A stretch of 64,000 bases of DNA from Gamarada debralockiae. Its lineage: Eukaryota; Ascomycota; Leotiomycetes; Helotiales; Hyphodiscaceae. Below, one piece after another: positions 1-64,000 of this stretch (positions are counted from its first letter, which is position 1; each line of letters starts with the position of its first letter). The position numbers and the translations under genes are program-made. Under the pieces are notes generated by a model. That model was not told the DNA's origin. It made no database searches and was given only the letters and a program-made list of their open reading frames with translations. Where the stretch lies: positions 97,081 to 161,080 of the forward strand of contig NXFV01001589.1 in assembly GCA_002803225.1 (NCBI GenBank). Reading direction: 5' to 3'.

Positions 1-216
1 CTGTTGGCGATGATGGAGGAAAGAAGTTGGACTGGATGGTTTTCCGTCAGGGTTCCTGTTGGGACCAACCCCATTCTCTCTACTAGGACTTGTGGTCTCT
101 GCCACTTGCTAGGGTGTGGAGAATTGGTACCGGCCTTACGAAGTGGCTAGTTGAGATCTCAAAAACTAGCACTCTTCGTAGCTTGGTTCTGTTTGGCATA
201 CGAATTAGCATGGTGA

Positions 217-609
217 ATACTATCTTCGACTATTGGCACCACCGGAGGGACTTGGAAGAAGTCTCGAGCCCCTGAGCCGTTCAATAGAAAGGATCTGAGA
301 GCGTTCATTGAAGGCGGAGAAATTTCAATCCACGACGTGAATCCCGATCACGCAATCAACAATGCGAGAACTATCTTCGGCACAGAGCGTGGTCAACTGG
401 GCAGCGGCCATCGAAAGATCGGAGTTGGCGATGAGATTTGCCTCCTATATGGCGGCAGAACTTTAGATGTTATTCGACCAATCGGGGAGGAGAAAAAGCA
501 GCCTATATTCCAGTTTGTGGGCGATTGCTATGTACCTGATCCAATGCGAGGACGGGTTCTCGAGGATCTGGGAGAGGGCAAACTGCGCAATGAGTGGATT
601 GACTTGTGA
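217..609 (+). pseudogene. 3' remnant of a HET-domain (heterokaryon incompatibility) protein gene
   Basis: One frame is open from just after a stop at 214-216 to the TGA at 607-609. The translation matches the C-terminal module typical of fungal HET-domain proteins: a 'GDEICLLYGGRTLDVIRP' segment (normally a G-D-x-[IV]-x-[VL]-x-x-G-G-x-x-x-x-x-[LV]-R-P pattern) followed by 'FQFVGDCYVPDPMRG', the usual VGE-CYV-GIMxGE-like tail. No start codon, HET domain (SHTW, WIDA/CIDQ) or obvious acceptor is visible upstream. Other frames in 1-216 are interrupted (stop at 139-141), so the rest of the gene is decayed or lies outside the window. It could be the last exon of a gene beginning upstream, but the stops in 1-216 make a relic more likely. 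The assignment rests on the family tail pattern only. Confidence 0.55.
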
Positions 610-1659
610 TGAGGAGTCGGAGAATTGCGAAAGGTATTGGCTTCTTGAATGGAGTGAGGATTCCTAGGCTACTATAATAATAGGTTGGAGCATCATTGGA
701 ATCTAGGGACAAGGTGTAGGAATCAATCCTCACCTCATCTGGTCCTCAATGAGTCCAGTAGATTCAAGGTCCTGGTTGCCTTGAAAGCTGAGTTTCAGTT
801 AATAGTACATAGTATCTGAGAGCCTTTGGTGCGTTGAGAGGGACTGTGGAATTGTCGTGACAAGTCCTTCGATCGAGAGCAAGTTCTGACGAGGTGGACT
901 AGTATCTCGTCTGGTTTGACCGTCACAAATTCTTTCTCTACGTTACTTTGTTCAGTTTCCAGGGAGGACTACTCATGGTGTTTTACCGATGCTACCTGGA
1001 CACAGAGAGAACTGGCGCATATTGCCAAGTGACGTTCCTGTGCGAGGCGTCATGCTTCAGGTGTGACTTCGTGTATGCATGAAGAAAGTCTCTGCCCGGC
1101 TTTTTCGATTGTGCCCCGCATTTATCAATCTCTTTTGGACCCCAAGTTACGAGCAAGAGTAAGCTTATTTGAGGAACGATGAAAGCTTTTGCGTTTATGG
1201 TCAACGTAGGCTGATTTGTGGATTTCTGAGTCCACAGCCCCTGTCTCCTGGTATAGGCTGATTTGCTTACTTCCTGTTGCAGCAATGCTGCAAGACTAAG
1301 CTTATGCGCGACATACAAGCATCCGGAGTCAAGTGATAGGACGTCGTATTGGCTCACATCTCAGCCCTATGGGATGTTTCTTCGTAGACTCCACACCCCT
1401 GAGGAAGAGTAGGCTTTCGTTAGTTGGTTTCTAGGCTTTGCTTGGACCCTTGTTGAAGGATTCTGACAGAGACTACGACTGTGTAGTGGAGCAGTGGATC
1501 TGCTCGACTCTCAGATTGCTGTGAGATGATGGTTGCATCCTTCAATGTCTTTCGATTTACGTATATAACGACAAAGACCATACATTCCTTATCTTCTCGG
1601 TCAATAAAACTCCACCTTCGCCCACTACCTAATCTACTTATCAATAATCAATTCTCAAC
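610..1659. other. Intergenic, no supported gene
   Basis: Only short overlapping open frames without recognisable protein character are present (for example 992-1357 on the minus strand). The last ~100 bases are pyrimidine-rich with a CAATAATCAATTCTCAAC leader just before the GMC oxidoreductase ATG, consistent with its 5' UTR. Confidence 0.5.
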
Positions 1660-3693
1660 ATGTCTAACGAAAGGTGGGACGGAGAAGTCAACGAAGGATA
1701 CGAATATGTAATTATTGGCTCAGGTCCGGGAGGAGGACCTCTTGCAGCGAACCTCGCCCGTCATGGCCACAAAGTCCTTCTCCTCGAGGCCGGCGATGAC
1801 CAAGGTCAGAACCTGAACCAAAAGATCCCCATGTTTTGGTCTGCCGCCTCTGAAGACCCAACAATGAGATGGGACTTCTTCGTCAAGCATTACGCAGACG
1901 AGAAGCAAGCTGCGAAGGATCCGAAAATGACCTGGGAAACGCCTGAAGGTAGCATTTTCGTCGGTTTGGATCCACCTGCGGGTTCCAAGCAAAAGGGTAT
2001 ATATTATCCTCGCGCTGGTACCTTGGGCGGTTGTGCCACACATAATGGCTTGGTTGCAATTCTTCCTCACGACTCGGATTGGCAACACATTGTCGATATA
2101 ACTGGAGACGAATCTTAGAATCCCAAGCAAATGCGGCGATGCTTCGAGCGTTTGGAACGCTGTCACTATCTCCCAGAAGGAACCCCAGGACATGGATTCG
2201 GTGGTTGGCTCGAGACTGAACATATTGATCCCATAATGCTGGAGTCTACCGAGCCAATCCTCGCAGCAGCTGTTGCAGCCACTGGTCATCACTGTCGTTG
2301 CATCTCAAAAGGCCCAGCAAAGGGTCTGATTCCAGACGTAAATGCCCTGCATCCTCAGCGAACGGACGGAGTCTACGAAATGACTCTTCAGATGAGCAAG
2401 GACGCCCGAAGAAGCAGTCCCCGTAACTTCCTTGTCGCGACTGCCAATGCGAAAAATGCCGACGGCTCGAAGAAATACCCACTCTATATCCGAACTCATA
2501 GCTTTGCGACAAAAGTTCTCTTTGATGAGCCCCGACAAGGTCATAATCCGAGAGCCGTTGGAGTAGAGTTCTTGGAGGGTGCGAGCCTATACAAAGCCGA
2601 TCCGAGATTCGACTCACGCAGAGCTGGCATCAAGAAGCGTGTTATGATATCACGAGAAGTCATCGTTGCAGGCGGGGCCTTCAATACACCTCAGATCCTC
2701 AAGCTTAGTGGAATCGGCCCCAAAGCAGAACTTGAGAAGTTCCATATTCCGATCGTCGTTGACCTCCCAGGTGTTGGGACGAATCTCCAAGACAACTACG
2801 AATTCAGCGTCGTCAGTCAGTCTCCAGAGAACTCCTCCCTCTTCAAAAATAGCAGTTTCGGCATAGCTGGTGATCAATCTATGGCCCAATGGAACAAGGG
2901 GTTCGGACCATATAAAGGAGATGGTTTGGCTGCTGGTGTTTTGAAGCATTCCACCGTTTCTAGGGGCGATGAGGATCTCTTCCTGTTCGGCGGCCCTATC
3001 TCTTTCACCGGATTCTTTCCTGGATATTCGAGAACAGGCTTCAGCTCATTCGCTGATTTCACTTGGGATATTCTAAAAGTTCACCCGCAGAACCAGGCTG
3101 GCACCGTCAAGTTGAGATCCAAGGATCCTCACGACACACCTGAAATCAACTTCAACTTCTTCAAAGAGAACGCGGACCATGACCTCACTGCTATGACTGA
3201 AGGTGTGGAATTGGCTCGTAAGATTTTTGATGGAGTGCCAAAACCGATTGGTCCATTTACTGAGCAGGAGCCTGGAGTCTCTGTCAATTCAATCGCTGAG
3301 ATCAAGAGAACGATTAAGAATGAGGCTTTCAGTCACCATGCCACGAGTACCTGCGCAATTGGTGGCGACGATAATGCGATGGCCTGTCTTGACTCCCGAT
3401 TTAGGGTACGAGGCGTCGAGGGCTTGCGGGTTGTTGATGCGTCTGTATTTCCACGTGTACCAGGAAGTTTTCCGACCCTCCCCATTTATATGGTGAGCGA
3501 GAAGGCGACTGACTGCATCTTGGAGGACATCAGAATGGATGATGTGGTCCTAGATGGCATCCTTGATGACGAGGTTCTCGTTGAGGATGCAGAGGAGGAC
3601 AGAATCGTGTGGCAACAGGAGAAACAAAGCAACGGAAAGCGCAAGGCTAAAGAGAAAAATGGGCATGGAAGCAAACGGACTCGCTCTTCGTGA
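1660..3693 (+). pseudogene. GMC oxidoreductase (glucose-methanol-choline family), interrupted by one in-frame TAG
   Basis: FAD-dependent GMC oxidoreductase, typically an alcohol or aryl-alcohol oxidase/dehydrogenase or choline dehydrogenase-like enzyme; the substrate cannot be inferred. ATG at 1660; residues ~17-45 carry the Rossmann GxGxxGG and the downstream LLEAG acid that binds ADP. 'AGGAFNTPQILKLSGIG' is the second GMC signature. The C-terminal catalytic region has 'SHHATSTCAIGG' and 'DASVFPRVPGSFPTLPIYMVSEKA'. The same frame runs from 1660 to 3693 with one break, TAG at 2116-2118, directly before NPKQMRRCFERLE; family members have Trp there (SWNPDNMR). TGG to TAG explains the break, and no plausible intron removes it. 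The last ~50 residues are an unusual acidic then Lys/Arg-rich tail. It is either a recent nonsense allele, a sequencing error, or a readthrough gene. Family identification is secure; functionality is not. Confidence 0.88.
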
Positions 3694-5061
3694 TTCAAGT
3701 CGATTGATCGATCCTTTTGAATGATTTGGAATGAAGAAGGATCCGGACAAACGGCGAGACTTTGTAAACAGTCGCTCATTCAAATTGAACAATTCTTAGC
3801 AATAATTTGACTTACCTGATTAATAACGGCGTGAAACTCTCACAACCTTGTGAGCAACTCTTCTTAGCCTCCTCTCTCAATTCGTCCCGTCCACATCAAA
3901 TAGTACCTCCTTGCCCAAATTGATCCTCGTCCAATGCTTTCTGTCTAGATTTGATATGCTTCCTGTACTTCTTCTGGATAAAATAGTTCGCTGTCAAAGC
4001 TATCATGGTAACGTTCCTTTTGAACATGTTCAACACTCATCCATTTTGAATGACTGAAATTGAAGATATTAAGAGCAGAGAACTTCTCGAAGTCACGCGA
4101 TTTTTTGGCGTATCGAGTGGTTGATTTCTTAAGTGTCGCGAAAATCGCTCAACTGGGAAGGGAGTGAAGCTATTCCCAGATGAAAAGTCTTATGAAAATG
4201 ACATGTCGGCAGAAATTTCATGGGTGTTTGCCTGTGAGACTTCTCATTTATGAACCTGAGAATTTTGAGTTTCATCTAGATTGGCGATGCATCCCATGAT
4301 GACGAGGCGCTCAGAAAACGCCACAGGCTCATGCAGATCATCCATACTTCTGGTACCAAATCATGTTACATGGCTTGGAAAGATGACCTTGTGGCTGCGG
4401 CAATGCAGCCCGCCACCCGCTAGTTCATACCTGGCCTGCTGTGAGGACATTTTTGAACCGTCGTCGAGAAATGTTGCGATTCAAGATCCCGCACTCGGCA
4501 AGGGCAGCATCTCCGAGTTTCGAGTGGTTGGTGGTTCCAGTGTGGGGTAATACGAGCAAGGAGAGCTTCGTGGACGATCGAAATATGGGATTCTGTCGCG
4601 GGGTCGATTTGAGTTACCTTGCGAGAAAATCGACTTGCTGAAGCTATCGCAGTCGATGGCACGACGGCTCCCCTTTAAGTCGATGCCATCCCGTCGATCA
4701 ACGTTTAGTAGTCTAGCCTGATCATATGCGATCTTTTTGAGGAAGATTCGATTCATGGCGGATTTTTGGGCAATCATCTTAACCGCCTGGAGAATGGCTC
4801 TATCTCAGAATATGGGAAGATCAGTAGTAACCATTTCTCTTGTTGCCGCACCGTCATGCTTTTGCCTCGACGACAATTGACTGGTACATTGTTCGTACTA
4901 CATTTAGGTGTTACTTACCATTTACCACGGCAAAATACCTCGGGCTTCGAGGTTGCCTTCAAGTACAGCAGCTTCCCCAGCTGTCTCCCTAGTCAAAACC
5001 TCTAGCATTTACGGAAACACTTCCATAGCCTTCGAAACCCTCAACTTCACAAAACGCAACT
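3694..5061. other. Mostly non-coding stretch between two damaged genes
   Basis: No gene is recognisable apart from the weak minus-strand small ORF at 3896-4027. Other open frames are short, overlap on both strands and look random. The final 60 bases have an AC-rich leader directly before the ATG of the transporter relic. Confidence 0.45.
3896..4027 (-). CDS. Possible 43-residue basic ORF or 3' exon
   Basis: A minus-strand frame from ATG at 4025-4027 to TGA at 3896-3898 gives a peptide with a short hydrophobic stretch (MIALTANYF) followed by a Lys/Arg-rich segment (IQKKYRKHIKSRQK) and a short acidic tail. The composition resembles the C-terminal exon of a small tail-anchored protein more than random sequence, but no family is recognised and no upstream exon was found. 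It converges on the GMC gene, 200 bases from its stop. It may be spurious. Confidence 0.2.
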   Translation of the reverse strand: MFKRNVTMIALTANYFIQKKYRKHIKSRQKALDEDQFGQGGTI

Positions 5062-6150
5062 ATGTCGGTGCCATCCGGTGACCTCGATCATGCCAAGAGC
5101 GCTCCTCTTCAACACGCCCAAACCCTGAGCAGACATCCCGAATTCTTCGAAAAACTCTTCCTCAACCCTCAGACCAAAGTTTCCGGAGATTTGTGGAAGA
5201 CTTTTGCAATTCCAACCCTGTGGCCCTTGTTGGATTCGGAGTTGCTCTTACCTCGCTCTCGGCGCGTTGATGGGATGGAGAGGCTCGGATGAAACAAAAT
5301 TGGATGCAGCAAATATGTACGTGGCTGAGATTCTTGAGTAAGAAGATGTTGCGATTACTGACTACGATTAGTGACGTTTATCTCTGGTTTGGCGGATTGT
5401 TGGTCGAGCTCGCTGGTCTTTTCGAATTCTTCCTCGACAACACATCTGCCCTTCATCCTCTTCGCTGGCTATGGGAAGAATACCTGCTTCACAAACCCAA
5501 AACACAGCGTTGATAACGATATGGGGTGACGGTCCCTGACATATGCCGCCACAAGCAGCCTCGATGACAGTAAATGCGACTTAGGCCCAGTTATGCTGCC
5601 AGCTTCGGACCTTAATTGTCACACTTGGTACCCCTGCTAACTTTCAGTCTAGGATTTGAGGTCTTTTTCATTACAGTTCTGACCTTCATATTCCTCGTCA
5701 GTTCCTTCCGTGGCAACCTAGCGTTCGTCCTCGTCCTTCTCGGGGCGTTGATTGCCTTCGCACTTCTCTCAGCTGCGCTCTTTGTCGAGGCCCGGGCTCT
5801 TTGATCGCTGGGTGCCGCTCAAGTTTATGAAGCCATGGGTAATGCAGACGCTGCTGTAACAGCACTTGACGCAGGCGAGAACAGATTGAATCTTGCTCTC
5901 AAGCTCATCACTGTACGTTGATCCAGCTCTGTGTCTCTGGAGGTTATTTGACTAACAATTCTAGGGTGGTGGCAGTGCATTCTTTGGTGCAGCAATGCTC
6001 GGATGGTACCCGACTTCGGCTATCATGCCTTCGATTGTCGATATCCCTATCCCTATCCCTTTGGCAGTCTTTGATCTTAGTACGGTCATCAAGGGCAAGA
6101 CGGAGCTTGAGCGAGGAAGACAGCTAAGAAGACAGACTGAGCAGGACTGA
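5062..6150 (+). pseudogene. Decayed acetate transporter, GPR1/FUN34/YaaH (Ato) family
   Basis: Ato-family proteins are ~250-300-residue plasma-membrane acetate/ammonium transporters with six TM helices. Recognisable pieces occur in order but in different frames: SGDLWKTFA (5170-5205), NPVALVGFGVALTSLSA (~5211-5262, +1 frame), MGWRGSDETKLDAAN (~5270-5316), VYLWFGGLLVELAG (after 5372), FILFAGYG (~5453), a long hydrophobic block (5620-5790) and the C-terminal VFDLSTVIKG (~6065-6100). Two canonical introns are intact: 5317-5371 (GTACGT, CTGAC, TAG) and 5913-5964 (GTACGT, CTAAC, TAG). Lesions: frame changes near 5215, 5265 and 5450, a stop at ~5512 and TGA at 5802-5804. The retained splice sites and TM hydrophobicity suggest recent decay. 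Several independent breaks make sequencing error unlikely as the only cause. Confidence 0.75.
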
Positions 6151-6764
6151 GAAGAGTGAGCACAGAATACGTGGATGCGGGCCAACTGTGGTTGAGAACT
6201 GGGTGAAGGAGTGCAATCGGGAAATGGGATTGGGAAGTCCTAGAGAGACTTAAGTTGGGGGTTAGGAGTGGATGAATTTCGATACCACAACAATTCTTAT
6301 CGATAGTTGGTGCACTGTGAAATTCCTTCTAGTTATGGATCAAATACCGTATGCGTAAAAACCTTTGCCAGAAATGGAAAGGGGTTCAGGGGTAGAAGCA
6401 CAGACCGTTCCCAGCCTGCCCACATATCTCAATTTGCATCTTCCATGGATAGCTCCCTTCCTTCCCCACACAACGCCAAATCTGCAGAACGCACAAGAAA
6501 CAACATGGGAGCTCTTCACCCTCATCTCCAGATCGAAGAGACCGCAAGGTCATGGGTCGTCGACCCATCAAACTGCCTGCGCGGAATCGCGGGCCGACAC
6601 TTCCTAATCGGGAATACATCTCCCCGCTTGCACCTTGGAGCTCCGATAAGGCTGACCCATCATGGATACGGCTTGAGCCTTTCCAAAAAGGTTCAGCATA
6701 AAGAGCACGTCTTATGCCCAGTTGAAGAGAGTTTGGCGTAGAAACTCTACCCCACAGCTTTGAC
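6151..6764. other. Intergenic, nothing supported
   Basis: A 144-codon open frame at 6307-6741 has no protein-like composition and overlaps equally long frames on the other strand. Probably the terminator of the relic and the promoter/5' UTR of the MOSC gene. Confidence 0.4.
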
Positions 6765-7871
6765 ATGAAGATCACACAGGTAAGATCTTCCTCAATCCTA
6801 GTGATTTATAATTTAATACTGAGCCTCGTGCAGATACACATCTACCCCATCAAGTCGCTGCGAGGGATCTCCCTTCCATCCGCGACCCTCTGCGCACAAG
6901 GCTTAGCCTACGATCGACGATACATCCTTCTCAAGCCCCGCGACAATGGCACTTTCGAGAATATGTTTGTTGGTATCCTGCCCGAAATGTCCCTCTTCCA
7001 TTGCAAGCTCTCCTCGCCCTCAACGTTCACTGTCGAATACCATACGCCAGACCCACCCATGGCACCTCCAACACCCAGCCAAAGTACCACCATCGAGATC
7101 CCCCTCGAGCCCAATTGCGCGGCCCTTCAGAAGATCCAGATTGAAATGCACACCGACCCCTACTACCCCGTCCACCGCATGCCCGATGAGATAAGCAAAT
7201 GGTTCAGCGAATGTTTTGGATACGAGGCTGTATTGGCATACCTTGGCGATGGGTTGGGAATCAAGAAGGACGATGAAAAGGCACGCAACTGGCTATCAGC
7301 CATTAAGCCTATCATACCAAAACAGCTACATGCAGTCAACTTCTCCGACACCGCAGCACTGCTTGTATCATCTGAAGCCTCGCTCGCAGACCTTCATCTC
7401 CGATTACCAGATGGCGAGGAAGCTGTACTCGAGAAATTCCGGCCGAATCTAGTTCTCGACGGCGAGGGGAGGGCATGGGATGAGGATTTCTGGGGCGAGG
7501 TCACCATCTTGCCCTTAGGGGTGCGAATTGTGTTGACGTCGAACTGCGCGCGGTGTACGAGTATCAATGTTGATTTAGAGAAGGGACGGATGGGGGAAGG
7601 AGAGAGCGGGAAGCTGTTGAAGAAGCTGATGCGGGATCGTAGAGTGGATACTGGGAATAAGTGGACGCCGATATTTGGGCGTTATGGCTTTCCTACCCAG
7701 GGTGGGGAAATCAGAGTCGGTGATCAAGTGGTGGTTAGTAAGAGGAATGAAGAGCATACTGTTTGGAGTGAGCCAACATTTCTGTTGAGGAATTTGGGTG
7801 ATGACTGGCTGACTTTGGAAATAGATGGTGTGATGCCCCGCCTTGCCAAGTTCGAGGAAGTGACTGTGTAA
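6765..7871 (+). CDS. MOSC domain-containing protein (MOSC_N + MOSC)
   Basis: Predicted molybdenum-cofactor-binding protein of the MOSC superfamily, related to the C-terminal part of Mo-cofactor sulfurase and to mARC/YcbX reductases. The N-terminal beta-barrel (MOSC_N) reads IHIYPIKSLRGISL then GLAYDRRYILLK. The MOSC core carries the conserved Cys in 'LTSNCARCTSINVD', followed by GRYGFPTQGGEIRVGDQV. The intron at 6780-6833 (GTAAGA...CAG) has a length divisible by three and no stop, so it can be mistaken for coding; splicing gives MKITQ-IHIYPIKSLRG, which fits the family start. Spliced length is about 350 residues. No membrane segment is seen. The most likely role is a Moco-dependent reductase or transferase; the substrate is unknown. 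Confidence 0.85.
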   Translation: MKITQVRSSSILVIYNLILSLVQIHIYPIKSLRGISLPSATLCAQGLAYDRRYILLKPRDNGTFENMFVGILPEMSLFHCKLSSPSTFTVEYHTPDPPMAPPTPSQSTTIEIPLEPNCAALQKIQIEMHTDPYYPVHRMPDEISKWFSECFGYEAVLAYLGDGLGIKKDDEKARNWLSAIKPIIPKQLHAVNFSDTAALLVSSEASLADLHLRLPDGEEAVLEKFRPNLVLDGEGRAWDEDFWGEVTILPLGVRIVLTSNCARCTSINVDLEKGRMGEGESGKLLKKLMRDRRVDTGNKWTPIFGRYGFPTQGGEIRVGDQVVVSKRNEEHTVWSEPTFLLRNLGDDWLTLEIDGVMPRLAKFEEVTV

Positions 7872-9709
7872 CATCTGCGGGATTAAATGACCAAGAATGG
7901 TCATATCTGGAATCCTTTTCTGGGATGATTGCTATTTCATTTCCTAAACGGAAGTTCCAAAATTCAGGATCGGGCGTAGACTTCGCGAAGACTAGGCTGT
8001 TAATACAAGGCTTGCATACATGCCAACTGTCTCTGTGTCATGGCACAGGGCATCGAGCCACGGCAATCGAGTTACATCGGAACCGCTGCCGTGGAAAATA
8101 GCATTGTTTTCATGTGGTATGAGGATGGCCTTATGGTGACGGGACCTGGCATGCCGGGCTGCTGTTACACTGCAGTTGTTGGGAGTTTGTCACAATGTTA
8201 ACGTCGTTCGAGTTTGGGCCGTTGCACGGAATACCCAACGGATTCCGCCTTCTTTTCCTCTCAATGCATGTCCATCTTTTCGATGCAGAGGACATAGTGA
8301 TTATGGAAATCAAGCTCAAGAGACGAGCAAGATATCTCAACAGGTGATTTCATTCTCAAGAAACTCAGATAACCACGTACGCCCACCGTTGTACTTGCGT
8401 ACATACCTCTTGTGTAGTATTTTATTTCGCCGTCGAAGAAGTAAAAAGAAAAGACAATTTTATTCTTCGCAACGAAAATCAGACAAATCCATTCAGACCA
8501 GCTCCATTCAATCTGACACCAAATTCTGATAAAGCAAATAATCCACAATCATACTCCATCGGTTTTCTTTCATGTGTGAGCAAATGGATACAACCTAGCC
8601 AACACAACACACGTGGGTATCACCACAGGTACAAAACTTTTCTAGTCATACGCCTCCCAAAACAAACAGTCGCAGCAGAAAAAAGTCTTTCCGCCCAATC
8701 CGAGGATAATGGAATCAATCAAACAGAAGCACGACGCTGACGAGAGGTCGTTTCAGGACGAAATGGGAAGGCGTGAAAGACCGAAGGAACGCAGGATCGA
8801 ATGCCAAACAGCGAAGCCATGGCCACGTACTCGCGCCTTCTGTATTCGGGCTATATTCTGACAGCAAGTAAGCCAGCAAAAGCAAGCAAGCCATCGGAAT
8901 GCCTAAATAAGTAGTCCAGAGGAGGTTTGTCATTGCCAAGCACCTAGACTTTGCCGGGAATCGAAGTCGCACCAAAAACGTAAGGAAAAAACAGGGGCCA
9001 GAGAACACAAAGTACCGTAGTAATTGGCACATAAGAGAATAGTGGCGGCGTTGTCCGGTTTACCTTTTGTTATCGAAAGACTTCCCTCCTCGCTTCAAAA
9101 ACTCGCCGTCTTTACGCCCAAATACATATTTTCACCTCCCGTTTTCAAAATTCTAAAAAGTTGTACTCAATTTTTTCAGGAATTTTTGGCGGTGATCTCC
9201 GAGTATTCTCTTATGTGCCAATTACTACGGTAGCCATAAACATCGTAAAGTCGTAGAAGTGGGTAGACAGTTGAGTGAGCGGGGAAATGTTCGTCGATTT
9301 CATCTCCCATCCTGAGTACCTGGAGAGGGGGATAACGCAACGGTAGCAAGCCACTAGGGGGAAGTCGCCTAATTTCGGTGATCGCCCTTGCATGTTTGGA
9401 AAGGCTTGCCGAGGACACGCGACACACCAGAGCGACAAGTCAAGTTTGAAGCTGTCATTTTTCTTTGCTGAATGGAAATGTGATGGGCTGCACTATTTAT
9501 GTCAGTGGCCATTTCTGGCTGCATAATACAGAAAATGGGGCTTGAGGGTGGAGATGAAAACGAAATGATCGATAACCCTTGTGAGGGGAGAAACTCGCTT
9601 GGGAGAGAAAGTTCGAGAGGGAAGGAAAGCGAGGTCGGTGGTACTCACCGTGAAACTGCGACGAGGAAATTGAAGGACCAGAACTCCAAAGACGAAGTTG
9701 ATTGACGGA
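7872..9709. other. Non-coding stretch containing a MITE-like element
   Basis: No gene is recognised. It contains the 220-bp inverted-repeat element at 9013-9232 and, towards the end, the probable 3' UTR of the small Cys-rich gene on the minus strand. The open frames here are short and look random; two of them simply read through the two repeat arms. Confidence 0.45.
9013..9232. mobile_element. MITE-like element with perfect 29-bp terminal inverted repeats
   Basis: Positions 9013-9041 and 9204-9232 are exact reverse complements over 29 bases (starting TACCGTAGTAATTGG). The match stops abruptly on both sides. Each arm begins and ends with TA, so the structure can be read as 27-bp inverted repeats flanked by a TA target duplication, the hallmark of Tc1/mariner-type insertions. 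The 162-bp interior is non-coding. A 29-bp perfect palindrome at this spacing is very unlikely by chance. The perfect arms suggest a young, probably non-autonomous copy. Confidence 0.65.
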
Positions 9710-9874
9710 TTAGACTTTGTTGGTGCAAGGACGGCAAGTCTTCAGCTTGCAGTACTTGCACTCGAAGATATACCAGTGGGGCCCAGAATGACACATTGAG
9801 CAGACCCATTGGATGAGCGTCGACTCAGACTTGAGGAGGTTGAATGAGTGGTGACAATAGCCTGGGATGGCCAT
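9710..9874 (-). CDS. Small Cys-rich, probably zinc-binding protein (54 aa)
   Basis: ATG at 9872-9874 (minus) to TAA at 9710-9712. The 54-residue product begins MAIPGYCHHSFNLL and has Cys pairs in the pattern C-x2-C (VCSMC), C-x2-C (CKYC) and C-x2-C (CRPC), with His residues (CHH, CHSGPHW) that could complete one or two zinc sites. A well-formed intron lies in the 5' UTR at 9920-9974 (minus: GTACGTACT...CTGACC...TTTTTAG), supporting a transcribed gene. The composition is far from random and looks like a conserved fungal zinc-knuckle microprotein, but I do not recognise the family. The upstream leader has no obvious in-frame extension of the same character. Role unknown; DNA/RNA or protein binding is possible. 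Confidence 0.6.
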   Translation of the reverse strand: MAIPGYCHHSFNLLKSESTLIQWVCSMCHSGPHWYIFECKYCKLKTCRPCTNKV

Positions 9875-9974
9875 TTTGAAGGGAGCAAAAGTTGAGGAGA
9901 CGAAGCTGGGAGCTGAACTCTAAAAACGCTTGGTCAGTGGAGATACATGATTTCTGGAAACGAATAGTACGTAC

Positions 9975-12900
9975 CGATACTGTGGGAGAGGTGGGGGCAG
10001 AGCAGCAAGTGGAGAGCGAATGTCTTTGAAATGGGCCAAGTAAAAGCGAAGTTGATGAGTGAATTTGCAAAGGAGTGCAGTGAATAAATAGACGATAGAT
10101 AGGAATGACCAGTTCTAAAAGTGAAAAGAAGGATGTTGTTTGTCTCCAAGGTACTCCTCGTCAAGTTGCCTGCCGTATCAAACGGGGAAGAAGCAAAAAG
10201 AATACGAAGGTGCTAGGATATCGTTGATAGAGGATTTGAAATTTAAAGTAGTCGACTGGGCAAAATCATAACCAACAAAACAAAGCAAAGAATGTCTTTG
10301 AGTTCCTTCTTGGAATATGTATGTCTGTATGTTGTGTTTACCCGTCTACCATCAACGAAGCAGACAGCACAACGGAGGTATATACTCATAGGGACGGATT
10401 TTTGCATGGTGGATGAACCAGGACAAGGTACTCTCAACAATTGACGTTTGTAAATGCCCTTTCGTCATCGTTACCACGGACTAAGCAGACAAGGTACGGA
10501 CAGGAGGAGGCATGGGGATTGGGGGGGACAGGGCTTAGGCCCATTGAGAAACCGACCGTCGCCGTGTACAAGCGAGCAACGGAGCAAATTATAGTTTGTG
10601 ACATCTTGTTTTCTGTCTCTCTATAGACAGGCTACTTCTTTGGGGTATTTTCTAGTGTTATTATTAACTCGTTCGTCGCGCGGAGCCCGGAAGGACGTGC
10701 TATCCCTTGACTGCTTGCCTGGATAGCCTTACTCCTGATTTAAACGTTTGCTATGCGTGAGCCTCTGCGTCTATCATTTGGGTTTGTCTTGATTAATGTC
10801 TGATCGCCCTACTGACCATTGGTGCGCGGTTGTACGACTTTCAAGACGTGGATGCGCGGGAGGGTGTGGGCAAGGCGGACAGAGGTGCAGGGGGGAGCTA
10901 TGGAGCGATGGAGCGGTGGAAGAGACAACGGCGAGCAAAGTCGGGTTCTTCCTTTCTTTTGATCTTACTACTTGTTTAGCTGGTACATTATCGGGAGGTC
11001 GGTTTGTCGGTTGGGTCCACGGAAGCTTGCCGCTGGCTTGCTATGCTAGAAAACTGGGTTCGGGGATGGTCGTTGTTAGAGAACTTGTATGGCCCATATT
11101 CAAGTGTCGCCAGCTCGCCAGATTTGGACGAGGAAGACAGGTGCCACCTATAACTATGCGAAATGTGGTACAGATACAGTATTATTCAGGATCAGAACCT
11201 ATCCATTTCTGCTGCAGCCAGGAAAGACTTCGATCGCCAAAATTCTGACTGTTTCAATCCCAAATAAGTCGCTACAAACACATTGAAATGGAATCTCTCT
11301 TGCAGTATGCATTCATTGCATTCTTAATTTGAAGCTTATTAACTTTTTATTGATTCGTAATAAGAGGTTGGTTTGCAATAAAATTGAGAAGGCAGTGACT
11401 TCTTGACGCCTTAGAAATTAGGCGACATGAGGTCTTGGCCGCAGCGGAAGATATGTACATAAAAATGATTTGAGCCGGGATTAAATAGATTACACGGAGA
11501 TAGCTTCTTTTTCCTCGTGGCTGTAAGGGTGGCAGACTGATTACAGGAGGGGTTTGAAGCTTGACGGCTCACCTGTCAAGGCCCTGGGTGGTTCATCAAC
11601 GGGCTCTATTTTCTCGAACCTCAAGGGTCTTTCTCCCACACTCGATGAATTGGAAACTCTGGAAGATGCAGCCTTCTACTGTACAAAGAGACCAGAAACA
11701 ATTGCCAGGATACAAGTTGATGCCATAATCGCCGACCACTTTTGTAATACCACACAAACAATGAACACCCTCATCTCCTTTGCCAGGTGAATAGGGGCCA
11801 AGCTGGCCCAAACAAGCTATAAAATACGCCGTTGAACCTTTTTTGAGGTTGAAGTCCAGTTCGAGGAAAGATCTTCACAATCACGGAGTATTGTTACGTA
11901 GGTAGCCCCGCCATCCAGGAAGGCCAAGACCGCTGGACAGGGTTTCTGCCCCCCCGGCATTACCCAAGACTTGGGAGTCGGGTATTAGGTGGGTAGTCAA
12001 TCAGGAAAGGGAGACTTTGATTCAAGAACCGCCTTGCTCTGCCGATCTCACACACTTTACTTCTAGAAGCGCCCCCTTCTATAGTAAGATGAATAATCTT
12101 ATATTGCTGGATTACGAGGCGTCAGGCGATCACACGTTCGATCTGGAGTTCGCATAGGGATCTTAATGTCCATCATCAACGAAGCGGCTTGATGAAGCCT
12201 CATCCACCAATCTTCATATTCTGAGAACTGCTGTGCACTATACAGTAGTAATTCTCAGCTACCACAATTCTTGGCCTTGAATCTTAGACCTCCAGACCCT
12301 AGACCCTACCGTCTACCGCTCAAACCCTAAACCTGCCGAAGCCCGAGCCGTGTTCATATCGTATGAGCATTACTCGTATGATTCAGCACAAGCCAATCTA
12401 TTTCAACCGCCTCAAACCGAGGCATATCAACGTCAAGATCGGCACAGTCAGATTTTGACGAAGGGGCTTCCTTCATGGCTTCAAGTCATTTTCTAGGTGC
12501 GACAGTCAGTCCGTGAACAAGTTCTGACTTATTTCGCTCTTGAGTCAATAAGTAAAAAGACGTCACCTTGAAGGTCTCATAGGCTATCTGTAAAATTGTT
12601 CTGAGCCTTTCAACGTCGGCGCGTACCGGCTTCTGAGACCCCTCCTATAAAATATCGCGTGAAATTCCACACCACCCCGCCGGCATCCACTAATGCAGCA
12701 GTCCCCAAAAGTGCATGAACCCTCACTACTGTACGTACAGTAAAGCAGCCGCGTAACAATTCCCCGACGCAAGCCACTGCTTTGGGCTTGAACTGCCACT
12801 GTAGATTTTCAGTTCTTCATCCAACATCCCTGAATGACAGGTGGAATTGATCCGGGAGTGATTTTCAGCTCGAGTGGGTCACTAGAAGTCCCTCCGTGTG

Positions 12901-14613
12901 TCGTCGAAGGTAGTCCTGGAAGTAGTCCTGGAAGGTACATCTTGCGGCTCTTTAATCGTCGGATGCATCCTTCCTTGAATCAGAGCTTGTTTCGCGACTT
13001 CATACCTCTTACCGCTCCGTACACCGCATTTCCAGGTACTGCATGTAAAATGCGTTCCTACAGTAGTACCGTACGGTACTTACCACTGCCAAGCCCTAGC
13101 CGTCCCAAGGTACCTCTTGTAACTTTTCAATCAAGATCGCAAAATGCCAAATGCATGGTGCGGCCACCAGGACAAGGAGACGAACCTCTAGCCTCACATG
13201 CACGACGACATATCAGGACGCCCTCTGAAACATCATGCACTCAACAACCACCTCTAGGATTCTCGTTCAAAGTTCAAGCGAAACCTTCTAACCGATCTAA
13301 TCTCACTGGTGCGAATTGTGATCCCGAGTATGAGGATTTGCAAAGTGACGAAGTCTATCCATATTCTAGCAAATCGAATATCTTCCAGCTGCCTTCTTCA
13401 CACTCCAGGATGCCACTCCTGGCTTTTAACTGATATCGATGAAAGAGGCATGCTACTCTGCATTGAACACGTTTCAAGATAGCTGAGCTTTATCACTTTC
13501 ATTAAACAGGCGCTTCTGAGTGCAGAAATGCCGATATCAAAGGATTCGATGACGTGAGAACTTATCCGGCAGAGAGATATAGTAGATCCTTCCTTTCGGC
13601 ATCTCCATCAGCCTCGGCATCTCCATCAGCTTCGGCATCATCCGACAAAATCCATATGTGAAAAAAGACCGAATACTCACCAATCGCCGCGTTTTCATCC
13701 TAGGGCGTGCGTTGTATTTTGCCGTATCTCACCTCAACTCAACAGTGCAACCCCCTCCTCTCCCTAATCTCACCAGAAACCAAGATCTCGGGTCCCTTTC
13801 GCTCACGGGATCTCCACTCAAGCCCCATATCCAGCTCCAAAAAAACAAAACCAAAAGGTTACATTCCAGACTCCACCTGATATCACAGCGTTACTTTTCG
13901 GAGTAACACACGAGCGAGCTTCCACCAAACAAAACCTTAAAGTGACTGCTCTGCTGCTAAGATCGGTCATATTTTCACGCATTGTGATCATTTCTCGGGT
14001 CTGATAGCCCGATCAATACTATCGTACGACTTTTTTCATGCCTTGACCTTGTAGCGCATGGGGGGATTACTTACCTTGCGTGGATCTTCCGATTCATACT
14101 GGTAGAGAGCCAAGGGTATCGTGTAAGTTGACGCAACTCTCGAGCCTCTCCTTCGGTCCTTCCAAGGTCTTGACGATCCCTCCCATCCCCCTCATGAACC
14201 ATAATAGATGAAAACAAACTCGAAACTCTTAATCCGCATTCTAAAATCTAGCACCTAGAATTCTAAGTTCCGATCTCGCATCGCCCCTCACACCTAGAAC
14301 TCTGTTTGTTCTCTAAAAGGGTAGCGTGCATGCATACATACAAGTACTTTCAAACCTTAATCTCCGTCATCTGGCCTCCAAAATCGGCACCTGCCCATCC
14401 GAATATCAAATATAATGTATCATTTCGAGTTGAGAGGAAGTAGGTATCCGCGGTCCCCAAACCCTAGTTCCCAGTTGATTACCCCCCACAGATCAGCGGT
14501 GTGTGTTACCTTCCTTCCTCGGTCCCTCATCGGGATCCGCGCGAGAAAACGGTGTAGGTTGCCCGTTTTCATCCCCGGTGTATCGTGGTAGGAAGTGAGA
14601 TGTGATACGATCC
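9975..14613. other. Long intergenic region (~4.6 kb), no supported gene
   Basis: No conserved protein, intron-exon pattern or RNA gene was recognised on either strand. It contains short palindromic GTAC-rich bits (e.g. around 12730 and 13060), an 18-bp tandem repeat at 13596-13645 and the 5' leader of the small Cys-rich gene at its left edge. The longest open frame (12834-13433) has random-looking composition. It may hold long UTRs or a lncRNA; none can be shown from the sequence. Confidence 0.4.
13596..13645. repeat. 18-bp tandem repeat, ~2.6 copies
   Basis: The unit TCGGCATCTCCATCAGCC occurs twice with one change and then partially (TCGGCATCATCC). Short, non-coding, no known function. Confidence 0.7.
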
Positions 14614-17600
14614 TTACAAAGCCCCTGAAGAGCCTTCGGGAACTGAGAACTTCCTCTCCTCGTCCGCCGAAGCTTCCACCTCCCCCATCGTCGCTTTGTC
14701 CTCGGCACTCTTGTTGAACTCATTCGTCTCCTTCTTGTGAAAGGTATGTGATTCTGAAAGGTTGACGGCGAGGAAGCTCTTCGGAAGTTTGACCCTATTG
14801 ATTGTTAACTTTTCATCCATTCCATCTGCAAGTAGTACGACTGAGGGATGCATACTTATGGAACTTCGCCCTCAACGTCTCAATGACCTTCTTCCAATCC
14901 TGATGCGCCGTCAAGCTACGTCTCGGCGCACAAGAGATACAGTGTTTGCTATCAAGCTGGACATCCAATGGATCGAAAGTGTGACAACCAGGGCTGATCG
15001 TGATTCGAATCGAATAGGCGTATTTGGCAACCTCGTCCGGATGGGCATCGGGAGGAGTTTTGTTCTCGGATTCGTATAGCTCGAAGCAAATCTGGGACAG
15101 GTAATCGAGCTCTGGAATTGCAGAGCGTTTGATCTTCGTCTCGATACCACCTTCAAGAATACAGTTCAGCAGAGTGTAGATGTGGGATTCTTTGGTGAAG
15201 TAGAAGAAGGATTTCGCTTCGTCGGAGGCCTGCATTTCTTCAAGATCTTGAACGATTTCCTACAGACCGGTCAGCCGTCTCTAAAGTTTATAGATCGAGC
15301 GCGGTATACCTTGAGCAGTGGAAGGGAAGTCAAAAGGCCAATCTCGAGTTTCTCGCTCTCTGTCATACCATATTCTTGTGGGCAGATAAAGTCGAAAAGA
15401 ACCTTCGCTAGTTTGTACAACTCCCTGAGCTTCTCGAGGCGAGCATCGGTCTTCGCTTTCGTTTGGCTGCTTCCAGTGTAGAGACGGAAATACTGCAACA
15501 GTTAGCTTTGTCTCCTTGCTTTGCAAAGGGTAACGAGCCTGCTCTGGTGGCTCCTCGGTGCCCTTGCCACCAATCATAACCGATGATCTTCTGAACATGC
15601 GTCGATGCAAGCTTTTGTTCGTGTCCGCCTTTTTGAACAGTACAGTCTGGCCTTGATCCACTAGGGCATCCTCGGAAACCCTCGGTTTGTCTATCTCCTT
15701 GTCGGATGATTTCGAGTCAGTAGATCTTGTCTCGGCTGCAATGGCCTCCTCTTCTTCCTCGAGGATACTCTTGCTCGGCGTGAATACCCATTCCAGGAAC
15801 TGCCGGTTGTGGAGAGCGTCGAATTTCATCGTGTCGTATAACTCGGAAAACTTGCTCGGATCAACCTTGTCAGCGTCACAGAACTCGCTGAATAGCTTCT
15901 CCCATCGTTCTTTGAACAACTCGGCGTCCTCACCACAGCACCATCGAGCTTGTATGCTGCTCGTGGCTGTGGCTTGGGACATAGATGAGCCCATGGAAGA
16001 TGGATCCCCTTTCTCCTTATCGCCCGGATTTGCGATGGCATTAAGAGATGAAGATGCACCACCGTACAGTTTACTGTAGTTGCGGCGCATGACTCTTCGG
16101 TGAAACTTCATCAATTGTATCACGTACTTCTGCACGACGGACGGTTCTGGCAAAGTGGCAGGCCAAGCAAACTGCGGAGGCGGATCATTGCCCTGACGCA
16201 AGAGAGTCTTGAGCTTCTTTTTGACCTTGTCCATTTCGTCTTTAGCAGCGTTCGAGTCATCCAACAGATCCTTTCGAATAGTAATGAAGTCCGAAGGGAG
16301 ATCTTTCTGATCAGTGAAAGAAGATGCCCAGATTTGTGCACTTGTAGTGACGCGGCGCTCAGAGCTACTGAACACATGCACCTCGTCGAGAACTTCCCTA
16401 TTCATCAAAAGCAAGTCATTTCGCATGCTTTCTCCTAATTCTTGAGCTTGATACCGGGCTGAGTGTGTTGGCTCCCCGCCCCACTTGACGATAAGCTGTA
16501 ATTTGTCTAGCACAAGGCTGTTTTCTGCTGCTGTGATCCGAGATAAGGTGACGCCCGAAACGGAGTTATGTCTTGTGGGTGATCTTCCCATGACTTCATC
16601 GTCAATGCTGTCTTCAGGTTTTGATTGCGATGCGGCTTCCTCCGTTGGCTTGGCTGGAGCTGGTACCTCGGACGCGGGTGAAACATCGGTTGGCTGTAAT
16701 TCTTCTGGCTTCCTCTTTCTGAACATTGGCTTGATTTGGACCTTTGTACCAGTCCATCCTCCCTTCTTGGCAAGCACATTCCTCAATGTCCTCAGCTTCT
16801 CGCGGTCCTCAATACCCTCACGCATCGCAACGTCAGTAGCTGCGATGACACTATCCAGGGCAGGTTCCCCTATCAACAAAACTTCTTCTTCGTGTCCTTT
16901 CAAGAGCTCAATAAATGGTTTCGTATGGAAAGTAAACTTATACTTTTGCTTCGGAGTACGATCTGCGTGGCGAATCACCGAGACCATTCCCTTCAGCTTC
17001 CAAGTATGCTTTGGTGCTGGAGGCGGCATCATCTCTTCCTTTGTGGCCGTTGGCGGTGGAGTGGAGGGTACCGTTGAAGGGGCAGTAGATGGAGCACTCG
17101 CGATTGGCAATGACACAGCCGGCGGTGGCAAGACAGGCGCAGTGGGTATACTTGGCAATTGCATCCCTTTATCGGCCCCAGGTGGTGAAGTTCTTGGTGT
17201 TGGGGCGCTCGAAATATCAGGGGACGCGGTTCCTGCTACCTTTTTGTTGATATGATGGTGGTAGTGATTTTGAAGTTTCGATATGCTTGGCGATTTGGAA
17301 AGAAGAGACTGCAAAGTTGAGCGATGGTTGTCTTTGAGACTGTTACTGATATCTCTTCTGTTGACAGGGCTCGACGTTCCATCAGAGCTACTGGGAGAGG
17401 TAATGCCACTGGGTAGCGTGCTTCCGAGTTGTTTCTGCTTTTCTCGAATAAACATCTCCCTCAAAATCCTCGAGCATTGATCGTAGTATTCTTCATTGTC
17501 CTTCACGAAACTCCAGCCATTTACATCAATAACGTAACTTTTACCCTCCGCCCGTAATAGATCGAACCCACAAACACTTTGACCGAAGTATACGGCAATT

Positions 17601-19462
17601 CGGCTTGCCATGGCAGCTTCCTCCTTCGAAAGACTTGTAACGTATCGAATCTCTTTCCCGTGCGTGTTACGTCTGACCAAGCCGTCCACCACAGGGGATT
17701 TGCGAGTCTCAGCATGGCAGAAATTAGGCCCGACTGTGTACGCCTTCACGTCCTCGGCATTGTCGACTTTCATAAATTTTTCGTAAACATAACTGCTATC
17801 CGGCTCCAGGATTGCCCGCGGAACAGTCAAACCATCCACCCATTCGGAACTTTTGTTTCCTATCTTGCGGAATAGTTTTCGAGCACCGCCACCTTGACTT
17901 TTAGGATAGTAAATGCAAATGTTGTGATCCTCCCCACTGACTGGTTTCTCCACAAAAGGCTTAGTCAATAAAGCACCATCAACACTCAGTATATCCCCAT
18001 CGTCAAGAAGCTCGACCTTCCTGGGTGGAATCATTTGGCCCCCAGTACCGTCTTCTGGACCATCCAGTGTAACGCCAGTAGTGTCCTTAAGATGCTGAGC
18101 CATGTCCGCCGTCAAGATGCTTGGTCCCCCGTCTCTGTTCACCTCCAATCTTTTTGGGGTAGGGACTTGGATTTGGTCCAATATCCGAAGACAAATTCGG
18201 CGATCCCAAAGAATCTTCTGCATCGGAACGTCGTTGACGCAAAAAGGCTTGCGAGCTTTAACGTAAGCGATGGCCTTGTCCAAAGGGAAGCCGTCCGAGT
18301 AGAAGGATATTAAGAAGTCGCAAATTGGCCAGTTTTCAACGTCTTCGTCCAGGATGACTTTATCGCCAAAGACCACTACTTCGAATTCACCCTTCGAGAT
18401 AAGACGATTCAAGATGTTTCGACTGGGTTTGCTTCGAGCTTTCACATCTAGAGCACAAACACCAATGACACCCCAGGGTGCAGGCTTTTCATCGTCTTTC
18501 TCGGAAAGAAGACCCCTTGCGCTGCTTGGACTGTGGCTACTGGCGCCAGTGCTGCCGCTGAATCTTCTCTTGGCCCGGCTTCTAGATCTGGTAGGCGGCT
18601 GAGATCGCGGCGTACCTTCTCCTCTTGAAGCAGCGTTCCGTCTCGCAATGTCAGAGGCATGAGCGGGAGTCTCTCTTGGAGTAAGGGAATGGCCATTTGT
18701 AGTCCCTCCGATGCTAAATTGATTTGCTGAAGAGGTTACCACGGATACAGCGGAGGTCGAAGTCTCTGGCTGTGAAAGTCCCAGCGTCTTAGTTGGAGAT
18801 AATGTCCCAGATGCTGCTCTTGCAGTAGTACCAGTCTCTGACCCATTCGCAGATGCGGCGGAGCTCGGAGCACCTCCTGCTCTCACAGAGCTGAGGGAAT
18901 ACACGGAGGATACCGACATGCGCTTCAAATCCACCTCTGACATTGACGGCCTTGGACGCAACGCTGGGTCGGGCAGCTGCAAGTGCTTCGAATCTTCCGC
19001 CACCGTACCTGATGTCAATCTGGGAGTGTCGAAATCTTCCACCGCCATATCGTCTCTGCTTGTTTTTCTGCTCGGGCTTGTCGCTTGTTTCCAGAAGTCG
19101 GCCGTAAGTGGTATTCGCTGACTGTACGTCGAGGAGGCTCTGGATCCTATGGAAGGTCTCGGATCAGGAGGGGGCATAGATATGCTGGCTCGTTCGGAAT
19201 GGATGTCCGATGTGCCTGCCTCCGCATATCGACCCTTTCTGCTGGACGTAGAATTGGAGCTCGAAGCTGAAGATAAGTTGTGCGAGTTGGTTCGAGTCTT
19301 GAGTTTTGGAATGGAAAGAGGAAGAAATCTCTCAAGGTCTGGGTCTGGGTTGTTTGGTCGAGGAAAATAATCCACCGCTTGTGTGCTAGGATCATTGTTA
19401 GTTCCCACGAGCATCCCACCGCCATCAGTTTGTTCCATTGTGGGGCTGTTTTCGTCTTTCAT
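14614..19462 (-). CDS. vip1/asp1: Inositol hexakisphosphate/diphosphoinositol-pentakisphosphate kinase (Vip1/Asp1/PPIP5K)
   Basis: Cytosolic bifunctional enzyme that makes and hydrolyses 1-position inositol pyrophosphates (IP7/IP8), which control phosphate sensing, cytoskeleton and hyphal growth. Exons (minus): 19462-15539, 15492-15310, 15259-14856, 14794-14614, giving ~1563 residues. An N-terminal ~330-residue Ser/Thr-rich disordered region precedes the RimK/ATP-grasp kinase (begins [11 protein letters not shown] ~329; metal/nucleotide site [11 protein letters not shown] ~644). A proline-rich linker leads to the histidine-acid-phosphatase-like domain with the [12 protein letters not shown] signature at ~830. 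C-terminal exons carry [16 protein letters not shown] and [10 protein letters not shown]. Intron 1 (15493-15538) appears to use a GC donor (CAG|GCTCGT...GCAG): it alone restores the frame to [14 protein letters not shown]. Introns at 15260-15309 and 14795-14855 are GT-AG. Divergent from the Utp21 gene. Confidence 0.93.
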
Positions 19463-19999
19463 TTTGCAATCACAGCAGATCTAGATTTGCAGCTGTCGAA
19501 AAGGGGGAGATTCGAGTGAGGCATGATTTGGAAGGAGATCGTATTGGCGGTGGAGGCAATAGCAAAAGACATAATTAAGCTTGATCGAAGGGTCGGATTT
19601 TTGTTGCGCAACCCCACCCAACCTATCAGGAATGACGTCCCTCGCGGGAAAGAGCCTTCACGGCGGGAGAGTCATGAAGGGGCGACATATCGGCCGAATG
19701 CGAGAGGATTATTGGCGATGCAATAGATTCAATACGAGCGCATTTGATGCGATATTTAGATGGAAGCGAAATAAACACAAATGAGGCTGACGAGGAGGAG
19801 AAGTTGATGTTTCAATAGAGCTGCTGTCGACCCCCACACCTTCCCCTTCATGACCAAGGCAAAGCAAGGATCATTTCGGCGGCATCAAAAAAAAGTTGAC
19901 CGTTCCACAAAAAGAGAGTACTTTTGGTACTTTGTGCAGCGAAGGTTCAACCACCACTCTAATATCCTATTTCAATTTCTGCATCTTGCAGATTTAGAA
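19463..19999. promoter_or_regulatory. Divergent promoter between Vip1 and Utp21 genes
   Basis: About 540 bases separate the two start codons, which face away from each other. No coding sequence is seen. It must hold both 5' UTRs and promoters; no specific factor sites were assigned. Confidence 0.5.
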
Positions 20000-22900
20000 A
20001 TGCCTTCTGCGACGGTAGCCAGTGGTCGTGATGGCCCTGTCGTGAAGAGGCAGAAGCTCAATGGAGTTAATACGCCAAGAAGCAGTGTGCGAGAGTCGAG
20101 GATATTCACACCTTTTAGAGTACGTCGCAGAGTTTTTTGTAACTAGAAAAGGCGTTATACTGACTCTTTATAGACTATTGGCTTAGTATCTTCGACTTCT
20201 GTACCATTTACATCGATACCACTTGGGAAAACGTCCTTCCAAATCACAACCTCGGTCGGAAAATGTCTGCAAACCTACGACCTCAAACGCGGCCTCAACC
20301 TGGTGTTCCTCACACGGCCACAAACACCCGAAGATATAACTGCGACTATTGCATGGAAGGATCGAGTATTCGCAGCATGGGGAGGTTCAAATCAAGATGC
20401 GATCCAGGGTCTTTGGGTTTTCAAGCGGGGAAAGAAAATTGCAGAATTCGATCTTCCTGTAGACCTTCAAGAACCCGTCAAACAGATCCTAATATTTGGC
20501 ACATGGATAGTGGGATGTTGCAGAACGAGGATTGAAGTATGGAAGTCCACAACGTACGAGCATTATACAACACTCTACCCCACAGCGGCGCAAAAGGGTG
20601 GAAATGAGCTTACTGGAGGGTTGTCCAATATGGCAACATATCTGAACAAGATATTTGCTGGAAGAAAAGATGGGAGTGTTGAGATTTGGAATGTTAGTTC
20701 GGGGAAGTTGATATACACAATTCTGCCTCCTTCTGCAAACAGCGGTGCAGTAACTACTCTTCAACCCACACCAGCTCTGTCATTACTGGCAATTGCATAT
20801 TCAGAAGGTCCCTTGGTGATACACGATATTCGAACAGATAGAACGATCATCCAGCTGAATGGTGGGACTTCTAAGTGTGCGATCACCTCGATATCCTTCC
20901 GAACAGACGACCTTGGCGCAGGGGAGGATGGAAGGAAGCCAGGAGTGATGGCTACAGCAGGTCCGGAGAACGGCGATGTCACATTTTGGGATCTCAATAA
21001 GGGAGGGAGGGTTATGGGCGTACTCAGAGGAGCGCACAATCCACCTCTAAACTCAGGCGCAACTGTAGGAGGCGGTGTAAGCAAGGTCGAATTTCTTCCG
21101 GGACAACCAGTGGTCGTTACGAGTGGCCTTGACAACTCGCTAAAGTCTTGGATATTCGACGAGACTCCATTTTCTTCCATTCCTCGTATCCTGCACTCCA
21201 GAAGTGGCCATGCTGCTCCAGTCACAAAGCTACAATTCCTCCCAACAGACGCGGATGGTGCAGATGCGGGAGGCAAATGGCTACTGAGTGCAGGAAAAGA
21301 TAGAAGTTTATGGGGATGGAGTCTGCGGCGAGATGGCCAAAGTACAGAACTTAGCCAGGGGAACATCAGGAAGAAGGCAAAGAAGCTAGGAATTCTAGCC
21401 AATGCCAGCTTGGCGAATGAGCCCAGTACTTCTATCGAGGATCTCAAGGCACCGGAAATTACGTGCATAGCCATGTCATTGAATCGAGATGGTGGAATGG
21501 GAGCGAATCCTGGCAGTGACGCAATCTGGCAAAAAGGCTCACATAGCCGTAAGAAGCCTACAGATGCTACAGCAAGTGGTGTTACGGGATGGGAGAGCGT
21601 ATTGACTGGTCACAAAGATGATAAATATGCTCGAACATGGTTTTGGGGTCGGAAAAAGGCTGGAAGATGGGCTTTCGAGACTGGAGATGGAGGGAACGTT
21701 CGAAGTGTGGCCATTAGTCCTTGCGGGACTTTTGCTGTCGTGGGATCAGAATTGGGTGGTATCGATATGTACAATTTGCAATCCGGTCTGCATCGACAAC
21801 GATTTCCTTCGAGGTTGACGCAAGCGCAGGCGAAGAAACTCAAGATTCAGCAGATCCAGGAAGCAGATGGGACTCTCCAAGTTCGTTCGACATCCAAAAG
21901 AACATTTCAGCCAGGGTTAGGAAAGCATACAAAATCAGTAACGGGGGTGGTTGTGGATTCGTTGAACAAGAACATCATTAGTTGTTCCTTGGATGGCAAA
22001 GTCAAGTTCTGGGATTTTGGAACGGGCAATCTTGTCGATGAGATGGATTGGCATCCAATGGCAGCAGTCACTGGAATGCGTTACCACGCGGCGAACGACC
22101 TGATAGCACTCACCTGCGACGACCTATCCATCCGAATAGTGGATATCGAGACCAAGAAGACAATCAGAGAACTCTGGGGATGCCAAGGAGGCATCAATGA
22201 TATTTGCTTCTCGAATGATGGCCGATGGATTGTTGCTGCATCGAAAGACTGCATTGTACGAGTTTGGGATCTGCCAACCGGTCATCTGATTGATGCGATA
22301 CGAATGGCAACTCAATGCACTGCTCTGGCATTTTCCGGTACTGGAGAATTCTTGGCCACCACCTGTGAAGATCAAGTTGGAGTCAACATCTGGAATAACA
22401 AGACGCTGTTTACGCATGTTCCTACTCGTCATATCTCTGACAATGAGATTGCGGAAGTTATTGCACCCACGGTGTCAGGTGAAGAAGGCCATGGTCTCAT
22501 CGATGGAGCATTCGAAGACGAAGCAGATGACGTCGAGGATGTTGCGCCAACGTTGTCTCTGGATCAGTTAAGCACCGATATGATGACCCTCAGCTTAGTT
22601 CCCAAAAGCAGATGGCAAACACTTCTTCATATCGATCTGATCAAACAGCGCAACAAGCCAACAGAAGCGCCCAAACTTCCAGAGAAGGCCCCATTCTTCC
22701 TTGGCTCACTGGACAAGCCTAATGTAATCGCGAGTGCAGAGAAGAAGAACGCTGAGAGTGGTGTATTAGAGAGATCGAGGATCATGAAGATGGATCGTTT
22801 TGCTTCCGAAGGAGCATTTACTGTTGCTCTGAGGTCGGGCGCTGAGACTCGCGATTGTATGTTCAACCCCCCCCCCCAAAACAACCCCCGGGCACCCTCA

Positions 22901-23264
22901 AGCAATAAAATTAACAAATACAACAGACACGCCTTTTATCGACCTCCTCAAGTCTCTCTCCCCATCAGCCGCCGATCTCGAAATTCGCTCACTCAACCCC
23001 AGCACGTCAGAAGCCGAGTCCGATGAACTAGTCAATTTCGTCGAAGCCCTCAATGGGCGATTAAAGGAGAAGAGAGACTATGAGTTAGTACAAGCTTGGA
23101 TGTCAGTCTTTTTGAGACTGCATATGGATGCCGTCGAACATGATGAACGACTTGTAGATGCATTGAGGGAGTGGAGGAAGGAGCAAGAAAAGGAAGGTGC
23201 GAGATTGGGTGAGATGGTTGGATTCTGTAGTGGTGTTGTTGGATTCTTGAGAGATCCACGTTGA
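20000..23264 (+). CDS. utp21: U3 snoRNP protein Utp21 (WDR36 family), SSU processome
   Basis: Nucleolar WD40 protein of the UTP-B subcomplex, needed for 18S rRNA maturation. Exons: 20000-20119, 20174-22856, 22927-23264, about 1046 residues. Exon 1 holds the start (MPSATVASG) and joins at FTPFR|TIGLVSS. Two tandem beta-propellers follow (e.g. WNVSSGKLI, FWDLNKGGR, VKFWDFGTGN, VRVWDLPTGH). The C-terminal Utp21 domain begins near LSLVPKSRWQTLLHIDLIKQRNKP and ends with EALNGRLKEKRDYELVQAWMSVFLRLH in exon 3. Introns: 20120-20173 (GTACGT...TACTGAC...TAG) and 22857-22926 (GTATGT...ACAG). The second contains an 11-base C homopolymer (22867-22877), a likely sequencing or polymorphism hot spot, and without splicing the frame would run on into meaningless sequence. 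Length is slightly above yeast Utp21. Confidence 0.93.
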
Positions 23265-23395
23265 ACAGTCAATAGGAAATGAATCTATGATACTCTTCAA
23301 GACGAGTACCATCACCATCGATTGGTCACAGCAACCTGGATGAATCTGACTTTCAAGGGTATTACATTTACAGTTTGTACTAATCAACACATCTA

Positions 23396-25411
23396 CTATG
23401 GACCTGGGGGACGATAGGGCTGATACTGATACGTCCTCTCCCCCTCAGAAGCCGGAGTAACAATAGTCGAACTCGCTAAACTCCTGGGGCTCATCCCAGG
23501 ACTCACCGTACTCACAAGTCCCGAGCTCCCCGACGCACCTCGCCTAACACCCTGTCCGACCACATCATCACCACTCCCCCTCTTCTTCCTCACAACTCTC
23601 ATCTTCCTCGGACTCGGACTAGGAGTCCCGCCTCTACTTCCCCCACCCATCTCCTGCATGTCATCCCTACTCCCCATTAATTCTGCTCTCACCTCCTCCC
23701 GCGCCGGCATCTCATAAACAGGCTCGATCTCTGCTAATCCAACCTTCGTCACTGCTGGCGGAACGTATTTCCTTCCATCCGTCTCGTAGATCTCTGGCTC
23801 TTTCGCCGTCCCATCTAATTCGGGCTTCAAGACCATTTCTTGATACGCAGCACTATTCGCCGCCAGTTCGGCAGCTTTGACTTTCTTCTTTCTCCTTAGG
23901 CAGATCGTTGCCAGTACAGCGACAGAAATAACAACCACTGCGCCGCCGGCTGCGATTCCTCCTATTGCTGCTGTAGGTAGTGGCGTGGTACTTTGAGAAG
24001 TTGAGGAAGGGGTGGATGGATGGGATGAGGAGGAGTTTGAAGGCGGGAGGATGGCGACGATGTTTTGCGGTGCTAGGGCGTCGTATTTACATGCTGATAT
24101 GGAGAAGTTCTCGCGTTCGTAGTCGGTGATTACGTAGGCTTCTTGGAAAAATGTTCGTCCAAGCGTGTATTGTGTTTCGTTATCTGCTTTCTTTAGCGGA
24201 AAGTATTTGGTGGTGTTTGAGACGAGGGGATAGGCGGCTGTGAGTTCGAATGCGGAGTAGGGGAACGTGATGTCGACTGTGGTTTCCGACGTCAGATTCC
24301 CGATGCTGAAAGTTATGCTTGCATTTTGAGTTTGGAGCGCTGTTTGCTGGGTTTCGTTTAACAAGTAGAGTCCGGAGGTGGCGTCATATACGAGTCCGAA
24401 GGCATCTTCGAAGAGCGCACATGCGGATTCTGGGAGCCAGATATAGGGGACTGTGGAATCGATGAATGCTGGTATTGGTGTTAGGAGAAGGGATGTGGGG
24501 GTTGGTCCTGTGACGATTTTTTGGAGTTGGACGACTAGATCCCGGTTTTCTTGTTGGGAGAAGGCGATTGTGAGGTTATTTGGGATGAATTTTGAGGTGT
24601 CGTAGCCGCCTAATGTTAAGCTTCCCAGGACGTTGTTCAACCCTAGCCAACCCTTGTCAGCTCAAATATTCCCCAAAACATATGTGGACTAACTAACGGT
24701 ATTGATTTCCTGCAGTATAAGCCCAACTTGTGCTGGGGATCAAATTCTCACTCCTCAAATTCTCCATATAACTCGGAATCGGGTCGTTATAAGTCGTAAA
24801 ATTACTCGGCCTCGCAGTTAGTCCAAAAATCCCCAGATAAAAGTCCTTCGCAGCAATGCCTGCAAGCGTTTGGTTCTTCAGCGACGGCCCTCCAGTCCCT
24901 TGCCAACCCAGAGTTATGTTGTCGAATCCATATCTGCCATTGCCGCTATATCCCAACGAAGCTTCGAGTCCAAGCGGATAGATATCACTGGTTATATTTG
25001 AGAGGTTGGGCTCCCAGCTTGAGGAATCGTTGTAGTTGTAAAGGCGACCGCGGAGATCGAAGCAGTTTGAAGGGTCATTGTTTGTGCATCCTTCTTCTGC
25101 TACGGCCCAGGTTTGTGTTCCGGCGGTTGAGATGAAGACTTTTACGTTTTGGGGTGGAGTACCGATTTGGAGCGAAAAACTTGACCAAGGTCCGTCGTTG
25201 CCGTCCCTAAGATATATCAGTGTCTATCGATGTTTAGAAGAACCTTGTTGGGTTACCAGTCTTGTGAGGGATTTACCACAATCGGGGTTGGAACTGTATC
25301 TCTTGCGTTGAGCCCATCTAAGGTTCCGAAGGAGGGACCAATGTGTACAAGAAACACGAACAAAAAGTATATGCGCCTACCCCAGACGGCACTTCGTATC
25401 GAGGAAAACAT
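23396..25411 (-). CDS. Secreted, membrane-anchored aspartic-protease-like (pepsin A1 fold) protein, probably catalytically dead
   Basis: Exons (minus): 25411-25257, 25206-24698, 24642-23396, about 636 residues. The N terminus has a hydrophobic signal (IYFLFVFLVHIGPSFG). The pepsin fold begins FSLQIGTPPQNVKVFISTAGTQTW, where the usual catalytic D-T-G-S is replaced by S-T-A-G. The second lobe has AFIDSTVPYIWLP, which keeps an Asp but not the DTGT context. Many N-glycosylation sequons follow. After a Ser/Thr-rich stalk there is one TM segment (GGIAAGGAVVVISVAVLATICL) followed by RRKKK and a ~150-residue Ser/Pro/Arg-rich cytosolic tail. Introns 25207-25256 and 24643-24697 are canonical with CTGA(C/T) branch sites. 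The start could also be at 25468 in the same frame; I chose 25411 because it sits closest to the signal peptide. The likely role is a non-catalytic cell-surface sensor; this is inference. Confidence 0.78.
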
Positions 25412-26306
25412 CTTGAAACAAGTCGCACAGCATGGAGTTGGATCCTTCAAAGAATGATGAATGATCAAGCAGAACGTTCACTCAAAGTAAGTAAAGGCTT
25501 GAGACCGTTGCAGGTCACACAAAAGATCTTCACAAGCCATTCGGACATTAAACGCGCAGACACAAGGCTGAGTCCTGCAATCCAAATAAGGGGTCTCGGC
25601 AAGATGTACATATTAGGACGACACACAAATACAATGAAAAGAAACAAAAGAATTCAGGAGTCAGACAATTTGGAAAGGAAATTGGGTGTTGTTCCAGCTG
25701 GACAGGCTTACAAGTTCAGCCTTGTGATACTGAGCTCCGAAGGCTTGCATCGCTTGGCTGCTCCGCCCTAGCCTCTCCAACCACTCACATTGAGACTTCC
25801 AGTCAAATGCTCAACCGCGGCTTGAGCAATTAAGGTTCTTATTGGAGAAGCTCAAGCCACAGTGCGAGCCGAGAAGAGCCCCCTTGCATGTTTTGCAGTG
25901 GGACAAGATGGTTGGGGTAATAATAGAGTCGTGGCTGAGGCGGAGCCCTTGAAGAATCGCAATTAAGCATGTTTTGCACGAATAGGAGAGCGCGATGATA
26001 CCGAGGGCAAATTACGGCCGGCAGTGTCACTACCAATTGTCAAGCCGTGTCAGGGAGGTACTTCTCGTGGAACCCGACTCTCTTTCTGATGATTGGCAAA
26101 GATACGCGGCTGAGAATGAGTCGAATGACGAATTTATGCTTTGTGCTTTGGCGTAACTGCTCCCTCCTTGGCTGGAAACGGCCCTATTTTGGTTTATTAT
26201 GTTCCAGTATCCTGCCACCTAGCAAAAGTAGCCGCATGGCAACGAGGCCTTTAGATCAAAATTCTTTTCATTTTGTTCAAACACTGTCGTTATAGTACCT
26301 TTCAAG
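25412..26306. other. Intergenic between divergent surface-protein genes
   Basis: Contains only random-looking frames. It carries the divergent promoters of the pepsin-fold membrane protein and the GPI repeat protein, both cell-surface products. Confidence 0.4.
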
Positions 26307-29276
26307 ATGTTTCTGAGAAATCTAATAGCTGTACTTTTCACTGTCACTATTTGTGCAAATGCTGCCTCTACAACACCAAGATGTAAGTGCAGTTTTCTGC
26401 GTGTCCCACCGCAAGATCACTGACTTCAGCTCAGCAACCACGTTTTACTCCAATACAACGTCCGCAACCTCAACCTCAACATTATCGTCATCATCTGCAT
26501 CGATCACTGGAAGATGTTGCTTCGTGGTCCAAGATACTGTCAGCGAAGACTGGTGGCAAATGACAACTTATAGCACGGGACAAGGTGTAATAAACCTAAC
26601 TTCTATCACCACATACATCACACCATACAAAAATGGAACTGTCACGAACATTGTGACAAACGTTTACCTGACGAACGGAACATTCACATGGCCTAGAACT
26701 GGTGGAGCAAACCCGATTACCAACTATTTGAACGGAGCGCCGGCTCCTTCTCAAGTGACGGAGGAATTGACTGGAACGGCTGTTGTGACCGGTGGAGTTA
26801 CTATGTAGGTACTATCTCGCCCATAATATAGAGACGCCAGATCTAACTTTGACATAGAAACTCGCCTGCAGCTTTCTACGTTTACAACAGCGTGAAAATC
26901 ATAACAGTTGCAGCAGTGACTGACGGAAATGGGAACAAAGCGTGCGGAACAACATCATCTTGGCCCCAACCGACCGACGCCGACGTCACGGCGGTTGCCA
27001 ATACTTTCGATGGAATCAATTCTAACGCAGAAGCGTATTTTGGGGGGTATGGAATAGGTGGTGCAAGATTGATCCCAACAGCAACTTTCACTGGGATCTA
27101 CAGATTCTATAACCCATTCCATATCGTTGAAGAGACCACTGGCGAGTCAGTCGCATATTCGACGCTTTACACAAATACAGGGGGCAGCACCATGGACGTT
27201 GAACCGACACCCACTGGGGCTGTTGAAATATCTTTCACCACGCCTTTCATATATCAGCCTGATCGAGGGAAGAACGGAGGGGAACCAGAGAGAGGCTGCG
27301 GTACGCAGGGGCCAGGAAAAGACAATTATGGTTATGTGCCCCAGGCAGTGATCGACTACCTGGCTGGAATTCCGGCTTATAGTTCGCAATTTCCAGGACT
27401 GGCGTCTTGCTTGCCAGGTGGACCGTCTATCCTCCCACAGCTTTGTTTTCAGCCACTCGAGACGATCCAGTCAGCCATCGGCGGGGACTTAACGAGCTCG
27501 ACAGTCGTCACGGTGAATGTACCAGGAGGAGCAGTACAAGTTACACCCACACCACCCCTCCAAGGTGTTGTAGCCCAGACTGTCGCTCAAGGTGGTCCAA
27601 ACAGCGCTGCGACGCTCCAGGTGATTCCACAATCGCAGCCGCAAAACAATCCTCCACCTGCATCAGTCCCTCCAAATCAACCAGTGTCTGTGGGCCAGAC
27701 TCCAAATCAACCGGTTTCGGTAGCTCAGCAACCCAATCAACCAGTTTCAGTGGCCCAAGGGCCGCCGGCTCAGAGTAATCAAGCGCCTCCTGCGTCCATC
27801 CCTCAAGGTTCTCCAAATCAGGGTGGTCAATCGACTCCCCCTGCCCAGCCTCAACAGCCATCTCTTGGAGCTATCATCAATTCAATGATTGGAGGCGCGC
27901 CAAACACACCGACCCAACAAGGAATTGTCATTTCTGGGCCTACGACAATCCCAGTAGTCAATGCTCCTGCTGGCCTTCAAGGGAGTACGGCAGTCGTTCA
28001 AGGAACCCCAGTAGTTATTGTGTCCCAAGCGACGACCCTTCCTCCAGCGCAAGGTCCGGCACAGTCCCAAGGAATCGTCATTGCAGGACCAACTACCATT
28101 CCAGTTGCTGGAGCTCCTGCAGGACTTGTTGGACAAACGACAATAATTCAAGGGACACCGTTCATTATCGTTCCAAGTGCGACAACCTTGCCAGCTAGCC
28201 AAGGAGGAATCATCATACCTGGCCCAACTACAATTCCTTTAACTGGAGCGCCAGCTGGTCTCCAAGGCAGCACAACTGTAATCGGAGGGTCATCTTTCAT
28301 AGTTGTCCCAGCTGCGACCACGCTTCCAACAGGCCCCGCCCAAGGCTTCATTATTCCAGGACCAACAACTGTACCTGTGGCAGGAGCTCCTGAAGGACTG
28401 ACTGGAAGTACCACGATCATAGGAGGTACCCCATTTATCATTGTACCTGGTCCAACCACTTTACCAGTAGTACCACAAGGCTTCGTTATTCCAGGGCCAA
28501 CTACGATACCTGTTGCAGGGGCTCCTGCAGGGCTCTCTGGAAGTACCACCATCATCTCAGGTACCCCATATATTATTGTGCCGAGCGCAACGACTTTACC
28601 CGTAGCTGGTAGCGTGACTGGAATTCCAGGAGCCAGTACGACTCTAATATCGGGAACTCCCTTCGTCATAATTCCTGGATCGACGGAAATACCATTATCG
28701 GAAGCTCCAACAGGATTGAGTGGGAGTACAACAACGATCAATGGCACTCCTTTCCTTATCGTGCCATCAGCAACAACACTGGCCTTGTCAGGAGGTGCTG
28801 GCGTGAGTACAACAGTATTTGGCGGAATGACTTTCTTGATCTACCCATCTCCAACGACAATTCCGCTTTCTGGAGCTCCAGCTGGTCTGCATGGCTCTAC
28901 CACAACGATAAGTGGAACTCCTTATCTCGTTATATCTGCAGCGACAACGATCCCGATGTCCACTTCACCACCATCCACGTCGGGTCCGACATCAACGTTC
29001 CCAGGCCGAATCACGGTCATTTCGGGATCTGAGTTTGAAGTATTCTCGGGGCCTACGACTGTGCCTGTGGATCCGAATGTGTCATTGAATGGAAAGACGA
29101 CGGTGATATCAGGAACGACAGAAGTTATTTTGACAGCTGCTACGACGGCACCAGTCAGAGGAACGGGAAGTGCGAATGGAGGTGCAAATAAATCCTCCGC
29201 AATAGTAGGAAGAGAGATCTCATGGACGGCGTTTGCTGGTTTGGTCGGAACAGCATTTGCTTTGGTGTTTTGGTAA
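26307..29276 (+). CDS. Predicted GPI-anchored, repeat-rich cell wall/adhesin-like protein
   Basis: Exons: 26307-26382, 26435-26804, 26858-29276, about 954 residues. Signal peptide MFLRNLIAVLFTVTICANA; the C terminus is hydrophobic after a small-residue site (SWTAFAGLVGTAFALVFW), the usual GPI-attachment signal. The N-terminal ectodomain has a CC pair, NLTSIT and NGTF sequons and a Cys-containing RGCGTQGPGKDNYGYV segment. A Pro/Gln/Asn linker with NQPVSV triplets follows. From ~27905 there are about eight tandem units of ~37-45 residues built on GPTTIPVAGAPAGL, GSTTII-GTPFIIVP and ATTLP, predicted to be beta-rich and O-glycosylated. Introns 26383-26434 and 26805-26857 give clean frame joins. 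The likely place is the outer cell wall, in adhesion or surface architecture. No enzyme domain is seen. Repeat number is expected to vary between strains. Confidence 0.8.
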
Positions 29277-30063
29277 ACGGAGACTTTGATACCCTGATTG
29301 AAGAAGAAAAGGAGTTAGAAACTGCATATGGAGGATAGCATTTCAGCGATGGAGTAAACAATGAGAATCATGTTACAATTATCCCTTTTTCTCGATCCCC
29401 TTTGTAGTACATCCAAAAACAATGAAGGACCTTGTTCTTGGACCTCCTTCATTTCCCACAGGGCAACAATACAAAGCATCTCGTACTCGACGCCTCTTGC
29501 CACTCAACAATTGTCAGATACAAGTCCTCGAGATGACGAAGCTGTTTCCACTACCAACTGACTTCAAGTTTATATCTTCGAAATGCTTGCCAAGGTGTCA
29601 AATTGGCATGACCCCCACTCGAAACGCTGAAGGGATATTTTAGGGGTCGGCTGCGGCGATCCCTTCCTTTCTCTGCCATGACAGCTAGATCTTTATTTTT
29701 TTTTAAATAAAAGACTTCAAACTAGAAGTGAATAATTGGGAATGTTTCCAAATGTTAGATATAAGAGATTAGGTCATTTCAAAAGGTAATCTAGAAGTAT
29801 CTTGCCCGTTAGATCTTCATTCAGGTGATCGGAGACCCGCTTTTTCTCCTGCTATTTCTGAGTTCAGCCACACCAATTTTTGGGGCTGACCTAAAGATTT
29901 TCTGGAAATCGTAATCACCTTTATCTCCCACTACCCTCTCCTATCCGTTGTACTTTTTAGAGTCGAGTCTCTCCTTTCTTCATCCTCCTCTCTCATAGAG
30001 GCGCGAAACACGACAGTCCTATTGTAATAATATTTTATTTCTTTGCCGTTATCCTTGGTTTCC
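29277..30063. other. Intergenic, nothing supported
   Basis: AT-rich with a pyrimidine-rich stretch (CTCTCCTTTCTTCATCCTCCTCTC, ~29961-29984) ahead of the glycosyltransferase start, as in many fungal promoters. No coding sequence recognised. Confidence 0.4.
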
Positions 30064-31593
30064 ATGTCTGTCAGCAATTTCTACACAATGTTCCCCAGAA
30101 CACCACTGCATCGTTGGATCGTGGTCACTTTCTTTGTCGCCCTCGTTTTCTACTTTCATCCAACATTCACTGGCAGTTCAATACAAATAATACCGGCCTC
30201 GGTACCACCTATACCGCCCTCACAGCCGGGTCTAGACGACCTCACCTTTGTGAAGCAAGTCTTGAAGGAGAATGACATCGGCCCAGAAATCACATACGCA
30301 TCGCGCACAATTCAATATGTGCCAGACGCCCCCGAGCGAAAATCAATCACTGAAGTTGACGACAGCTTGCTCCCGAACGGATTTGCAGAGATCACAATCG
30401 ACAAGGAGGTATCACTGCCAGTAGGGAAACCTCTCAAACTTCACGTCAAGCAATCCCCACGCCCAGACCAAGTCGACGCCTCCTCCCTTATCTTCGGCGT
30501 ATCCACGACTTTTGAGCGCTTCACCGGCGAAAAGACGAGCCCTATAAAAGAATGGACGAGATGGCTTACAGATGGACAAGGGCACACAAATGGGGCAGGA
30601 CTGATATTGGCATTATTCAACACAAGCGACGCTGAAATCGCACATGCGACAGAGCAATTGAGAGGGGTTGGCATCAATGCGACTGTCGTCGCGTCCGACA
30701 TGACCCTTGATATGCCAGGTCGATATCTGTCTCTGGTTAGCATGCTGTACAATCATCCCACTCGTGATTCCCGAAAGTTCTTCGGTCTCATCGACGACGA
30801 TACTTTCTTCCCCTGCTTATCTGGACTCATGAGCAAGCTATCCCAATACGACCATACTCGGCCATATTACATAGGTACCTTCACTGAGCGCGTAGACTGG
30901 ATGATTGCCAACCGCGCACCAATGGCCTATGGCGGTGGAGGGATCTTCCTTACCGACCCCGTCGCTCGAGAAATCACCGGATTACCCTGTCTTGACAAGG
31001 ACGAGAACGGAAGCTATGTCCTGAAAGCTGACCAGGGAGATCGACTTCTGTATAACTGCCTTCGAGATCACACCGAGATTCGCCTTACCTACATGCCCCT
31101 CCTTCGTCAATCAGATCAATTCGGCGACCCAAGTGGATTCTACGAAAGTGGTCAACAGTCTCTCTCCCTGCATCACTACAAATCTTGGCACCATGTCGAA
31201 CCAGATAAGATGCACGTTGTGTCTGATGTTTGCGGCGAAGACTGCTTTCTTCAACGGTTTCAATTTAAAGACAATTTTATTCTTTCGAACGGATATTCAG
31301 TTGCGCATTACCCCAAGGGCATCGATTTCGACCCGCTGATCATGGAGGGAACATTTGATAACGGGAAGGGCGATAGGAGGGATGTGATTTTGTCATATGC
31401 GTTCGGTAGCTTAAGAAAGGACTTGAGCAAGACAGGACGAAAGAGAGCCTGGGAGTTGCTAGACGCGACACGCGAAGGAGATGGCAAAGTACGACAGATC
31501 TACTTGAAGAGACGAGGCGATGACAGGTGGGTTGGCGAAGGGGAGGAACATCCCGAAAGAGACAGCATCGTGCTGTTGGTCTGGGTGCCCTGA
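30064..31593 (+). CDS. Type II membrane glycosyltransferase, GT31/fringe-like family
   Basis: Single-exon gene, 509 residues from ATG at 30064 (the frame is open upstream but has no earlier ATG). The N terminus has a short cytosolic part and a signal anchor (WIVVTFFVALVFYFHP), followed by a Pro-rich stem, as in Golgi type II transferases. The catalytic region has the DxD metal/nucleotide-sugar motif in KFFGLIDDDTFFP (within the ~240-250 residue zone), then YYIGTFTERVDW, and the fringe-like AYGGGGIFLTDP. This order (DDD, then a Gly-rich GGGG[IV]xL motif) is that of fungal GT31/DUF604-type beta-glycosyltransferases. The donor and acceptor sugars are not inferable. Convergent with the HET-NACHT-WD40 gene, with 1.2 kb between them. 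Confidence 0.82.
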   Translation: MSVSNFYTMFPRTPLHRWIVVTFFVALVFYFHPTFTGSSIQIIPASVPPIPPSQPGLDDLTFVKQVLKENDIGPEITYASRTIQYVPDAPERKSITEVDDSLLPNGFAEITIDKEVSLPVGKPLKLHVKQSPRPDQVDASSLIFGVSTTFERFTGEKTSPIKEWTRWLTDGQGHTNGAGLILALFNTSDAEIAHATEQLRGVGINATVVASDMTLDMPGRYLSLVSMLYNHPTRDSRKFFGLIDDDTFFPCLSGLMSKLSQYDHTRPYYIGTFTERVDWMIANRAPMAYGGGGIFLTDPVAREITGLPCLDKDENGSYVLKADQGDRLLYNCLRDHTEIRLTYMPLLRQSDQFGDPSGFYESGQQSLSLHHYKSWHHVEPDKMHVVSDVCGEDCFLQRFQFKDNFILSNGYSVAHYPKGIDFDPLIMEGTFDNGKGDRRDVILSYAFGSLRKDLSKTGRKRAWELLDATREGDGKVRQIYLKRRGDDRWVGEGEEHPERDSIVLLVWVP

Positions 31594-32766
31594 CCGCTAT
31601 GAAGAGGACTCTAGAGATGAACGAATAACGAGCTTGGCTTCTGTATGGTTATTGGATACGTCCTTTCTGTTGTACAATATGAGATTGGGCTTGAATTGAA
31701 GGCGTTCGGATTGCTGGCATCTGCTGCAGGGGGGTTCGGGAAACTTGTCTGCAGCATGGTACTTTTCGTGCATAGCGCTGCCTTTAGAATAGAATAGGGA
31801 ATTATATAATACGAATGAACGTTCATATCTTTGACGCCATGGCATTGAAGTCAATACTCGTGGAATCCTATTGCGCTGGGCATTTTCGGCCTCATACGTC
31901 CTCATCACTCTCCTCGATCCTTCCACCAGTTATATCACTGCGATCAAGGGAGCGATTCCCAAAGACCATCAGGCCGCAGCCCAAATTCCTACATTCGAGA
32001 ACCCCCATCCCCCTGCGTGCGGAAACATAATCGAGGTACTTTGCGCAATCAGAGCTCATAATCCAATCACACCCTGATATTTCTATTTTGAACTGTGCTA
32101 AAATATTCTTTAACCAAACTTATGTCGCTATTGGTACTCAAAAATTACTTTAAGCTTGGTTATTTCGCTGCCTAATTATTGTATAGGCCGCGTTTGCTTT
32201 ATAATTCTGCTTCTTCCGCAAAACTACAACATGAACCAAATTATTATATTCCGGACAAAAAATCTAGATAATGTGCCTTCTTTGATTTTCTTCAGAATGT
32301 TTTCAGCTATTTTCAAGTCTTCATCTACTGTGCGTTGCAACTCCGTGATTCCAAACCTAGCGAGAAGGTAGTAACCCAATCCGTCACGTGAACGCGTACG
32401 TAATTGCCCTAAAGTGCTCAAATCAAGTTAAGCGTTCGGGTTCTTCCCGTCAGGCCCAATAGCCGCTGCAGTAGATTCTCGGAACGAAATCCTCAGCGGC
32501 TTTGCTAACCTAACCTGGAAAAGCGTTGCCGTCTCCATTAGACGACATAAGCGCGCGTAAAACTACCTTGGCCCAAGCGAGAGCCAAGCAGAAGCGATCC
32601 CAGCTTTTTCACCAGCAGAAACTCACCATTTGGGTCACATGAATTAAATCTTGATTTCCAACCCGCTACTGTACATTTCTAATCAAAACATTACTCATTG
32701 CCCCTTAACCAGAGCTATAAATTAGAAACATCCTCAACGGAGGTGGGGAGGAAGTTAAGGGACATT
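31594..32766. other. Intergenic between convergent genes
   Basis: No coding sequence recognised. AT content rises from ~32040 to 32400. Both flanking genes end here, so it holds two 3' UTRs. Confidence 0.4.
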
Positions 32767-35700
32767 TTAGAAGGAGAATTCCATAACCAGAACCCGACCG
32801 GTGCTATACCCAAATGCTACAATACCGTCTTGAACAGCAACACAGTCTGGTCTATATTCGGAAGGAAGCCAAAGAAGGTTCTCTCCATTCCGGCTCACCC
32901 AATGTCTACCGACAAATATAGACGGCGAAAGACTTGGTCTAGAAAGAGCTGCGTTACTGGAAAGATATGTGCTATATAATAGTCCTCTGTCGGTCTGTAG
33001 AAATGTTCTATCATCAGAGAATGAGAGACTGTTAATAACAGAGTCAATGTGAAGTGTCTGTAGCACCGCGCCCGAGCTCGCGTCCCATAGCTTGACTGTC
33101 TTGTTGTACGACGCCGTCGCCAGCGTCTTGCCGTCTGGCGAGAAGGCCACGGCGTGGACCCAATCCAAATGGCCCTCGAGCGTCTGCAGCACTGCGCCTG
33201 AGCTCGCGTCCCACAGCTTGACTGTCTTGTCGTGCGATGCCGACGCCAGCGTCTTGCTGTCTGGCGAGAAGGCCACGGCCAGGACCCAAGCTGAATGGCC
33301 CTCAAGCGCCTGCAGCACCGCGCCCGAGCTCGCGTCCCATAGCTTGATTGTCTTGTCGTACGATGCCGCCGACGCCAGCGTCTTGCCGTCTGGCGAGAAG
33401 GCCACGGCCTGGACCCAACCCGAATGGCCCTCGAGCGTCTGCAGCATTGCGCCCGAGCTCACGTCCCACAGCTTGATTGTCTTGTCGTGCGGTGCCAACG
33501 CCAGTGTCTTGCTGTCTGGCGAGAAGGCCACGGCCTGGACGGCAAGCGAATAGTCCTTGAGCGTCTGCAGCACTGCGCCCAAGCTAGCGTCCCATAGCTT
33601 GACTGTCTTGTCGTACGATGCCGACACCAGCGTCTTGCCGTCTGGCGAGAAGGCCACGGCCTGGACAGAATCCGAATGGCCCTCGAGCGTCTGCAGCACC
33701 GCGCCCGAGCTCGCGTCCCACAGCTTGACTGTCTTATCGCGCGATGCCGACGCCAGCGTCTTGCCGTCTGGCGAGAAGGCCATGGCGTGGACGGCATGCG
33801 AATGGCCCTCGAGCGTCTGCAGCACTGCGCCCGAGCTAGCGTCCCACAGCTTGACTGTCTTGTTGTGTGATGCTGATGCCAGCGTCTTGCTGTCTGGCGA
33901 GAAGGCCACGGCCTGGACCCAACCCGAATAGCCCTCGAGCGTCTGCAGCACCGCGCCTAAGCTAGCGTCCCATAGCTTGACTGTCTTGTGCAATACTGAT
34001 GCCAGCGTCTTGCCGTCTGGCGAGAAGGCCACGGCCTGGACCGAACCCGAATGGCCCTCGAGCGTCTGCAGCACCGCGCCTGAGTTAGCGTCCCATAGCT
34101 TGACTGTCTTGTCGTGCGATGCCGTCGCCAGCGTCTTGCCGTCTGGCGAGAAGACCACGGCAGGGACACTATGCGAATGGCCCTCGAGCGTCTGCAGCAC
34201 CGCGCCTGAGTTAGCGTCCCACAGCTTGACTGTCTTGTCGTGCGATGCCGTCGCCAGCGTCTTGCCGTCTGGCGAGAAGGCCACGGCCTGGACCCAATCC
34301 GAATGGCCCTCGAGCGTCTGCAGCACCGCGCCTAAGCTAGCGTCCCATAGCTTGACTGTCTTGTCGTGTGATGCTGATGCCAGCGTCTTGCTGTCTGGCG
34401 AGAAGGCCACGGCGTGGACAGAATCCGAATGGCCCTCGAGCGTCTGCAGCACCGCGCCTGAGTTAGCGTCCCATAGCTTGACTGTCTTGTCGTGCGATGC
34501 CGTCGCCAGCGTCTTGCCGTCTGGCGAGAAGGCCACGGCAAGGACACCATGCGAATGGCCCTCGAGCGTCTGCAATAACGCACTCCAGCTGTTCTCAACC
34601 TTTGGTAATCTTCGTACCCATCTAGGTATGCAGTCTTCAAACTGCTTTCTTATTATGCTCGTCATTGGTGTGAAGACAAGGGTGCTGCAGTATGTCTGAA
34701 GGGGAGCCTGCTCAATTGCTGACCGATTATAGAGAATGAAACGCTTTGTGTCATGGACGAAAGTCGAAAGAGAGGGGCAATCACTAGGCTAACTGATATG
34801 TTAGTAAAATGGTCTTGCCACGCTCGAGGCTAACTAACAGGAGCAAACGACTCTAACAAGTCGATGGCATGGATCCCTTCGGAAACCCTCCCCATCCACC
34901 CAAGAGCCTCAAACCAATGAAGGAGATGCTTTCGCAAGAACTGATATACTTGGTCGTCATCGCGAAGCTGAGCACCGCTCTTCTGAAGATGCTGGATCCA
35001 GTAGAGACATGCATACTGGAGCTCTGGGGGGAGATACTGTTCTACTCGGCTGCTGTCAACGTCGGTTGTAAGTGTACCGGGTGCGCCTAGGCCACATATG
35101 TCCTGCTTTAGTAACGATGACATAAGCCGTATACAGTCTTCGGCTAGCGTCTGATGTGCTTGCTTCACCTCTACCCAGAGATTTGGTTCCTGGCACCTGT
35201 TGCTGTTCAGGAGAAAGTCCCGAAATGAAGGATGATGGAGACGAAGGGGCCGGGTTTTGTCCTTCGGAATATCTAGGATAGAATGCAGGTCCTCCACTGT
35301 CTGATTTAGGTCCTCCTGGGGAACACGCAGTAACTTGCTCAGGGAGTATGCAGAAAGCGTTACAAAGAGAATGACGATGCTTCCGAGCACCTGCCTTAGC
35401 ATACGATATGAGTCATCTTTCTCCTCATCTGTACATTTGGAGGGGATAGAATACATGATAACAGTAGTGTAGATCTCGTCGAGGTGTTTCTCCGGTGCTG
35501 TTATGGTGCTAGTGCTGCTGCTGCCCTTAAGAATTGTATCGAGTCTTCTAGCTGCATGTCGTTTTCCTTCACGGATAAATCGGCAGGCAGTTGCAGCCCA
35601 GATGAACAGTCCGCTCGCAGCCTGAACCAAGCATCTAATGACCTCTTTGCCTGGCCAGCTGGCGTCCAGAGAACGTTCCTGTCCAATGAATTTAAGATGA

Positions 35701-37231
35701 TATTCGAGGAAGATAGTGATATCGTGGTCAACAATCGACGGCGATATATTGTGGAGCACGAAGTCTTGGTATTCCTCATCCGGTATCTGATAGAACCCAT
35801 GCCGAATTGGGATCTCGGGTCTGCTCGTCAGAAAAACGCGTAGCCGTACTCTCTCTAACAATCGAACCTCGGCCAAGAGGTGTAGGAGGATACGGATGTC
35901 GTTTTCGTCGTCGCACTCATCAAGCGCATCAACTACAAGAACGTACAATGATTGGCAGCCATTACTGTCCAACTTCGAAAGCGGACGCAGGACAAGCTGA
36001 TGCCACTGTTCGCGGAGCGATTGGCTCGCTATGTTGCTATCCCGCGTGATTGCATCGCAAATATGCTGGTGAAGAGTCGGTATGCTGCTCGCAAGCTGGC
36101 GCGCAAGGCTTGTAATGAACTTGCCTGCATGGCCGACATCCCCACCGCCGCGCGAGAAGAAGAAGCTGGCCCCTAAGCATCCGCGTTGAGATTGTGTTCC
36201 CGCAATGGTGCGAGCGATAGTCGACTTTCCCGTGCCGGCTAAGCCACTAAGCCAGAAGATACACCGCCCATTTTGTCTATCTGCCCAGTTGTTTATCTTT
36301 CGAAGGAGGTCGACGCGCGTATCAGGGAGGCAAAGAGGCTCATGTTGCTTCGTGTAGGAGTTGAAGGGCGAATCGACGGCGTACGGTAGGCGATCAACTG
36401 GGTCGGCTGTATATCCGCTTTAATCAGTAATCCGTCTTTAGTACAGCGACCCAGAATAGTCATGGTTATGTACTTACGATCTTGTCTTCGACGTGAGTCC
36501 TTGTCGATCTCCTCTTGAAGCCGCTTGAATGCACTCGCCGTCCCCTCGCCATAGATAAGCGGCAAATAGATGTTGAAAATGCCTAGCAAAGAATAAGCCC
36601 TATCCTCTTCACGCTTAGTTTGACGAGTCTTCGCCCATGACATGCGCTCCGTGACGCTGAATTCGGATAAGGGGGTGCCTTGAAGAGCCTGAACCGCGAT
36701 TCCTGTTATCTCGTGAAGTAGTGGCCCTAGGGACCTCTTGTCGTCGAGTCGCTTTCCCTTCGAGCAGAAGAATTCTACCGAAGACGGAGCAAGGAGCTCT
36801 TGAAGTGTCCAGCCGCGGGTAAACCATCGGCTTTTGCGCAAAGCCAGTTCCCATGGTCGCGACGACGGGATGTTCTTGTCGTGATCATCGCTCGAAACAT
36901 CTGACAGGTACACATAGCATTTTGCCGCATTGCGATACCAGCGAAACATAGAGTTGATAGCCTCCGAAAGCTCAGTATTGTTCGATTTGTCGATGCAGCA
37001 AGTGTCAACCCAGAAGTATTGCAGACCATCGCGCCCAGCTTGCTGTGCACAGAAGTGAAGTTTTCTGTATCCAGCTTTCGTCTTCCTAGGTCCTATCGTC
37101 AAGTCTTTAAAGTTGACCTCTTCAAGATCCTCTCCCCATGTGTGTGAAAGGATAGCATAAGGAGAGATGTTGTCAATCAAATCATCGGTTAGGCTGAACT
37201 CGCCGTTCTCGTCAACTTGCAAAAGACGCAT
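32767..37231 (-). CDS. HET-NACHT-WD40 (HNWD) NOD-like receptor, HET-E/HET-D/HET-R type
   Basis: STAND receptor of fungal non-self recognition: an N-terminal HET cell-death effector, a NACHT nucleotide switch and a WD40 ligand-sensing propeller. Exons (minus): 37231-36478, 36406-34839, 34788-32767, about 1447 residues. HET motifs: [38 protein letters not shown]: Walker [10 protein letters not shown] in exon 2, the [18 protein letters not shown] block, Walker [13 protein letters not shown], and LTSRPE. A helical winged region ([10 protein letters not shown]) leads to exon 3. There, 12 near-identical ~42-residue WD40 repeats ([31 protein letters not shown]) are followed by a degenerate tail ending in [13 protein letters not shown]. 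Introns 36407-36477 (GTAAGT...ACAG) and 34789-34838 (GTTAGT, TACTAAC, TAG). No frame break is seen, so the gene looks intact. Recognised ligands of such receptors in Podospora include HET-C variants; the ligand here is unknown. Confidence 0.93.
33060..34574 (-). repeat. Twelve 126-bp tandem WD40 repeats
   Basis: Within exon 3 of the HNWD gene, units of 126 bp (42 codons) repeat about 12 times with very high nucleotide identity; GCGTCTTGCCGTCTGGCGAG recurs in almost every unit. Differences cluster at a few codons: the two residues after GHS (HG, DS, DW, HS, GS, GW, HA, DS, LA, GW, AW, DW) and the residue after the following Val (L/H/Q/P), plus the N/S-S/L pair before GAV. Unit 5 lacks one codon and unit 10 has one extra Ala. 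This is the pattern of concerted evolution with hypervariable positions described for HNWD genes. Confidence 0.92.
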
Positions 37232-38356
37232 TGTCGAGGGCGAACATCATGAGGACAGTCCGCGAAGAGTGGACGCAGCGGTGAGCATCAGAATCCAAAT
37301 AATATAGAAAGAACGTCGTCAAAGCGAAGAGAGAGAATTGAACATCTTGAAAACGGATGATGAGAGGTGGCGTTGCGGCGCCGCCCCTGCAGAATACCCA
37401 GCGGCTCTAGCGCCTGACGCTGCAGCGCTTAGCGCGGCTATAACCAACACTTAGCCGGACTGGGCTAAGCGTCAACGACCCGCTATTTCCTGACTTTTAC
37501 CGCAGCTTAGCGTTAAATTAAGCGCTAACCAAATTTGGCCTTTCTAATACGTGGTCTTTTGGCACATGCTCATGTGCTCGCTGGTGCTGCAATCACTGAA
37601 TTGCAACCCAGGACACCTAAAGGATTAAGGATATCTCAAAGACTTATCAGATCTAGTTCCATAGAGCTGATTATTCATTCTTTAGATCTGAAATACAAGG
37701 AGATTAGAAATGCGAGATATAGTAATGGGATTTCGGCGCGGATGGAGCTAGCATAACCGCAAGAGAAACAAGATCACAATAATTTTTAGGTAGCAACAGT
37801 AATATTGATTAAGAAATAGCTAGAGAATAGTTTGACTAGAATGAAAGCAGAAACATCGAAGCGCAAAAGAAACAAACATGAGGCATTTCGCTTCGCAAGG
37901 ATGGGGTAAGAGGTCAAGCTTCGTGGCTGAAAAGCTAAAAATACTTAGGAGACTTATTCACGCCTTGCACTCTTTAGTGTACGCTTTGATGGCAGGCTAA
38001 TTGATTATTAGCTCTTCGAATAACGTCTGTTCGAAGCCCAGGAGCCAGCTAGTCAAAGGGAATTTTACGTGATCCGTCGTCGAATGCCAGCGCTATATTG
38101 AATACGAACTGTGGGACAAGCTCCCCCGCTGTTGAGGCTTAGAGACATCGAGTAGGGCTGAACAGGGGAGGATTGAGATTTTGCGGATTGAAGCTTTGCG
38201 GTTGTTGGTCATAATGTCTGCGGGAGGAGCCTCCCCTTTTAAGCAGACGCAGATTGGCGGGTGATTGGTGTGTCAAGTGTCTGCCGGAAGCTGATATTGC
38301 CATGTAGTAAGGAACCTGCGGCTGTTTTCGTGGGGTAATTGAGGCGGGGGAATATA
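37232..38356. other. AT-rich and repeat-like DNA upstream of the HNWD gene
   Basis: No gene recognised. 37400-37540 contains repeated GCTTAGCG/CGCTAAGC-type words, including a small stem CTTAGCC...GGCTAAG at ~37449-37468. From 37540 the sequence is AT-rich with random stops, typical of decayed repeats. Confidence 0.4.
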
Positions 38357-38844
38357 CAGTGATCGAGCCGAAGTTTGAGCCACAAGCGAATTTTACACCA
38401 AAAATCGATGTTTTGCCCCCCCCTTTTCAATCAGCCACCCTTTTTTAGCCACCACCCGTGTGCAATTAATACCTATCTCGCATAAAAACTCTTAGCTTGC
38501 GGATCCTTTTCTATATAGATCAAAAATGCGGTGTGATATTATTGATCGTGATATTAGCGATCAAATCAGACATATCGAAAAATAAGCGATTTTGGGCTGT
38601 TTTTGTATGAGAAAGTAGTTCCGACCCACTGACCTTGTGAAAGTCCCTTTTAATCAAGACAGCTAAGATATATTAAAAATTGTAAAGAAGCAAAATATTT
38701 CTTTATTTAAATCTTTAAATCTTTTGTATATAAACTTTTATATTTAAGTGTCGCATTATATAGTTATCGCATTCTAAAAAGTGGGCAAAACTGTCATTTT
38801 TGGTGTGAAATTCGCTTGTGGCTCAAACTTCGGTTCGATCACTG
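38357..38844. mobile_element. Degenerate Tc1/mariner-type element (TIRs, TA target duplication)
   Basis: The left end CAGTGATCGAGCCGAAGTTT at 38357 is matched as reverse complement at 38825-38844 (AAACTTCGGTTCGATCACTG). The arms align without gaps over ~60 bases (38357-38413 versus 38787-38844). Differences in the best part are C/T or G/A transitions. Both ends are bordered by TA (38355-38356 and 38845-38846), the target duplication of Tc1/mariner elements, and CAGTG is a common terminus in that superfamily. The ~370-bp interior is very AT-rich and non-coding, so this is a MITE or an internally deleted, mutated copy. Confidence 0.65.
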
Positions 38845-38846
38845 TA

Positions 38847-39168
38847 TTATCGTTACTGTCAAATGGATCTCGAAAGCTTGTGTCGCCCGAGAGGTTTCTG
38901 AAATGCTGCGTGATGGCGAGGCAGTTCACACTTAATCAGACCCACAATCATCTAAATGAAGTTGCGGAAATCAAATTATCTGTAATCTGGACCCAAGATC
39001 AACAATACCTTACTCCTTCATCCCTTCTTACAGCTCGCCAGGGCAAATTCAATATGCGATAGGTCTAGCACTATGAAAATGCCTCAAGGATTGACATGAG
39101 CGACTTGATCATCCTTCTATCTTGAGATTTGGCAGAAGTGATTGAGAGGTTGAGGGCAAGATATCAGG
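38847..39168. other. Intergenic, nothing supported
   Basis: A short frame reads through the transposon arm into 39062, but has no protein character. The end of this stretch leads into a TATA box. Confidence 0.35.
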
Positions 39169-39176
39169 TATAAAAG
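39169..39176 (+). promoter_or_regulatory. TATA box
   Basis: TATAAAAG lies 91 bases before the ATG at 39267 and is followed by a CAAC/CACA-rich leader (CCAACACACTACAAAAGCC, AAACACAAACATCAACATC). Such a TATA plus AC-rich leader is typical of highly expressed fungal secreted-protein genes. Confidence 0.55.
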
Positions 39177-39266
39177 AGCTCTTCGTCCCACCTCATTCCA
39201 ACACACTACAAAAGCCAAGTAACCAAACACAAACATCAACATCAGTTCCACAAAACCACCACCAAA

Positions 39267-39507
39267 ATGAAATCTTATTCATCGCCGCTCTCTTCGCTAT
39301 CGTCCTCGCGAGCATATCCGCCGTCGAGCTGGGTGTCTTTCAAGTTGGTGCTAAAACCCAACACGGAGAGGTACGTTCCTCTTTCCGTCTCAGCCTCCCA
39401 TTGCATAGCATATCGAAAAAAGAATGGTTGTTTTGTAGGACAGGCCGCTGATACGCGGAATAGGTTCCGCTCCGTTGTTCCTTGTGGTTACTGTGACCTG
39501 GCGTTGA
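39267..39507 (+). pseudogene. Putative small secreted protein gene, signal peptide broken by a one-base frameshift
   Basis: The ATG at 39267 gives a non-hydrophobic start, but the +2 frame from 39275 reads LFIAALFAIVLASISAVEL, a textbook signal peptide. A single missing base between ATG-AAA and this segment explains the shift. A good intron follows at 39372-39438 (exon edge GGAGAG|GTACGT ... TTTTGTAG). Joined in the signal-peptide frame, exon 2 continues DRPLIRGIGSAPLFLVV to TGA at 39507, while another frame of exon 2 carries a CGYC motif and runs to 39578. The TATA box and AC-rich leader upstream fit a secreted small protein. It may be a broken gene, a sequencing error or a miscalled start. 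Product family unknown. Confidence 0.4.
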
Positions 39508-41236
39508 CGAATGCGCTGGTGATTTCGGATGTTACTCGTGCATGGAGGAATACATGTTTGCCGGACGCAGGATCTTAATAGATTTGACTGCTCTTAGAAA
39601 GTTGGGGATGAGAGTTGGGATAGAGGGAGGTTGAGGAGCGATCGGGTCTGGGATATGGGCTATGGGGAGGTTGAAGGTTTTGGATTGCATTTCTGTATGT
39701 GTCTCTCCGTTGTGACTTTGAAAATGAAGACAGGTCTCTGCAACGACTTTGTATCCGTGATCGACCGACCTCTTTAAATTCCGTAGCGAGTTAGCAGCGA
39801 GCGTAGGTAGATCATTATCGCGATTTACGGAAAACTCAATAACTCGGAATTCGTGCCAGTGAATGACATATCTGAAAATTACTGAGTGAAACAGGACCTT
39901 GGTGCAAAGTTCTGTTCAGACATGGTTGTCACGTTCGTGAATCTCCTATGTGTTGTTGATAGCCTTATTACCCAGGTGAGGAGGGCCTGTGCCTTCAGGC
40001 TACAACGTGCTGAATCAAGCACAACTGTAAAAGTATTAGCGTCCTTGGCCTTGAAACAAAGGTTTTAACACTCATCTTACCTTCTTTCATTCATATATTT
40101 CCCTAGAAAGAATTCATCACTCTCCTCTCTCAGCCTGGAGCCCACTTTCACTCTGAAAATTATCTCTCAGCCTCTGGATCCTCAGTTAGGTTGGAAGAGC
40201 AATGAGGAGTTATGTTGATATGCAACCCCCGCCTGTCGAACGTGACGCGACGCGGTGTTTTCTTTCTTTCAGAATTACACTTTATTTGCGTCTACAGTAT
40301 CTTCATCACAACCTACTCGCAAGCCACTGTGATGAGGCATTGACCTGGAGGCTGGGACTAGTGACCCACGACACACCAACACAGTGTTTCTGCAAATTTC
40401 GAATCTACCTTGAATGTCTGTTCAGTATTTGGTCCCTATCTTGCTTCATAATAAGCCAAGGCGTGCATTGAAATCCTAGACGCATCAGTGGTTCTGCGAT
40501 CTGCGGCCAGAATTTCCTCCTCCTGAAGCTAAGAGACGAACAATGTTGATCAGAAGATTCGGTCGTGTGATGATCCTGCTGGGCTTCTTCACCGAAAGTA
40601 CTGAGTAGTGGATTACGAAGCCACCCTTTGGTTACCTTAGCAGGGCGATGACAAGTTGACCGGTGGTGTGGATGTTTACACCACAAATGAAGCCCACTTG
40701 TTGTCATCTTGGTATGCATGCTTGTCAAATCGACATCATACAAAGCTGAGAATTCCGCAGCATATTGCGGTTGTTGACTAACATCAAGACACGTGAAATT
40801 GTTTTGGTTGTAACTCGAGCCTAGATGGTTTGTCGCATGTTGCGTCAGTAACTAATAATCGAATCCAGCCTTGCAAATGTGGTGTGAACCGGAATGTCGC
40901 CAGAACAGGGCGGCAAGGGCTCAAAGTTGGTCGGATTGGTCCACTGTGAGCGCGGCTTAGGGCTCGGTGCCCGCTACAGAATCAGCTGTCCAGTTATAAT
41001 CTGTTCGAACGCTTGTGGCGTGCATAGGAGTGTCACTTGCCTTGTTACAGGCAGCTGGCCGCCTCGTGAGAGCCTCGGGTATTAAGTCAGGCTTTCTTCC
41101 TTAGGAAATTTAGCCTTTTCGTCGAAGACAGTCTTCGATAAAGATCTAAACGCCGACGCACACCGATATCACGAGCCACTGAGGCGATTGGTTACGATCC
41201 TGAAGCAGAGCCTTGCTGGAACCCAACACAGCAACC
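39508..41236. other. Intergenic, nothing supported
   Basis: No protein-like frame of useful length and no RNA gene recognised on either strand. Confidence 0.4.
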
Positions 41237-41561
41237 ATGGCAGAAACTATCGATTGGACGTATGCAGAATGGGATGAGACGGCTGTCTATGATCTGAACG
41301 TCAGCATCGTGAATACCTACCTTAAAGAACTTTTTGGGAACTACAACTTCTTCACTCGGGTAAGAATCTCTTGGATAGTAGTGGAATACGTTCTTACCAG
41401 CAAATGCAAGAGACCGACTCCGATACGATTCAATTCTGGGTCCCGAGAAAGCTTACTGAGGTAAAATGTCCGCCCAGAACTACTATTCAAGGTTGACAAA
41501 TGCACAGGACGAAAAGAATACCCTAAAGTCTAGAGGGAACAGAGTTGTTTCTTACTATTAG
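41237..41561 (+). CDS. Small three-exon hypothetical gene or detached 5' exons (78 aa)
   Basis: ATG at 41237 starts MAETIDWTYAEWDETAVYD, an acidic and aromatic-rich segment. Exons 41237-41359, 41401-41460 and 41508-41561 join in frame: intron 41360-41400 (GTAAGA...CCAG) and 41461-41507 (GTAAAATG...TTGAC...CACAG). The second exon reads QFWVPRKLTE and the third ends at TAG 41559-41561. The coding character is good and the splice sites are plausible, although the first intron is short (41 nt). It may be a small gene of its own or a degraded first part of the CorA-like gene 570 bases downstream, since frames between them show protein-like bits broken by stops. No family recognised. Confidence 0.35.
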
Positions 41562-42129
41562 GAATGGCCGACCTTTTGGAGGCTGCCGATGTGCGTTCAT
41601 TTTCCTTTGATTGGTTTGTCCTTGTAATTGACCGGAGGCTGATCGGTGTAACTCGCCCTGCTGAAGTCTGAAGGTGAGGGGCAAAACATATGTGTCAAAT
41701 GGTACGGGAAATTGCAAGGCAGTGGCGATGAGAGGTTTATAATTTCTTTATCAGCAACAACAAGCAGGGCGTTCCGGTGGCATATCTGCGTTTTGCTGGA
41801 TGAAAGCTGGAAAGCTCAGGCGTATTGGAGTAATGCATGGCGTATGCAAGAGCAGCGTTCAGAGGTGATGCCATGGCGCAATACTAGCATTGGCTAGGGT
41901 CAACATGCATACCTTTTCTGGTGGCTTTGTTGCGCAGCCTCGCCAGCACACACCCTTTCTTCTGCCCATTTGAGCCGCGAAATCGTTTTGCAGCGGCCCA
42001 ACGGACTTAAAGTGTCTAAAGTTTGCCCTTTTAATTTTGCAAAGTAATGCCCCAATACCAAATGCCCTTCTGTTTCATACTTGAGCACTAGTCCACAGCA
42101 CACTCGTGTAGGAGTGGGTGCTGGCGGAG
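41562..42129. other. Unassigned stretch upstream of the CorA-like gene
   Basis: Short frames (e.g. MADLLEAADVRSFSFDWFVL from ~41563 and a 61-codon frame at 41712) look partly protein-like but are broken by stops. Possibly decayed coding sequence; no model can be supported. Confidence 0.3.
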
Positions 42130-44272
42130 ATGTCTGATAAGCAACTCTTTCAAAAGTCGAGCATCAATGCAGCGACATTTCCAAGAAACACTGTTCGATC
42201 TACCACTTCTTGGCACCTCTTGTGTGGGTTCTCCAAGCGATTGGATGAGCACGATAGACGTCTTTTCTGCCCAGACGGAAAGGCCAACTTAGACCTCTGG
42301 GAGTATGATGACAACGAGAAAGGTATGCTCCCATCATGAAGAGCAGTACTCTGCCAATTTCCGCTAAGATTATAACCAGAATTTCAAAATACGTGTGTCT
42401 CGAGCATGCTGGAGTTGAAAGGTAGACTCGAGGGTGAGCACTTATTTGTCCACGACGATCCTCGCTGTAGATTTGTGTAAGTTGACCGAGTGTCTCGAAC
42501 GATATGATATAGCTATGTATTAGATGAGCTGACAACCCGTCATTCTACAGCTTTATTCACGCCCCAAATTCCCGTGAGTGCCTCAGAGTGAGCCGTCACA
42601 TGCTCACATGCGTCTTAACGCACCATCAAGTGATGCCCAACTTTCTGGATTTTATCTTTCCCTTCGGCCATCAACAATATGCCGAGGACTTCCATTTTTC
42701 TGGATTCCGAGAGGATACACGAATGGTTTCCTCTGATGGAGGACTGTGTATCCCAGAGCTTGGTCGCTCGGGTCGAGAGATACGTCTCTGTTATAGCTTA
42801 AAGTCGGTTGAGCCATACGATAAGGAAGACTGGCCTTGGTCCGTCCGCCAGACTTCTTTATATCACTCATTTGATATAGTAACCGGAAAGGCGCTCTGGA
42901 TAATTGTGAAGGGTAGCCATCTCATCAGAGATCGTGTTCAATCAGCCACCGTGCCATCGTCGGATGATATGTCAGAGAGTCAGAATCCTTCACAACTGAA
43001 CTCTTTCGAGTCAAATGCGAGGTCATTTGCTTCAGCCCTTGCGACTCATCTCATTCTTTGCGACTGGTGTGATGAAGATTGGAGATGGTATCTTACATTT
43101 CTTGAAAAGAGACTTCAAAATCTCACCCGTCGCTCCCTAGCACTGGACATACCTAAAGCCCCAAGCTTCGTGGAACCAAGCTCTTTCCGGAACGTAGCAC
43201 AACCTTCAGCTTCCTTCCGGCGAACTCTCTCGGATGCTACAAAGCGTACCTTCTCCACTTCTTGGCGACTTAAGACCTCCGGCTCGTCACTAGAGAAGAC
43301 TACGTTCAAACCATCCTTCCCACAGCCACCTTCGCCAGTCATCGCCAGATCAGGGCATCAACTCCCTCCAGACCCTCCTGTCCTTCCTCCAGGAATGAAT
43401 GGTCCGACATCACAGCGAAGTTCCGACAAAGATGAGATATTCTCTGCTAGAACATTGCAACACGTGCAGTTCATTGAGGACAAGACGAACGAGGTTCTTT
43501 TGATCCTCGAGTCTAACATCAAAATTGTGAAGAATCTCAAAATTCACTACCAAGCCATTTTGGAATCGGATGCATGTCCAGTGGAATTCAGGTCGGACTG
43601 CAAGACCCAGATCGCCTATTTTGAAAGGCGCGTGGACAACATTGTGGGGGACTTGGAGATCCAGCAGTCAAGTGCAATTACACTTCTACAGTTGCTAGAA
43701 AATCGTAAAAGCCTGGTAAGTGAGTTCGTGCAGAAATTTTGTCAAGAAAGATCACCCTAGCATCAACCTCTGCTGACACTTGTACAGCTTTCTGGGCTTT
43801 TGAACCTGCGCAACATTGAAGCAAGCAAGGATCTAGCCACAAAGTCTCAGCACTCAGCAAAAAAGATGGAGGTTATGACTGCGGCCATGCATCTAATTGC
43901 GGTGACAACAAAAGAGGAGACTGTTTCTATGAGGGTGATTACACTGGTCACGTTATTTTTCTTACCAGGCACTTTCATATCCGTAAGCGACATGTTCATA
44001 CTATACAAACTCGTCAGCAACCGCCTCTTCCAGAATTAAGATTCATGCTAATGAAATACCCATAGACTATTATGAGTACAGACATTGTTGCTTGGCAAAC
44101 GACCCAGGAATCAGGGCGGGTGTTCCAATTAGGAGCCCTTCAACTGTATCTCGCCATTACTATCCCTCTGATGGCACTCACTTTCGCAGCTTGGTGGATA
44201 GTGTATTGGTGGGTGAATCGAAAACAGGACAACAAGGTCTTTGGAGGTAGATTCTCCGGGTGGCTTCCTTGA
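42130..44272 (+). CDS. Fungal CorA-like membrane protein (Mg2+ transporter-like)
   Basis: Exons: 42130-42322, 42380-42476, 42551-43715, 43788-43982, 44066-44272, about 618 residues. The cytosolic N-terminal part contains the conserved fungal CorA-like block FVFIHAPNSRE, HQVMPNFLDFIFPFG and YAEDFHFSGFRED, then a Ser/Pro-rich insert (residues ~300-390), a long helical region (YQAILESD, TLLQLLENRKSLLSGLLNLRNIEASKDLATKSQ), and two TM helices at the C terminus (MRVITLVTLFFLPGTFIS and LQLYLAITIPLMALTFAAWW). The loop between them is TIMSTDIVAW where CorA channels have GMN, so Mg2+ transport is doubtful. Introns are canonical; the last one (43983-44065) falls exactly between TFIS and TIMS. The start is uncertain: the family usually has little before the W-x-L block, which fits ATG 42130. 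Role unknown; fungal members are widespread and often multicopy. Confidence 0.75.
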
Positions 44273-45041
44273 ATTTTCTTTCAGACCTCAATCCACAAGG
44301 TTCAAGAGAAGAGGCGTGAGAGAGCCGTTCTACACATAAAAAGGGGGTTTCCTTGGACTTCTATTTTTTGGCACGTTCCTTTCATAAAATCGCAGAAATT
44401 CCTCTATTTCCTCCCTAATCTTGAGCTTAGGCCATTACAATCCACTTATCTTGATAATCTTTCATGCCTCCAATTAAGAGAACCGCCACGATACAGGCTT
44501 TTCGGGGCAACATTACTTACAAAGCCTAACGGGCAGGTTTCATGCTGACCCTTTGAACTTTCCCTCTAAGCAGGATTGAACAGAAAGAGTGCCTAGAAAC
44601 ACGCCGGCAAGCCACGAAGCCACTTTTGTCCGAGCCAAAGCCCTACAGTATACCTTCACGATCAAGCTTTGCAGAAGATGACTTGCCGACGGGAGATCCC
44701 TGCTTTGGCACGGCCCCAATAGCGGGACCGCGAGGCGTACCAGCACAAGATGACTGGATCGCTTCTGCACGGTTTTCCAGTTATCCTCCTTATCACGAAA
44801 GCCCGCCGCACCTCGCCGCTTCAAGCTCTCAAGAGAGGTCTCAACACGGGCACCACCACCTGAATATGGAGGGCTTTAATGGGCTGCCCGTCAGCCGAGA
44901 GCCTGCTGTATTTGCGCGTTGCAATTCATATTCTCTCAAATGGTCTGCATTTCTTCGAGGCATCGTTCTGCTCGTGTGAAGCATCCTTTCGTTTTCGCGA
45001 TTCCTCTGCTTCAACTTGGCACACACTGAAGCCTTCTCCAA
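44273..45041. other. Intergenic, nothing supported
   Basis: A 117-codon frame at 44626-44979 lacks an ATG start and protein-like composition. Presumed terminator of the CorA-like gene and promoter of the kinase gene. Confidence 0.4.
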
Positions 45042-48000
45042 ATGGAGCAGCGTTCTGAACAGCCCAATTGGGAACAGGCTATCACTCGTTTCAATGAATA
45101 CGTCAAGAAAAATTGCGCGCTTGAGATACTCGACCCAGGAGACCCAGATACTTCCAAGCCTGCAATAACACGCCCTTTCATGCCTCTGGATCGGATCAAG
45201 GACTACTTCCAAAGACAGAACTACAGCGATCTAAGAGCCATCCTTACGAGCTTGTTCCCCAGCGATCCTATCAATCCCAAGACTATCTTTCCAAAATATA
45301 CTGCGGTGTTCTGCACTCTTCTCTTTGCCGGGAGAGGAAAGTACATCAAGCACTTTACACGTTTTGACAACCTCAGCGACACAGCACTACCTTTTGAACC
45401 CGGGCACACACCCGCCAACGCGCCGTTGACGGCTGGAGACCCAAATTTCTGGACCGACATCTGTAAAGAACAATGGAGATTTTGCGCGCCGGTTTTGGAG
45501 GACCCGATATCAGACAAGCATTTTGAGAGCGAAAGGGTACTGCCGATTGTCTATAAGAAGAGGCTGGCTGGTGGAGGGAGTGCAAATCTTTGGCTTATCA
45601 AGATCCATCCTTTCTACAACAAAATTATTCCTGACGAAACCAAAGATGTAAGTTTCGCGCTCCCTTGCCTATTCTTGCAGCGAAATAGCTAACATCTGAA
45701 AGCGTTTGGGAGAACATTATGCGAATACCTTCGTACTCAAAGAGTATACCACGGACGATGCGCGAAAATACTACTACAACGAAACCTCCGCGTTCAACTT
45801 GATTGGATCGAATCAACACATCATAGGCTTCTATGGAAACTTCACTCGGAATGGCACATTCAACGTGCTTCTTGAATATGCGGATAAAGGAACCTTGAAG
45901 GAGTTCTTTGAGAACAAGACTCTAGTCCCTCCAGCTAACGGCGAGGATATTCTCCGATTGTGGGAGGCACTTTTCAAGCTGATAGATGCTTTGAAACGCA
46001 TACACCAGGTTGACAATCCATCTGCTGCTGGACCTCAGATATTTCAAGGGTGAGTAAATCCGGGGTATGTTATTAAATCACACTAATGATTACATTAGAT
46101 GGCACCAAGATGTGAAGCCAGAAAATATCCTTGTCGTGAGCAATGGTGCCAGGCACCCGCATGAGTGGCAGTTCAAGCTCGCCGATCTTGGTATCAGTCA
46201 CTTCAAAAGAAGAAGTCCCTCTTTGAGGGAAGACTCCGTTGCGAGCGATACATACGGAACCCGGACTTATGGTCAGAAATCCAAACTAACTTTTTGCTGT
46301 GTTGTGCTGACAAGATGTTGTAGGGGCTCCGGAAGCATCCAGACCAGACGTCATCTCTGCACAGGCCAAGCTGAGTGTCAAACAAAACATCGACATATGG
46401 TCCCTTGGATGCATATATAGCGAAACTATTCGATGGCTGGCTCACCAACATGTTGGGGTATGTGAATATCGGAAGGAAAGGAAGTTCGAAACCGCGCAAT
46501 ATCAGGCAGTCGGTGGCGTTGACTGCTTCCACAACGGAGACATGGTGCTCAGGGCAGTACGGGAGTCTCATAAAAGATCGATCAGAGATCTCCACAAGGG
46601 AGATTGCATTACCGAGACTGTTGTTCCCATGGTCGAATCAATGCTAGACTGCGCAGATGGGAGGCCGTCTGCGCATCAATTGTGGCGCAGCCAATTGAGA
46701 ATTATCGAAAACGCAAAATCCGAGCTCGTCATTGCTAGAGAATACGAGGGAAGCTCACCACCTCAAAGCCCTCCCGTAAACTCCTACGAGAGAAACGTAC
46801 CGCGTCATCACCCCTCCCACCTATCTCGACGACCATCCATATCTGGATCGCCTCCACCAAAATTACCACCAAAATTACCACCTGAGTATGCTGAGGCTTT
46901 CCAACCCTTAGGCCAGGATCATCCTAAGACTGCTATTATAAGACCATTTCGTGAGCGAGATCATGTCAACAGTGCTCCCACAATCCTAGGCCAAGAAGAG
47001 GGCCCTCAGAGACATAGTCCAGACCTGATGACGACATACGGCGACGAGAATGTAGAATCTACCTCCTCAACTCAACAACAGGCCCCTCAAGGAGCTTCCC
47101 CGAAAACCTCTCCACTCACACCTCCATCAACACAACCACCCTATTTTCTAACAATTCCCCAACTTCAGAATCAACACATTATTGAAAATCCAAATACCCA
47201 ACCCCCGAATGGTGGTTCTTTATCGTACTGGGGCGCACAAGAACTACCGGGGCGGCCACGTGGCCCCTCTCCTATCTCGGAAGCAGCCAGCACTCGTTAC
47301 AACACATCCTATTCCGGTACGACACGGAGTCTGGCAGGGAGTCATCGGGGAGGAGCCCAGAATCGTAATTCTCTCAATCAACGTGTGGAAGTCAATGGAA
47401 ACCCTGGTTACCAAACGTCGCCACATCCAGACGCTTCTTTTGTCAACGACCTGAAATCGCAACCAAGTTTCAGCGCTAATCACCACTACCAAAACGAATC
47501 GGCAAGTCCTTCAAGCATCGTCTCTCCTGTATCCCCCCATCCTTTCTATCAGCAACCATTCTCTGATCCCTCTTCCCCACAACCGCGAAATCATCATCGA
47601 AGGGCTCGAGCCAGCGTCCAACATACAGCCGCTGATCACATGACATTGGAAGAAGCCTTGGACTGGAAGCGCAAATGCAAGACCACAAATTCTCAGGCAC
47701 CGGGGCTGAATAAAGATCTCCAAAACAGGTTGAGAGGTCGAGATCACGTAGGTATTTGATTGAACTTCCTTAAACCTCTACTGACAAATCCTCTAGGTAT
47801 TCTTGATTGACGACTCCGTCAGTATGGTTGAATATTGGCCGCAAGTTTGCAAAGTCTTTGAAGCTTTATCATATATTGTGAAAGAGACAGATAATGACGG
47901 ACTTGATCTTTACTTCACAATTTCACAGGCTTTTGAAAAGGGCGTCAAACAGACATCCAAGCTGTTGCAGATCATTGAAGCACAGAAACAGCGCAGACAG

Positions 48001-48538
48001 TCGACTACAGATATCAACATCCGCTTGACAGCTATCCTCGATGAGTACAAAAGTAAGCTCGATAAAACCAAATGGTTCCGAGGCCCGGCCAAGCCTCTAA
48101 GCTTGTACATTTTTACAAACGGCATTTGGGAAGACGAAGTTACTGCAGAAGGGCCGATACGGAATGCAGTACAAAAGCTCCAAGATCTCAGGAAGGACAG
48201 ACAACAGATAGGGATCCAGTTCATCAGTTTTGGTGACGATGCAGTTGGGCTTCGGCGACTACAGCATCTGGATGACGAACTTGACGTGCCTGAGTGGGTA
48301 TTCCCCTCCTTGTTGCATCTTCATGAGGACTGACGCCCGTTTCAGAGATATCGTTGACACCGAACCCTGGGACGGAAATGTCTGGAAGATGCTGCTTGGC
48401 CCAATTAGCGCAGGCATGGATGTCAGAAACCGGCAAAGCTTTAGGAGTTCTGCGATTGTTGGCACTACTGAACTGGCAGGAGCTTCCAGCTCAAAGAGAT
48501 GGTCGATCCCACGAATTCACACAACTGGCTTCAGCTAA
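45042..48538 (+). CDS. Protein kinase fused to a C-terminal von Willebrand factor A domain
   Basis: Exons: 45042-45647, 45703-46049, 46099-46271, 46324-47747, 47797-48293, 48346-48538, about 1079 residues. A ~170-residue N-terminal region of unknown function precedes the Ser/Thr kinase domain: Gly-rich AGGGSANLW (~175), Lys in TFVLKEY (~214), catalytic loop WHQDVKPENIL (~318; Gln replaces Arg of HRD), metal motif LADLGIS (DLG instead of DFG), and GAPEASRP (~376) with IDIWSLGCI. A ~300-residue Pro/Ser/Gln-rich disordered linker follows (KLPPKLPPEY repeat). The vWA domain starts VFLIDDSVSM (~851) with an intact DxSxS MIDAS, then LYIFTNGIWE and VWKMLLG. Intron ends are canonical (GTAAGT, GTGAGT, GTCAGA, GTAGGT, GTGGGT). 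The last ~40 residues are less certain. It likely couples kinase activity to a metal-dependent partner-binding domain. Fungal proteins of this layout are largely uncharacterised. Confidence 0.85.
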
Positions 48539-49849
48539 CCTTATTAGAACAATTCATACCTGGATCTTTGAATTGGCCAAATGAATCTACCCCACACGCC
48601 GTTCGCAACGATCGTTACGTCATCGATTCGTTCTTTCGACCTGTTGTATCTATACTTTCCTTCTTGAACTCGACATATACCATGCAAATACGTTCTCGCC
48701 TTACTTACCAACGGCCTCCTTTGAAAAATCCTCTGAGCTTCATCGATTCTGACAATGTATACTTCCACGACAAACAACTTACGAAATCCAGCATCTCTCA
48801 TTACTTTGCACATAGCGGCGGCGTTCAAAATTTGCTCATATACCCACAGTTATCATGTAACTATTGCATAGTGTGGTTTTCATTTCAGGGTCATATAGAG
48901 AAGGTTTGGATATATTTTCTGGGTTATCACAAAAAGCACTTGATGAAGACTGTGTGGGTGGGGACTAGAGGCCTTCGTTCAACGGCAACTTTCCAGTGGC
49001 TGATACAATCTTTACTTAATGCAAGCAGTGGTATTGAGATATTGTCTACCTTATTGGTCAACATTACACTACTTATGTCTTCGTCGGTTCTGAAAGCGTC
49101 AGTCTGTCAAGTGTTAGAAGTCAGTCCTAGCGAGAGCTCGCTGCCTCCCTTCTAGCATCAAGATACTTTTTTCAAAGAGAACGAATCGACCTCAATTCAG
49201 TTGTCACGGCTAAAGCAACTCAAGTGTAGCGTTCCTGTCGAGCGCCTCGGCGTCTCGGAAATTACAGGGTTCGTGCATAGAGCACTGCAAGAGAACTAAG
49301 TGGTTTCTTGAGCGATTTTCTTTCTCGCTTTTCTTTTCCAATATCCGGCAGCGAAGGTCAGTGGTACCGTTTAGCGGTGTTTTGGTATGACCGGGCAGAT
49401 GACGCGGACGACAGTTTACATGAACGGTTTTCAAAAGTCAAGGACTTATTGTGTTGCGGGGACATTTGCCCCCACAAGTGAGGCTTCAGGACATCGGCTT
49501 GAGGAGGCGGAAAGCTGCGTGTATTCCTTCACAACGGAGGAATTCTCGACACTAGTCCCAACACTTTTTGATTCCGTTACTTCCTCAGAACGATTGCCAT
49601 CTGTTACTTTTCCTTGACTTCCTAGTGTTCATTCAGGATGCGATAGTTCGAGTTGTTATATTGTTAGTCTAATATTCAAGTCACTATATCAATTGATCAC
49701 ACTTCTATACGGGGGTAATCGAGACTCTGCGGAGAATCTGATTATATTCTAGCGTCGAAGCCCAAGTATAAAGACGTCCTCATTTCTCTCGAGATCCTTC
49801 CCAAACAAACAGTCCACAAATTCCACTCCTCTCATCAGAAAGAACATCC
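48539..49849. other. Intergenic, nothing supported
   Basis: A 218-codon frame at 48499-49155 overlaps the 3' end of the kinase gene and has no protein-like character. No RNA gene seen. Confidence 0.4.
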
Positions 49850-50245
49850 TCACTGAATAGCAAAGATAGCAGAAACTGGCTGCCTACCTAACCTCCTATC
49901 GAAGTCCTGGAAAGGCCTGAAGAAGCCATCATGAGCATCCATCATCTCCTCAAACTCCGTCCCGTAAAAAGCACGGCCCAACAAACGCACAATGAACAAC
50001 GGGTAACCTTTCCATGTCACCCATAGTATACGAGAGCTCGTCATTCCGGTGCCTCGCGCTTCGGTCTCCCGTTCCGCCTTTTTACCCCTGGTTTGAATTC
50101 GAAGATAATCCCTCCGAGGCCACAGGTTCTGTACAAAGCGAGGTGCTCGTCTGCGTATACCCCCCAACGGGATAACTGACACCTTCTCATAACGCCCCGT
50201 GGTGATTTCCTGGTAGTACTCGTTCTTGATTCTTTCCTCAACCAC
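49850..50245 (-). CDS. Hypothetical ORF, possibly a partial gene (~130 codons)
   Basis: A minus-strand frame without an ATG start (it opens at a GTG directly after a TGA) ends at 49850. Its second half is protein-like: SSRILWVTWKGYPLFIVRLL, then HDGFFRPFQDFDRRLGRQP. A second frame over the first half (RWGVYADEHLALYRTCGLGG) is also plausible, so the true structure may be two exons with an intron that I could not place. No family recognised. Confidence 0.25.
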   Translation of the reverse strand: MVEERIKNEYYQEITTGRYEKVSVIPLGGIRRRAPRFVQNLWPRRDYLRIQTRGKKAERETEARGTGMTSSRILWVTWKGYPLFIVRLLGRAFYGTEFEEMMDAHDGFFRPFQDFDRRLGRQPVSAIFAIQ

Positions 50246-50729
50246 TCAGCCCCCCGGCCATATAATTACCACATTAAGAAAGGCTCGTGCTGGCGTATCA
50301 TGCCCTCTGGGTTTGCATCGCAAACCGCGAAATCACCCAGTTTTGCTGACAGAGGGACCAGCGCAAGCTTCCTGCTTGCCATTTAAGCAAGCAGTCTTGC
50401 CTCAACGAACGAGTTCCTAAGTCCAGGGCTAAAATATGCTATGAAGAAGGAGGCCAGCCAGTTTAGTGCTTGCAATCGAGCTCCACGGTAGTCTGTGTGA
50501 TAAAGCGCCTCTAGCTTTTGCCGTTGCGACGCAGCTCCCAAAGAAGATAAATAGTTCTCGGTAGCTACTTCCTTCCGCGAAACTCCGAAGATCTAAAGGA
50601 CATTCTAGTAGGGTCTCATCATCTCGAATAACTTTGCGCCACGTGTTGTATACGTCCGGCGCAGAAAAGACCAGCGCATCTACCTCTAGCCGCCGGTCAA
50701 TATCTAGGATACTACGGCTTTGAGGAGAA
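50246..50729. other. Unassigned stretch before a decayed gene
   Basis: No protein-like frame recognised. Sequence just before 50730 may already belong to the decayed repeat gene. Confidence 0.3.
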
Positions 50730-52113
50730 GTACTAGATATACTATAAGAAGAAGTTTGTAGATGAAACGAAGTTTCGGAAGAACGGGAGAGAATGGCTCG
50801 CTCAACTTGGGCTTGAAGTTATGCCCTATCAGTATATTGTAAGTTCGTTTAAAAATTTCATGTACAGAACTGTGTCAGAGTGACGAGTGACGAGTGACAA
50901 GATGGAGTTGGCTTCCCAATCTCCAACGAGGACCGGAACCTGCTAATCGGTCTTTATTATGCATGACGAGCTCTGCCAAGTGACTGACTACTTTTCTCGT
51001 AGTGGAACGAGAAATACAAGAAAGATGAGGTGAAGGAGAGATGGGCATTACAGACTCCCGAAAGACGTCAGGAGATCGAGCGAAAGGCGATCATGTTGAA
51101 GCACCATGTCGATCTTGATAACATCCCACTACGAACAGCGCCTGCCCATCTCGTCGGACCCCTCCCACTTACGTTGCGCAGCTAGAAAGGGTGTACTTCA
51201 ACCTTCCCAAGCGAAACTTTGTCGATTTCGCGAATATCACAAACAAAAGACGCCAATGGCTTGCAGAACTGGGACTCGATGACAGCTTGTACCAAGGCTT
51301 GTGTCAAACACCCGAGCAGACTGTCGCGGTCGAGACTATCTACAGCGATAAGTCGATCCTGGAGTGCAGAGCAATTGAGGTCAAGGCGAAATACCTGAAG
51401 TGATGCTGAACCTTCCTGTCCCATCGTGGCAGGCTCTGGAAAGCTTGTATGAAATATATTCCCGCGGTGGATTTGCCCTTCAAGCAAGTTATTCAGAGAA
51501 ATACATTGAATGGCTGAATCGTTAGACTTGTATTTTAAGCCTTTCTGATCTGCTCAAATGAACCCATCGAACGCTGACAAGGAAGCTTTGGAGGTTGCTT
51601 GGGGTGAGATTGACGAATCCAAAAGGAAAGCTTTGGAAGAAAAAGCCAAGACATTGAAAGAAGAGAGCAACCTACTTTTATAGCCACGGGCTAACTCGAG
51701 AGAAAATAAGGCTATCCGCAATAGAAAGACAAGGAATTCAAAAACAACCTCAAGGGTTACCTCTTTCATCGCAAGCTATGGTTTCAAGCAATCGGTCTGG
51801 ACGTCGCTCCATACAACGAAGCGAGCGAGTTGTAAATAGAGATTGACTAGGAGTCAAAGTCAGCCGCCTAGAAAAGGACAATGTTGGATAAAGCCAAAGC
51901 ACTGAAAGAGTGGTTTGTTCAGGCAAAGCCCGGCGGAAGGCCGAGATGGGTGGGAGCAAGTACAAAGCTCCAGAGAAAACAGTTGCGAATCCCGCCGTGA
52001 TAAAGATTAGGACGGAAGAATTCCAAATCCTGAGGTGGAAGGTCGATTCCAAAGAAGATCTGGTCAAGCTATACTGGGAAAAGACGTCCGAGGGGTGGTT
52101 ACTGGACCAATAG
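50730..52113 (+). pseudogene. Decayed gene with internal repeats (Lys/Glu-rich, HMG-box-like helices)
   Basis: Protein-like segments appear in order but are broken by stops and frame changes. One motif recurs three times: KNGREWLAQLGLEVMPYQ (~50775-50835), NKRRQWLAELGLDDSLYQ (~51243-51297) and LFHRKLWFQAIGLDVAPYN (~51757-51815). A second motif also recurs: ERWALQTPERRQEIERKA..LK (~51034-51105), WGEIDESKRKALEEKA..LK (~51600-51660) and EID-stop-ESKSAA-stop-KR..LDKAKALK (~51841-51911). The W..L.PE.R..IE.KA pattern resembles the third helix of HMG boxes, a weak assignment. One clean intron survives at 50839-51002 (GTAAGT...CTGAC...GTAG). Breaks include TAG at ~50733, a frameshift near 51170, stops at 51681-51683 and two TAGs near 51850-51880. 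Possibly a former transcription or mating-type-like regulator; unproven. Confidence 0.45.
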
Positions 52114-53351
52114 CATGCTCCATACTGCTGATGGCAAACCGATCAGGTGGTCTTTTGGTTAGGTCCTTTCCTTGACGTTCACATATCCGAGGGGATACAA
52201 TATCCTGAGTCCTCGACGGAACGGTCTTCACCCCTCAGCCTCTTCTTTCCTGTTCGTTTCAGACTAGTTCATAGAGTTTTGGTATCGCATGTTACGGGTC
52301 GGAATTTGTTTGGAGCGTTAATTATACCCCATAGCGCTTGCTTGTTGGAATTTGTACTGGACGTTCAGGACCAAATGAATATGATGCTGCAAGGCTGGAC
52401 ATTGTGAGCACTGAATTCGTTCCTCGCCTGACTTCGCTTGCGAGGCCCCTTACCCCCTTACCCCCGTTACCGGTGATTGGAAGGTATCTCGGAAAGCTGC
52501 CGAGTTATCCGCGAGCACGGCTCACTGTTTATTTGTTCGCACGAACTCTCGCAACAGTAAGCTAATCTCTTGGAAGCGACAAAAAGTGGACAACACTTCA
52601 TGCAAGGGCACGCCCAAATGTCAGGCACCTGAACAATTCCTTGACTTCCATAATCTTGGCAATCGAAGCTCTTTGACTTCTTGCTTTGAACGAAATCTCC
52701 AAAAATGATCAACCCACCGAGAGAAAGGAGATAAAACACAAGCTTTAAAGATTGTCAGGGGATGAAAGATCGATCGTCATGACGCACGTGCTCCGATCCT
52801 TGGCAAGGCTTCGCTCAGATCTGACAGGGGCAACGGCTATTCTCACCCGTTCAAGTGACGACGCGTCGTCGCGTGCCCCGCCCTCGATATTACTTTCTTA
52901 CTTGGGCCTCGAACTCCGTCCAGAACTGATGGAAATTTAAAAAATAATACATTTAACTTCGAAAATGTCACTTTTCTGCCGGAAATATTCCAGAAGACAA
53001 TGTTAACTGCCCCCGCCTGTGCCTCCTGTGCCTCCTGTCAGAGCCCGCATCCGAGCAAGTGCTGGAGCCCAAATAGTATGTCTTCTTCTATGCACGTGGC
53101 ATACTTGAAGCTCTGAACCATCTGCAAGCTGCAATGGATTCAATCTTAGATTGTGGATCTGGAAGACCTTGCGATCTACCAGCCTCGGACTACCTACGCC
53201 GGACTAGGAAGAGGGACATGGGGAGAGATCTTTCATGACGTCCTATATATGTGCAGACCCAGCAACGTCCTCTGGAATTTCGACTTCGTCGACAGCCGCA
53301 TCCTCTTTTGGAACCCGACCTGCCCTCTGGATCGCCAACGCAGCAGCAACA
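52114..53351. other. Intergenic, nothing supported
   Basis: Random short frames only; a GTGCCTCCT direct repeat occurs near 53020. Presumed promoter of the phosphatase at the right end. Confidence 0.4.
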
Positions 53352-55624
53352 ATGTCGACATTCTCCAAGCTCGCGTTCGCCTCTGCCGTCCTTGCGCAAG
53401 CAGTGACTGGCCAGGTTCTAGCTCCTGCTAACGACATTCTGTTCCCGTCCAGCTCGTCAGCTACGAACCCTCTCGAATTTGCCGGTGCAAACTGCCCTTG
53501 GTTCCAAGGTGAGCGATGCTCTCAGCCGAATTCCAGATTGAAGCTTGACTGATTATCCTCTAGGACCCGATATGTTTGGAATTTCCACCGATGTTCCAGA
53601 AGGTTGCACTGTTCAGCAGGCTGCGTATGTTGTGAGACATGGAAGCAGGTTAGAAGACACGATCCGAGCCTTTGCGAATAAGATATCTGATACTGGGGTA
53701 GATTTCCGGATTCAGGCTCCTACAGCTCTTGGGTCAGTATCCAGGAAAGGGTAAGTCGAGATTCGAGATTGGGAGCTTGAGGCCAAGACGGAGGCTGACT
53801 CAATTATAGATCCAAGCAGCCATTGCACAGAACAACCTCACTGCCACTGGCTCACTCTCGTTCATTCCCGAGTGGCAAACAGCTCTCTCGAACTCGACTC
53901 TGCAGATGTCCCAAGAATCGATGACAGGTTACAAGGAGGTAGGTTCTGGATATTATGATAAAGCATGGGCAGGACTGACATTTTAAGTTGCACGATTTGG
54001 GCTACCAGCTGAGAGCACGATGTACGTTCTCCTTGATCTTCAGGTAACGTCAACTAACCCTACATAGACCCCGATTTCTATGAAGATGGCAACCCTTTCA
54101 TGGTTTGGTTAGTATTTCGAAACATCCGTGAGAACTAGACTAATGTTTACACAGGGCCAATCAATACGCAGCCCCAGTTACCAGTTCACGCGTCGTCCAA
54201 TCTGCCCAAGCCTTTCTCCAGGGCTATCTATACATTTACGCGCAGGCTTATGGTACCGTCGTTGCCATAAACTCGACAGGAGCGCCTGATGCTCTTGGAA
54301 GGTCTCTCGCGCCAGCCGAGTATGTAATCTCTGGGCAATCCATTTCTGCTCCCTTCAGCCTTCTTGTTCTTGGCTTCCGGAGCAAATGTTGACCCTGCAT
54401 CTTTACAGCCTGTGTCCCGCATATACCAACGTCGACGGAAACAATGTCACAGACTGTAAGTCAGATTGAACGAATTCACGTCCTAAGTTTCAAGATCTAA
54501 CAATCACAGGGGACAATGTCTGGGTTCCAGCTGCCCTCGAGCGCCTCAACTCCTTGGTTACCGGTAACCTCACATTCGACGAGACCGATATCTTGTTCTT
54601 CCCCTACTTGTGCGGATACGAAAGTCAGATCCTAGGCCACTTGAGCCCGTGGTGCGGCGTTTTCACAGATGATGAGCTGGCATCTTACCAGTACTCGCAA
54701 GATCTCGCCTACTACTACGGAGTTGGACCCGGATCTTCAGGTGCAGCTTCAAAGGTCTTCCTTCCATTCTTGGATGGATTGATGTCTCTTTTCATGGAGG
54801 GCCCTGGACAGCAAGGTCAGGGTCTCAATGGAACTACCTTCACTGTTCCTAACCTGATCATGTCTTTCTTGAACGATAATCAAATTGCTGAGATGACTGC
54901 TGCTATGGGCATCTTTGACAACGAGGCGGCACTGCCTCTTGATGCCATCCCAGAGAACCGTCTGTACAATGTGGCACATTTCATTACGATGAGAGGTACT
55001 GTTGCTTTCGAGGTCCTCAACTGCGACTCCTCAGCTGTCCTGCCCTCTTCCTCTGCCAGCGTCAGCACTGGTCCCACTTCAACCGCGTCCTCAGCAGGTT
55101 CTTCCGGAACCGCATCAAGCCTCTCAGTGGGCAACAGCTCCATCACGACTTCCGCCATCGCCAGTTCTGGCACTGCAGAGACTTCCGGCGTCGTTTCCGG
55201 CACAAACAGCAACCGCAACCCACACAGCTCTTCCACCCCTCATGGAGCCTCAACAACACCCCACTCCGGCATGACAACCGTGACCGTGACCGCCTCCGCA
55301 TCCGACTGCGCCGCCTCAACCTCGAAGAAGACCTACCCCACAACACCCTCCTTCAAGCGCTCCGTCTCAACCAACACAACCTACATCCGCGTGCTCTTCA
55401 ACGATGCCGTCTACCCCATCGCGAACTGCCAAGATGGTCCAGGCTACAGCTGTTTATTGAGCCAGTATGCGGATTTCATTCACCAGAAGAGCAAGGCTGC
55501 TGGGGAGTTCAAGGATTATTGTAATGTTACTACGGCCGATGCACCGACTAATATCAATGGTGCGGGTTTCTTTACCGATCTGACGCTGGATTATTTGACG
55601 TTTTTGAAGCCTTTTTTTGGGTGA
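53352..55624 (+). CDS. Secreted histidine acid phosphatase (phytase/acid phosphatase family)
   Basis: Exons: 53352-53508, 53564-53736, 53810-53938, 53988-54021, 54068-54107, 54155-54319, 54409-54455, 54510-55624. Signal peptide MSTFSKLAFASAVLAQAVTG. The catalytic loop is AAYVVRHGSRLED (RHGxR, with Leu-Glu where RYP is usual); further conserved parts are LHDLGYQLRARYPDFY, SSRVVQSAQAFLQGY, LCPAYT and FPYLCGYES. The proton-donor region reads SFLNDNQIAEMTAAMGIF, so the usual HD is ND with the Asp kept. A ~75-residue Ser/Thr linker (55030-55330) interrupts the family fold before YIRVLFNDAVYPI. The donor of intron 2 is uncertain: the better GTAAGT at 53751 would shift the frame, whereas GTATCC at 53737 keeps it. 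Likely extracellular or wall-bound phosphate scavenging, with many N-glycosylation sites. Confidence 0.85.
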
Positions 55625-55748
55625 GTGGAGAAGAGGGGGAGGGTGTTTGATAGATATATGGGGTAATCTAATGTCTATTTACTCGATTCTTAATGGTCTT
55701 GTTTCCATGCAATTGTGCTCTCGTCTATGGGGAACGTAACGACGTCCC

Positions 55749-56859
55749 TCATTTCTTGCCCTGTACAAGGTAGGGCAGGGAGAAACTGTGGCGCCAGATT
55801 AACGTTGGCTTTGAAGAAGACTTGTTGTCCTCCGCGACAGACTTGATGTACCACCGCAAATACTCAATGAAGACGATGTAATGATAAACTCCAATCCCCG
55901 TCCAAATATGCCACCACCCATGCAACTCAGTGACGAAACCCAATGGCATACCAACCACCTCTCTCGCCTGAGTCAAATGGCCACAGAATTTATTATCGAT
56001 ATTCCAAAGAATGAATCCGAACACAAATGTTCCTGCCATCTATCAATACTCAATCCCAGAAGAACAGGAAGTGATCTTACCAGTTCCATAAAGAGCGAGA
56101 TATTTAGCTTCACGCTTGACCTTGGCGTCAGGAACACGGGCTGACAGTAGCCAAAAGCATCGGAATAGCACGGATAGGAGCATGGCGAGGAAAGTGCGCC
56201 GGAAAGTCTTCACGTCGCCAATGAAGAAATGGGCGATTGAGACGGCGATTATGATTCCGGTTAGGAGGGTTGCGAGGGAATTCCGGGTTGCTTTGCCGAG
56301 AGTGATGCTGAGTGCTCCGTAGAGAATTGCTGCTGTTGCGTAGAGCATTGATGCTTCGTCGACTGAATTGGACCATCAGTGTTTGTAGATGAGAAGGGAG
56401 ATTGCAGGGCTGGTCACTCATTTGTGTGAAGTATTTGAGATTCATGTGATATACCGCCGAACCTACGCCCACAAAGATCAAAGTGGCGTAACAGAGATTG
56501 ACGACTTGGTCATTTCCGTTTCGACGATTATTCTGGATACCACGTATGCCGAGGGAGACTGAGCGCAATGTCAGAGCGGGAACAAAATAATAGAGGGAGG
56601 TTATACTATAGCCAAGATTGGTGATGGTACTGATAAACTCCGCAATGTATGGGGTCAGGTAATAATCCTATACTTTCAGCGACAAGCCCATACACTCCCA
56701 CTCTTCAGCAGAACCCACCATTTCGCAGAATCTACGAAAGAAATCAGCCTCGGCATTTAAAAGACACGTGCTTGAAGAATGAGAGGCATACTGGTATACA
56801 GAGGTATTGGGACCCCATCCCGATTCACCCTCGACATATGGCCAATTGAGAAACGGCAT
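55749..56859 (-). CDS. ypc1-like: Alkaline ceramidase (Ypc1/Ydc1/ACER family)
   Basis: ER/Golgi multispanning hydrolase that cleaves (phyto/dihydro)ceramide to sphingoid base and fatty acid. Exons (minus): 56859-56792, 56731-56719, 56667-56418, 56362-56081, 56032-55749, about 298 residues, matching the family. Start MPFLNWPYVEGESGWGPNTS corresponds to the conserved G-x-W-G-P; next FCEMDYYLTPYIAEFISTITNL (family FCEEDY..TPYIAEF). Zinc-site residues are visible in GSAVYHMNLKYF (S, H), the following Asp (QMIDEAS) and TELHGWWHIWTGIGVYHY (two His). Exon 2 is only 13 nt, between introns 56732-56791 and 56668-56718. The fourth intron (56033-56080) ends at GGCAG rather than at the earlier TAG, giving YGTGTFVFGFILWNIDN. 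Hydrophobic segments fit seven TM helices. Neighbour of a lipid-kinase-like gene, possibly in the same lipid pathway. Confidence 0.9.
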
Positions 56860-57998
56860 CGTGGCTTGAAAGCTTGTGCGACGGCTGGTTGAATGTAATT
56901 GAAGAAGCGGAATGGTCGGAGTAAGCAGAAGATAAAGATCGCGATTTGTGATGCTGATTATCTGATGTGTTGATTGGCTGTCCTGGACAGGGGTACTTTC
57001 AGGGGTAGTTTTTCCGGTCGACTGAGCAATACTTTGATAGACCGAGATAGACTAGGTGCCTGTTAAAGGGTTTGGTTGATGTGAAGTAGTAATGTACTCG
57101 AGAAGAAGCCTTGGAAGAAGCTCAGACAAGAAATCCGGGCAGAGACGAGGAAACTCTGAGGACAGTCGCATGAGACTACTGGCAGTAGATTTCGAGTAAG
57201 GTCTAGAGACAAGCGTGTAGATTTGTTAGAAGACAAAGGCAAGGAGACGACTACAGAACATCCTCAAGATGTACCTACTGAATGACTCCAGCGTATGGCC
57301 ATGCTCTGGCTTTTGTACGACCGGTCGGCCCGGAATGGGCTGCTGCCTTGATTGACTTGCCTTGCTGGTCGAGAGTAGCTGACGTACCACTTAATGATCT
57401 ATCCTCACATGGAGACGCAGTCCATACTCTTCACATTTACAAACGGAGTTTTCGATTTCAGCGTTTGTCTTTGGAGGCATGCTCGGCCAAAAATATGGGG
57501 CACGTGTCGTGCGGCGGGAGACATTCCTCGAAATGGCTTCAATGAGCACTGGTTCATATAGAACTCTTCCAATGGACAAATGGATCAATGCGAGTCCTTG
57601 ACTCGTGGCAGTCGGACTCCAATCTTGTTCTCGGAATTGATCAAACTTCGCTGAGAGAATGACAAAATGAAATGAACCAGCTGGTCGCGAAGAGACAAAC
57701 TTTCGCCTTACCCTCTATGGATCTTTGATGTAATAATAAGATTTGCCTAAGTCAATATCTCGTATTTAGGCTGTTGATCAAGTACGATGAATTGAGAAAA
57801 TGCCCGTGATTGATGACTCCAGAAGCAGCCCCTCCGCTTGCCCTCTCGCGTCTCTCCCCAAAAAAGGAAAGTCGAATCGCGTCATGCTCACAAACCCCAC
57901 TTCCCCCACCAAACCTCATTTCCATCTATCTCTCACAATGGACTTCTTAATACTTTTGCACCTGTCTTCACCGATCTACTCTTTATCGTGTGCTCTAC
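56860..57998. promoter_or_regulatory. Divergent intergenic region, ceramidase / lipid-kinase genes
   Basis: About 1.1 kb with no supported gene between two divergently transcribed genes of lipid metabolism. It holds both promoters. A short frame at 57282-57545 is not protein-like. Confidence 0.4.
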
Positions 57999-59484
57999 AT
58001 GGCAGCCCCACCATTCTCCAACTCTAGAGCTACCGACGACGTTGAACGCTCTACGAGAACAGAACAAGTCGGTGATAACCTCACCTACAACGATGGACTT
58101 CTTGCATGGAACGGAGGACAACTCAATGACGAGGATATTATAACAGTGACGAGGACAAAGAGCAGTGGGATTAATGCGGTGGCTGGATACACAATCTTCA
58201 GTCTCGAGCCAGCAGACGCGTCCCAGCCCGCTCCTCCTCCTACACCCTTCAAACTAACGATAACATCTGCCTCAACCCTCCCAGAAGCCTTCCTCGATAA
58301 GCACCTCTTTCAAGGTCTGCCGGTGCACTTGAGCCCTGATGCGAACGTGCTTCATGTCCTTATCTCGACTCTCTCAGGGACAGGTCTAGCCCCTCAATTC
58401 TTTGCGGACATATTGGAGCCTCTGCTCGGCGCGATAGGACTCAAGAGCTCAGACTACCACGCTGTGCAGACTAAGAGCGAGGAGTCAGTGAAAGAATTCG
58501 CGCGGTCGCAGCTGTTGGTACGAGCGAATGAAGGAAAGAAGCAGACTGTCTTGATGCTTAGTGGTGATGGAGGTATGGTAGACACGATAAACGGATTATT
58601 GGAGACTGGGGAGCGATCAAGGTAACTTCAAACCTTACTACCTCTTCGCCCCTTCGTTTGATCGATTACTAACATTTCATACTATCAGTGCCTACACGAA
58701 ACCGATCCTCTCGCAGCTCCCTCTCGGCACAGGCAACGCCCTCTTCCACTCCCTCCACAAACAGTCTCCTCTCCCATCCCTCTACATCCAAGGCCTACGG
58801 ACCCTCCTTCATGGCACACCCCGTCCCCTCCCCATCTTCCGCGCAACTTTCTCAACAGGGGCGCGCGCACTCACCAACGAAGCCCAGACCGCAACCCCAC
58901 TCCATCACAATACACTCTACGGCGCCGTCGTTGCATCATACGGCTTCCACGCCACGCTCGTTGCAGACTCAGACACGACCGAATACCGCAAGCATGGGGA
59001 CAAGCGCTTTGGACTCGTTGCCAATGACCTTTTGAACCCACCAGGAGGAGGAAATCCACATGCATATAAGGCGGACGTCACGCTCACAAAGGCTAGTGGG
59101 AAGGAGGAATTGATTGCTAGGAAAGAACACGGATACATCCTCGCATCTTTAGTTTCAAATTTAGAGAGGATGTTTACGATTAATCCGGCGAGCAAGCCGC
59201 TGGATGGACAGCTAAGAGTGGTGCATTTTGGACCATTGGATGGGGACAAGACGATGCAGATCATGAAGGAAGCGTATAATAATGGGAATCATGTTGGAAT
59301 GGAGGAGGTGGGGTATGAGAGTATCGAGGGGCTGAGGATTAACTTCTTGGAGGAGGGCGAGGATTGGAAATGGAGGAGGTGTTGTGTTGATGGACTGATT
59401 GTAGGCGTGGAAGAGGGAGGCTGGATGGAAGTTCAGAGAATGGAAGGAGGTAGCGAGGTTGTGGAGATTGTTGTTGATGCATGA
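57999..59484 (+). CDS. Diacylglycerol kinase catalytic-domain protein (sphingoid-base/lipid kinase-like)
   Basis: Exons 57999-58621 and 58689-59484, intron 58622-58688 (GTAACT...TACTAAC...CAG), about 472 residues. The DAGKc nucleotide-binding motif reads LMLSGDGGMVDTINGLL, where most members have GGDGTxxEV, and the substrate/nucleotide loop is LSQLPLGTGNALFHS directly after the intron. A conserved region YGAVVASYGFHATLVADSDT and FGLVANDLL follows. It lacks the PH or TM parts of classic DAG kinases, so it fits the fungal sphingosine-kinase-like group. Start: ATG 57999 is the first in frame (a GTG lies 9 bases upstream). If it phosphorylates long-chain bases, it would act downstream of the adjacent ceramidase. 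GDGG instead of GDGT makes the exact activity uncertain. Confidence 0.82.
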
Positions 59485-59910
59485 GAAGAGGCCACTAGCG
59501 AAATCGGCTTCCACTTCTGAAAATTTACGGTCAGCCACATTCCCCAGCCACTTGACCTGACACTAAGCTACTTCTGGCTAGCTGTCCCAATCCCTGCATC
59601 AATCCTAATTTGATTGCTACACTCCGGCCTATATTTAATAGATCCATGTACCCAAAACACAGAACAACTCCGTATGTTGCTTGCAAACCAGCTTCAGATT
59701 TGTCATTCATCAAGACTCACTATTTTAATAGTATTACTACTCAGTGGGCCCACGCCCTGCAAAATCAGAATATACAAAGTATTTTGGATTCATTGATTAC
59801 AAAGTTATTGTATTTCTAATCCAACATTATTCATAAGCCATTGCCACTCCTGCGGCTCTTAGAGGGGTATAAAAGGATGTCATCCGCAATGGACGTTGGC
59901 GGGGGGAAGG
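59485..59910. other. Intergenic, nothing supported
   Basis: AT-rich, no coding sequence; lies between the 3' ends of the lipid-kinase gene and the WD40 relic. Confidence 0.4.
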
Positions 59911-60375
59911 TCAAGGGGAACTTGAGAAAGCAGATTCTGTAAATGGTACTCGACCAGACTGATAACCAAAACCAATAGTACTCCCGTGAACAGCAATGCT
60001 GCCTGGCCGATGCTCGGAAGGAAGCAAAAGAATAGTTTCCATGCCCCCACTTACCCACTGGTCCTTAACGAATACAGAGGGCGGATGATCTAGTCGAGAA
60101 ATAGCCGTGCGATCGGAAAGAATGCGTGTGTAATGGTCCCCTATCAGCCTTGAGGAATGCCCCATCATCAGAAAACGAAAGGGCCTGAATAGCAGCGTCG
60201 ACCTCGAGCGTCTGCAGCACTCCTCCTGAGCCGACGTCCCGGAGCTTGACTGTCTCGTTGTCCGACGCTGACGCCAGCAGCTTGCCGTCTGGCGAGAAAG
60301 CTATGGCGTTGATGTAGTCCGAATGGCCCTCGAGCGTCTGCAGCACTGCCCCTGAGCTAGTGTCCCAGAGCTTTT
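59911..60375 (-). pseudogene. WD40-tail relic of a NACHT-WD40 receptor
   Basis: Reading the minus strand from 60375: KLWDTSSGAV (the end of one WD repeat), one full repeat [40 protein letters not shown], then the non-repeat tail LSFSDDGAFLKADRG. At about 60140-60150 the frame shifts and the tail continues as DHYTRILSDRT, WVSGGMETILLLPSEHRPGS and FGYQSGRV. The same tail ([39 protein letters not shown]) closes the intact HNWD protein at 32.8 kb, so this is the end of a receptor of that family. It starts in mid-repeat right after the stop of the HeLo-like gene, which suggests a deletion removed the NACHT and most repeats. Confidence 0.8.
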
Positions 60376-60376
60376 A

Positions 60377-61372
60377 TTACTTGCTTGACTTGTAGAAAAA
60401 AGCATTCACGTCAACGTTATTAGCCACTCCAACTATCCCTCTTCCCCCTCGACTCGCAGAAATATTGCTGATATCCTGAGCGACTTGTGTATCTCTTCCT
60501 TGAGGATTAATAAGACCCACAAGAAGCTGACCGCCGTCACTCATATCGATATGATTGATCCTTTGTCCAGTCCGCAGCTGGTGTGTTTCTGAGAGGAGTT
60601 CCTCGAAAACCTTCCGAGAAGAGCGAAGCCCACTGATTTCCCTCTCAAGTTCGTCGACGACTTCTATCTGGGCATCACTTGACTGTTGGCTGCTTTCCTT
60701 AGACTGCGTAAGAGCAAGCTTCTGGAGCCTCATATCCACTTCTGCTGTTTGCTCGTCTGTCTCTATAATTGCTTGTGTTAACTCGACCTCCCTCGTCGAT
60801 AGTGTGGTCTTGATATCGTCTGTGATCTTGGATGAACGAGCGATAGTGAGCCTGTCGAAAACTATGTTAGTTTATATACTAATATTGTGGAATAACTTGG
60901 TATCTTGGTATATGATAAAAAGGGCGACCGGCACGTACAGAGTTGCAGTACCAACGGCTGCGTTAACGGTATCTTTGCATTTCCTAAGTTGCTCGCTCAA
61001 AATCTCAACATCCGCCTCTGCAAACAAACCGACGCGGACACGGTCCCACCAGTGTATCGCATCATCGGCAGAGTGTTTTGTCCATTTCTTAAGCTTTGTG
61101 CGAAACCTATTGCAAGCTCTTTCGCAATTGGCCGTAGCCAAGCTAAGTCCAGCTCTAGCGTTAGGACTGAGTATTTCAAGCGTTGGTCCTTGAAGCTCCG
61201 AATCCAGCGTTGCAAGCACTATTTCGACGGCGGAGAGCTCCTCCTTGAGATCTGCGATGGCTTCTGGTGCGTTCTTGACAGCTTGGATATCCTTGAGAAG
61301 GGCGGTAATGCTCTGTAGGGCAACGCTTGCTATGCCAACAGCACCTGCCGTAATGCTGAATGGATCCGCCAT
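60377..61372 (-). CDS. HeLo-like / fungal STAND N-terminal-domain protein, no NACHT (candidate cell-death effector)
   Basis: Exons (minus) 61372-60939 and 60851-60377; intron 60852-60938 (GTACGT...CTAAC...GACAG); 302 residues. The N terminus MADPFSITAGAVGIASVALQ is the usual start of the fungal STAND N-terminal (HeLo-like) domain, an alpha-helical module related to membrane-targeting HET-S/HeLo effectors. Helical features continue (DLKEELSAVEIVLATLDSEL, CERACNRFRTKLKKW). Residues ~180-235 are a Gln/Glu-rich coiled-coil. The C-terminal ~50 residues are Gly/Asn/Ser-rich: residues 271-293 (starting DISNISASRGG) resemble residues 12-34 of the divergent NLR. Stop TAA 60377-60379 is followed at once by the WD40 relic. 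It may be a full small effector or the truncated N-terminal part of a former NLR. The gene is intact. Confidence 0.75.
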
Positions 61373-61974
61373 GCCTGTTGGTGATCGCAGAGCTGCGAAA
61401 ACGTCGAGGACGTAGTAATCGTATATGTTTAATTGAATGCTCTCGCAAATTCGGTGGTTTTTATACTTGAGGAAGCAGATTTAATGAGTTGTTGGTAGGC
61501 TTCTTATTCACGACTGCACTAGTTGGATATCATCAGGCCTGAGGCAACACGCGGTCACGGGATAGCTAGGAATCCGCCCCTATCTAGGAGCGAATATAGG
61601 TAGAGCAGTAGTTTCGCGGCAGCAACCAGTATATAAGGGGGCAATTGAATTGAATTCTTTGTAGAATGAGGGTTACTAAGACTAGCTAATGTGTAAGCAA
61701 AATAGGCCTAGTTCTCCTATGCAATAAATGTCGGCCCCCACTCCCCATTAGCACCGACATAATCTTTTGAGGCTTCATTGAAGCCTGAGACACTGATTTC
61801 AACAACGGGGTCGTCAGCGCGGCCGATCCCGACCTTGGCATGCCACCTATATTTCACGACCAGCTTCAACGGCAGTGTTAAATTTATCCTTCATTCCAAA
61901 TTTTGCATCTTGTGACAGTTCAGCTCGTCCCACGATCCCCAAGATTCGCAACCTTCGTGAAATCCCAATTCACA
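61373..61974. promoter_or_regulatory. Divergent promoter between HeLo-like gene and NACHT-WD40 gene
   Basis: Six hundred bases separate the start codons of the two head-to-head genes, which allows co-regulation. No coding sequence seen. Confidence 0.45.
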
Positions 61975-64000
61975 ATGGCAGCCTTCGGCAAACATACACC
62001 AACCCAAAATATCTCGGGGATCACAGCTACTGATGGTGCAAATGTGTTTGCGGGGAGCAATACAACGTATAATATAACTAATAGTGAGATCTCAAAGGAC
62101 TTTTCCAAGCTATATTGCTGTACCGACACTAACACTATATCCTTCTAAAAGATCTACCTCAACTGCTGCCTTACGCTCCCGACGCATCTTTCAACGCGTC
62201 TGGGAAAGATGACCACCCTTACTGCCTGCCTGGGACTCGAGTCGAGGTACTAAAGTGTATTAGAACATGGATAGATGGGGACGACAAACGGCATATATTC
62301 TGGCTTGCGGGTTGGGCGGGGACTGGGAAATCTACAATAGCGCGGACGGTTGCTCGGGAACAATACGATAGAAAGCGTTTAGTAGCAAGCTTCTTCTTCT
62401 CAAGAGGCGGAGGTGATATCAGCCATGCGAGGAAGTTCGTTGGTACAATTGCAGCGCAGCTAGCCCACAAGTCTCCGCCTTTCAGGGACCTGCTTCGGAA
62501 AGCAATATCCGAAGACGAAGGCATTGTTCAGCGTGTCCTCAGAGATCAGTGGAGAGAACTCATTATTGGGCCGCTATCGCAACTAGAGGCTGGCTCGCTT
62601 CCGTCGCCTCTTATCATTGTGGTTGATGCGCTAGACGAGTGCGAGGAGACAGACATCAAACATGTGCTTCAACTTCTCGTCGATACTCAAGGATTAGATC
62701 AAGTCCATCTTCGAGTTTTGGTAATGAGCAGACCTGAGAACCAGATTCGAGATAGCTTCTCGCGATTCTCCGATGACAAACACCAGAAACTCGTCCTTCA
62801 CGACGTGGAAGAGTTCGTTGTTGATGGTGATATTTCGGCTTTTCTGAAGCACCACCTCTCGATAATCAGGCCGACAGAGCAAATAATTGAGCAGCTAGTT
62901 AGAAAGGCGTCATGTTTATTCATTTGGGCTGCGACTACCTGCCGGTTTGTTCTCGAAAAGAAAAAGTTTTCCAAATCGAGACTGGCTAAGATCCTTGAGA
63001 GTAACAGCACTACTATTATTGCGCCGGAAGAGCACCTCAACAAGGTGTACATCACTGTCCTCCAGCATTCTGTTTCCCCGGGCTACACAGATGAAGAAAG
63101 AGAAGAGATATATAACTTGCTAAGATATATTCTTGGAAGTATAGTGGTTTTGTTCGCCCCCCTTTCTGCCAACTGTTTAAGCAAGATACTCCAGGTCACA
63201 GAACAGGACATTAAAGGAATATTAGAGGATCTTCATGCTATCTTGGATATCCCAGAGGATCAAACCCGCCCGCTCCGTCTCCATCATCCTTCATTTCGCG
63301 ACTTCTTACTTGACAAAGATAGGTGTCGTGATCTAGACTTCCAAGTGGATGAGGAGGAAGCGCATCAGACTTTAGCCACTAGCTGCATACAGCTTATGTC
63401 AATCTCTCTTAAGCAAGACATCTGTGGTCTGGAGGCCCCCGGAGTGCTTGCGACTAATATAGAGAGCAGCCGAGTAGAGAAATGTCTTCCCGCAGAACTT
63501 CAATATGCATGTCTGTACTGGGTCCAGCATCTGAAAAGGAGTGGTGCTCAACTCTATGACCAAGTTTATCAATTCCTCCAGGACCATTTACTTCACTGGC
63601 TTGAGGCTCTTAGTTGGATAGGAAAGACTTCAGAGGGGATTCTTATGATATTCTCGTTAGAGGCACTCATTCCAGTAAGCCTTCTTTACGATATTTCTAG
63701 CGAATCTTGACTAATTTATACTAAGGCTGAGAAAAGCTCTAATCTATATACATTTGTCCATGATGCAAAGCGATTCGCCCTATACAACCGATTAGTGATA
63801 GAACAGGCGCCCCTCCAGCTATATTGCTCAGCTCTTGTCTTCGCCCCAGAGAAGAGTATTGTTCGGAGGCGATTTGAAAAGTATATCCCACCATGGATCA
63901 ACAGAAAACCAAAAGTACAAGTAGGTTGGAGCGCAGCACTGCAGACACTCGAGGGCCATTCCGACTTAGTCTACTCAGTAGCCTTCTCGCCTGACGGCAA
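61975..64000 (+). CDS. NACHT-WD40 NOD-like receptor (STAND), 3' end beyond window
   Basis: Exons 61975-62083, 62152-63674, 63726-(64000+). The first exon encodes a ~36-residue N terminus (MAAFGKHTPTQNISGITATD...) with no HET or HeLo domain but a Gly/Asn/Thr-rich motif at residues 12-34. Exon 2: linker LPQLLPYAPDASFN, NACHT with Walker [28 protein letters not shown], Walker [17 protein letters not shown], and a winged-helix-like [10 protein letters not shown]. Exon 3 starts FVHDAKRF and enters a WD40 repeat ([20 protein letters not shown]) at the window edge. Introns: 62084-62151 (GTGAGA, ACTAAC, AAG) and 63675-63725 (GTAAGC...CTAAG). The second lies at the same place as intron 2 of the HNWD gene, and the NACHT parts are close paralogues. 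Head-to-head with the HeLo-like gene. WD repeat number unknown. Confidence 0.88.

Follow-up and report, generated by a model that had tools for sequence, protein, structure and literature searches.

The window analyzed here is a 64-kb stretch of DNA, bases 97081-161080 of contig C802 (161,080 bases), from a source genome of 54.3 Mb in 1,112 contigs. Two genes lie head-to-head in its right-hand part: a minus-strand effector gene, whose ATG is at 61372 and whose stop codon ends at 60377 (302 aa), and a plus-strand receptor gene, which starts with an ATG at 61975 and stays open to the end of the window (635 aa visible). A divergent intergenic region of 602 bp (61373..61974, placed from the sequence and the gene models) separates the two start codons. 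The right edge of the window is also the end of the contig and falls inside the WD40 part of the receptor, so that just the first WD40 repeat can be seen. The introns of both genes are predicted ones, taken from our own gene models; they are plausible, and no break interrupts the visible part of either reading frame. The arrangement agrees with the original prediction, which had placed a HeLo-like protein devoid of a NACHT domain about 600 bp from, and divergent to, a NACHT-WD40 NLR devoid of an effector domain. The spliced effector protein matches PF17111 (HeLo-like, E 5e-22) and gave no NACHT match in a Pfam scan, and the receptor matches NPHP3_N, a NACHT-type ATPase (E 1.8e-31), while its N terminus matched no effector domain in a Pfam scan of residues 1-544. 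Directly behind the effector gene lies the 3' end of an NLR gene with a frameshift.

The first effector exon (60939..61372) encodes the first part of the HeLo-like domain and is followed by an 87-nt GT..AG intron (60852..60938), across whose junction relatives such as P0003 match in protein. The second exon (60377..60851) encodes the remaining helical domain, two C-terminal repeats, both of which were found again in 15 of 25 relatives, and the stop codon. Repeat R1 spans residues 239-259 (60509..60571) and repeat R2 residues 268-288 (60422..60484); behind R2 the protein ends in a short tail (60377..60421, including the stop codon) with two Phe, the second of which is invariant in a 12-row alignment. 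The effector C terminus is equal in length to that of P0003 and similar in sequence, and the repeat region of the window is single in the genome at the search sensitivity used. On the other strand, the first receptor exon (61975..62083) encodes a short N terminus bearing a third motif copy, R0, at residues 9-29 (61999..62061). A 68-nt intron (62084-62151) leads to exon 2 (62152..63674), which encodes the NPHP3_N match (residues 73-230, about 62259-62732) together with the part that follows, and a 51-nt intron (63675-63725) leads to exon 3 (63726..64000), in which the first WD40 repeat begins before the contig breaks off. R0, R1 and R2 are all supported by shuffles, profiles, position counts and a pattern check.

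The original prediction drew attention to a 23-residue ungapped match with 6 identities between the two proteins, and this is indeed present between effector residues 271-293 and receptor residues 12-34, with 11 positive BLOSUM62 pairs and a score of 25. When compared with three kinds of shuffle (5,000 each), the best 17-residue ungapped match between effector and receptor has a p value of 0.006-0.007 and the best 21-residue match one of 0.021-0.023, and a gapped local alignment gives p 0.014 (2,000 shuffles). In the shuffling check that had been proposed along with the prediction, the pairwise alignment thus came out moderately better than chance (p about 0.006-0.02); taken alone, it would be weak. 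The prediction had overlooked R1, which lies 29 residues upstream of R2. When these two effector repeats are compared with each other, 2 of 5,000 shuffles are as good at 17 residues and none of 5,000 at 21 residues; a second method finds the repeat significant in the effectors of the window, of a further locus of the same genome (C45) and of Penicillium riverlandense, and not significant in those of another locus (C644, p 0.46) and of Aspergillus aurantiobrunneus (p 0.70).

The shared motif stands out more clearly when profiles are used. An effector-repeat profile was made from 20 R1/R2 repeats, taken from 10 foreign effectors (the window effector and its nearest relative P0003 being excluded), and an R0 profile from 5 R0s of other sources; each in turn was run over the six frames of the window (127,996 positions). 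The R0 profile ranks the window R0 (47.8 bits), R2 (17.6 bits) and R1 (15.0 bits) first, with the next site at 11.5 bits, and the effector-repeat profile ranks R2 (39.8 bits), R1 (36.1 bits) and R0 (16.6 bits) first, with the next site at 12.9 bits, so that with either profile the next site falls 3.5 to 3.7 bits under the weakest of the three. Matches of a profile to its own class are expected; what argues most strongly against a chance resemblance is that the profile of each protein finds the motif of the other. Applied to the N-terminal 60 residues of 167 fetched NLRs, the effector-repeat profile makes five stand out (14.1-20.2 bits; next 6.0); these are the five foreign R0s of the R0 profile, counted as one lineage because they are close kin of the window R0. 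When the first 40 residues of the window receptor were shuffled 3,000 times, the 16.6 bits of its R0 were never reached, and one of 2,681 unrelated 40-residue NLR pieces exceeded them. In the reverse direction, four further HeLo-like proteins encoded in this genome reach at most 6.6 bits with the R0 profile at their C termini, and the distant relative P0026 reaches 8.5 bits, against the values of R1 and R2 above.

These features can be compared with the HRAM motifs surveyed by Daskalov et al. 2015 (PMC4518210). There, two 21-residue repeats are found on HeLo-type proteins and one on the neighboring NLR; Gly is at position 19, residues at 5, 8, 10, 16 and 18 are in general hydrophobic, R/K is preferred at 15, and the loop between the repeats has 6-18 residues in 154 of 155 proteins. 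The charges of R1 and R2 are opposite at the outer positions 4, 6, 7, 11, 12 and 13, receptor motifs are less charged than effector motifs, the NLR copy is generally of the same subfamily as the neighboring effector, and aromatic residues are often present in the tail behind R2. In the window, two imperfect 21-residue repeats likewise lie at the C terminus of a PF17111 protein. The adjacent NLR has one copy, R0, which shares Gln at position 3 with R1 and R2 and is recovered by a profile made of effector repeats only.

Position counts were taken over 16 effectors (the window and 15 relatives) and the R0 of 6 receptors; these sequences are related, and the counts are not independent. G19 is found in 16/16 R1, 16/16 R2 and 6/6 R0, an invariance that is partly by construction since the register was set on this residue. 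Hydrophobic residues (Ala counted) occupy positions 5, 8, 10, 16 and 18 in 15, 15, 16, 16 and 16 of 16 R1 and in 6, 5, 6, 6 and 6 of 6 R0. R2 is hydrophobic in 16/16 at positions 5, 8, 10 and 18 and in 0/16 at position 16, where all have Gly; the window itself has L (R1), G (R2) and V (R0) there. The loop has 8 residues in the window (259 to 268) and in all 15 relatives. Charges of R1 and R2 are opposite rather than alike at position 4 (13:0), 6 (1:0), 7 (7:0) and 12 (6:0), with no charged pair at positions 11 and 13, and also at position 9 (9:0), which is absent from the published list. K/R is at position 15 in 11/16 R1, 15/16 R2 and 3/6 R0 (Q, R and N, respectively, in the window), and R0 has a mean of 1.5 charges per 21 residues versus 4.2-4.4 in the effector repeats. 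Gln is at position 3 in 15/16 R1, 15/16 R2 and 6/6 R0, including all three window copies. The window pair thus seems largely to obey the HRAM rules, with Gly16 of R2 as the clear departure.

The PP core NxGxQxGxN is absent from effector residues 221-302 and from the first 61 residues of the receptor, the PUASM pattern FxGxGxQxxGxGxF is absent from the pair (the effector being PF17111 and not PNP_UDP), and, with regard to the sigma motif (about 40 residues, in which two submotifs recur three times), neither protein matched a sigma or Ses_B family in the Pfam scan at E 1. PF11558, the model of the HET-s prion domain (HRAM1), has no match on the effector at E 1, and a genome search with it gave no match at E 0.001, with 14 controls equally silent; according to the survey (PMC4518210), it matched just 38 of 155 HRAM proteins and missed 117. 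The original prediction had supposed a different or uncatalogued motif, and this does not hold once R1 is added, as the HRAM rules then fit at nearly every position. Judged by its sequence, the pair adds a member to the already described HRAM family, and its motif is not uncatalogued in kind. The Gln at position 3 points to HRAM2 as the nearest class, HRAM2 having been compared by its described rules: as given in PMC4518210, it has in common with the window Q3, G19, most core positions, a loop in the published range and an R0 with Q3. Table 1 of that paper contains two HRAM2 proteins of Aspergillus fumigatus.

Several known systems share the layout of the pair. HET-S/NWD2 of Podospora anserina (HRAM1) similarly has two effector repeats, one receptor repeat and adjacent genes, and has N at position 3 where the window motifs have Q (PMC4518210); its effector carries the HeLo domain PF14479 (PMC9815663), unlike the PF17111 of the window. 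HELLF/FNT1, also of P. anserina, has a HeLo-like killer with two C-terminal repeats and an adjacent NLR gene (PMC7889193). HELLF is assigned there to HRAM5, whose mark in PMC4518210 is Q at 16; the window has Q at 3, and none of its three residues at 16 is Q. The latter source gives an HRAM4 motif for a Podospora HeLo-like protein, so the two sources may disagree on the class. The PP-motif system HELLP/PNT1 likewise pairs a HeLo-like effector and an NLR with a common short motif (PMC5485727), but the window pair lacks the PP signature with its GxQxG core, and the PP motif is single-copy on the effector (PMC4518210).

The conservation of the motif in related pairs, which had been suggested as a check, is borne out by the occurrence of both repeats in the 15 effectors noted above and of R0 in related receptors. 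Effector relatives occur in Aspergillus, Penicillium and metagenome records, and both named species with an R0 receptor, A. aurantiobrunneus and P. riverlandense, have the effector too. In A. aurantiobrunneus, the contig given for effector P0020 and the one given for R0 receptor P0148 both have 37,317 bases, and we read them as one and the same contig. In P. riverlandense, the contigs listed for effector P0008 and R0 receptor P0149 differ in size, and the genes are thus probably non-adjacent. Two metagenome proteins suggest a further adjacent pair, since a 3,962-base contig is listed for both: P0015, the first exon of an effector, and P0034, a receptor whose predicted start falls after the R0 exon. 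For most effector-bearing relatives an R0 receptor was not found in our searches, which were non-exhaustive, so that species with a single partner found prove little. Partners do not always align best with each other: the R0 of A. aurantiobrunneus reaches a score of 39 with the effector of the window and 35 with that of its own species.

Two further divergent effector-NLR pairs with HRAM-like repeats are present in the same genome. At C644, a HeLo-like effector (301 aa) is divergent from a complete 1,220-aa NACHT-WD40 receptor, and at C45 a HeLo protein with two repeats is divergent from an NLR with one. The C45 HeLo protein matches PF14479 (E 2e-47) and the HET-s HeLo structure 2wvo (E 5e-52), and the HET-s prion domain 2kj3 only at E 0.06. 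By eye, the C45 and C644 repeats look like HRAM3: in strict register, C45 R2 and C644 R1 have H at position 3, C45 R0 has K, and the remaining copies are shorter and alignable only with a gap. The C644 R0 scores 35 in alignment with the C45 effector and 28 with the effector of its own pair, and the alignment of the C644 pair is not significant (p 0.06). A similar receptor start lies beside a decayed HeLo gene at C626, and further copies of the C45-type C terminus are present at C41, C345 and C87, the last of these with an internal stop, and in part at C244. This genome also appears to encode a protein whose end is PP-like. We think it unlikely that the window motif constitutes a discrete HRAM subclass, recognizable by the invariant Gly16 of R2 and the receptor form QxISGI(S/T)ATDGA, and a private channel without cross-seeding to the other HRAM-type effectors of the genome.

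An AlphaFold2 model of the relative P0003 (mean pLDDT 77, pTM 0.67) is helical up to residue 239, after which R1 and R2 show short strands in equivalent positions with a block pLDDT of 55-70; at this low to modest model confidence, the strands are at most suggestive of an amyloid beta-solenoid fold. Structural comparison lists MLKL and the plant Rx coiled-coil among many helical bundles, matches that would be compatible with a membrane-killing bundle, without proving one.

The original prediction of an effector-receptor pair with a common terminal motif, in the layout of the amyloid pairs, is upheld by the three motif copies, the cross-protein profiles and the conservation. Together with the two open gene models and the fit to HRAM, these make it, in our view, very likely that the pair is a switch for cell death with two components, of the HET-S/NWD2 type. 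Points against it are Gly16 of R2, the residues at position 15 in R1 and R0 of the window, the missing PF11558 match, the probable non-adjacency in P. riverlandense, the relatives for which no R0 receptor turned up in the non-exhaustive searches, and the inexact pairing in the alignments. Ligand sensing, templating and killing are taken from HET-S/NWD2 and HELLF/FNT1 (PMC5485727, PMC7889193). By this analogy, ligand binding to the WD40 part would be needed to activate the receptor, whereupon the NACHT domain would oligomerize and gather many copies of R0. As a member of the motif family, R0 would then adopt the fold of a single beta-solenoid amyloid rung and template R1 and R2 into two more rungs, and, as in HET-S and HELLF, this templating would free the HeLo-like helical bundle to attack the membrane and cause cell death.

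Three other readings have to be weighed against this switch. The motifs may be homologous and mutually binding and yet recruit the effector to the receptor by a non-amyloid homotypic contact, for which the Gly16 of R2, unusual for the published core, could be an indication; the charge pattern, the loop and the position pattern match motifs that include HET-s and HELLF, which are proven amyloids (PMC4518210, PMC7889193), and we give this reading little probability. Very little falls to the idea that the motifs are ancestral and this copy is a non-working relic, in which the locus has been rearranged or the unseen WD40 part of the receptor is broken. The frameshifted NLR end behind the effector and the truncation of the WD40 array by the contig end would allow for such a relic, and the open frames, the plausible introns and the agreement of the effector C terminus with that of P0003 argue against it.

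The remaining alternative, which the original prediction itself had raised, is convergence: Gly/Asn-rich ends of unrelated proteins would align by accident, with no signaling between them. The pairwise p values when taken alone, the one unrelated NLR piece scoring above R0, and several other fetched fungal NLRs that by eye are Gly/Asn-rich at the N terminus would all be consistent with this. Both the six-frame scan and the profile test on NLR N termini disfavor it, since each protein's profile finds the motif of the other as the best remaining sites in the window, just 5 of 167 N termini stand out, and the C termini of the four other HeLo-like proteins of the genome, like the distant relative P0026, stay under R1 and R2; we consider it hardly probable at all.

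As a two-component switch of this type, the pair would be a conserved further example of amyloid-based immune signaling, with relatives in Aspergillus, Penicillium and metagenomes. One genome apparently combines a Q3-type system with further systems of HRAM type and with a protein whose end is PP-like, and this coexistence would provide a natural setting for asking how parallel prion-like signals remain separate.

Two more divergent effector-NLR pairs, with repeats resembling the HET-s-related amyloid motif (HRAM), are present in the same genome at loci L042 (contig C644) and L049 (contig C45), and at L048 (contig C626) an NLR whose N terminus resembles R0, the receptor's N-terminal copy of the motif, adjoins a HeLo gene that is interrupted by stops. 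A HeLo-like protein is also encoded on the minus strand of contig C171 (L043, 4470-5357; PF17111, E 1e-16). Its C terminus contains GxQxG, the core of the PP motif known from the HELLP/PNT1 amyloid-signalling system, but not the full NxGxQxGxN, and its Ses_B match is sub-threshold (E 0.006); perhaps this protein is a separate amyloid-signalling effector.

Within the window, the effector stop codon is separated by 3 bases from the start of an NLR 3'-end fragment in the same orientation (59900-60373, minus strand), which comprises a WD40 repeat and then, in a different frame, a typical NLR C-terminal tail (the tail recognized by eye). A deletion or recombination seems to have left this fragment as a scar. 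Two overlapping open frames also lie in the window (57951-59484, plus strand) and may represent a single gene; the first has a sub-threshold Pfam match to diacylglycerol kinase (E 5e-4), and a search of the second for a Pfam match at E 0.01 found none.

The window also contains a second NLR (34839-36395, minus strand), its NACHT-type domain being followed by WD40 repeats and preceded by a reading frame that bears a HET-domain-like signature (identified by eye and with a short text pattern). When the N termini at 25 NLR loci of this genome (L012-L035 and L041) were surveyed, 17 of them showed a HET-domain-like signature in the 1,500 bases that precede the NACHT exon, again using a short text pattern rather than a model. 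Among the others, inspection by eye revealed a PNP-like frame at L034 and a HeLo-like frame at L035. Across the NLR loci of this genome, one NACHT family seems to be joined to differing N termini.
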